Source: Endozoicomonas numazuensis | GTDB taxonomy: Bacteria; Pseudomonadota; Gammaproteobacteria; Pseudomonadales; Endozoicomonadaceae | Length of the DNA: 35,096 nt | Direction of reading: 5' to 3' | NCBI RefSeq assembly: GCF_000722635.1 | Contig: NZ_JOKH01000003.1 | Coordinates: 719,441-754,536 of the forward strand | Notes under the pieces: generated by a model | Told to the model about the DNA's origin: nothing | Database searches by the model: none | What the model saw: the letters and a program-made list of their open reading frames with translations, nothing else | Part shown: one piece after another, positions 1 through 35,096 of the stretch | How positions within the stretch are numbered: position 1 is the first letter of the stretch | Layout: the number at the start of each line of letters is the position of its first letter | Program-made: the position numbers and the translations under genes

Positions 1-1305
1 CCTGTAGATCACAAGTCCTTAAGACATGTCCAGAACCCAAAACAAGAACAACCTTTCACCCAAGGCAGCTGTAGTATGAAAAAGCCTTTCCACCTGATGG
101 CCAAACCCACCAGTTATCAATGTAATCTGGATTGCGATTACTGTTTTTACCTGGAGAAAGAGCGTTTCTTCAACAAGAAGGCGGAAGGCCGGGGTAAGGA
201 AAAAATCACTCACATGAGTGACGAAGTGCTTAAAAGCTACGTTAAGCATTACATTGCCGGTCAGGACTCACCTATTGTTGAATTTGCCTGGCTGGACTGG
301 ACTTTTTTGAGCGAGCTATTAAGTACCAGCAACAATATGCCCACGGCAAGGAAATTGTGAACTGTCTGCAAACCAACGGCGTCCTGTTGGACGACAACTG
401 GTGTGCATTCTTAAAAAAGCACGACTTCCTGGTGGGCCTGTCCATTGATGGCCCTGAAGAACTGCACGATCATTACCGCCCTCTGAAAGGAGACAAGCCT
501 TCTTTCAAAAAGGTGATGCGCGGTATTGAAACCATGAAAAAGCATGGCGTTAAATTCAATACACTCACCGTCATCAACAACGTTAACGTTGAGCATCCGC
601 TAACTGTTTACAACTTCCTGAAAAGCATCAGCTCCGAGTTTATGCAGTTCATCCCGGTGGTTGAGCAGATGGAAGTGGAAACCGCCCAGCCACAGCTGAT
701 TTTCCCTAAGTCCACCACAGAAAAACAACTCACGCCTTTCTCGGTGGATGGCAGTAAATACGGTGACTTTATGGTGGCGGTATTCAACGAATGGGTTAGA
801 AAGGACGTAGGTAAAGTCATTGTTCAGCTATTTGATAATGCCCTGGCGGCCTGGCACGGAGAAGAACCCAATGTTTGTGTTTATCGCAAGGAATGCGGCG
901 ATACCATGATCATTGAGCGTAATGGCGACATTTATAGCTGTGACCATTATGTGTATCCGGAATATCGACTGGGCAATGTCATGGATGGAAAAATCCATAA
1001 GACCGTAACCCAGAAACTGCAAAAAAAAGTTTGATCAGGACAAGGCCAATGTCGGCTCCAAGTGCGAAAGTTGTGAGTTCCGCAGAGCCTGCAATGGCGG
1101 CTGTCCAAAGCAGCGTATTCACCAAAACGACGACGGTACTCTACAAAACCACCTCTGCCCGGGTTACAAGAAGATTTTTGGTCACATAGACCCTTATATG
1201 AAATACATCGCTAACGAGCTGTCCAGAAATCGAGCTCCCGCTAATGTAATGCATGTGGCCAGCAGTATTGCCAGACAGCAAAGCCAGATTGTACGCCAAT
1301 ACTGA
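1..1305 (+). repeat. Left copy of a diverged direct repeat carrying the sulfatase-maturase gene
   Basis: Position 1 corresponds to position 5719, so the repeat starts before the window. The 75 bases ahead of the ATG are identical in the two copies. About 290 bases from the repeat start differ at only about 5 sites, whereas a hand-compared stretch after position 360 differs at roughly 15 percent of sites. The two stop codons are followed by unrelated sequence. The counts are by eye, not from an alignment program. Confidence 0.85.
76..1305 (+). pseudogene. Broken anaerobic sulfatase-maturating enzyme (radical SAM/SPASM)
   Basis: This is a decayed paralog of the intact gene at 5794-7044. The family uses a radical-SAM iron-sulfur centre to oxidise an active-site Cys or Ser of sulfatases to formylglycine. 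The CNLDCDYC cluster motif is still present near the start. Two lesions break the frame. First, 22 bases are missing near 288-296 relative to the intact copy; the deletion falls between two CTGGC repeats and removes the GGEP SAM-binding motif. Second, a run of eight A at 1021-1028 carries one extra A, giving TGA at 1032-1034. Coding similarity then continues in another frame to the TGA at 1303-1305 and still contains SPASM cysteines. Most differences from the intact copy in the later part look synonymous, so it was probably under selection until fairly recently. Confidence 0.9.
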
Positions 1306-1339
1306 AACATCACGTCTCAATAAAGGTGTTTTCATAGCC

Positions 1340-1379
1340 TCTGAAGCAGGTAGGAGCCAGGCTCACTATCTGCTTCAGA
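1340..1379 (+). terminator. Hairpin after the broken maturase gene, possible terminator
   Basis: TCTGAAGCAG at 1340-1349 pairs with CTGCTTCAGA at 1370-1379, and an inner GAGCC/GGCTC pair lies in the loop. No clear T-run follows on the plus strand, so terminator function is uncertain. The rest of 1306-1499 holds nothing I can identify. Confidence 0.35.
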
Positions 1380-1499
1380 AATACTAAAAAAGCCTTTCAA
1401 CATAACCATCAAAACCAGAGTAGTATTCAACTTATTTTCAGTTCACCGTGTAATGAGTTAAAGCAATGCCACCCCGAATAAACTTTCAATTTTCTGAAT

Positions 1500-2565
1500 A
1501 GTTGAAACGGCTAAGTTACCTTTAATGGTTGCATGAACTATAATCTCATAGTCTTTTACTTCCAGAGGAGCTGGTTATGCAATATCCACTCTTCAAACAG
1601 TTTCTTGATGCCTCTTCTTCATTAACCCGTCAACAGAAAAACACCTTGCACCGCCTTCTGTTTGAGGACGGCGAGTACGGCAGTTCCCGTGAGCTTGAAC
1701 AAACCATAGAAGCCCGATTCGCAGAGAAACCCCATTGTCCACACTGTCAAAGTCTTGAGATTAGGCGTTGGGGCATTCGCAATGGCCGACAGCGCTATCG
1801 CTGTAAGCATTGCGAGAAGACTTTTAATGCCTTCAGCGGCACTCCTCTGACCCGACTCAGACACCCTGAGAAATGGGCTGGTTATCTGGACGGTATGACC
1901 CACTCCATGACTCTGAGGCCAGCAGCCAGGCATTGCGATATCACGTTAAAGACGTCTTTTCGTTGGAGGCATCGTTTTCTTCAGGTGATCGAGCAAGATC
2001 AAGCAGAAGAGCTTTCTGGTATTGTCGAGTTAGATGAAACTCTGTTTCGTGAATCATTCAAAGGCCAGCGATCCGGTATGCCCAGAGCGTCCCGCAAACG
2101 TGGTAACGATAAAAAGACCCCTTGTCGCAAATTTCCTGTGATGGTGGCTCGCGATCGCCAGTCTCAAACAGTCGATGGCATACTGGAAGCAACCAGTGGA
2201 GATCAACTCTGCCAACATCTCAACGGTCGCATCTCTATAGAAGCTGTAGTGTGTGCTGATGCACATCTTGCTCATGAGAAACTGGCCAGAAAACTGGGGT
2301 TCACTTTCAAAGAGTTAATCAGTTCAGAAGGACAAAGGGTGCTGGATGACATTTTTCATATACAGCATGTGAATGCTTATCACAGTCACCTCAAGAACTG
2401 GATATCGGGAGTCTTTCATGGGGTTGCCACTAAGTACCTTCATCATTACCTGGGCTGGAGGCGACGGCTGACAGAGGCTCGGAAGCTGACTGTGGAGAAA
2501 TTGACAGAGGTTATTGTTGATCATTGGGTCAACCCACCATTAAAGGTAACTTAGCCAGTTGAAAC
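1500..2565 (+). mobile_element. Complete IS1595-family insertion sequence with target duplication
   Basis: The 21-base terminal inverted repeats lie at 1509-1529 and 2536-2556. They are perfect by eye and begin GGCTAAGTTACC. AGTTGAAAC is repeated directly outside both ends (1500-1508 and 2557-2565), consistent with the 8-bp target duplication typical of IS1595 plus a chance base. The single transposase gene fills the element and its stop codon lies inside the right repeat. Intact ends and an intact gene suggest recent insertion. Confidence 0.9.
1577..2554 (+). CDS. IS1595-family transposase
   Basis: A 325-residue DDE-type transposase. A zinc ribbon near the N-terminus has C54, C57, C76 and C79 (CPHC and CKHC pairs), as in the ISXO2-like group. 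The catalytic core has acidic residues in VELDETLF and VCADAHLAH, then a HIQHVNAYHSHLKNW segment and a YLHHYLGW segment typical of the family's C-terminal part. The start ATG follows AGAGGAG at a good distance. The protein would cut and join the inverted repeats at 1509-1529 and 2536-2556. No frameshift is seen, so the element may still be active. Confidence 0.93.
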   Translation: MQYPLFKQFLDASSSLTRQQKNTLHRLLFEDGEYGSSRELEQTIEARFAEKPHCPHCQSLEIRRWGIRNGRQRYRCKHCEKTFNAFSGTPLTRLRHPEKWAGYLDGMTHSMTLRPAARHCDITLKTSFRWRHRFLQVIEQDQAEELSGIVELDETLFRESFKGQRSGMPRASRKRGNDKKTPCRKFPVMVARDRQSQTVDGILEATSGDQLCQHLNGRISIEAVVCADAHLAHEKLARKLGFTFKELISSEGQRVLDDIFHIQHVNAYHSHLKNWISGVFHGVATKYLHHYLGWRRRLTEARKLTVEKLTEVIVDHWVNPPLKVT

Positions 2566-2754
2566 TATGCCCCCATCACCGCACTAATCTGTGAATCGTC
2601 AATCAATTAAAAAACAGCTTAAAAAAACAATCATAACGGATTGATTTAAAAATATTTTTAATCGAAGACCAGCACTTAAAACATTAAATCACATTCACAT
2701 TTTCCATATTGAACTATACTCACACACCATATTTTAATTCATAGAAAAAGATCC

Positions 2755-4290
2755 ATGTCTAAAACAAACGTCAAAGCATTATTGTTTTTTTTTAGCGCTT
2801 TCCTTCTGCCTATCAATCAAGCATTTTCCCTTCCTAGTGATGTAGAGTCACAATATAAAAAAGACTTTGTTAAATGGGATTTAAAAATACAACCTGATAT
2901 ATATTCACACCTCCCCCCTCCTTGCGAAAAAAAATTACGTTTAAGGAGTATTAATACGGGCTACCCAATCAGTAGACACAGTGCAATATTTAACAAGATT
3001 GATAAGATGAGAAGCTCAAGAGTTATCTATTCTAAAGTCGCTCCTGATGGAATCCAGTATTTTCAGGAAGTGGCTCTTCCAGATGATTTAACTGGTTATC
3101 AGATGTTAGCTGAAAGGCCAGTGCTCAGCATGGATTTTGTTCCTGTTGTTTTTTTTAAACAGGAAGGCGATAAATGTCATACTGATGCGGGTTTTATAGA
3201 CTTGACTGAGACTGACCCAAGGGCAATCAGAGTGCCTGATTGTCAAGTTGAGTATGGTATTAAATGTCTTGAACACGTGACAGATCGACGCATAATTGGC
3301 ACGTTTTACGTAAACCCTTTTTACTACCAAGACTATTTAAATACCTATATGATTCTTCAGCAGACTATTGAAGGGAATGGCCAATTCCTTCAATTCAATC
3401 CAAAATACAGAAAAGCACCTATGGCCATAAGAGTACAAGATCAGAGTTTTTCGGGAGAGCCTAACCCAAAATTGAACCTATCGGATTCATTGTATGAAAT
3501 TAATTTAAGGATAAATTCAGATTACTATTCAACCATGACCATTCGCGGGAATGTTTTCAATCAAAACACCACAGACCCTGCTAACACTTTTAATACCATT
3601 AATTACAATTTTCTTCTAATACCTTACGTTGCTTTCACATTAACTTCTGCAACACAAATATCCAGCGTAGCACTCAGCAGTTTTTCTATCATTGATAAAG
3701 TTGATGACGAATACTGCTATCAATATTTGGATTACGCTTCTTCACCAGACAAATTTAAATACTCAGATATTCCTTATGAAAAAAAATGCAATTTAAAATT
3801 ATTTAATAACACTGAACACAATTGGACTATATCCAGCGCTGAAACACTGCTACAAAGTGAAGAGTTAATACTCAACATATTTGACGAAAAAGACACCCCG
3901 ATAACCTTATACTTATCCAACGGCCAGATGTCAGACATAAAAGATAAATTTGACATTCTTAACACACTCTATGATGAAAATATCTCCTTTATGTTTCAGA
4001 GCAGTACCCTGCAGAACTCTACTGAGGTGTACAACGGAAATTACAACATGATAATGCTCTCTACAAGCGACGGGGAAGACTCTCAAAACCCTATACAACT
4101 AAATATTCCCAACCCTGACTTTGATATACCAGATACAACTGACAAAGATTTCATTATTACTATATCTACCCTTAGTTGTTCCATAGTAGCAGTATCGGCT
4201 GTTGTCCTGATTGTAGCTGGTATCAGTTTATATTGTCTTAGAAACTCACCCACACCTGAAAAGGCTTTCCTGCTTAAAAACTTAAATTAA
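2755..4290 (+). CDS. Unknown exported, membrane-anchored protein, 511 aa
   Basis: I do not recognise a family. Residues 1 to about 26 form a signal peptide (basic start, hydrophobic LLFFFSAFLLP core, cleavage near QAFS). A hydrophobic segment at about 466-495 followed by a short basic tail looks like a C-terminal anchor, so most of the protein would face the periplasm or the outside. The middle has scattered cysteines (for example PPCEKK, DKCHTD, DCQVEYGIKCLEH) that could form disulfides, and Asn- and Tyr-rich stretches. The gene is clearly more AT-rich than the neighbouring maturase genes, suggesting transfer. It sits alone between two insertion sequences. Upstream, 2566-2754 is AT-rich and may hold a promoter (TTGAACTATACT region near 2709). 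Confidence 0.75.
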   Translation: MSKTNVKALLFFFSAFLLPINQAFSLPSDVESQYKKDFVKWDLKIQPDIYSHLPPPCEKKLRLRSINTGYPISRHSAIFNKIDKMRSSRVIYSKVAPDGIQYFQEVALPDDLTGYQMLAERPVLSMDFVPVVFFKQEGDKCHTDAGFIDLTETDPRAIRVPDCQVEYGIKCLEHVTDRRIIGTFYVNPFYYQDYLNTYMILQQTIEGNGQFLQFNPKYRKAPMAIRVQDQSFSGEPNPKLNLSDSLYEINLRINSDYYSTMTIRGNVFNQNTTDPANTFNTINYNFLLIPYVAFTLTSATQISSVALSSFSIIDKVDDEYCYQYLDYASSPDKFKYSDIPYEKKCNLKLFNNTEHNWTISSAETLLQSEELILNIFDEKDTPITLYLSNGQMSDIKDKFDILNTLYDENISFMFQSSTLQNSTEVYNGNYNMIMLSTSDGEDSQNPIQLNIPNPDFDIPDTTDKDFIITISTLSCSIVAVSAVVLIVAGISLYCLRNSPTPEKAFLLKNLN

Positions 4291-4378
4291 AAACGGATAT
4301 GGATAGTACTTATTGATCTGAGCCAACACTTTGCAGCCCGAGATACCTTATTCTGACCTCTCTGTTTTTGAGGTGTTT

Positions 4379-4867
4379 ATGAGTAAGGTCGACGGTCGCA
4401 AAGTTTCCCATGAAGTAAGAGAAGCCATTCGTATTGAAGCGATTCAGAAGTGGCTTGATGGCGCTACCGTAAAGAGCTTGTCCGAAGAATATGGGACTGA
4501 TGAGTCCTGTATCTATCGCTGGATTGGCAGATACCGTGAAGGAGGTATGGAAGCACTCAAAACACGGCCAATAGCCCATAGTAAAAATGCCAAACTCTCA
4601 CCTGAGCAGAGAGACGCACTGGCCCAGATTATTCTTACCAAAGATCCCACGGATTATGGGTTTTATAAAACACTCTGGTCACGGGATATTATTGCCTCAG
4701 TGATTAAGACTGAGTTCAACGTCACCATGCATCCTGCAGCCGTGAGCAAGATGCTTAAGAAGATGGGATTAACACCTCAGCGCCCGGTTCGAAAAGCTTG
4801 GCAGCAGAGCGAAAAAAAAGTACGGGAGTATCTGGATATACGCTATCCAGCCCTTCCTTTGCCCTGA
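4379..4867 (+). pseudogene. Truncated IS630-type transposase, N-terminal DNA-binding half
   Basis: The ATG at 4379 follows GAGGTG. The product has the helix-turn-helix arrangement of IS630-family transposases (AIQKWLDGATVKSLSEEYG, then YRWIGRYREGGMEALK) and a second winged-helix part ending around KKMGLTPQRPVRKAW. The DDE catalytic domain is absent. Similarity runs out at about 4845-4856 and photolyase sequence begins there in another frame, so the apparent stop at 4865-4867 is a by-product of the junction. No inverted repeats were found. Confidence 0.8.
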
Positions 4868-5582
4868 ACAGTAAAATGTTGACACCTTTGCAAGTTATTC
4901 AGGCCGCCATTAAAGCCTGGCAGGCGGAACCACAATCGATCTCTATTGCCCAGGTGGAAGGCTTTATCCGGCAGATTCTTGGCTGGCGTGAGTATGTCCG
5001 GGGCATCTACTGGGTAAATATGCCTGAGTATTCATCCCTCAACCACCTCAAGGCTGAACGAGCTCTGCCTGACTATTTCTGGACAGGAAAAACCCAAATG
5101 ACCTGTTTACAGGAAACGATTGGTCTATCTCTGGAGTACTCCTACGCTCATCATATCCAGAGACTGATGATCACGGGCACCTTCTGTTTATTGGCTGGAA
5201 TCGATCCTAATCAGGTTGATGAATGGTATCTGGGCATCTATGTGGATGCTATTGAATGGGTAGAGCTTCCCAATACTCGAGGTATGAGCCAGTTTTCCGA
5301 TGGTGGATTGCTGGCCTCAAAACCCTATGCCGCCAGTGGCAACTATATCAACAAGATGAGCGATTACTGCAAAAGCTGCCATTACGATGTAAAGCGAAAA
5401 ACCGGTGAACACGCTTGTCCGTTTAACAGTCTTTACTGGCGAGCACAGAGAACAGAGAACAGCTCAGTAACAACCCCAGAATAGGCATGATATATAAGAA
5501 CTGGGATAAACAATCAGCCGAGGATCAAGCTGCAACCACTCATCAGGCACAGGCATATCTAAAGAAACTAAACATGCTCTAG
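4848..5582 (+). pseudogene. C-terminal remnant of an FeS (CryB/PhrB-type) photolyase
   Basis: From about SFALNSKML onward the reading frame matches the C-terminal half of iron-sulfur bacterial cryptochrome/photolyases, which repair UV lesions with FAD. Conserved blocks include QILGWREYVRGIYW, HHIQRLMITGTFCLLAG, and IYVDAIEWVELPNTRGMSQFSDGG (quoted in part). All four cluster cysteines appear present: one in GTFCLL, two in YCKSC, one in HACPFN. The N-terminal half is replaced by the IS630 fragment. A second lesion lies near 5440-5460, where ACAGAGA is tandemly duplicated. The first frame stops at 5482-5484, but the expected end (NPRIGMIYKNWDK) continues in another frame to TAG at 5580-5582. Photolyases are common members of sigma-E/ChrR regulons, and such a locus lies 7 kb away. 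Confidence 0.85.
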
Positions 5583-5718
5583 ATTAAGTATTTCCACCTA
5601 AAAGAGTGGTATAAAAATACCTCCCTATTGATATTTACCGCAAACACTTTAAGCTGCTTGACTTACAACACCTGACTCATGCCCATCGGTCATGAGCGTT
5701 ATGTCTTCTGACAATAGG

Positions 5719-7044
5719 CCTGTAGATCACAAGTCCTTAAGACATGTCCAGAACCCAAAACAAGAACAACCTTTCACCCAAGGCAGCTGTAGTATGAAAA
5801 AGCCTTTCCACCTGATGGCCAAACCGACCAGTTATCAATGTAATCTGGATTGCGATTACTGTTTTTATCTGGAGAAAGAGCGTTTCTTCAACAAGAAGGC
5901 GGAAGATCGGGGTAAGGAAAAAATCACTCACATGAGTGACGAAGTGCTTAAAAGCTACGTTAAGCATTACATTGCCGGTCAGGATTCACCTATTGTTGAA
6001 TTTGCCTGGCAGGGTGGCGAGCCAACTCTGGCTGGGCTGGATTTTTTTGAGCGGGCTATTAAATATCAGAATGAGTTCGCTGGCAAAAAAGAGATCGTTA
6101 ACTGTCTGCAAACCAACGGCGTTCTTCTGGACGACAACTGGTGTACATTCCTGAAAAAACACAACTTCCTGGTCGGTCTATCTATAGATGGCCCCGAAGA
6201 ACTGCACGACATATACCGCCCCTTGAAAGGCGACAAGCCCTCTTTCAAGAAAGTGATGCGTGCCATTGAGACCATGAAAAAACATGGGGTCAAATTCAAC
6301 ACGTTAACAGTCATCAACAACGTCAATGTTGAACACCCGGTTAAGGTTTACAACTTTCTGAAAAGCATTGGTTCAGAATTTATGCAGTTCATCCCTGTGG
6401 TTGAACAGATGGAAGTTGAAAAAGCACAACCACAGCTGATCTTCCCCAAGTCAAAGACCGAGAAGCAGCTGACCCCTTTCTCTGTCGATGGCAGCAAATA
6501 CGGTGACTTCATGGTCGCAGTGTTCAACGAATGGGTTCGCAAAGACGTAGGCAAAATATTCGTTCAACTGTTTGATAATGCCCTGGCTGCCTGGCACGGT
6601 GAAGAACCCAACGTTTGTGTTTATCGCAAAGAATGTGGCGACGCCATGATCATTGAGCGAAATGGCGACATCTTCAGCTGTGACCACTATGTTTACCCTG
6701 AATACCGTCTGGGTAATGTTATGGATGGCAAAATCCATAAGACCGTGACTCAAAAATTCCAGAAGAAGTTTGGCCAGGACAAGGCCAATGTCGGTGCAAA
6801 ATGTGAAAGCTGTGAATTCCGCCATGCTTGTAACGGCGGTTGTCCGAAACAACGTATCCACCAAAACGACGACGGCACATTACAGAACCACTTGTGCCCA
6901 GGTTACAAGAAGATCTTCGGACACATGGACCCTTACATGAAATACATGGCTAAAGAGCTGGAGAATAACCGCGCTCCGGCCAATATCATGCATGTAGCGA
7001 GCACCATTGCCAAACAACAGAGCCAGGTTGTCGCTCATTATTAA
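5719..7044 (+). repeat. Right copy of the diverged direct repeat carrying the sulfatase maturase
   Basis: Counterpart of 1-1305. The shared leader 5719-5793 is identical to 1-75, so the homologous block starts at least 75 bases before the ATG. The interval 5583-5718 holds no gene; it contains a short inverted repeat, CTCATG at 5676-5681 with CATGAG at 5691-5696, which could be an operator. Confidence 0.85.
5794..7044 (+). CDS. Anaerobic sulfatase-maturating enzyme, radical SAM/SPASM
   Basis: A 416-residue enzyme expected to convert a sulfatase active-site Cys or Ser to formylglycine using SAM and three 4Fe-4S clusters in the cytoplasm. The radical-SAM motif is C16, C20, C23 (CNLDCDYC). GGEP at 74-77 binds SAM. 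The C-terminal SPASM region has the cysteine sets CGDAMIIERNGDIFSC and CESCEFRHACNGGC, with a final Cys in HLCPGYK. Length fits the family. I chose the ATG at 5794 because family members begin near KPFHLMAKP. The frame stays open upstream to 5692, so a 34-residue extension cannot be excluded. No sulfatase gene lies in the window, so the substrate is encoded elsewhere. Confidence 0.93.
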   Translation: MKKPFHLMAKPTSYQCNLDCDYCFYLEKERFFNKKAEDRGKEKITHMSDEVLKSYVKHYIAGQDSPIVEFAWQGGEPTLAGLDFFERAIKYQNEFAGKKEIVNCLQTNGVLLDDNWCTFLKKHNFLVGLSIDGPEELHDIYRPLKGDKPSFKKVMRAIETMKKHGVKFNTLTVINNVNVEHPVKVYNFLKSIGSEFMQFIPVVEQMEVEKAQPQLIFPKSKTEKQLTPFSVDGSKYGDFMVAVFNEWVRKDVGKIFVQLFDNALAAWHGEEPNVCVYRKECGDAMIIERNGDIFSCDHYVYPEYRLGNVMDGKIHKTVTQKFQKKFGQDKANVGAKCESCEFRHACNGGCPKQRIHQNDDGTLQNHLCPGYKKIFGHMDPYMKYMAKELENNRAPANIMHVASTIAKQQSQVVAHY

Positions 7045-7051
7045 ACGGTAG

Positions 7052-7080
7052 AACCGGAGGCTCAGCCTCCGGTTTAAAAT
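7052..7080 (+). terminator. Intrinsic terminator between convergent genes
   Basis: AACCGGAGG at 7052-7060 pairs with CCTCCGGTT at 7066-7074 around a CTCAG loop, followed by a short TTAAAATTT stretch. It lies 7 bases after the maturase stop, and the stop codon of the convergent hydrolase gene is at 7074-7076. It could serve both directions, though the T-tract is weak. Confidence 0.7.
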
Positions 7081-7955
7081 TTATTCATCAGATCACAGGC
7101 AATGGCAGAACGGTTATTCCAGAGAATGGAATAATGGCCTTCACCTTTCATCATTCTCACTTCCGCTGCCGTCATCGCTTTTGCCAGATTCCGACTGTGA
7201 GAGGGTGGCATAACCTTGTCCTCATCCCCACACCAGACAGTGACTGAACAACCTATGGATTGAGGAGAAAATCCCCAGTTCTTTACCAGGGCAAGATGAT
7301 CATCGACCCATCCACTTTCCGTGGCCATTGCTCTTTGAAATGAGTGAAACATGATGTCTGCCAGTCCGTCCTGCATGGCTGAACGATCTGAGTCACCCAA
7401 CAACATTTCCAGAGAAGCAATCAATGCCTGACTGGATTCACAAAGCAGCATTTCCCTGTTTTCTACTATCCACTGTTCCAGAACGGATTCTCCCTGCTCA
7501 GCAAGGGTCAGAACCATCATGGTGAGTTCACTCATACCATGTCGGAAATGTTCGTCGGGCATCCCTACACTGGCTACTGTTGAAACCCCATGACAGCGCC
7601 CCGGAAAAGCCGCTGCCATTGCCAATGCATGAGGCCCTCCTGCAGACCAGCCCACGGAGAGAAAAGAGTCCAGATCAAGATCTTCAAGAATGGCTGTGAT
7701 GTCGGCCACAGAAGATTGGATGGAGCGCCCTGACTGACGATCACTGCCTGCATAACCCGGACGACTGTAGGCTATGACTCGGCCTCCCAGATTATGAACA
7801 GCAGACTCAAATATTTTGACGGTACTTAAGTCACTGGCAACACCATGATGGAAGAAAACAGCAGGACCTTGCGACCTGCTGCTGTAGTATTCAAGCTGTC
7901 GTCCATCATTGAGAGTCAGGGTCCGGATTTTTGCCAGGGAAAAACAATCGCCCAT
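7074..7955 (-). CDS. Alpha/beta hydrolase, last gene of the lipid operon
   Basis: A 293-residue alpha/beta-hydrolase-fold protein. The oxyanion HHG motif lies in VFFHHGVAS, the nucleophile Ser in GWSAGGPHA, the acid in CGDEDKVMP and the base His in GEGHYSI. This is a complete Ser-Asp-His triad. The ATG at 7955 was preferred because GGAG lies about 7 bases upstream; a GTG at 7997 would add 14 residues. It starts shortly after the SDR stop, so it is probably cotranscribed with the operon. No signal peptide is seen and the substrate is unknown; context suggests a lipid or acyl ester. Confidence 0.85.
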   Translation of the reverse strand: MGDCFSLAKIRTLTLNDGRQLEYYSSRSQGPAVFFHHGVASDLSTVKIFESAVHNLGGRVIAYSRPGYAGSDRQSGRSIQSSVADITAILEDLDLDSFLSVGWSAGGPHALAMAAAFPGRCHGVSTVASVGMPDEHFRHGMSELTMMVLTLAEQGESVLEQWIVENREMLLCESSQALIASLEMLLGDSDRSAMQDGLADIMFHSFQRAMATESGWVDDHLALVKNWGFSPQSIGCSVTVWCGDEDKVMPPSHSRNLAKAMTAAEVRMMKGEGHYSILWNNRSAIACDLMNKF

Positions 7956-8012
7956 TATGAGTCTCCGAATCGAGTGCCGATCAGTCCATTCTGGCACAAC
8001 CTGAAAAGACCA

Positions 8013-8786
8013 TCATTGATTCAGACGACGGGTCACACTGAAATACGCTTTGTACGGCAGAATTCTGAGAAAACCCATAATCATGCCAAAAGTTTTGGGA
8101 AACCGGATTTCAAAATGCTGACTGTCTAATCCAGACAGGATCGCATCTGCCGCAGACTCTACCTCCATAAGAAAAGGCATTTTAAAGGTATTTTTATCCG
8201 TCAGGGGCGTTTTAACAAAACCGGGGGAAATCACCTTAACCTCGACACCATGAGGTTTAAGGTCAGAGTATAATGATTCGGCCATATTAATCAGAGCCGC
8301 CTTACTGGCTCCATAGGCCGCAGCCCCTGGCAAACCTCTATATCCCGCCAATGACGCATTAATGGCTATGGTGCCTGACTGCTGACCCACCATCATCGGG
8401 ATCAAAGCGTCCAGACAATGGCACACCCCCATGACATTCAGCTCGAGGTGTTTGCGCATATCGGTGGATCTGAAATCTACACCATCGGTTTTTATAAAAG
8501 TGCCCGCATTCAATACGGCAATGTCTACCCTGCCAAAACGAGTCATGATCTCATCGGCTGCACGGATAATGGCGTCCTGATCTGTCACATCGGCAGGCAT
8601 TGGAATAACAATGCCTTCCAGGCCCTGCGTTTCATGCTGTAATCTGTCCAGATTGCCGTAACTTCGGGCAGTGGCAACGACTGTACCTCCTCGCTTTGCC
8701 GCAGCCAGTGCCAGCTGCCGGCCAATGCCCTGGCTGGCCCCGGTAATCCAAATCACTTTACCCTTCAGGGTCTCAGGGTTTTTCAT
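8013..8786 (-). CDS. Short-chain dehydrogenase/reductase in ChrR-linked lipid operon
   Basis: A 257-residue classical SDR. The Rossmann glycine motif is TGASQGIG, followed by the NAG motif (VLNAGTF), a catalytic Ser in INASLAGYRG and the YGASK motif with catalytic Tyr and Lys. It would carry out an NAD(P)-dependent oxidation or reduction of an unknown substrate. The ATG at 8786 has AGGAA nine bases upstream; an ATG at 8795 directly abuts that AGGAA and is less likely. The start overlaps the 3' end of the upstream lipoprotein gene by 14 bases, pointing to translational coupling. SDR genes are recurrent in sigma-E/ChrR target clusters. Confidence 0.9.
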   Translation of the reverse strand: MKNPETLKGKVIWITGASQGIGRQLALAAAKRGGTVVATARSYGNLDRLQHETQGLEGIVIPMPADVTDQDAIIRAADEIMTRFGRVDIAVLNAGTFIKTDGVDFRSTDMRKHLELNVMGVCHCLDALIPMMVGQQSGTIAINASLAGYRGLPGAAAYGASKAALINMAESLYSDLKPHGVEVKVISPGFVKTPLTDKNTFKMPFLMEVESAADAILSGLDSQHFEIRFPKTFGMIMGFLRILPYKAYFSVTRRLNQ

Positions 8787-9399
8787 TGTGTTCATTTCCT
8801 GAGATTCCAGACCCGGCTTCATCATCAAGACTGAACTTCTTCAGGGCTTCATCACTAATCAGCGAACGATCCTTACTGAAATAGAACGTAAGTGTACCCA
8901 AAGTAAATCCCCACTTGCTGACATCAGCAATATTAAGAATCTGTCCATTTTTCTGCAGGAACAGCCAGTCATCAAACTTCACGCGCCAGCTTCTTCCTTT
9001 AATAGGCAGATCCATTTCATAGGTCCAGTTAAAGGTATTACCTTCACTTCTGCCGGTGGCAACGCCAATCACATCAACGGCTACACCTTCATACTGACCA
9101 TCAGCCAGTATTTCTATTTTCCAGAGTCGATTCGAGGTTGAGCCATCTTCATAGATGAAGTCTTCATCGAGTATCAAAACATTGCCTTCTACCCGACCCC
9201 TCATAATGACTTCGAACCGGTTGCGAAGCTTTCCGAAACGATCGACAAACTCTCCTCTGGCGTAGGTAGTGCCCTGAAAATAATGCTCAATGGTTAAAAG
9301 CGGCTGATCTTCTGAGTATTTATCTTGCAGTTTCATAGCGGCACATCCCTGCAGTGAAAGAGTGAACAACAAAACCAAAAGCCAGTGTTTTCTCATCAT
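8773..9399 (-). CDS. DUF3833-type lipoprotein
   Basis: A 208-residue predicted outer-membrane or periplasmic lipoprotein. The N-terminus has a short basic start, a hydrophobic core (WLLVLLFTLS) and a lipobox LQGC, with the acylated Cys about 18 residues in. The mature part is rich in beta-strand-like segments and resembles DUF3833 proteins, which occur beside CFA-like methyltransferases and DUF1365 genes. The first possible start is TTG; the ATG at 9399 has GGAGG 7 bases upstream. It lies 21 bases after the methyltransferase and overlaps the SDR. Molecular function is unknown; a role in handling the modified lipid is inferred from context. Confidence 0.85.
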   Translation of the reverse strand: MMRKHWLLVLLFTLSLQGCAAMKLQDKYSEDQPLLTIEHYFQGTTYARGEFVDRFGKLRNRFEVIMRGRVEGNVLILDEDFIYEDGSTSNRLWKIEILADGQYEGVAVDVIGVATGRSEGNTFNWTYEMDLPIKGRSWRVKFDDWLFLQKNGQILNIADVSKWGFTLGTLTFYFSKDRSLISDEALKKFSLDDEAGSGISGNEHNEKP

Positions 9400-9420
9400 C
9401 AAAGAGCCTCCCTGCCCAGT

Positions 9421-10674
9421 TCATGATTGCGGTTTCCTGATCCTGTAAAGTCGTACGTCAATGCTGTCCTGCTTAAAACCAGCTTCACAATAAGCCAGGT
9501 AAAATAACCACATACGTTTGAAATGTTCGTCAAAGCCCAGCTTCACTATTTCTGACCAGCGCTGTTTGAATACATCTGCCCAGATAGAAAGTGTTTTTGC
9601 GTAATCACGTCCGAAAGAAAAGGTATCTTCAACATTCAGACCCGCTGTCTGACATTGCTCATGAATGATGTGATCGGTGGGTAGCATCCCACCCGGAAAG
9701 ATATAACTCTGAATAAAGTCAGCTTCCTTGCGATACAGGCTGAACCTTTCCTCATCAATGGTAATCGCCTGAATCACTGCCGTGCCACCAGGCTTTAGAA
9801 CGTCAAACACTTTCTGAAAATAGGTTGGCCAGTGGCTTTCACCTACAGCCTCCAGCATTTCAATGGAGACAACCCGATCATACTGTCCCTGAATATCCCG
9901 ATAATCCTTGAGGATAAAGTCAAAGCCCTGTTCGTTTTCCAGAGAATTCTGAGCATACTGCAACTGCTCTGAAGAGAGTGTGACACCAGAATAGTGTTGC
10001 CCACCTTGTTGCTTTAATGTTCTGGCAAAGCCCCCCCAACCACAGCCTATCTCCAGGACTGAATGCTCAGGCTGGACACCCAACCATTCTGAAACCAACT
10101 GATATTTATTGCCCTGCGCCTGCTCCAGTGATTCCCGATCGTTTGTGAACACTGCACTGGAATAGGTCATAGTCTGATCAAGCCAGAGCTTGTAAAAATC
10201 ATTACCCAGATCATAATGAGCGGTAATGTTACGCCGGCTCCCTTTACGACTATTGTTGTTTAATAGATGACTGATACGATTCAGTTTTCTGAAAAACCAG
10301 TGAGAAGAAAACTGCTGATCCAGTGCCTGCTCATTGCTCATACCCCAGTCCAGCACCGCCTGCAGATCCGGAGTATCCCAATCACCTTTCATGTAGGATT
10401 CGGCCAGACCCATTACCCCTCGGTTAGAAGACCTCAACACTTTCATGGGATGATTAATCTGTACTCTGGGGATGGGCACATCCCGCCGATGCTGACCGGT
10501 TTTTACCAGACAATCATCATACTGAAGCTCAATACGGCTGAATGACGCCTGATCCAGTTTACCCACCAGCCATTTCAATGATCTGGGCAACGGACGCTCT
10601 TCACTCACAGCGGTTTTATTCTGCGCTGCGATAAAACTGTTTTGCGTCAGACTTTTACCTGAACTTTCCAGCAT
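9421..10674 (-). CDS. CFA-like SAM-dependent fatty-acid methyltransferase
   Basis: A 417-residue member of the cyclopropane-fatty-acyl-phospholipid synthase family, which transfers a methyl group from SAM to the double bond of phospholipid acyl chains. An N-terminal lipid-binding part (about 35-130) precedes the methyltransferase fold with ITAHYDLGNDFY and LEIGCGWGG (207-215, SAM binding). The start is well fixed: GGAGG precedes the ATG at 10674. Upstream in-frame codons overlap the DUF1365 gene. Two positions that bind bicarbonate in E. coli Cfa look changed: the Cys of YSCAYW is Ser (YSSAVF, about 173), and the His of LLHTI is Gln (VIQAITI). With the neighbouring FAD enzyme this suggests a methylated or furan fatty acid product, as with UfaM of Rhodobacter; that is inference. 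Confidence 0.88.
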   Translation of the reverse strand: MLESSGKSLTQNSFIAAQNKTAVSEERPLPRSLKWLVGKLDQASFSRIELQYDDCLVKTGQHRRDVPIPRVQINHPMKVLRSSNRGVMGLAESYMKGDWDTPDLQAVLDWGMSNEQALDQQFSSHWFFRKLNRISHLLNNNSRKGSRRNITAHYDLGNDFYKLWLDQTMTYSSAVFTNDRESLEQAQGNKYQLVSEWLGVQPEHSVLEIGCGWGGFARTLKQQGGQHYSGVTLSSEQLQYAQNSLENEQGFDFILKDYRDIQGQYDRVVSIEMLEAVGESHWPTYFQKVFDVLKPGGTAVIQAITIDEERFSLYRKEADFIQSYIFPGGMLPTDHIIHEQCQTAGLNVEDTFSFGRDYAKTLSIWADVFKQRWSEIVKLGFDEHFKRMWLFYLAYCEAGFKQDSIDVRLYRIRKPQS

Positions 10675-10750
10675 TGATGCCTCCTGTCTACCGTAAAAAT
10701 ACCTTGTAACCGTTACTCTTAACTCATGGTTCTTTATTCGCTCAATCGCG

Positions 10751-11563
10751 CTAACCGGATTGGTTTTTCTGTTCCTGACGATCAGGGTGACCTGACCAGC
10801 CTCGGCTCCAACTGAAGAACCTTGCTTTTGGAACATGGCGAACAACCTTGATCCCTTTGAAAAACAAACGCAGTGCTTCCCAATGAATAGCCAGGATGAC
10901 TTTGATCGCCTGCAAAGGCAGAACCAATAACTGTTTGAGAATATTAAAGTCACTTAATGTCTGACGAGTCCCTTTAAAAACAGCGGCAAACAGCTTTCCT
11001 TCGTCATTGTTAAGGTTGATGGATAACTTGATTGTCTTACCGGGTAATTGAACCCTGAATCCATACTGGCAATCAGTGTTGAAAAAAGGTGACACGTGCA
11101 GCTGTTTTTCAACGGCCTGGTGAAAAAATACCTGCCCGTCTTTTGCTTTTTCGGCCGGGATCACATAACTGTGCCGCTCTCCAAAGGTATTGGTCACTTC
11201 GTAGATCAGCGCTAAAAGCTTTTGTTCCGATGAAAAGCAGTAATACACCGTGAGAGGATTGAAGGCGTACCCCAAAACCCTTGGATAACAAAACATCAAA
11301 ATACGCGCAGGAGCAGGCACCTCATTCTCGGCAAGCAGCCCTTCTACCTGAACTTTAAGATCACGCCCTGACCCATCACCAAAATCTTTCCGGAAAAATG
11401 AGAGCAGGTTAAAACGATCAACAGAAAAAAACCTGAAACGTTGATGAAGAGTATCCAGTTCATCCAGATCCACCAGCCAGGAAGCTACACGGTATGCAAA
11501 CCTGTGCTTGCGGGGGCGAATGCGGTTATGCATCAAATGCCCCCAGTAAACTGCCGAATTCAT
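10751..11563 (-). CDS. DUF1365 family protein
   Basis: A 270-residue protein of the DUF1365 family (YWGHLMHNRIRP start, FCYPRVLGYAFNPLTVYYCF core, YEVTNTFGERHSY, then FHVSPFF-like block). Members occur almost always between an FAD amine-oxidase-like gene and a CFA-like methyltransferase, as here. Biochemical function is unknown to me. The ATG at 11563 was chosen because AGGAGG lies a good distance upstream; an earlier in-frame start would overlap the preceding gene. The gaps are 43 bases to the FAD gene and 76 bases to the methyltransferase. Confidence 0.88.
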   Translation of the reverse strand: MNSAVYWGHLMHNRIRPRKHRFAYRVASWLVDLDELDTLHQRFRFFSVDRFNLLSFFRKDFGDGSGRDLKVQVEGLLAENEVPAPARILMFCYPRVLGYAFNPLTVYYCFSSEQKLLALIYEVTNTFGERHSYVIPAEKAKDGQVFFHQAVEKQLHVSPFFNTDCQYGFRVQLPGKTIKLSINLNNDEGKLFAAVFKGTRQTLSDFNILKQLLVLPLQAIKVILAIHWEALRLFFKGIKVVRHVPKARFFSWSRGWSGHPDRQEQKNQSG

Positions 11564-11606
11564 AACGGCCTCCTGATCATCAGGATGAGGATTATTTCGC
11601 TTCAGA

Positions 11607-12986
11607 TCAGTAAATGTCATGAACACGTTCCAAGCCAGAAGTCACCGGTCTTTTTCCGATGCCATGCTCAGGCCAGACCAGGCGGTCATTCTGATTTTCA
11701 ACAGACCAGGGCCTTCTTTTACCACCCAGAGCTTCGGCAACCGCGAGACCCGACTGCAAACCGTCTTCATGGAATCCATAGCCAAACCAGGCGCCACAGA
11801 ACCAGGTACGATTACGCCCCTGCAGCTCCCACAATCGTGACTGCGCCTCAAGCGCATTGCGATCGAACACCGGATGATCATAGAGATAGCAACCATGAAT
11901 CTTTTCAGGTTCTATAGAAGGATTAAGGGTGACAAACAGCGGCTGACCTTCAAGATGCTGAAGACGATTCATCCAGTAAGTGAGAGAAGGCCCCTTATGC
12001 CTTTCTCCTGCCTTATGCCTTTCTCCTGACTGCGTGCCAAAATAATTCCAACTGGCCCAGGCTCTTTTCCTGGAAGGCATAAGTCGTTCATCGCTGTGCA
12101 GAACGGCCCGATTGCGCTGAAAACTGAACGCTCCCAGTAACAATTGTTCAAGCTCATCCGGCTCACCCAGCATGGCCAGAGAAGTATCGGCATGGCAGGC
12201 CATAACCACATGATCAAACTCATGGGTGCCCCCCTGAAGATCCGTAATAACGACCCGATCTGCGTATCGCTTCACTTTTCGGACACACCGGTTTTTGACC
12301 GCCAGACCATCCATATCGGCCAGAATGCGTTGGACGTACTCTTTGCTGCCCCCCTCCACCGTTTGCCACTGAGGACGATCTGTCAGCTGCAGCAACCCAT
12401 GATTCTGGCAGAACCTCATAAAGGCCAGCGCCGGATAGTCCAGCATACGATCAGAAGGAGTTGACCATATGGCAGCTCCCATAGGCACCAGATGGTCATC
12501 AATAAACTGTTGGCTATAGCCTCGTCCGGAGAGTAATTCCCGAAGAGTGACAGATGGGTTGAGCTGTTGCATCAGCTCATTACTGGCCTGATAAAACCTG
12601 AAGATATCCAGTAACATTCTCAGGAATCGAGGCTTCAGCAAGTTGAGACGTTGGGCAAAAAGGCCGTTCAGGTCAGTTCCTGAATACTCGGTACGACCTT
12701 CATTCATAGAGACCGCAAAGGACATGTCGGTGTTTATTACCGGCACATTCAGATGATCAAAAAAAGCGGTCAGGTTAGGATAAGTCTTTTTATTGAAGAC
12801 AATAAAGCCGGTATCCACAGGCACGGTCAGATCGCCGTCATTAACCATCACTGTATTACTATGGCCGCCAAAACGATCATCTTTCTCAAATAGAGTCACG
12901 TTGTGCTGTTTAGACAGTAACCAGGCACTGGATAGCCCGCCTATGCCTGATCCAATTACAGCAATGTTGAGTCCTTTAACTGTCAT
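11607..12986 (-). CDS. FAD-dependent amine-oxidase-like oxidoreductase, first gene of lipid operon
   Basis: A 459-residue flavoprotein with an N-terminal Rossmann dinucleotide-binding motif (VIGSGIGGLSSAWLL, glycines 12, 14, 17) followed by the acidic LFEKDDRFGGHSNTV block typical of amine-oxidase/desaturase-like FAD proteins. The C-terminal FAD-contact region includes WFCGAWFGYGFHEDGLQSG. In sigma-E/ChrR clusters such proteins act with CFA-like methylases on unsaturated fatty acids. The ATG lies about 27 bases downstream of the predicted start point of a TGATCC-N16-CGTA promoter. An exact 18-base tandem duplication (11993-12010, 12011-12028) adds a second GERHKA hexapeptide but keeps the frame. 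Confidence 0.88.
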   Translation of the reverse strand: MTVKGLNIAVIGSGIGGLSSAWLLSKQHNVTLFEKDDRFGGHSNTVMVNDGDLTVPVDTGFIVFNKKTYPNLTAFFDHLNVPVINTDMSFAVSMNEGRTEYSGTDLNGLFAQRLNLLKPRFLRMLLDIFRFYQASNELMQQLNPSVTLRELLSGRGYSQQFIDDHLVPMGAAIWSTPSDRMLDYPALAFMRFCQNHGLLQLTDRPQWQTVEGGSKEYVQRILADMDGLAVKNRCVRKVKRYADRVVITDLQGGTHEFDHVVMACHADTSLAMLGEPDELEQLLLGAFSFQRNRAVLHSDERLMPSRKRAWASWNYFGTQSGERHKAGERHKGPSLTYWMNRLQHLEGQPLFVTLNPSIEPEKIHGCYLYDHPVFDRNALEAQSRLWELQGRNRTWFCGAWFGYGFHEDGLQSGLAVAEALGGKRRPWSVENQNDRLVWPEHGIGKRPVTSGLERVHDIY

Positions 12987-13020
12987 AGAGCGACCTGTAA
13001 ACGTAAGCTTCAGAAACCTC

Positions 13021-13046
13021 TACGCGTTACTCCCTCAATTGGATCA
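13021..13046 (-). promoter_or_regulatory. Predicted ECF sigma (RpoE/ChrR type) promoter for lipid operon
   Basis: Read on the minus strand, TGATCC (13046-13041) is followed by a 16-base spacer and CGTA (13024-13021). The same two-part motif with the same spacer occurs in the opposite orientation 42 bases away. TGATCC is, from memory, the known -35 of RpoE/ChrR-group sigma factors. The start point would be near 13013, leaving about 27 untranslated bases before the FAD gene. Confidence 0.75.
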
Positions 13047-13087
13047 CATACAAGGCCACTGACTTGATTTCCTGATTTAAAACCCAG

Positions 13088-13113
13088 TGATCCAATCGCG
13101 CCTTAACCACGTA
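13088..13113 (+). promoter_or_regulatory. Predicted autoregulatory ECF sigma promoter for sigma/ChrR operon
   Basis: TGATCC at 13088-13093, a 16-base spacer, then CGTA at 13110-13113. The extended sequences TGATCCAAT are shared with the divergent promoter, and the spacer lengths are identical. It is placed to transcribe the sigma gene starting at 13188, implying positive autoregulation once the anti-sigma factor releases the sigma factor. Confidence 0.75.
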
Positions 13114-13187
13114 AAGAGAGACAAATGGGCTGAACACGCGATACTCTGATGATATGTCCAATTCAGATAAACAGCTATGAGCTAGAA

Positions 13188-13814
13188 ATGACGGATCATG
13201 ACAATAGAAATGGCCATACTGAAACGCCACGTTCCGACCATTTCGCCAGTAAAAGCAAAATGGCTCCAAATAACAGCATCACAAAAACGCCCGACAAGTT
13301 AAAACAGTCACTGGCCGATCTGGGCAGGTACCGAGACAAGCAGACCTTTGCTCTGCTATACGACTTTTTTGCCCCGAGACTCAAGAGTCACCTGATGTCT
13401 AAAGGCGCTCATGGAGAAATGGCCGAAGAACTGGTCCAGGAAACGATGTTGTCCGTCTGGAAGAACTGTAAAAGCTATGACCCGGATAAATCCGCAGCCT
13501 CCACCTGGATTTTCCGCATTGCCAGAAACCTGTGGATTGACCGTTTGAGAAAAGAAAAATCGAACCTCTTGTCACCATTGGATAATTATCCCGAGAGCAG
13601 CTTTGTACCAGCCATGAAAGAGTTTGACTCTGCCAAGATCAAATCAGCCCTGAAAAGCCTTCCTCAACAACAAGCCCAACTGGTTTACAAGGTGTATTAC
13701 GAAGGAAAAAGTCACCGCGAGATTTCTGAAGACATGGACATGCCACTGGGCAGCGTGAAATCAGGCTTGAGACTGGCATTCACCAAACTTCGTAATCAGA
13801 TGGGAGAGGTATAA
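13188..13814 (+). CDS. ECF RNA polymerase sigma factor, RpoE/ChrR group
   Basis: A 208-residue sigma-70-family ECF factor. Region 2 spans LYDFFAPRLKSHL through STWIFRIARNLWIDRLRKEK, including the core-binding EELVQETMLSVWKN helix. Region 4 has LPQQQAQLVYKVYYEGKSHREISEDMDMPLGSVKSG (quoted only to locate it), a helix-turn-helix for the -35 element. In this group the partner anti-sigma factor is inactivated by singlet oxygen or related stress. The start is uncertain: ATG codons at 13149, 13188 and 13260 are all possible and none has a strong ribosome site; family length fits 13188 or 13260. The stop overlaps the anti-sigma start as TAATG. Confidence 0.93.
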   Translation: MTDHDNRNGHTETPRSDHFASKSKMAPNNSITKTPDKLKQSLADLGRYRDKQTFALLYDFFAPRLKSHLMSKGAHGEMAEELVQETMLSVWKNCKSYDPDKSAASTWIFRIARNLWIDRLRKEKSNLLSPLDNYPESSFVPAMKEFDSAKIKSALKSLPQQQAQLVYKVYYEGKSHREISEDMDMPLGSVKSGLRLAFTKLRNQMGEV

Positions 13815-14464
13815 TGACAACACATCATCCTGACCTCAGTACCCTGATGAGCTACTCCGCAGGCAGCCTGCCTGACGCCATCGCAACCGTTGTGGCCGCA
13901 CATTTGAGCCTGTGTGACCACTGCAGCTGTCACGTTCAGGAGGCTGAGCAGATTGGCATCAGTTTACTCGAACAGCTTGAGCCTACGCCTATGTCGGCAG
14001 GTGCAAAAGACGACATATTGTCGATGCTGGGTGAAACGACTCAAGCTGCCGAACCGGCCAAGCCTGAACCGCATGTACCTGACGACGCAGACGTTCCTTC
14101 TCCATTGAGACACTTACTGGGACACTACCTGGACGACCTGCATTGGAAAACCATGGCACCCGGACTCAAACAGTTCATTCTGCCTGCGGCAGAGAGTAAC
14201 CTCAGGCTACTGAAAATTGCTCCGGGTACCTGCATGCCCTCTCATGGACATACTGGTTCTGAGCTCACTCTGGTTCTGAGGGGGTCTTATTCAGATGAGT
14301 TGGGTCGATTCTGTGCAGGTGACGTGGCCGACCTTGACCCTGATATTCAACATCAACCGGTTGCCGATACCCACGAAGGCTGCATATGCCTGATTGCCAC
14401 CGACGCTCCTTTAAGATTTAACGGACTTGTGCCCAGGCTTTTGCAACCTTTCTTCCAGCTCTGA
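13814..14464 (+). CDS. chrR: ChrR-family zinc/cupin anti-sigma factor
   Basis: A 216-residue two-domain anti-sigma factor. The N-terminal zinc domain has an early His (H4 or H5), H30, C34 and C37 (HLSLCDHC), matching the zinc ligands of Rhodobacter ChrR. A Pro/Glu-rich linker (about 75-97) leads to a cupin with H144, H146, E150 and H180, which match the cupin ligands of Rhodobacter ChrR at a constant offset of three. The N-terminal domain should hold the sigma factor inactive, and the cupin is needed for the singlet-oxygen response in Rhodobacter. The start is coupled to the sigma stop through TAATG, with GGGAGAGG upstream. Confidence 0.93.
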   Translation: MTTHHPDLSTLMSYSAGSLPDAIATVVAAHLSLCDHCSCHVQEAEQIGISLLEQLEPTPMSAGAKDDILSMLGETTQAAEPAKPEPHVPDDADVPSPLRHLLGHYLDDLHWKTMAPGLKQFILPAAESNLRLLKIAPGTCMPSHGHTGSELTLVLRGSYSDELGRFCAGDVADLDPDIQHQPVADTHEGCICLIATDAPLRFNGLVPRLLQPFFQL

Positions 14465-14501
14465 GTTTATAGGGAACGGAGTTAATACACACAAGTAATC
14501 C

Positions 14502-14540
14502 AGCCTGTCGAAGAATGCAGGTCATGCACTTCGACAGGCT
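14502..14540. repeat. REP-like palindrome downstream of chrR
   Basis: AGCCTGTCGAAG at 14502-14513 is perfectly complementary to CTTCGACAGGCT at 14529-14540, with a 15-base loop. The CTTCGACAGGCT sequence resembles dispersed palindromes found in many gammaproteobacteria. No T-run follows, so it is not an obvious intrinsic terminator, though it could stabilise the chrR message end. Confidence 0.6.
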
Positions 14541-14620
14541 CCGTGCCAACGATATGAGGCATGACTCTTTGCTGTATCGGTGTTCCAAGCCTTCCGTAAA
14601 ATGATTACTTCGCTCAAAGT

Positions 14621-14666
14621 CGATTAAGAAGTACGATTAAGAAGTACGATTAAGAAGTACGATTAA
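14621..14666 (+). repeat. 13-bp tandem repeat upstream of pdxY
   Basis: CGATTAAGAAGTA occurs three times exactly (14621-14633, 14634-14646, 14647-14659) and is followed by CGATTAA. It ends 36 bases before the pdxY start, in the probable promoter or leader region. The copies are identical, so the expansion is recent; copy number may vary between strains. Confidence 0.9.
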
Positions 14667-14702
14667 ACTTTTCGGATCTGGTTTGAGCAATACCTCCACC
14701 CT

Positions 14703-15560
14703 ATGAACATACTCTCCATTCAATCCCATGTCGCTTACGGACATGCTGGAAACTCTTCGGCTGTCTTTCCCCTTCAGCGTATGGGATTCAATGTCTGGCC
14801 CGTCAACACCGTCATGTTTTCCAACCATACGGGTTATGACACCTGGAAAGGCCCGGTATTTCAGCCACAAACTCTGTTGGACGTGATTGAAGGTATTGAG
14901 CAATTGAATGTGATGTCTCGATGCAATGCCGTGCTTTCAGGCTACATGGGAGATCCGGCGGTTGCTGATGTTATTTTGCATGCTGTGGATAAAGTAAAAA
15001 AAGCAAACCCTCAGGCACTTTACTGCTGCGATCCTGTGATGGGCGACAGAGACACAGGCCTGTATGTGAATCATCAGATTCCAGCGTTTTTCCGGGATCA
15101 ACTCCTGACGAAAGCGGATATTCTGACCCCCAATCATTTTGAGCTGGAAATATTAAGCGGACAAACTATTCACAGCCCTGAACAGGCTCTTTCTGCAGCT
15201 CGCTCATTACTGGGCAAAGGCCCCAGGGTGATATTGGTCACCAGTCTTATTTATCAGGATTCAGATAACGACATCATTGAAATGATGGCGGTCACAGAAA
15301 CCGAAGCCTGGACAGTCAAAGCGCCACTGCTGCATTTTAAAAACACCATGAGTGGCTGTGGTGATGCGACTTCAGCCCTGTTCCTTGCCAAGTACCTGAT
15401 GACCGAGCAGTTAAAGAGCAGCCTGGAACATGTTGCGGGTGCCATGTACGCGGCATTCAAACTAACCCATCAGCATCAAGGCTCAGAGCTAATGCTTATA
15501 GAGTCTCAGGATCAACTGGTTAAACCACAAGAAGTCTTTGTCGCTCAACCCATTGGATAA
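14703..15560 (+). CDS. pdxY: Pyridoxal kinase PdxY
   Basis: A 285-residue ribokinase-fold kinase that phosphorylates pyridoxal with ATP to give pyridoxal 5'-phosphate in the salvage pathway. It starts with the family signature ILSIQSHVAYGHAGNSSAVFPLQ (shown in part) and has CDPVMGD, TPNHFELE and a catalytic SGCGDATSALF loop whose Asp is the general base. Most homologs read G-T/S-G-D there, so the Cys is a mild variation. Length matches PdxY (about 286). No strong ribosome site is visible. A weak hairpin at 15603-15625 (AGATAGGCTC / GAGCTATCT) follows the gene. Confidence 0.95.
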   Translation: MNILSIQSHVAYGHAGNSSAVFPLQRMGFNVWPVNTVMFSNHTGYDTWKGPVFQPQTLLDVIEGIEQLNVMSRCNAVLSGYMGDPAVADVILHAVDKVKKANPQALYCCDPVMGDRDTGLYVNHQIPAFFRDQLLTKADILTPNHFELEILSGQTIHSPEQALSAARSLLGKGPRVILVTSLIYQDSDNDIIEMMAVTETEAWTVKAPLLHFKNTMSGCGDATSALFLAKYLMTEQLKSSLEHVAGAMYAAFKLTHQHQGSELMLIESQDQLVKPQEVFVAQPIG

Positions 15561-15673
15561 TGAAACAGGTTGGAACCTTCCCAGCTCCACCCTGTGTATT
15601 ACAGATAGGCTCTCATGAGCTATCTTCAATGCGCCAATAATGAATAATCTTGTAATCATCAGGGAAGGCTTTG

Positions 15674-17296
15674 ATGGACTGTTTGACTCATGGCAGGCTT
15701 GGCTTCAAAATAAAAAGTAAATCTTACTCAAGTTTTAATCCAGCTCTACTGGTCTTCCTTCTCTTTGCCTGTCCTCAACTTTCAGCCAGTCTTGATTCTA
15801 TAACTGTCCCTGCCGCTGTAATGTCTACAATTCTGGTGAGCCGTCATTCTGAATGGAAATCCACAGCAGACATCGATCATGAAGTATTTGTTCATTCTGT
15901 CCCGGGCATTCTTACTGATCCTTCAGGTCAAAAGGAGCATAGCCTCAGTCAATGGCAGAATAACCGCTGGCTTGGAGAATATATTCAGCACTTAAGATGG
16001 ATAAAAGTCGCGATCCAATACTGGTATGACCAATGTATCATTGCCTCTGAAGCCAACCTGACCGGCATGGATTTTTTCAGTAATGAACTTGAAGACAACA
16101 CTTCCGGCCTTGTTTACCCTTCACATTTCGATCTTCTCTCTAATGAGAAAAATCAAGATTCTCAAGACCCTTTCGACCCGAATATCTCTGGTTCAGAAGA
16201 TTTTGGCCTGAGTCAGGTCAAAGCGTTCTACATGACTATTTTCTACCCTGACTCTACGAGCCAGTTACCATCAGACCCGCTAACAGATAATAAAGGAAAT
16301 AAAGGAAATAAAGGAAATAAAGGAAATAAAGAGCACGCGGCTGAAGAGGAAGAAGCGTCTCAGCCATTGATTCCATTCAGCGAGACTTTACCTCCTTTCA
16401 TACGTTTAGTTTTGGACGATGCCGAACTGACCAGACTTAAAAAAATCGGCTCAGGAAACTATGGAACTGTCTACAGTGCAATACTCACCGTAAACCATGC
16501 TGAAGGTGAAGGTGAACCTGAAAAGAAATATAGAGTCGCAGCCAAAAAGGCAGAAGTAGTCAAACGCCCAACCGAAAGCCGCATCAAATTTAATATACGC
16601 AAAACAACTTCAGAAGATCAGCTCAGAGAAGAACTGTCTTTTCTGACCCACTGCCAATCTAAATACATTGTTCAGCTTGTAGGTAGCATTTGCAAAGAGA
16701 CCCGGTACATCGTGATCGAGCTACTTCCCCATTCCTACCCACACTTTATATCGACATTTCCCACCAAAGCGCACCTGAACTTTGCCCAGCGCCTTCTGGC
16801 TTTACTGGATGCCGCCAGAGCCCTCCATTTTATCTACTTGCAGAATTTTCTGTTCAGAGATTTAAAAGCGGATAACCTCATGATGACCCACCTGCTCACT
16901 ATCAAACTGATTGACGGTGGATTTGCTATCCAACGAGACAAAAGCAAAGCCTGGAATAGAAAGCCGAAATACTTTGCTCCTGAAGTTCAAACCCAGCCTT
17001 TTGATGAGTTGACCGAAGTCTACTCCTGGGGGCTACTGGCGATGCAGACCATCACGGGAGAAACAACAACCCACTTTGATCAGTGGGAGGAAGAGCGCAA
17101 AAAAGACGATCAAGATTTTGAACTGTGCGACTACCTGTATCCGCAACTTGAATCAGAAACGGACCTGATAAACCATATAGCCACAACGGAACTCTTACCC
17201 ATAGTAGTGTCCTGCTATTCCAGAAACAGGAGAGATCGCCTACCACTCTGTTCACTGATTGAACAGCTCGAGATCATACAAAGTCACTTGCCTTAA
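15674..17296 (+). CDS. Exported eukaryotic-like Ser/Thr protein kinase, divergent
   Basis: A 540-residue protein with a kinase domain at about 250-530. A glycine loop GSGNYGTV (259-266), a Lys in VAAKK (288-292), a helix-C Glu in LREELSF, the catalytic loop FRDLKADN (394-401) and APE (435-437) are seen. The usual HRD is FRD and the metal-binding DFG is DGG (414-416); the key Asp residues remain, so activity is plausible. The N-terminus has a basic stretch and a hydrophobic run (ALLVFLLFACP, about 24-34) resembling a signal peptide. Residues 60-200 are unrecognised, followed by a (NKG)4 repeat and an acidic patch. The ATG at 15674 follows AGGGA; a TTG one codon earlier is less likely. A role in acting on host proteins is inference. 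Confidence 0.87.
   Translation: MDCLTHGRLGFKIKSKSYSSFNPALLVFLLFACPQLSASLDSITVPAAVMSTILVSRHSEWKSTADIDHEVFVHSVPGILTDPSGQKEHSLSQWQNNRWLGEYIQHLRWIKVAIQYWYDQCIIASEANLTGMDFFSNELEDNTSGLVYPSHFDLLSNEKNQDSQDPFDPNISGSEDFGLSQVKAFYMTIFYPDSTSQLPSDPLTDNKGNKGNKGNKGNKEHAAEEEEASQPLIPFSETLPPFIRLVLDDAELTRLKKIGSGNYGTVYSAILTVNHAEGEGEPEKKYRVAAKKAEVVKRPTESRIKFNIRKTTSEDQLREELSFLTHCQSKYIVQLVGSICKETRYIVIELLPHSYPHFISTFPTKAHLNFAQRLLALLDAARALHFIYLQNFLFRDLKADNLMMTHLLTIKLIDGGFAIQRDKSKAWNRKPKYFAPEVQTQPFDELTEVYSWGLLAMQTITGETTTHFDQWEEERKKDDQDFELCDYLYPQLESETDLINHIATTELLPIVVSCYSRNRRDRLPLCSLIEQLEIIQSHLP
16289..16333 (+). repeat. 9-bp in-frame minisatellite encoding Asn-Lys-Gly
   Basis: AATAAAGGA is repeated four times without change (16289-16324) and followed by a variant AATAAAGAG. 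It lies within the kinase gene, between the unknown N-terminal region and the kinase domain. Nine-base units keep the frame, so copy changes would only alter linker length. Confidence 0.92.
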
Positions 17297-17395
17297 TTCT
17301 TCTTGACCTCGGGCGCTTCAGGCCCGATATTGATAGCGCTTGTCCGATAAGGAGTGCTTCGGACCATTAAAAAGAATAAGAAAGAGAGCAGTGCT

Positions 17396-18577
17396 ATGGA
17401 TATTACCCTGACTCCTGAGCAGCAGGCTCTGCAGCTAGAGATCAGAGAGTATATGAAATCGATCATGAGCTCCGCCATGATCGAGGAAATGAAAGACCCG
17501 GAATACTATGAAGGCGGCGGTCCCGAGTACCGGAAAGGCCTCAGAAAAATGGGCCAGGATGGCTGGATTGCCCTGTCATGGCCAAAAGAATACGGGGGCC
17601 GTGAAGCCACCGCTATCGAACAATACATCTTCACCGAAGAAGTCATGCGTTCAGGCTTCCCCTACCCGTTTCTTACCACAGAAGCCATTGGCCCTATTCT
17701 CGCAGAGTACGGCAGCGATGAAATCAGGGAAACCGTGGTGAAGGGTATTCTGCAGGGCGAAGTCGTCATTGCCATTGGTTATTCTGAACCCGGAGCCGGT
17801 ACCGATCTGGCAGCCTTGAAAACCAAAGCCGAAAAAAACGACAACGGATGGTTGATCAATGGTCAGAAAATATGGACCAGTCTGGCCAACTTTTCTGATT
17901 ACATCTGGCTGGCAGCCCGAACTGATTCTGATGCTGTTAAGAAGCACAAAGGGCTATCCATGTTTCTGGTGCCCAAAGATAACCCCGGCTTTTCCCACAC
18001 GCCTATCTGGACTCTGGGTGTTCGTACCAACGCGACCTACTTTGAAGACCTTCAACTGGACGACAAATACCAGATAGGTGAAGTCAATAAAGGCTGGAGA
18101 CTGATTACCGGACAGCTGAATCGTGAACGTCTCAGTCTGGTGAATCACGGCCCCATTCAGATCCTGTATGAAGACGTCGCCACCTGGGCCGCTGAAACCC
18201 AAGGTAAGGACGGTCAGCCCATCATCAGCAAACCCTGGGTGCAAACCAATCTGGCTAAAGTGAAAACCGGTCTGGAAGTACTGAGGGTGATGAACTGGAA
18301 ACAGGCCTGGGCTATTGAAGAGAATCGACTGGGTATGGAACAGGCTTCCGTTGCCAAAGTTTATGGCACCGAATACTTCGTTGAAGTCTATCGACTACTG
18401 ATGGAAGTTCTTGGGCAGGATGCCACGATTGGCGGAGACAGTCCGGGAGCCCTGTTACAGGGAAGGCTGGAACACCGTTACCGGGTCGGCAGTATTTTGA
18501 CCTTTGGCGGCGGTTGTAATGAAGTTCAGCGGGATATTATTTCGGCTGCCGGTTTGTGGATGCCCAGGGCTCGATAA
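17396..18577 (+). CDS. Acyl-CoA dehydrogenase, first subunit of a pair
   Basis: A 393-residue flavoenzyme expected to introduce a 2,3-double bond into an acyl-CoA. Typical blocks are WPKEYGGREA, GYSEPGAGTDLAAL (FAD contact), GQKIWTSLANFSDY, and FGGGCNEVQRDII near the C-terminus. The ATG at 17396 follows AAGAGAG. The Glu at the MCAD catalytic position (YEGT) is Gly here; members with FGGGxNE usually carry the base elsewhere. It lies 28 bases upstream of a second acyl-CoA dehydrogenase gene, an arrangement known for heteromeric enzymes acting on bulky side chains such as sterol or ring acyl-CoAs. The substrate is not apparent. A GC-rich hairpin (TCGGGC/GCCCGA, 17309-17327) precedes the gene. 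Confidence 0.9.
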   Translation: MDITLTPEQQALQLEIREYMKSIMSSAMIEEMKDPEYYEGGGPEYRKGLRKMGQDGWIALSWPKEYGGREATAIEQYIFTEEVMRSGFPYPFLTTEAIGPILAEYGSDEIRETVVKGILQGEVVIAIGYSEPGAGTDLAALKTKAEKNDNGWLINGQKIWTSLANFSDYIWLAARTDSDAVKKHKGLSMFLVPKDNPGFSHTPIWTLGVRTNATYFEDLQLDDKYQIGEVNKGWRLITGQLNRERLSLVNHGPIQILYEDVATWAAETQGKDGQPIISKPWVQTNLAKVKTGLEVLRVMNWKQAWAIEENRLGMEQASVAKVYGTEYFVEVYRLLMEVLGQDATIGGDSPGALLQGRLEHRYRVGSILTFGGGCNEVQRDIISAAGLWMPRAR

Positions 18578-18605
18578 CGGCCACGAGCTCAAAAGGAGAA
18601 ACAGT

Positions 18606-19727
18606 ATGGACTTTAAATTATCCGCTGAGCAGCAAGATGTTCAGAAGCTGGCCATTCAGATCTTTGCTGACCAGACCGATAACGAACACTTACGACAGTT
18701 TGATAATAACAGCCGTTACGACACCAAACTCTGGTCAGACTTGGGAGAGACCGGCATTCTGGGCATATCCATCGATCCAGTCCAGGGCGGAATGGGTTTT
18801 GGTTTTGAAACGCTCTGCCTGGTGATAGAAGAAGCGGGCCGGTCTATGGCTCCTGCCCCACTGATTCCGGTGCTTGTCAGTGCCGCTTTACCCTTACAGA
18901 AATTCGGAACTGAACAGCAACAATCAATTCTTGGTCGTGTAGCAACCGGAGACTGTCTGATTTCCACGGCTTTCGCAGAACCACTGAATGACGACCCGCT
19001 GACACCGTCTACCACAGCAGAAAGAGTAGCTGGCGGCTGGCAGCTCAGTGGTTTAAAGCACTGTGTACCTTATGGTGCTCAAGCTGAAAAGATTCTTGTC
19101 AGTGCACAATCCAGTGAAGGCCTGGTCGCCTTGTGGCTATCGCCTGACAACGAAGGAATAGAACTGACAGATCAGCAAAGTACCAGCGGCGAGGCTCAAA
19201 GTCATATGACTCTGACCAATGTTCTGGTCAATGATGCAGATATCATGGCCATTGGCTCTGATGCAGAAACCGCCATGACTTATGCTCTGCAGAGAACGCA
19301 GGCCGCATTGTGTGCTTTCAGTGTAGGCATGACCGACAAAATGGTCAGGCTGACCGCTGGATACACCGCTGAGAGAGAGCAATTCGATGTCAAGATTGCC
19401 ACTTTTCAGGCCGTCGCACACCGAGCGGCCGATGCTTATATTGATGTTGAGTGTTTAAGGCTGGCAACCTCTGAAGCAGTTTCACTGTTGGATCAGGAAA
19501 AACCAGCAGACGACTCGGTAAAAATAGCCAAAATCTGGTGCGGTGATGTGACTCACAGAACCAGTCAGGCCAGCCAGCATCTTCATGGTGGGATTGGTGT
19601 TGACCGGGACTATCCTTTATTCCGTTACTCTCTTTGGAGTAAACAGGTTGAACTGACACTGGGAGGATCAGCTCAACTGCTCAGCGAGCTGGGTGAGAGT
19701 ATTGCCGAGACGTTTCTTAATCGTTAA
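18606..19727 (+). CDS. Acyl-CoA dehydrogenase, second subunit of a pair
   Basis: A 373-residue acyl-CoA dehydrogenase-like protein. The start is fixed by AAAAGGAGAAACAGT before the ATG. The N-terminal helical domain begins MDFKLSAEQQ; the C-terminal part has the FAD and dimer motif HLHGGIGVDRDYPLFRYS. The catalytic Glu motif is replaced by LTLGGSAQLL, and the middle domain lacks the usual SEPxAGSD loop (ISTAFAEPLNDDPLT instead). This fits the non-catalytic or FAD-sharing partner in alpha2beta2 acyl-CoA dehydrogenases, but that is inference. It is in the same transcription unit as the upstream paralog. Confidence 0.88.
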   Translation: MDFKLSAEQQDVQKLAIQIFADQTDNEHLRQFDNNSRYDTKLWSDLGETGILGISIDPVQGGMGFGFETLCLVIEEAGRSMAPAPLIPVLVSAALPLQKFGTEQQQSILGRVATGDCLISTAFAEPLNDDPLTPSTTAERVAGGWQLSGLKHCVPYGAQAEKILVSAQSSEGLVALWLSPDNEGIELTDQQSTSGEAQSHMTLTNVLVNDADIMAIGSDAETAMTYALQRTQAALCAFSVGMTDKMVRLTAGYTAEREQFDVKIATFQAVAHRAADAYIDVECLRLATSEAVSLLDQEKPADDSVKIAKIWCGDVTHRTSQASQHLHGGIGVDRDYPLFRYSLWSKQVELTLGGSAQLLSELGESIAETFLNR

Positions 19728-19733
19728 GTACTT

Positions 19734-19760
19734 TCAGGCTACTTTCGAGTAGCCTGATTA
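19734..19760 (+). terminator. Bidirectional terminator hairpin with TTCG loop
   Basis: TCAGGCTACT (19734-19743) and AGTAGCCTGA (19748-19757) form a perfect 10-bp stem closed by a TTCG tetraloop, and TTACTCTCTATTC follows. It separates the convergent acyl-CoA dehydrogenase and alkyltransferase genes, and the stop codon of the latter lies inside the stem. Confidence 0.85.
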
Positions 19761-20608
19761 CTCTCTATTCCTACGGCTTCATGAACAATTAAAACCTGCT
19801 TGCGCTCCGCCCCCCACCGATACTGATTGATCTCGCCCGTTCCTCTTATCACTCTGTGACATGGGATTAAAAAGCCAATATTGTTTCGGGCAACAGCCGA
19901 AGCGACTGCTCTTACGGCTGAAGGCTTCCCAGTTTTTTCTGCCAGTTGCTGATAGGAATATAGCTGCCCTTGAGGTATGGCTAACAGCGCCTCCCAGACC
20001 TTTAGCTGAAAAGGCGTTCCTTTCAGGATCAAATGAAGGGGTTGTTGATTGAAGTCTCTATCAAATATTTGTCGGGCTACAGAGGCTGTATTGCAGTCAC
20101 TCCTGTGGATAAGTGCATCCGGCCATTCTTTACGCAGCTCCTGCTCATGCCCTTCCTGATCTTCTTCATGATCGAAGAACGACAGTTTGCAAATACCTCT
20201 GGCCGTCTGAGCAATAAGACAGTAACCAAATGGAGATTCATGAATCCCGTAAGCTATTTCAATGCCTTTTCCCTTAGCTTTGAATGCTCCCGGACTCATA
20301 CTTTCCCAGCTCAGCATCAAATCATGTAACCTGCTGCTACCACTCAAGCCCGAGGATAGCGCCGTATCCAGAACACTGTTGTTCCTTAGCTGTTGCCTGG
20401 CATACTCCCGGGTCAGAAACTGCAAGAATTGTTTGGGACTGATGCCCGCCCATTCAGAAAAAACACGCTGCAGGTGAAACTCGCTCAACCCAACATGACT
20501 GGCCACATCAGCCAGTCCGGGCTGCTCGTTCCAATGCCCGGAAAGATAGGCGATAGCCTTGCTGACTTGCTGGTACTGCCGGTGCTCTTCTGAATACTCT
20601 TTGCTCAC
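19739..20608 (-). CDS. AraC-type regulator fused to methylated-DNA-cysteine methyltransferase (Ada-like)
   Basis: A 289-residue protein. Residues 15-115 form an AraC-type double helix-turn-helix (LADVASHVGLSEFHLQRVFSEW, SPKQFL). The C-terminal alkyltransferase has FQLKVWEALLAIPQG and the active site IPCHRVI with acceptor C250. This removes alkyl groups from O6-alkylguanine by suicide transfer. The N-terminal Ada zinc domain, whose Cys accepts methyl groups from phosphotriesters and switches Ada into an activator, is missing. The gene is alone, with a 13-base direct repeat upstream. Inducibility by the classical Ada mechanism is therefore doubtful. Confidence 0.92.
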   Translation of the reverse strand: MSKEYSEEHRQYQQVSKAIAYLSGHWNEQPGLADVASHVGLSEFHLQRVFSEWAGISPKQFLQFLTREYARQQLRNNSVLDTALSSGLSGSSRLHDLMLSWESMSPGAFKAKGKGIEIAYGIHESPFGYCLIAQTARGICKLSFFDHEEDQEGHEQELRKEWPDALIHRSDCNTASVARQIFDRDFNQQPLHLILKGTPFQLKVWEALLAIPQGQLYSYQQLAEKTGKPSAVRAVASAVARNNIGFLIPCHRVIRGTGEINQYRWGAERKQVLIVHEAVGIESNQATRK

Positions 20609-20626
20609 TCACACACTCCTGACACC

Positions 20627-20652
20627 ATTAGGGCTTTCTATTAGGGCTTTCT
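20627..20652. repeat. Two-copy 13-bp tandem repeat upstream of the Ada-like gene
   Basis: ATTAGGGCTTTCT at 20627-20639 is repeated exactly at 20640-20652. It lies about 20 bases upstream of the Ada-like start on the minus strand, where a promoter would sit. Confidence 0.85.
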
Positions 20653-20679
20653 ATCTCGAAATAAACAGCCATGAGCGGG

Positions 20680-20736
20680 AAATGCAGCTCACCCCGTAGC
20701 ATGAAAATGGCTACAGAGACTGATAGAGCTGCATTT
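20680..20736. terminator. Nested inverted repeat, possible terminator
   Basis: AAATGCAGCTC at 20680-20690 pairs with GAGCTGCATTT at 20726-20736, and an inner stem GTAGC (20696-20700) with GCTAC (20710-20714) sits in the loop. It lies between the glycine-zipper lipoprotein gene and the Ada-like gene, both on the minus strand. The T-run on the minus strand is short. Confidence 0.5.
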
Positions 20737-20791
20737 TCATAGTAAAAAGTATGAATGAGAGCATTACCAGCCGCGACCCGAAACTTGCGGT

Positions 20792-21190
20792 TTAAGGACG
20801 AAGGTCAAGCACATCGTAGCCCTTACCTGCCAGACAACGGCGCAAAACATAGGCCTGATCCTCAGTGGACTTCATGGCGCCACCAGCAGCACCAGCACTG
20901 GCTCCTGCTACACCACCAACAACCGCTCCGCCGACCACAGCCCCGTCAATACCATCGCCTTCAACCAGGCCAATCGCAGCGCCAGTAACCGCACCTAAAA
21001 TACCAGCATTAATTGCTCCCGTTTTAGCGGCTTCACCTTTATCCACCTTGGCAGCATATTCATGACATGCAGCGACATCCTGCTGATATTCGGCTTCTGT
21101 TTTATCATGCGGCCCCACTATAGGAGCAGAATTATAGGCACAGGCCATCAATAAAGAAGTTGAAGCTAATAACAGCATGTTCTTAATCAT
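20792..21190 (-). CDS. Glycine-zipper lipoprotein
   Basis: A 132-residue predicted lipoprotein: basic start, hydrophobic core and lipobox LLMAC. The middle has alternating Gly/Ala segments (GAINAGILGAVTGAAIGLVEG, quoted in part, and GAVVGGAVVGGVAGASAGAAGG) typical of glycine-zipper domains that insert in or associate with the outer membrane. Two cysteines (AACHEY and RRCLAGKGY) bracket the zipper and could pair. The ATG at 21190 has GAGGA eight bases upstream. Similar proteins are often annotated as SlyB- or OmpA-like glycine-zipper proteins; exact role unknown. Confidence 0.85.
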   Translation of the reverse strand: MIKNMLLLASTSLLMACAYNSAPIVGPHDKTEAEYQQDVAACHEYAAKVDKGEAAKTGAINAGILGAVTGAAIGLVEGDGIDGAVVGGAVVGGVAGASAGAAGGAMKSTEDQAYVLRRCLAGKGYDVLDLRP

Positions 21191-21380
21191 GTACAACATC
21201 CTCAGTGTGCGTTAGCAGTTTTATTAATAAAAAGTGACTGCCTTTAATAGGGAGGCATCAGTTTAGAAATCTGCTGTTATTCTCAATATACGCACAGGAC
21301 GAAATACGATTTCTTTTTCAGGCTTTGTTCATATCTGTAAATTGAATCGGGTTATTGAAACTAACAATTCGACTCTAGCC

Positions 21381-22271
21381 TTAACTTTGTTGGCTATATA
21401 GCTCACGGAGGGTGGGAGATTGATTCCATGTCCAGTTTTCAGGCAGTGCAATAGATTGGTTTTGAGTGACAACGTGTTCTGCATTCTCCTGGTCAGAATC
21501 TCTGCTGTAAACCGCTAATTGATCCAGCAACTCAAATTCATCGTCATTGGCTGCAGGAGAAAGGTATTCATTTAAAATCCCCCACCCGGTATCCCAGGCC
21601 AGCATTTCGATTCTGGACAATGCAAAAAGATCACGAATCAGATTACCTTTAATAAAGGGCAAACCATTAAAGTCATGTATTCCAAATTTTTCAGGATTTT
21701 CTTTTCCAGACCGACACAGTTCCCAGGCAACTCCTGCGCAGAGGAATCTTGAATCAGGCACATCGACAGTATCAAAATCAATCTTCAGAACGTCACAATG
21801 AAATGGGTCAAGCTGTGCATCAACTTTGACCCATCGGCTTTCATCCGTACTCCAATATTCACATACCCAGTGATCTTCAAAGCAACCAGGTGTCAGATAA
21901 GTTGCAAATCCACACCTTAGTCGGGAAGGAATACCCTTGGCTCTGAGGACAGAGCAGACGATCAATGAGAAATCCCGGCAGATACTAACCACTCTTTCTT
22001 CTGGCGCACGTTGATCTGATAGTGAACCCGTTGCTTTTGACGATGCTAAAGCCAAAATGTCTTCGGCACACCGTATCTGCATCTCCTCCAGCTTTGTGAA
22101 TTCACCAACATTGCAGCCGTACTTATCCAGCCAATAGGCATGAATCAGAAGGTTATGTGTAAAACGACAAACTTCTTCAATATCATCTGGAAGAGCATTC
22201 AGTTGCGCCTCGTATAGACCTGATTGTGTAAATACACTGCTATGGCTGTATAAGATTTTATATTCACTCAT
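21381..22271 (-). CDS. Transglutaminase-like cysteine-protease-fold protein
   Basis: A 296-residue protein with a transglutaminase-like core. The triad appears as C98 (SICRDFSLIVCSVLRAKGIPSR), H134 (FEDHWVCEYW) and D151 (WVKVDAQLDP). This fold covers peptidases, amidases and cross-linking enzymes, so the reaction is not defined. No signal peptide is seen. The start at 22271 (MSEYKILY) is preferred because upstream codons (to 22358) look non-conserved, but no clear ribosome site supports either. It is divergent from the PI-PLC gene. Interval 21191-21380 holds nothing recognisable. Confidence 0.83.
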   Translation of the reverse strand: MSEYKILYSHSSVFTQSGLYEAQLNALPDDIEEVCRFTHNLLIHAYWLDKYGCNVGEFTKLEEMQIRCAEDILALASSKATGSLSDQRAPEERVVSICRDFSLIVCSVLRAKGIPSRLRCGFATYLTPGCFEDHWVCEYWSTDESRWVKVDAQLDPFHCDVLKIDFDTVDVPDSRFLCAGVAWELCRSGKENPEKFGIHDFNGLPFIKGNLIRDLFALSRIEMLAWDTGWGILNEYLSPAANDDEFELLDQLAVYSRDSDQENAEHVVTQNQSIALPENWTWNQSPTLRELYSQQS

Positions 22272-22436
22272 AATGATTTCAAACGACCGTTTACTTTTTG
22301 AACAACTCTCTGCATTATTGCGACATAGCTGAATAATCACCCACTCATTCAATGGCACCTTAGGCGAGTGATTGAACAGCGAATATAAAAATAAAACCTG
22401 ACATCAGTGATGATGTAAAAAAGAACAATAATTATT

Positions 22437-24056
22437 ATGACAATAAAAAAACACCTGAGCAGACTGCTGCAGTCTGCGGTAATCGGGGGGCTCGCTGTTT
22501 CTGCACAGGCAGATACCATCAGCGACTTTGAAAAAAGCTGGACCAGCCAGGCGCTGGCTATGCAGCGACAGCTGGATAATCATTCCCCCATCATCAATAA
22601 CAACATTCTGGGCACTCATAACACTTACAATTCAGAAGTCTATCGCAATGCCTTGCGGTATCACGATCCACAGCAGAAGTTCTCCATCTATGACCAGTTG
22701 AGAATGGGGGCCCGGTTTATCGAACTGGACGCCCACTGGACAGCTCACACTCATGGAGCTCCCTGGAAGTGGGGTACGGAGCTGCTGCTCTGTCACTCCG
22801 GCATCGGCAAGGAACTTGGCGACCTGGATATTGGCTGCAGCCTTAAAGACCGACGTTTAACCGATGGCCTTCAAGAAGCACGTCAATGGCTGGATAGTAA
22901 TCCTAACGAAGTCATTATCCTCTATATCGAAGATCACACAAACGGAAAGCATTCTGTTCTCAGACAACAGCTCAACAGTAAGCTGGGCGGCAAGATATTC
23001 CAGAGTGGTGGCTGCAAGGCTATTGGAGATACTCTGACCAAGTCTCAGGTTCTGGAAGCGGGCAAGCAGATCATTCTCTGGAAAGACAAAGGTTGTGCCA
23101 ATGATGGAGAGCTGGCGAATATGGCATTCAACGGTCTTGGCAAAGTCTCCCGAATCTGGGAAGACGGCACCACCGTCGCCAAAATTGTTGATCTCTTCAC
23201 AAACGGAGGCGGTGTAGACCGTATCGAAGCTCATGAAGTGGCCGAGTCCTTTGCCAAGGGTGTGAATATTGTCAATCTGGATGATATGACACCGGGCGAC
23301 AGGGTGGACGCTGCCGTATGGAGCTGGGCCAAAAATGAACCGAATAATCATAATGGCAATCAGCACTGTGCTGTAAGTACTATGTCTGGTCGTTGGGACG
23401 ACCAGAGTTGTTCAGCGAACTATTATTTTGCCTGCCAAAGCAATGATACCGGTGAGTGGGCCCTGAGCTTCAGAACCGGTGCCTGGAATCAGGGCAGCCA
23501 GGCTTGTGGTGAGCTGGGTAACTATCGTTTCTCAGTCCCGACCAACAGTCAGGAAAACGAAAAACTGAAGGCCATCAAAGGCAGCATGTTCAACGTCTGG
23601 CTGAACTATCACGATCAAGGTCAGGAAGGTGCCTGGCAGATTCCCGGTCAGAAAGCCTATCCTCTTCTGGCAGGCTTTCGTGAACTGAGGGATCAACGCA
23701 GCAACCTTTGCCTGGACGTTGAAGGCGGAAACCGTGACAACGGAACCAATGTAAGACTCTGGGAGTGTAATGGCTCCGATGCCCAGAAATGGACTTATGA
23801 TTCAGCCAATGGCTTTTTAAGAAGCAAACTGGGCAAATGCCTGGATAACCGTGGCCAAACATTCAGCAACGGCGAAATCGTTATCTGGGAATGTCTGGAT
23901 AACAATAATATGCGCTTTGACTGGGTGGGCAACTCCCTGAGAAGCCGACACAATGGCTCTATTGCTGTGGATGCCTATGGCGACTGGAAAGGTGCACAGG
24001 TTGGCCAGTGGCAGTACCACGGTGGCAGCAATCAACAATGGCAATGGGGTAACTGA
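22437..24056 (+). CDS. Secreted PI-PLC-like phosphodiesterase with C-type lectin and ricin-B domains
   Basis: A 539-residue exported protein. A signal peptide ends near AQA (residue 25). The PI-PLC X-like catalytic domain (about 45-290) has H61 in GTHNTYN, D98 and H100 in ELDAHW and H120 in LLCHSG, matching the two catalytic His of bacterial PI-PLC. Residues 293-334 look like the end of a C-type lectin domain (WSWAKNEPNN, HCAVS, WDDQSC, FACQ) with the EPN sugar-binding motif. A second Cys-containing segment follows (340-410). Residues about 414-539 are a ricin-type beta-trefoil (CLDVEGG, LWECNGSDAQKW, QQWQW). It probably binds host or mucus glycans and cleaves phosphatidylinositol lipids or GPI anchors; the target is inference. 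Confidence 0.88.
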   Translation: MTIKKHLSRLLQSAVIGGLAVSAQADTISDFEKSWTSQALAMQRQLDNHSPIINNNILGTHNTYNSEVYRNALRYHDPQQKFSIYDQLRMGARFIELDAHWTAHTHGAPWKWGTELLLCHSGIGKELGDLDIGCSLKDRRLTDGLQEARQWLDSNPNEVIILYIEDHTNGKHSVLRQQLNSKLGGKIFQSGGCKAIGDTLTKSQVLEAGKQIILWKDKGCANDGELANMAFNGLGKVSRIWEDGTTVAKIVDLFTNGGGVDRIEAHEVAESFAKGVNIVNLDDMTPGDRVDAAVWSWAKNEPNNHNGNQHCAVSTMSGRWDDQSCSANYYFACQSNDTGEWALSFRTGAWNQGSQACGELGNYRFSVPTNSQENEKLKAIKGSMFNVWLNYHDQGQEGAWQIPGQKAYPLLAGFRELRDQRSNLCLDVEGGNRDNGTNVRLWECNGSDAQKWTYDSANGFLRSKLGKCLDNRGQTFSNGEIVIWECLDNNNMRFDWVGNSLRSRHNGSIAVDAYGDWKGAQVGQWQYHGGSNQQWQWGN

Positions 24057-24088
24057 GGTTTAAATCGGTCTCTCTATTTCCATTAAAT

Positions 24089-24124
24089 ACCAGTAATCCT
24101 TTGATAGAGGATTGCTGGTCTTAA
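24089..24124 (+). terminator. Intrinsic terminator after the PI-PLC gene
   Basis: ACCAGTAATCCT (24089-24100) and AGGATTGCTGGT (24108-24119) form a 12-bp stem with one G-T pair and a 7-base loop, followed by CTTAATAT. It lies 33 bases after the stop codon. Confidence 0.7.
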
Positions 24125-24130
24125 TATGCA

Positions 24131-24448
24131 CTACCAGCCTTTTTTCTCAGGTAATTCACTGGGTCTTGTTCCAAGTGTACACTCCAGATTATTTTCAAGG
24201 TGTTTGATGTGCTGCTCGCGCCTTGCACGTTTTACCATAAAAAACTGATATGTTGTTACACCATCTTTTTCATAGGCAATAAAGTAGTCACCACGATGAT
24301 GCTTTGAACAGATTCTCACTTCAGGGTTGTCCAGCTGAAACTTGAAGTTCTTCAGGTAATAAAACTCCTTGTTTCTCTCAAGATGGCTGGAGTAAATCAC
24401 GATCAGAGCGTAAATTCCGATAACTGTTATGACCAGTAATTCTTCCAT
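24131..24448 (-). CDS. Small membrane protein, 105 aa, unknown
   Basis: An N-terminal hydrophobic helix (ELLVITVIGIYALIVIYSS, about 3-21) precedes a charged, basic cytoplasmic or periplasmic part (KHHRGDYFIAYEKDG, VKRARREQHIKHLENN). No family recognised. The ATG at 24448 follows TTAGGTG; an earlier in-frame codon adds two residues. It is the last gene of a minus-strand series after the YkuD gene (about 50 bases gap) and may share its transcript. Confidence 0.65.
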   Translation of the reverse strand: MEELLVITVIGIYALIVIYSSHLERNKEFYYLKNFKFQLDNPEVRICSKHHRGDYFIAYEKDGVTTYQFFMVKRARREQHIKHLENNLECTLGTRPSELPEKKGW

Positions 24449-24499
24449 AAACACCTAACAGAAAACCAGTAACCCTCAGCAGAAACAGATAGAAGGCTC

Positions 24500-24976
24500 C
24501 TACCACTCTATCTGGATTTTAGTTCCCACCGAAACCAGGTCCATAAACTCATCCATCTCCTGATTTGTTATGGCAATACACCCGTCGGTCCAATCAAAAT
24601 GCTGCATTAAAAAGTCGAGTGCTCCCAGCCCGTTTCGTTGGCCATGGATCATGATAAAACCACCTGGACTGACTCCAAACTTTTCAGCGTTCTGGATATC
24701 TATCTGATTCGGGTAGCTGATGTGCATAGAACGGTAATAGGATGAATCTTCCTTTTTGTAATCCAGCGTATAGACTCCCTCCGGAGTTCGCTCATCACCT
24801 TCCTGCTGTTTATGCCCTTCAGGGCTGCCACCAAGAGATACTGAGTAGGTTTTTACTACTTTTCCATCATCCAGCAAAAACATCAGTCTTTCAGACTTAT
24901 CCACTTTCACGAGATCGACACTGGCACTGACGACAGAGGCAAACATTGAGACAAGGAAAATAAAAACGGCTTTCAT
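24500..24976 (-). CDS. L,D-transpeptidase family protein (YkuD)
   Basis: A 158-residue exported protein with a signal peptide ending near VSASV (residue 20). The YkuD catalytic core has SLGG, H111 in MIHGQ and C133 in DWTDGCIAI, the HG and T-x-G-C pattern of L,D-transpeptidases that form 3-3 peptidoglycan cross-links or attach lipoproteins. It is compact, with no LysM or peptidoglycan-binding domain, similar to YafK-like members. Its start is two bases after the GFA stop, so the two are cotranscribed. Confidence 0.9.
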   Translation of the reverse strand: MKAVFIFLVSMFASVVSASVDLVKVDKSERLMFLLDDGKVVKTYSVSLGGSPEGHKQQEGDERTPEGVYTLDYKKEDSSYYRSMHISYPNQIDIQNAEKFGVSPGGFIMIHGQRNGLGALDFLMQHFDWTDGCIAITNQEMDEFMDLVSVGTKIQIEW

Positions 24977-24978
24977 CC

Positions 24979-25344
24979 CTATGATTCTTCCTTTAAAAAA
25001 CCCCAGGTATCGGCGCCGTCAAAATACCGAACACGAATATCTTTTGTGTCTTCTCTCGACACCATTCTGGTATTGAGACCTATTTTCGTTTTTCCATCCT
25101 CACGAACCGCAGTGTAGTGAGTGGTACAGCCGCAGCCTGAACAGGTGTGAAAAGTGATGGTCTTGTCACCCCAGCGATAATCCTGAATCGCTACCGTTTG
25201 CTGAGTCTCAACCTGCTCATCCAGATAGTAACCCCACAAAGCACCTATCCGATGACAGATGGAACAGTTACAGCTCGTGATTGTTTCTGGTGCTTCATCA
25301 GCATTCAGAACAATCCCGCCACAATGACAGCTGGCCTTGAACAT
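24979..25344 (-). CDS. GFA (glutathione-dependent formaldehyde-activating-like) family protein
   Basis: A 121-residue zinc protein of the GFA/CENP-V fold: C6 and C8 (SCHCGG), C25, C27 and C30 (SCNCSICHR), and C68, C71, C73 (CSGCGC). These bind structural and second-site zinc. Despite the name, most members have no proven formaldehyde role. The ATG follows GGAGAGCAGGG. It sits 14 bases after the lipoprotein gene and 2 bases before the YkuD gene in the same direction. Confidence 0.9.
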   Translation of the reverse strand: MFKASCHCGGIVLNADEAPETITSCNCSICHRIGALWGYYLDEQVETQQTVAIQDYRWGDKTITFHTCSGCGCTTHYTAVREDGKTKIGLNTRMVSREDTKDIRVRYFDGADTWGFLKEES

Positions 25345-25358
25345 CCCTGCTCTCCTGT

Positions 25359-25733
25359 TTAATGAATCACTACGATTTCTGTCGCTATCAGTCTGCGTTC
25401 GTCACCCATCATAAAGCTGTCGCCTATGATGCGGACCTTGGCCCCAGGCTTTATGACATCTATATTTTCGCTATGCTTCGGCCCCAGATTGGGAATGCTG
25501 ATAACGACAGCGTACTCTTTTCCGTCATTGGCTATAAACTGCCAGACGGACCCGTCCTTGCCCTTCTGCATCTTTTCAGTGATGACTCCCGAGACAATAG
25601 CCAACTCTTCACCACCAGCGTCCTCAACAGAGGGAGCCTGTACTCTTTCGGAATACTCTCTTGTTTGATGCTCTGTACAACCTGCCAGAAACATCATCAG
25701 CAGAAGAGCGGACAATTTACTGATTTTATTCAT
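25359..25733 (-). CDS. Small lipoprotein, 124 aa, unknown
   Basis: A signal peptide with lipobox LAGC (Cys at about 19) precedes a soluble domain with beta-strand-like segments (LAIVSGVITEKMQKG, VWQFIANDGKEYAVVISIP, VKPGAKVRIIGDSF-like), suggestive of a small OB-like barrel. It resembles exported proteins that bind ligands or metal, but I cannot name a family. It heads a minus-strand operon with the GFA and YkuD genes, indicating an envelope role. Confidence 0.75.
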   Translation of the reverse strand: MNKISKLSALLLMMFLAGCTEHQTREYSERVQAPSVEDAGGEELAIVSGVITEKMQKGKDGSVWQFIANDGKEYAVVISIPNLGPKHSENIDVIKPGAKVRIIGDSFMMGDERRLIATEIVVIH

Positions 25734-25792
25734 ACGCTACTCTCACATCGTATCCGGGGTGTTCAATTACCAGAAGCAACACGGTTCATCGC

Positions 25793-26230
25793 TCAATCCT
25801 TCGGTTTGGGGAGCACATTGTCCACCTGAATAATCATGGCCGCTAATGGCTCGGTCTGACTGGTATTTCGACAACTGTGTCCCTGCTGATTCTCTGACTT
25901 GTCTTCAACAGGCAGATCACCTCCAAAATGAATATCACCTGCGCGGTAAAACACCTCATTGCCATCGAGAGTCCGGGTATACCAGCCACCCTGTAAAATG
26001 ATGACCCATTGCGGTTTGGGCGTTGAATGCATGGGTGCCTCATAACCCGGAGGTAAGACTACAAACCGTGTACTCAGAGGTTTAGGAAGATCGCAGCAAT
26101 GATACTCAGGTGTTGGATTGGAGTATTGAATTAAATCAAAGTGGCTCAAGTAGCGTTGAGAGGTATGGGAAAGACCCTCTTCATCCGCCCATAAGTGCCA
26201 GTAAGGCAGAATAATATTTTCTTCAGACAT
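25793..26230 (-). CDS. Cupin-domain protein, 145 aa
   Basis: A single-domain cupin. The core includes VVLPPGYEAPMHSTPKPQWVIILQGGWYTRTLDGNEVFYRAGDIHFGGD (shown to locate it): an H in APMHS, a Gln in PQWVIIL, and the G-D-x-H of the second cupin motif. Later His and Cys residues (GHSCRN) may also bind metal. The substrate is not apparent. I prefer the ATG at 26230; one at 26263 is possible. Intergenic spacing on both sides suggests its own transcript. Confidence 0.8.
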   Translation of the reverse strand: MSEENIILPYWHLWADEEGLSHTSQRYLSHFDLIQYSNPTPEYHCCDLPKPLSTRFVVLPPGYEAPMHSTPKPQWVIILQGGWYTRTLDGNEVFYRAGDIHFGGDLPVEDKSENQQGHSCRNTSQTEPLAAMIIQVDNVLPKPKD

Positions 26231-26327
26231 ACCTGCACCCGAGGCAGAAAACCTGAATTCCATTTTACCACTGATTCGCGGCTTGACCCGTCTACCGATT
26301 CAGGGTTCATGATGAATGCCAAGGCCA

Positions 26328-26368
26328 GAAAGAAGAAAGACGTTGCGACCAACCGGTGATCGCAACGT
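26328..26368 (-). terminator. Intrinsic terminator of the 582-residue exported protein gene
   Basis: ACGTTGCGA (26340-26348) and TCGCAACGT (26360-26368) form a 9-bp stem. On the minus strand this is followed by CTTTCTTCTTTCT, a T-rich run, 14 bases after the gene's stop. Confidence 0.8.
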
Positions 26369-26381
26369 GAAAACAAAATAC

Positions 26382-28130
26382 TTAATTACTGCCAAGGCTC
26401 AGGCTATTGATGTCAATGCCGTCAGAGTTCGCCACATAACCGGCTTGTGAAGATTTGATCTTCTGGGTCCGGTCAATAATGCTCAGACTGTGCATGCGAC
26501 ACCCTTCATAATCCTCTCCAAAGTAAAAGCTGAAGCCGTCGTTAGTCTGCAGAGAGCTTCTCATTGAGACATCATTAGAGAGCAGCTTGCTGCCATTCAG
26601 GGAAGAATCCTGACACCCTTTGAGCTTCACCTTGACCAAACCTTTTTCTGCATAGGTTTCGTAGGTTTGGTTCCCCCAGGTCACTTCCTTGAATGACAGG
26701 GTTTGATGCTGAATCGGGCAACTGGCTGCCTTACCAGCCAACGCTGGCTTGATCATGACACGTCCACCCTGACCCAGTGACAGGAATTCACGGTGGTCAG
26801 CACCGTAAAACAGACTGGCAATATCAGAACGGTATGAGTCATTACGGGTGTTTTCACCCTGAGTCCAAAAGACTTTGCCAGAGCTTAAATCACAGGCTTC
26901 TGCCACCGGATCGCTGGAGTCACCCAACAGGCACTTTCTGAGTTTGTTGCTATTGGCTGGGAAAACAGCACGACAGCCTTCTTCCAGAGGGTTAGCCTCA
27001 ACCCTGTCGACATGGACGCCTCTAATCAGGACTCCAAAAGTGTCGGCATAAGATTTGTCATTAAAAGCAACCCGGGTAAAGAATTTATCGGCCACAAATG
27101 GAATCACCGACTTTTTAAAACCTTCTTCCAACTTTACGGTGTAGGGGGCGTCAAAACGGTTCGCTTGTCTGAGTGCGTCAACATTAAAGTCGATCAGTGT
27201 CTGATCCAGGTCATTCCGCACTGCATAAACTGCATCCGACTCATCCAGCTTACCCAGATTAATATAAGTCGATGTTTCACCGGCTATGGTAAAGACTTTT
27301 GTCAGTCGCTCACCAGAGCCTGATTCGAAATACAAGCTCTCGGTATGACTGGTGTGATTGTTGTATCTGACCCAGGCTTCTCCGTCTTCATCCAGAATCT
27401 GCCCATCAAATAACAGTGTGCTGTCATCTAACTCAATAGGAAGAAGATCCATAGTCAGGTGATTCAGTTTGACCGGCAACTCTTCTTCAAGATTCAAAGA
27501 ATGACGATCTGCCCCTACTTTCACCAGAAGATCCTTATACGCCTTTTTCTCACTGAGTCCCTTGGCAGCATAGTTGTAACCACGCTTTTGATATTTAACA
27601 TGCAGCTTATAGCTGGCTCCCGGAACAGTTGGAATAAAGGTTCTTAAACGAACCGCAGCGGCTTCGCCATCTACGGTTTTTGCACAACCTTCCATATTGC
27701 GAGCATTAAGGTCGGTATCCATTTCCGTGGCAAAACCATCCCCGTTAATGCCATAGGTTTTGGCATAGCCGATCTCCAGCTTGGCATCACAGGCTATATC
27801 GCGAATGTCCTGAATACGCTCACGGCGTGCCTTGCCTTCAAGCAGCATGGCTTCTTCCCACATCTGGGGATACATACGCTTCAGAGTCTGACGGGTCCAT
27901 TGAACATCAAACTGAATACGTCCATTGTCATCGACATATAAGGCTTTGGCTTCACGAGCCGGCATATTGTCCTTCAGCTGACGATAATCGAGATCATCAA
28001 CAATACCCCACTTTCCATTAGGGAATTGATCCTGGTAACCGTAGAAATACTGAGTGCCAACGCGCTCGGCTTGAGAGAAAGAGGCAGCAGAGCAGAGCGC
28101 CAGAAAAGCACCCATCTTGATCAACTTCAT
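26382..28130 (-). CDS. Large exported protein, 582 aa, unknown
   Basis: A signal peptide of about 21 residues (MKLIKMGAFLALCSAASFSQA region) precedes a soluble protein with no transmembrane helix. Residues about 100-200 (CDAKLEIGYAKTYG, VRLRTFIPTVPGASYKLHVKYQKR) resemble carbohydrate-binding beta-sandwich segments such as DUF642/galactose-binding-like modules, but I cannot confirm this. Paired cysteines occur in the second half (EEGCRAVF, LRKCLLG, EACDLSS, AASCPIQ, KGCQDSS, EGCRMH), suggesting disulfides. It is probably secreted or periplasmic. It is a single gene with its own terminator; region 28131-28306 upstream is AT-rich and contains a CTCGCC/GGCGAG inverted repeat. Confidence 0.75.
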   Translation of the reverse strand: MKLIKMGAFLALCSAASFSQAERVGTQYFYGYQDQFPNGKWGIVDDLDYRQLKDNMPAREAKALYVDDNGRIQFDVQWTRQTLKRMYPQMWEEAMLLEGKARRERIQDIRDIACDAKLEIGYAKTYGINGDGFATEMDTDLNARNMEGCAKTVDGEAAAVRLRTFIPTVPGASYKLHVKYQKRGYNYAAKGLSEKKAYKDLLVKVGADRHSLNLEEELPVKLNHLTMDLLPIELDDSTLLFDGQILDEDGEAWVRYNNHTSHTESLYFESGSGERLTKVFTIAGETSTYINLGKLDESDAVYAVRNDLDQTLIDFNVDALRQANRFDAPYTVKLEEGFKKSVIPFVADKFFTRVAFNDKSYADTFGVLIRGVHVDRVEANPLEEGCRAVFPANSNKLRKCLLGDSSDPVAEACDLSSGKVFWTQGENTRNDSYRSDIASLFYGADHREFLSLGQGGRVMIKPALAGKAASCPIQHQTLSFKEVTWGNQTYETYAEKGLVKVKLKGCQDSSLNGSKLLSNDVSMRSSLQTNDGFSFYFGEDYEGCRMHSLSIIDRTQKIKSSQAGYVANSDGIDINSLSLGSN

Positions 28131-28306
28131 CCGTATAATCGTCCTTTATCAGATAAAATTATTTTTATCAGGTATCCAAACCTGTTTTTTTTATACCGGT
28201 TCACAAAAAACCTTGAGAAAGGATGCTGTATTGCGAACTGAATATCAATTATTTAAACGAACTATGTCGAATACCTCGCCTGAGTTACAGGCGTACCTGG
28301 CGAGAT

Positions 28307-28684
28307 CTACTCTTTCTTGAATGAATCACTCTTAACCCAACCCATACTCAGTACATAACGACGACCCTTTAATACTTTAGTCACCGAGTGCTCTGAAAGG
28401 TCTGACCGGAAATATTTGATCATGCGGCTTTCGTAGATAGGGTCACGGCAAACAAACTCTCCTCCGGTTTCAGGCGATTTTAAAATAATATTCAGCCGGT
28501 AATGCTCCCCACTCTTGACTTGATCCACGTGAGGTGGAATCTCATGCCCCTCAAGAAACCTCAGAAGATAAAGATCAAAGGGAACGGGCCACAAACCACC
28601 ACCCAGAAGCATTTTATCGTACCCGGTATTCTGACGACCCTTCTCCCAGCGAAACAGCTTTTTTAGAAATCCATTGGCTTTCAT
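28307..28684 (-). CDS. 2OG-Fe(II) oxygenase-like protein
   Basis: A 125-residue protein with the facial-triad pattern of 2-oxoglutarate/Fe(II) dioxygenases: H52 and D54 (PPHVDQV), a distal H99 (SEHSVTKV) and an Arg in KGRRYVLS that could bind 2-oxoglutarate. The intervening strands (YRLNIILKSPETGGEFVC) fit the double-stranded beta-helix. It is short for the family, so it may be a minimal prolyl-hydroxylase-like enzyme. The ATG has AAAGGA about ten bases upstream. It lies 14 bases after the Nudix remnant, which may have been its operon partner. Confidence 0.75.
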   Translation of the reverse strand: MKANGFLKKLFRWEKGRQNTGYDKMLLGGGLWPVPFDLYLLRFLEGHEIPPHVDQVKSGEHYRLNIILKSPETGGEFVCRDPIYESRMIKYFRSDLSEHSVTKVLKGRRYVLSMGWVKSDSFKKE

Positions 28685-28698
28685 GATAATGAATCCTT

Positions 28699-28998
28699 TT
28701 ATACCCTAAGCCTTTGAAACAACTCCCAGGCCGCTATCTTGTTAGAGTCGTATTCAAGCAGAGTCCTGGCCTCTGTTTCTGAACACCACTTGAACTCACT
28801 GTGCTCATATGAAAGCACAGGTTCAGATTCTACCCGCACAGAAAAAGAGTATTCCGGAATAACATAGGGTGTTTCTGTCCACAGCTCATGGCCTTTGTAA
28901 TAAATTCTGGGCAACATGCACATGGCATCCAGCTGTTGCCAATTCTTTCCTGAGAGGCCAGCTTCTTCCTTCAGTTCCCTGATAGCTGCCTGTATCTA
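28699..28998 (-). pseudogene. 5'-truncated Nudix hydrolase
   Basis: On the minus strand the frame from about 28998 reads QAAIRELKEEAGLSGKNW, the second half of a Nudix box, then continues through MCMLPRIYYKGHELW to the stop at 28699. The first Gly and Glu of the Nudix signature and everything N-terminal are absent; an in-frame TAG lies immediately upstream. A start within this frame (28923) would give a 74-residue protein without the catalytic motif. The break is only about 35 bases from the end of the DinB gene, so a deletion probably fused the two regions. Confidence 0.85.
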
Positions 28999-29032
28999 CA
29001 CAACATCACAACAACCAGAAACTCATATAAAT

Positions 29033-29569
29033 TTATATTTCTTCTGGAACTATCACAGGCAGATCAGTACACCCAAAATTCAGCCCCATCTGACTCAGAA
29101 CACAGGTAAGCTGCCCTCTGTGATGGGTTTGATGATTAAATATATGCTGGCAAAATGCCCCCATACTTCGCCTGATCTCCTGACCTTCGGTTGTCCTATA
29201 GGAAACGATTTTCGAATAATCATCAGAGGATAAAGACTCGGTGACTTGCAGGTAAATCGAATCAACAATCGTTCGAACAGTCCTGAGCTCGTCCATAGTA
29301 GTAACAAATGTATCGTTTACAGACGTTGCTTTAGGCAGCTTGATCAATATAGCGAGTTCAACATCCACCAAACCATTAGCGACCAAGCGCTGAAGCATAA
29401 TCAGATCACCGAATAGAATATGGTTCCAGTAAGCCATAATGCTTGGAAAGAAAGAATGCGTTTCCTGATGCAGTTGCTCATGGCTCAGCTCTTCACAAAC
29501 ACTGATCAACTGTCGATTCATTCGCTGATTGTACAACGCTAACATTCTGAAATTTTCGGATAGACCCAT
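29033..29569 (-). CDS. DinB family protein
   Basis: A 178-residue four-helix-bundle protein of the DinB/YfiT superfamily. Metal-binding His candidates are H50 in YWNHILFGD and the His residues of FNHQTHHRGQ near the C-terminus, the usual DinB arrangement. Members include metal-dependent thiol transferases and damage-inducible proteins with unknown function. The ATG follows AAGAGG. It stands apart from the upstream ClpP-like fragment by about 50 bases. Confidence 0.9.
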   Translation of the reverse strand: MGLSENFRMLALYNQRMNRQLISVCEELSHEQLHQETHSFFPSIMAYWNHILFGDLIMLQRLVANGLVDVELAILIKLPKATSVNDTFVTTMDELRTVRTIVDSIYLQVTESLSSDDYSKIVSYRTTEGQEIRRSMGAFCQHIFNHQTHHRGQLTCVLSQMGLNFGCTDLPVIVPEEI

Positions 29570-29620
29570 TTCGACCTCTTGAGTACCGTATTCTCTGTGT
29601 CGCTGATGTATTCCGATGCG

Positions 29621-30055
29621 TCACGGAGTCGCCACTTTATAGCGTTTTATCTCCTCTTGAGTCATCCAATGAATATCATCACTGGGGGCTGCCTCGAGCG
29701 TATACCAATAGAAATCAGCCGGTATGCCCATCTCTTTGTAATACTGAAGATGCTCCTGATGCTCCGGATCGGTTCTGGGCAATTTAGAGGCATCGTCAAT
29801 TCCAAACCCGGCCCATGAATGAACCCCTATCTGAGCGCCTTCCTTAATGGTTCTTTTCAAACCGGCAAGAAAGAAATCAGTGCCACCAGAAGCAATCAGC
29901 CCATCCCCGGGAACCAGAGTATTCAACTTATTCAACCTTACCAGCCTGGCTGCTTCAAGGTTAGCTTCGTCATCGACGGAACCCTCAACGTATTCCATCA
30001 CAATCGTCGTAGCCTGCGGGTTCTCGTTGAGTAACTGCTCATATTTGACTGGCAA
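29621..30055 (-). pseudogene. Truncated ClpP/crotonase-like exported protein (COG3904-like)
   Basis: The 144 residues resemble the C-terminal part of periplasmic ClpP-like proteins: VMEYVEGSVDDEANLEAARL, an IASGGTDFFLAG segment where a nucleophile or oxyanion site is expected, and GAQIGVHSWAGFG. The first possible start is a TTG and a TGA lies a few codons upstream, so the signal peptide and N-terminal domain are missing. The break abuts the degenerate IS66 element. The Gly-Gly pair where active ClpP-like proteins have Ser makes catalysis uncertain. Family assignment is tentative. Confidence 0.6.
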
Positions 30056-30089
30056 AACAACCCTTTCAGGTCAATGAATTTGACCCTGC

Positions 30090-31756
30090 TCATCCTTATA
30101 CTCCAACTTCATGCACATGCCAGATTCTTTCATCTCGAATAAGGAGAATGAGCAGTTTCGTTCATTCGTCCAAAACCTGCTCGACACTGTTGAGAGACAA
30201 TCTGTGCAGATTGAAAAACAACAGGCACAGATCGAACAACTACTTGAAGAAAATGAACAGCTTCGTGCAGAAATCCGACATCTGAAAAAGCATAAAGGCA
30301 AACCCAAAATCAGGCCTAATGTACCTGATGACAAGGATGAACAGGATAGTAGCGCTTCTGAGGAGGGCACTGATCAGAACTCCAGTAGCAACGGCAAGGA
30401 CAACAGCATCCCCCCGAAAAACAAACGACCGAGATCACAACAGCCCGGAGAGACGGCTGCACCACCTCTTGTTGCTGACACCTCTGAGATTCTCAAAGTT
30501 TCTGACCCTCAAGAGGTTGGCGCTTCAAAGGCTATGCGGACTTCTACCATACTGAACTCGACTTGCAGTTTATTACCACCCTGTACCGGCGTGAGTACTA
30601 CCAGACACCGGAAGGTACTGTCACAGCGGCTTTGCCGGAGCATATTAAAGGGCGTTTGGCGACAACCTGAAAAGCCATCTACTGAATTTCTACCATTCAT
30701 GCAGTACAACCCAGCCATTGCTTCTGGACTGGCTTCATGATCATGGCTGCCCGATATCAGAAGGTTCACTAAACAACATTTTGACGAAGGGGCATGGTAC
30801 ATTCCATCAGGAAAAAGAAGAAATTCTGGAGGCAGGACACGCCTGTTCAGACTACCTTCAGGTGGATGATACGGGAGCCAGGCATCAGGGGAAAAACGGC
30901 TACTGTCTGTTTGTGGGTAACCCCTACTTCAGTTATTTTCTGAGCAGTGGTAGCAAAAGCAGAATCAACTTTCTGAGCTGCCTGCAAGGGCAGCAGTCGT
31001 TCTATCTGCTAAACGAAGTCGCCATTGACTCCATGAAGCAGGTCAAGATGTCAGAAAAGTGGATCGCTGGTTTTTCCGCCTGTGGTGAGAAGGCCTTTTC
31101 TTCAAAAGAAGAGTGGGAATCCTTCCTCACTGAATTGGAATGTGCATCCCCTGAGCAAAGACGACTGGCCACCGAAGGCGTTTTAAAGGCAGCACTGAAG
31201 AAAAATAATAGCCTCGAAAATATGATTATCCATAGTGACGGAGCCCGCCAGTTTGATACCGTCTTTGAGCACGCTCTGTGTTGGTACCACGCAGGCAGAC
31301 CTCTGGACAAGCTGATACCGGCAAATGATCTGGAAAGGGCTGCCAGAGACTGGATGCAGGATCAATACTGGCGACTTTATGATGACATAGAGGCCTATCA
31401 GAAAAGCCCCACGAAGGCAGAAAAACAAAGGCTTTACCAAGACTTTGATCACTGGGTACAAACGCAAGTTGACTATCCTGCCTTACGAAAAGTGCTTAGC
31501 CAATTGATGGTCGTCAGGGAGGAGCTATTGCTGGTTCTGGAGTATCCATGACTGCCGCTACACAACAACCTGAGCGAAAGGCAAATTCGGGAATATGTGA
31601 AAAGGCGTAAGGTCAGTGGAGGCACCCGAAGTGACGACGGGAGGGATTGTCGTGATACTTTTGCCAGTTTGAAAAAGACCTGCAAGCAGCATGGGTTATC
31701 TTTTGCCCGCTATCTTAAGGACAGGCTATCAGGTGTCAATCTTGTTCCCCGGTTAC
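30090..31756 (+). mobile_element. Remnant of an IS66-family element
   Basis: The right end is placed at 31756 because the minus-strand sequence starting there reads GTAACCGGGG, and IS66 elements begin with GTAA. The adjoining sequence switches to an isochorismatase gene. No matching left inverted repeat or 8-bp target duplication was found near 30060-30110, so the left boundary is approximate and the element is probably truncated on that side. Confidence 0.6.
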
Positions 31757-31800
31757 CAAAAAGTTTATCGACATTATACAATACAGCTTGTCTACAGTAA
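30111..31800 (+). pseudogene. Degenerate IS66-type transposase
   Basis: The N-terminal part is a coiled coil (ERQSVQIEKQQAQIEQLLEEN region) with a charged linker, as in IS66 TnpC. Three lesions break it: a frameshift near 30510-30525 (after which RFKGYADFYHTELDLQF continues in another frame), a second near 30650 (GDNLKSHLLNFYHSCSTTQPLLLDWLHDHG continues, shown to locate it), and a TGA at 31549-31551. The DDE core is recognisable (YLQVDDTGARHQGKNGYC, IHSDGARQFD, LHNNLSERQIREYVKRRK). The end of the reading frame runs past the likely right end of the element at about 31756. It cannot produce a working transposase. Confidence 0.88.
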
Positions 31801-32327
31801 TCGGGAGAAGAGGTAGACGTACAATCCTCAAGTAAAATGCAATCGTACCCTAAACAATGAGCATCTAGAAGAGTTGCAAGTACGCACTGATCTAGATTTA
31901 TTCCTGCAAAATAGAGTTCCTTGAGGCTATATTCTTTTAGTTTTTTATCTAAATTTGAGGTATGGAAACCACTAATTGTCTGCTTGCTTACGTAGATATC
32001 AGATTTATCTTTCTTTAATGATGAAAGAATACTTGCAGACCAGCTAGATTTCTCTAAAACTTTCTTCGATCCATTTAGCTTTCTCTTCCAATTCATTTCA
32101 GGAGGATATTCATAATTGTTGAATTTTTCTTTCTGAAATTCACTGACACTCTCTAAGCTAGGATCTACTCCCCAATTTACCCAAAAAACTTTCCATTCAT
32201 TACCTCTGAAATGAGAACTTATTGCATTAATTGGCGCTACAATTGAGCTGTAATTATAACCAATATCTTTTTCATTCTTTAAGCAAAACTCATTTTGCAT
32301 ATCAATAATTAAAAGAGCTTTTTCCAT
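31710..32327 (-). CDS. Isochorismatase-family hydrolase in a cassette, 3' end altered by IS66
   Basis: A 205-residue cysteine hydrolase: D9 (LLIIDMQNEF), K115 (SKQTISGF) and C148 (GINLDQCV) form the Asp-Lys-Cys triad of the isochorismatase/nicotinamidase superfamily. The specific substrate is unknown. The ATG at 32327 follows AAGAAAC; codons upstream read through the attC site and are not natural. The body ends naturally around NVDKLFG, near 31757; the last residues come from the IS66 end. The attC site expected downstream is missing, so the cassette was cut. It is AT-rich, like the other cassettes. Confidence 0.85.
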   Translation of the reverse strand: MEKALLIIDMQNEFCLKNEKDIGYNYSSIVAPINAISSHFRGNEWKVFWVNWGVDPSLESVSEFQKEKFNNYEYPPEMNWKRKLNGSKKVLEKSSWSASILSSLKKDKSDIYVSKQTISGFHTSNLDKKLKEYSLKELYFAGINLDQCVLATLLDAHCLGYDCILLEDCTSTSSPDYCRQAVLYNVDKLFGNRGTRLTPDSLSLR

Positions 32328-32353
32328 AAAATGTTTCTTGTTACCAGATAAAG

Positions 32354-32413
32354 GCATAACGCCAAATTCAGGGGCAGCACGCCAGCGCTGTCCCCTAGAA
32401 TTTTTTGTTATGT
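32354..32413 (-). other. attC recombination site, cassette with HNH gene
   Basis: 60 bases. GCATAAC at 32354-32360 and GTTATGT at 32407-32413 are the outer core sites. The interior folds as an imperfect hairpin: AATTCAGGGGCAGC pairs with GCTGTCCCCTAGAATT, with an extra-helical base typical of attC. It directly follows the stop of the HNH gene in the minus direction. Confidence 0.85.
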
Positions 32414-32422
32414 GCATTACCA

Positions 32423-33238
32423 TTATTGGTTGAGCTGTTTTATATGGTTAGAGAAATTCAATGGTAGCGATCCTAAAGTTTCTAATACATAGTCAACTAT
32501 TTTTTTGTCTGAAATATAAAGCTCTATGCTATCACTTTTTTCAGGTATTAAATTAACACCACGATCAATGAAATAAAACCTTCCATCACCCTCTTCGTCA
32601 TTTAAGCCAAACTCTATTTGATGAATTTCTTCATTAGATATATCAAAATTAATATAGAAATCTTTCACTTTTAGCCGCTGCTTCAGAGTGCTTTTGATAG
32701 AGCCAATTGGGACGAAAAAGCTTATCCCCGTATTTTGATAACTACTTTTAATGCTTTCTGAAATAGAAGAGCCACAACGATCAATTGCAAATATATTATC
32801 TGCTATAAAAATTGCGTGATTACATGCTGCATTTTTGGCTACAAAAGGAAAATCTAGTGTTGAGTTTTCATCAGATATTGCATATAAAGAGAACTTATCA
32901 ATCAACTCGTCCAGATAATCAAGGCCATCATTAAAAGAATTTACCTTCCCCCATTTTTTAATGTAAGAATATAAATCATCTCTGTACTTTATAAGCTCTT
33001 TCTTTTTAATACCTTTTGACTGACTAGTAGATGAATCATACCTATCGTGATGATCAAGGCATAAGAAAACCAAATTATTTATATCAGAATTACTTCTATT
33101 TTTGTCAATATGAGCGATCTGACCTTTCTTTTCTCGAAAGTCATTTTCCAATCCAAAACATAGGGCACACCTACGCCTCGATTTTATTAACAGATCAGCT
33201 TCGCTATCTTCGCTTATTTTTACTCGCTTCAATGTCAT
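32423..33238 (-). CDS. HNH-nuclease domain protein in an integron cassette, 271 aa
   Basis: Residues 20-70 hold an HNH finger: C24 and C27 (RRCALC), H43 in GQIAHIDKNRSN, NNL, and C60 with H63/H64 (FLCLDHHDRYD). This fold makes metal-dependent cuts in DNA or RNA. Residues about 90-271 form an unrecognised domain with predicted mixed alpha/beta character, containing AKNAACNHAIFIAD, SFFVPIGSIKSTLKQRL and LNDEEGDGRFYFIDRG. The gene lies between two attC sites, so it is a single-gene cassette. An anti-phage or other defence role is plausible for an HNH protein with an extra sensor-like domain, but this is inference. Confidence 0.85.
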   Translation of the reverse strand: MTLKRVKISEDSEADLLIKSRRRCALCFGLENDFREKKGQIAHIDKNRSNSDINNLVFLCLDHHDRYDSSTSQSKGIKKKELIKYRDDLYSYIKKWGKVNSFNDGLDYLDELIDKFSLYAISDENSTLDFPFVAKNAACNHAIFIADNIFAIDRCGSSISESIKSSYQNTGISFFVPIGSIKSTLKQRLKVKDFYINFDISNEEIHQIEFGLNDEEGDGRFYFIDRGVNLIPEKSDSIELYISDKKIVDYVLETLGSLPLNFSNHIKQLNQ

Positions 33239-33262
33239 AGATTACTTGATATTTACTCTTGC

Positions 33263-33352
33263 ACATAACGCCTGGTTCAGCCGCGCCTCCGACGGCGTCG
33301 TCGTCGGGTGGAGGGGCGCAGCCCCGGAACGAACTGGAATCATTTGTTAGGC
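33263..33352 (-). other. attC recombination site, cassette with GNAT-like and membrane genes
   Basis: 90 bases. ACATAAC at 33263-33269 and GTTAGGC at 33346-33352 are the core sites. The inner arms include CTGGTTC with GAACTGG-type pairing and a GC-rich stem (GGGGCGCAGCCCC). It is the longest of the four sites. The stop codon of the membrane protein gene lies inside the right core. Confidence 0.87.
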
Positions 33353-33757
33353 TATGTTTGAAAGCTTGAATAGTTTTTCTGCTTTATTTAGCAAAATCAT
33401 TGAGATTATGATAAAAACTATAAACCCTGTAAATGCAACTCCTTGAGCAACGAATTCTGGAAAATCTAAATATATTTTCAAAAAGGCCCCAGCTACAAAA
33501 GAACTTAATGAACAAGCAAGGGATACAACTATTGAGACAGAATATTTAAATAATTTTCTAATGTCGGCTGTGTACATGGGTTTATAGCTTATTATTTTTT
33601 TCAATCCATCATAAGCAAGATTTATGAAAATAGACAAAACAACGAATAGATGAAAGCTCTTTTCGGCTTCATAAACAATTTGAAGACCATGAAGATAACC
33701 AAATACTATGAGTAGCCATATTCCAGCAATGATTACTTTGTACGAATTTCTATTCAT
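33347..33757 (-). CDS. Four-helix integral membrane protein in a cassette, 136 aa
   Basis: Four hydrophobic segments at about 7-27 (VIIAGIWLLIVFGYLHGL), 33-52, 70-95 (YSVSIVVSLACSLSSFVAGAF) and 105-125 (GVAFTGFIVFIIISMILL). No family recognised. The start overlaps the stop of the GNAT-like gene by 8 bases, so the two are translated together and travel as one two-gene cassette. Strongly AT-rich. Confidence 0.75.
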   Translation of the reverse strand: MNRNSYKVIIAGIWLLIVFGYLHGLQIVYEAEKSFHLFVVLSIFINLAYDGLKKIISYKPMYTADIRKLFKYSVSIVVSLACSLSSFVAGAFLKIYLDFPEFVAQGVAFTGFIVFIIISMILLNKAEKLFKLSNIA

Positions 33758-34157
33758 AATTTTCTAGTATATTTCTTAATTTTTTGATTGAGATGATCGC
33801 ATTTTTTGGCTCCTTATATTCTTTGAAACCAAATTTATCAGAAAACTGTTTTGAGTTTTCATTCATACTTTCAATAGCAATGTACTTATAGCAATATTTG
33901 TTAGAATGCTCAACTAAGAACTTTAGAAATGATTTACCACTTCCTACCTTGGTTTTATGAAAGAATATTCTTGCAATTACTATTGTATCTTCTTTCCAGT
34001 AGATTGGTTTTGGCTTATACCTTAAATACAAATCATAAGCTTTTCTTTTTGCTGAAATATTATTTGAAAGATCAGCATGAGCTAAAGACTCTTTATAGTT
34101 GAATCTTCCCACCAAAAAGGAATTTAAATCATCACAAAATTTTTCTATTTCTTTCAT
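33750..34157 (-). CDS. GNAT-like acetyltransferase-fold protein in a cassette, 135 aa
   Basis: The C-terminal half looks like a GNAT fold: IVIARIFFHKTKVGSGKSFLKFLVEHS (shown in part) resembles the acetyl-CoA-binding strand and loop with a degenerate Q/R-x-x-G-x-G motif (KVGSG), followed by YKYIAIESMNENSKQFSDKFGFKEY, the typical last strands. The N-terminal 60 residues are basic and unrecognised. Acetyl-acceptor unknown. It is the first gene of a two-gene cassette, overlapping the membrane protein gene. Confidence 0.65.
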   Translation of the reverse strand: MKEIEKFCDDLNSFLVGRFNYKESLAHADLSNNISAKRKAYDLYLRYKPKPIYWKEDTIVIARIFFHKTKVGSGKSFLKFLVEHSNKYCYKYIAIESMNENSKQFSDKFGFKEYKEPKNAIISIKKLRNILENYE

Positions 34158-34176
34158 AATGATGAACTCGCTAAGA

Positions 34177-34231
34177 GCCTAACGCCTAAATCAGGTGCGC
34201 CGTAGGCGTCACCTGGATTTTTTTGTTAGCT
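34177..34231 (-). other. attC recombination site, cassette with PaiB-like gene
   Basis: 55 bases. GCCTAAC at 34177-34183 and GTTAGCT at 34225-34231 flank a near-perfect hairpin: AAATCAGGTGCGCC pairs with GGCGTCACCTGGATTT, with unpaired bases as expected for attC. The right core departs from consensus at one base (C instead of a purine). Confidence 0.87.
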
Positions 34232-34236
34232 GCGTG

Positions 34237-34866
34237 TCAGTTGTTTTGCATTTGTTTAGCTACTGAAACATCTGCACTGTTCTCTGAGTTTGCTAAACCA
34301 CGTACAACACCTGAGTAGTCAGCAGCTGTTTTATTTTGGCTTAACTTAAAGTTGCCTACTATGTCTTCTACGACAACCTCAAGACCAACAACAGCTTTGA
34401 CCAGTTTTTCTGTAAAACCTTCCGGTGCATCGGAAACTGACCAAGGGATATTTTGGTTGCGTTCATGGAAATCAGAAAGGTCATTAAGCTGCTTCAATAT
34501 CCAAGCACTTTCATGTTTGAAATATATGCGCCCTCTTACATGAACAACAGAGTAATTCCATGTAGGAACCGCTTTCCCTGTATCCTTCTTTGATGGATAA
34601 AAGTTCGGACTGATATAAGCATTTGGTCCATGAAATATAAGCAAGACTTCCTGCCCCTCAGAACACTTTTCCCATAGCGGATTTGCTCTAGCAATGTGAC
34701 TTTGCAGTGCTACCTGATTATTCTCTCGTTTTTGAAGATAAAACGGGACATGATCTGCACCTAAAATATTTTCCGTTGATACTATCAGCGTACCAAGCGG
34801 ATATTCTTGAATAAATTCATGCAATCTATCCAAGTTTACTTCTTTGAATTTTGATGGAATGTGCAT
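34237..34866 (-). CDS. PaiB-like FMN-binding protein in a cassette
   Basis: A 209-residue protein of the FMN-binding split-barrel PaiB family, named after a Bacillus transcriptional repressor. Family blocks are MHIPSKFKE, YPLGTLIVS, GADHVPFYL, LQSHIARANPLWE, VLLIFHGPNAYISPNFY, VPTWNYSVVHVRGRI and LVKAVVGLEVVVE (each separate in the protein). The ATG at 34866 follows AAGAG. It is a single-gene cassette between two attC sites. PaiB-like genes are recurrent integron-cassette passengers; the biochemical role remains unclear. Confidence 0.9.
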   Translation of the reverse strand: MHIPSKFKEVNLDRLHEFIQEYPLGTLIVSTENILGADHVPFYLQKRENNQVALQSHIARANPLWEKCSEGQEVLLIFHGPNAYISPNFYPSKKDTGKAVPTWNYSVVHVRGRIYFKHESAWILKQLNDLSDFHERNQNIPWSVSDAPEGFTEKLVKAVVGLEVVVEDIVGNFKLSQNKTAADYSGVVRGLANSENSADVSVAKQMQNN

Positions 34867-34879
34867 ATTTACTCTTAGC

Positions 34880-34944
34880 ACCTAACGCTTGCAGCAGGGG
34901 CGGCGAACACAGTGAGGCGTCCCTTTTGCCTGCACTTGTTAAGT
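34880..34944 (-). other. attC recombination site at the right edge of the visible array
   Basis: 65 bases. ACCTAAC at 34880-34886 and GTTAAGT at 34938-34944 both fit the core consensus RYYYAAC / GTTRRRY. The arms GCAGCAGGGGCG and the complementary GC-rich segment GCGTCCCTTTTGCCTGC pair imperfectly. Since an attC belongs to the cassette upstream in the minus direction, a further cassette should lie at or beyond 34945-35096; no gene is evident in those bases. Confidence 0.85.
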
Positions 34945-35096
34945 GGCCCTGGCCGCTACGATGGTTGGGCTGGCGAGACTCCATTGATATTTTTGGCACC
35001 TGACCTCACCGCCAGCAGATTAATCTATTTTCTGTTTTTTGCTGAGCACTGATTCAGAGTCACTGAGGAGAAAAAAAAGCAAAGCACTTGTAAATG

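Follow-up and report, generated by a model that had tools for sequence, protein, structure and literature searches.

Four attC sites as the probable integrase-distal end of a sedentary chromosomal superintegron in an Endozoicomonas

A 35,096-nucleotide stretch of DNA (hereafter the window) carries near its right end four putative integron attC sites and no integrase, raising the question of whether these are genuine recombination sites and, if so, what kind of element they belong to. A sequence-only reading had described attC sites of 55, 60, 65 and 90 bases, and their exact lengths, places and minus-strand orientation were confirmed with an independent covariance model, R1. It was derived solely from other families, with 20 attC adjacent to intI in ten genomes, picked by eye out of 28 listed, and it was run on the window with filters off. 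All four sites scored best on the cassette strand, three strongly and one weakly: 43.2 bits for the 55-base site (34177..34231, E 3.3e-8), 40.3 bits for the 60-base site (32354..32413, E 1.6e-7), 27.0 bits for the 90-base site with its long terminal structure (33263..33352, E 2.1e-4) and 14.8 bits for the 65-base site (34880..34944, E 0.16). The best unrelated place in the window reached 8.6 bits and the 55-base site read on the wrong strand 10.6 bits, so that in this covariance-model check, proposed with the earlier reading, the sites did not all fall below background. At E<=1 the model matched nothing in 50 kb of sequence outside arrays (L013, L014 and L030). The 65-base site alone is under the usual threshold, yet an identical sequence closes 22 assembled copies of a repeated cassette; it scores 34.1 bits with model R2, which is not independent.

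The sites show RYYYAAC and GTTRRRY boxes around a folded stem, unpaired bases on one arm and a single orientation, as integron attC do. Recombining-strand DNA folds beat those of shuffled sequences for the 60- and 55-base sites (z -5.0 and -3.4), and shuffles do as well as the 90- and 65-base sites (z -0.1 and -0.7). A motif finder recovered two of the four, together with two other places in the window, on a background of 0.6 matches on average (maximum 4) in shuffled windows and 0.12 in shuffles of the 3.2-kb region; an earlier, looser motif finder gave many other matches in the window. The two ordinary folds would suit some other dispersed palindrome, such as a REP-like element or transposon end, but this reading is already disfavoured and is extremely improbable: the independent model matches, and better on the cassette strand, the 134 sites found in the genome are strand-consistent within each array, two arrays have intI at the head, and stems covary in 120 distinct sites, in an alignment itself fitted to the model. 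That these attC may recombine with attI under IntI is backed indirectly by the exact boundaries of the 22 copies.

Minus-strand open reading frames lie between the minus-strand sites, in the alternation that had been described. At the window end, the 3' part of a repeated 447-bp gene-less cassette (34945..35096, minus strand), to which the 65-base attC belongs, is truncated by an assembly gap (C3:754376-754536 matches positions 306-466 of the query at 100%, and N follows). Leftwards, all on the minus strand, come genes for an FMN-binding PaiB-like protein (34237..34866; PF04299, E 4.4e-60; solved PaiB relatives 2ol5 and 9vyc), a 135-aa protein that is acetyltransferase-like by eye only (33750..34157; without a Pfam match at E<=1), a 136-aa protein from the ORF list, by eye a probable small membrane protein (33347..33757; no convincing Pfam match), a 271-aa HNH-nuclease-like protein (32423..33238; PF13392, E 0.004, under its cut-off) and, last, an isochorismatase-family hydrolase (31710..32327; PF00857, E 7.9e-33). 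This last gene is without an attC of its own, R1 giving no match between it and the transposase, and its 3' end overlaps what remains of an interrupted plus-strand IS66-type transposase (30111..31800, extent by eye), the left boundary of the array. The transposase is split over several ORFs, and the PF03050 match (E 1.6e-5) is to ORF 30718-31551, the sole one scanned. As the sequence-only reading had proposed, searches against Pfam and NCBIfam placed none of the five genes in a resistance family, and the cassettes are AT-rich, with a median of 38% G+C in 100 cassette bodies compared to 47.1% for the published genome. Compared at the DNA level, the spacers are not fixed in all relatives: only one of ten (G010) has one of the genes, the PaiB-like gene, which matches together with its upstream attC at 79%. 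At gathering thresholds, Rfam gave no match in the window, and the window holds no tRNA as integration site.

The earlier statement that no integrase is in view is true for the window; beyond position 35,096, where it suggested looking for intI, the array continues past the window end, across assembly gaps, for 55 kb to an integron-integrase fragment, 55.6 kb beyond. As to CALIN status, the window is without intI, and its array, if followed across gaps, arrives at an intI fragment. The whole array starts at this lineage-A fragment (C3:810183), extends for ~58 kb and ends in the window at the transposase remnant. A second head, in inverted orientation, lies at C3:56-58 kb and is nearly the same over its first 1.25 kb (99.0% identity over 1253 bp), and further arrays occur on contigs C1, C4, C17 and elsewhere. 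The stretches read contain 134 attC (128 distinct plus 6 more), on one strand per array. Arrays sit on contigs of 0.9 and 1.7 Mb, from whose size we infer that they are chromosomal. Of the attributes of a superintegron, a large array with its cassettes on one strand (128 sites) is present, and related species carry attC (10 of 11 genus genomes, own counted; intI scores above cut-off in 8 of these 11); a functional intI with attI at the head is not, intI being truncated or carrying an internal stop. Because the array runs on to an intI fragment and more arrays exist, we conclude, with a probability of about 0.9, that an Endozoicomonas, most likely the sponge isolate E. numazuensis DSM 25634, carries a sedentary chromosomal superintegron whose integrase-distal end these four sites form. 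This is a known kind of system. What had been called an environmental cassette pool is therefore an integron cassette array, forming the tail of a superintegron that has intI heads rather than an isolated pool. The host, earlier suspected to be a symbiont, looks like Endozoicomonas, a genus of marine-animal symbionts, and is probably a sponge symbiont.

The earlier reading had also taken the attC to be diverse and drawn from diverse sources. The first part holds, as the four are mutually 39-59% alike, but each belongs to one of three clusters of its own genome, comprising 42, 28 and 13 of 91 distinct sites (clustering input, 105 of 128 sites). The 90-base site falls in the cluster of 28, and dozens of attC in the array of a sister genome, G004, match it at 80-93% identity. 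Since the sites fall in own-genome clusters and the 90-base family is common to G004, their difference is not evidence of recent diverse assembly, and the case for diverse sources is weak. Mean attC identity is 57% in the own genome (91 distinct sites) versus 83% in G004 (42 distinct in a sample of 50).

Neither lineage-A integrase is complete. The copy at C3:810183 is an N-terminal fragment of 80 aa, and the longer copy has a stop where relatives have the tyrosine of the IYTHV motif (the catalytic tyrosine). The codons of the longer copy nevertheless look constrained, with dN/dS of about 0.06 and 0.07 against the G001 and G009 orthologues, which give 0.05 between themselves; that copy, at least, appears to have been broken recently. 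All 11 heads examined have a LexA-type box 28-33 nt ahead of intI, and a GTTAGGC core, seen by eye, precedes the first cassette. The only intact integrase found, of lineage B (315 aa, contig C6), keeps the IYTHV motif, can be aligned over almost its whole length with the solved IntI4, has a LexA-type box with one mismatch and is 52% identical to lineage A; C6:48001-88000, with a large N gap inside, contains only two attC, about 19 kb from this intI. In E. arenosclerae, the protease gene that neighbours the C3:56-kb head lies next to a lineage-B intI.

The least expected feature, lying partly outside the four-attC region, is the 447-bp repeat. Its 22 assembled copies are spread over arrays of three contigs, match the query at 95-100% identity and stop being alike exactly at the G-TT recombination point. 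Among 16 gap-free copies the left neighbour is readable in 14 (12 kinds) and the right in 11 (10 kinds); a few copies have a neighbour in common, mainly C17 versus C3. No protein-coding gene lies between its attC: the longest ORF (82 aa) shows 5 synonymous, 6 non-synonymous and 1 stop change, with an indel in 2 of 22 copies. A search of the repeat body found no promoter-like match, a permissive Rfam scan of the cassette gave just two matches, far under their gathering scores, and the RNA fold of the body is ordinary (z -0.9). An exact 24-mer of the body had no match in genome_contigs or viral_contigs and the body none in plasmids, searches that may miss near kin or diverged copies, and relatives gave no DNA match beyond the attC, where diverged copies may be missed; more sensitive nhmmer comparisons returned weak relatives in the G004 and G003 arrays. 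A motif of the cassette, on the sense strand CTGGC-(15 to 45)-TGCAAYGCCAG, recurs in arrays of sister genomes. None of the five predicted pairs of this module changed on both sides, and an RNA is thus not demonstrated for it. G004 has a 19-copy amplified cassette of its own without an evident gene; as a coding gene it too is rejected, its ORFs on both strands having a synonymous share of 0.28-0.32 (expected 0.21-0.25) and the strands being alike, in a test that covered the 19-copy group. A second group there has 15 members. We tentatively postulate, as one possibility among others, that Endozoicomonas superintegrons have their own motif-marked family of gene-less cassettes, amplified separately in different species (22 copies here, 19 in G004), which might be a portable regulatory unit (promoter or RNA) or a selfish cassette, favoured by selection because it is copied and not for any gene.

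How the copies spread bears on whether the system is still active. The intact C6 IntI might recombine attC in trans and so spread the repeat; its completeness, retained IYTHV motif, alignment with IntI4 and LexA-type box would allow this, and near-identical copies on three contigs hint at recent movement. We nevertheless consider continued activity unlikely, given the distance of this enzyme from lineage A and the paucity of attC around it, and the movement may predate the stop or reflect homologous recombination. The latter, acting among cassette repeats and IS elements together with segmental duplication, might by itself explain the repeat copies, split arrays and double head without integrase. 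Arrays have near-identical blocks of 7401, 1797, 1659 and 1253 bp in common (the 7.4-kb block of C17 and C3 at 99.96%), the two heads are inverted relative to each other and some copies have a neighbour in common, mainly between C17 and C3, but neighbours are otherwise diverse and copies end exactly at attC boundaries, as an integrase would leave them. We regard this explanation as somewhat doubtful, if a little stronger than action in trans.

Part of the picture could also come from the assembly, which as published was built from short reads and 2-kb mate pairs, some scaffolds having been joined by hand (6.34 Mb, 31 scaffolds, N50 0.92 Mb). N gaps, many at repeats, reach 7.4 kb within arrays, and C17 has near-duplicates of C3 sequence; the window might therefore not be joined to the 810-kb head, the duplication of the head might be spurious, and the intI stop could be a sequencing error. 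That repeat-driven mis-joins only make the window's array seem to belong to a larger one, with the stop an error too, is improbable, as the window has no N and itself contains four sites, genes and transposase, and a relative has the same kind of array on a 5-Mb contig.

For integrons in general, the mechanism and order of capture are established. In the superintegron favoured here, an SOS-controlled lineage-A IntI would have taken up promoterless genes as circular cassettes; the bottom strand of each attC, once folded, would recombine with attI and so insert the cassette there, leaving the oldest cassettes farthest from intI. With both lineage-A copies now broken, integrase activity would have been lost, leaving the arrays probably frozen or almost frozen unless the lineage-B IntI acts in trans.

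Superintegrons are best known from Vibrio, where intI stands at the head, as it does here. Published descriptions of Vibrionaceae sedentary chromosomal integrons, in the text available, agree with ours in very many cassettes, one strand per array and gene-less cassettes (PMC11014356, PMC11551772). The present system differs in having several arrays dispersed over a single genome, three attC clusters, two broken head integrases and one gene-less cassette in 22 assembled copies. Vibrio gene-less promoter cassettes have no ORF between attC, and most of 29 tested had sense-strand promoter activity; such promoters are, by a section heading, not identifiable in silico, and the text seen reports no single amplified cassette, whereas ours is amplified (PMC11014356). 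In Xanthomonas, too, arrays outlast a truncated or absent intI, but there the available text gives <=33 cassettes in one array, against well over 100 sites in this genome (PMC12444791). A 2008 survey, in the part available, found a stop, frameshift or large indel in nearly a third of intI genes and more than one intI in about a fifth of lineages (PMC2426708); compared with those pseudogenes, the stop here replaces the codon for the catalytic tyrosine in a gene that otherwise looks constrained. Literature naming both Endozoicomonas and integron, as far as its available text goes, consists mostly of reference-list citations and describes no Endozoicomonas integron; one study concerns class 1 integrons in coral mucus and seawater. 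A close likeness is the G004 array, of the same genus, with an intact intI, a common attC family and its own amplified cassettes without evident genes, though with mostly one 83-base attC. A second marine genus with arrays of more than 100 sites would allow comparison of the fate of arrays once the enzyme is lost and of the purpose of gene-less cassettes, a comparison that rests on integrases broken though the gene looks constrained, and on gene-less cassettes being the most repeated ones in two Endozoicomonas species.

To test the window's attC sites without circularity, we built a covariance model (R1) from other families. A search for intI (TIGR02249) across 276 genomes of the class gave a match at E<=1e-90 in 109; attC candidates were picked by a simple script from the DNA adjoining 20 of these genes, and 20 of the 28 candidates listed formed the training alignment, in which standard pairs occupy 89.2% of pair cells versus 71.9% once shuffled. 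The positions and exact lengths claimed by the sequence-only reading were borne out: the top R1 scores in the window fell on its four minus-strand sites, at 34177-34231 (55 bases, 43.2 bits), 32354-32413 (60 bases, 40.3 bits), 33263-33352 (90 bases, 27.0 bits) and 34880-34944 (65 bases, 14.8 bits). With filters off, the next scores were 10.6 bits, for the wrong strand of one attC, and 8.6 bits, for the best other place. The first three sites are clear; the 65-base site scores weakly on its own, but we count it as an attC since its sequence recurs as the closing site of the 22 assembled copies of a repeated cassette. The DNA folds better than shuffles for two of the four sites and not for the other two, and a simple motif finder recovered two of the four, plus two chance places in the window.

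From the intI-proximal to the distal end, the window holds the tail of a gene-less repeat, a PaiB-like gene (an FMN-binding protein), two small genes, an HNH-like gene (E 0.004) and an isochorismatase-family gene, which lacks an attC of its own and overlaps an interrupted IS66-type transposase. These cassette genes match no resistance family, as had been proposed. Among the matches listed to ten relatives, the only long DNA match to the region was in G010, where the PaiB gene, preceded by a similar attC, matched at 79%; the others were attC stretches. Of the 54 array proteins scanned, those with a match fell into 41 Pfam families, none of the 25 families listed occurring in more than two proteins, and a few were defence-like in PADLOC (e.g. 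PDC-S08, 1e-138; ThsA, 4.7e-20). A RelB/RelE-like toxin-antitoxin pair, identified by eye, runs against the cassette direction at L009:5238-5766. Elsewhere in the window, the product of 22437-24056 (539 aa) carries a ricin-type lectin domain; it also matches C-type lectin and, at a score under the family cut-off, PI-PLC X.

The window's sites are the far end of an ordinary, real kind of element. The window spans C3:719441-754536 and ends on an N that falls within a cassette, and the genome (6,342,227 bases, 31 contigs) carries 48 attC sites by R1 at E<=0.01 (150 of 705 candidates scored). A later model, R2, built from 148 matches of this genus and so not independent, found 128 distinct attC in the stretches examined, with six more on contigs C6, C7 and C1, and none at E<=0.05 in five non-array stretches (L013, L014, L030, L080, L082). 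The R2 arrays, each keeping a single strand, lie on the window's own contig (C3) at 58-140 kb and 250-261 kb (plus) and 752-809 kb (minus), on C1 at 185-222 kb (plus), and on C4 and C17 (minus). C17 and C3 have blocks in common, of 7401 bp at 99.96% (C17:18062-25462 and C3:781985-789385; L077-L078) and 1797 bp at 99.9%. The 7.4-kb block could have arisen by segmental duplication or be an artefact of assembly; judging from these alignments C17 may partly be an assembly duplicate of C3, which would make the attC counts slightly lower.

Two intI genes exceed the family cut-off, at C3:56456-57397 (lineage A) and C6:77135-78055 (lineage B, complete, 52% identical to lineage A); an N-terminal lineage A fragment lies at C3:810183-810428. 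This fragment, an 80-aa ORF, has about 64 aa in common with the 56-kb copy, and the two heads have 1253 bp in common at 99.0%, covering the intI start, the first cassette, whose gene encodes 217 aa, and the intergenic stretch, which contains a GTTAGGC core. Adjoining the truncated head, cassettes of 1022 + 403 bp occur twice in tandem (C3:805.2-809.1 kb, L011), and one unit contains a one-base N. The 56-kb gene carries an in-frame TAG where the C6 integrase and the orthologues in E. arenosclerae ab112 (G001) and G009 have the IYTHV tyrosine, which we take to be the integrase nucleophile. Its dN/dS against these orthologues is 0.06 and 0.07 (0.05 between the two), and, the stop aside, the gene appears constrained. 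A LexA-type box with at most one mismatch precedes intI by 28-33 nt in all 11 genus heads examined, a survey that left out three truncated loci without a start. In E. arenosclerae the neighbour of the protease gene that flanks the 56-kb head here is an intI of lineage B (L001:91-1281, L023:3-360), and integrase lineages may have been exchanged at one locus. Two attC lie about 19 kb from the C6 integrase; about 1 kb from an attC on C6 is a group II intron-like reverse transcriptase, identified by eye (C6:55564-56691; L168:7564-8691).

The attC are uneven, as the sequence-only reading held, but the inference of diverse sources drawn from this is weak. The four sites are mutually 39-59% identical, and the genome is less uniform (mean identity 57% over 91 distinct sites, drawn from 105 of the 128) than its sister G004 (83% over 42 distinct sites of a sample). 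However, single linkage at 80% gave clusters of 42, 28, 13 and 2 with six singletons, and the window's four sites fall in the three large ones; they are therefore native types.

The repeated cassette, 447 bp without a gene, occurs in the C3, C1 and C17 arrays. Twenty-two long copies match the query at 95-100% identity, 19 of them whole and three cut by a gap; three further pieces come from two more copies, one piece lying at the window end. Since up to three of the five C17 copies sit in the C17/C3 common blocks, the real number may be 19 to 22. The 16 gap-free copies (446-448 bp) have varied neighbours, with 12 kinds among 14 readable on the left and 10 among 11 on the right, and likeness among copies ends at the recombination point. 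Across the 22 copies the 385-bp body varies by 24 substitutions and shows no signature of a coding sequence. A DNA-level search of the ten other genus genomes did not find the cassette; a profile search gave weak relatives within the G004 and G003 arrays. A set of 93 G004 cassettes includes 19 near-copies of a 455-bp body, checked for coding bias with none found, and a second group of 15, mostly 515-672 bp. G010 has a different body of about 360 bp in four copies, with a similar 65-base attC (L163; G010:C1:3328097, 3333277, 3335617, 3337182).

A motif, CTGGCN{15,45}TGCAAYGCCAG, was read off cassettes such as these; as it was drawn from part of the cassettes in which it was then counted, its copy counts represent amplification, not independent finds. 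All 29 matches in this genome lie in arrays on the cassette strand, as do 43 of 45 in G004; seven of nine in G003 are beside or within ~4 kb of attC-like matches, and the three in G001 adjoin attC on the same strand. The remaining G003 and G004 matches, and the single ones in G002, G005, G006 and G009, may be chance; G007, G008 and G010 gave no match, and the reversed pattern occurred once over 11 genomes. In some motif-bearing cassettes one strand or the other also has an ORF, the longest being 358 aa.

What merits follow-up is the condition of the integrases and the amplified family of gene-less cassettes. Among the titles of the matches listed in a literature search, which covered subscription journals thinly, there was no Endozoicomonas integron study and none of an amplified gene-less cassette. 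Integrase pseudogenes, and arrays outliving their integrase, are known already from passages of PMC2426708 and PMC12444791, and passages of PMC11014356 describe most of the gene-less cassettes tested in Vibrio as promoters.
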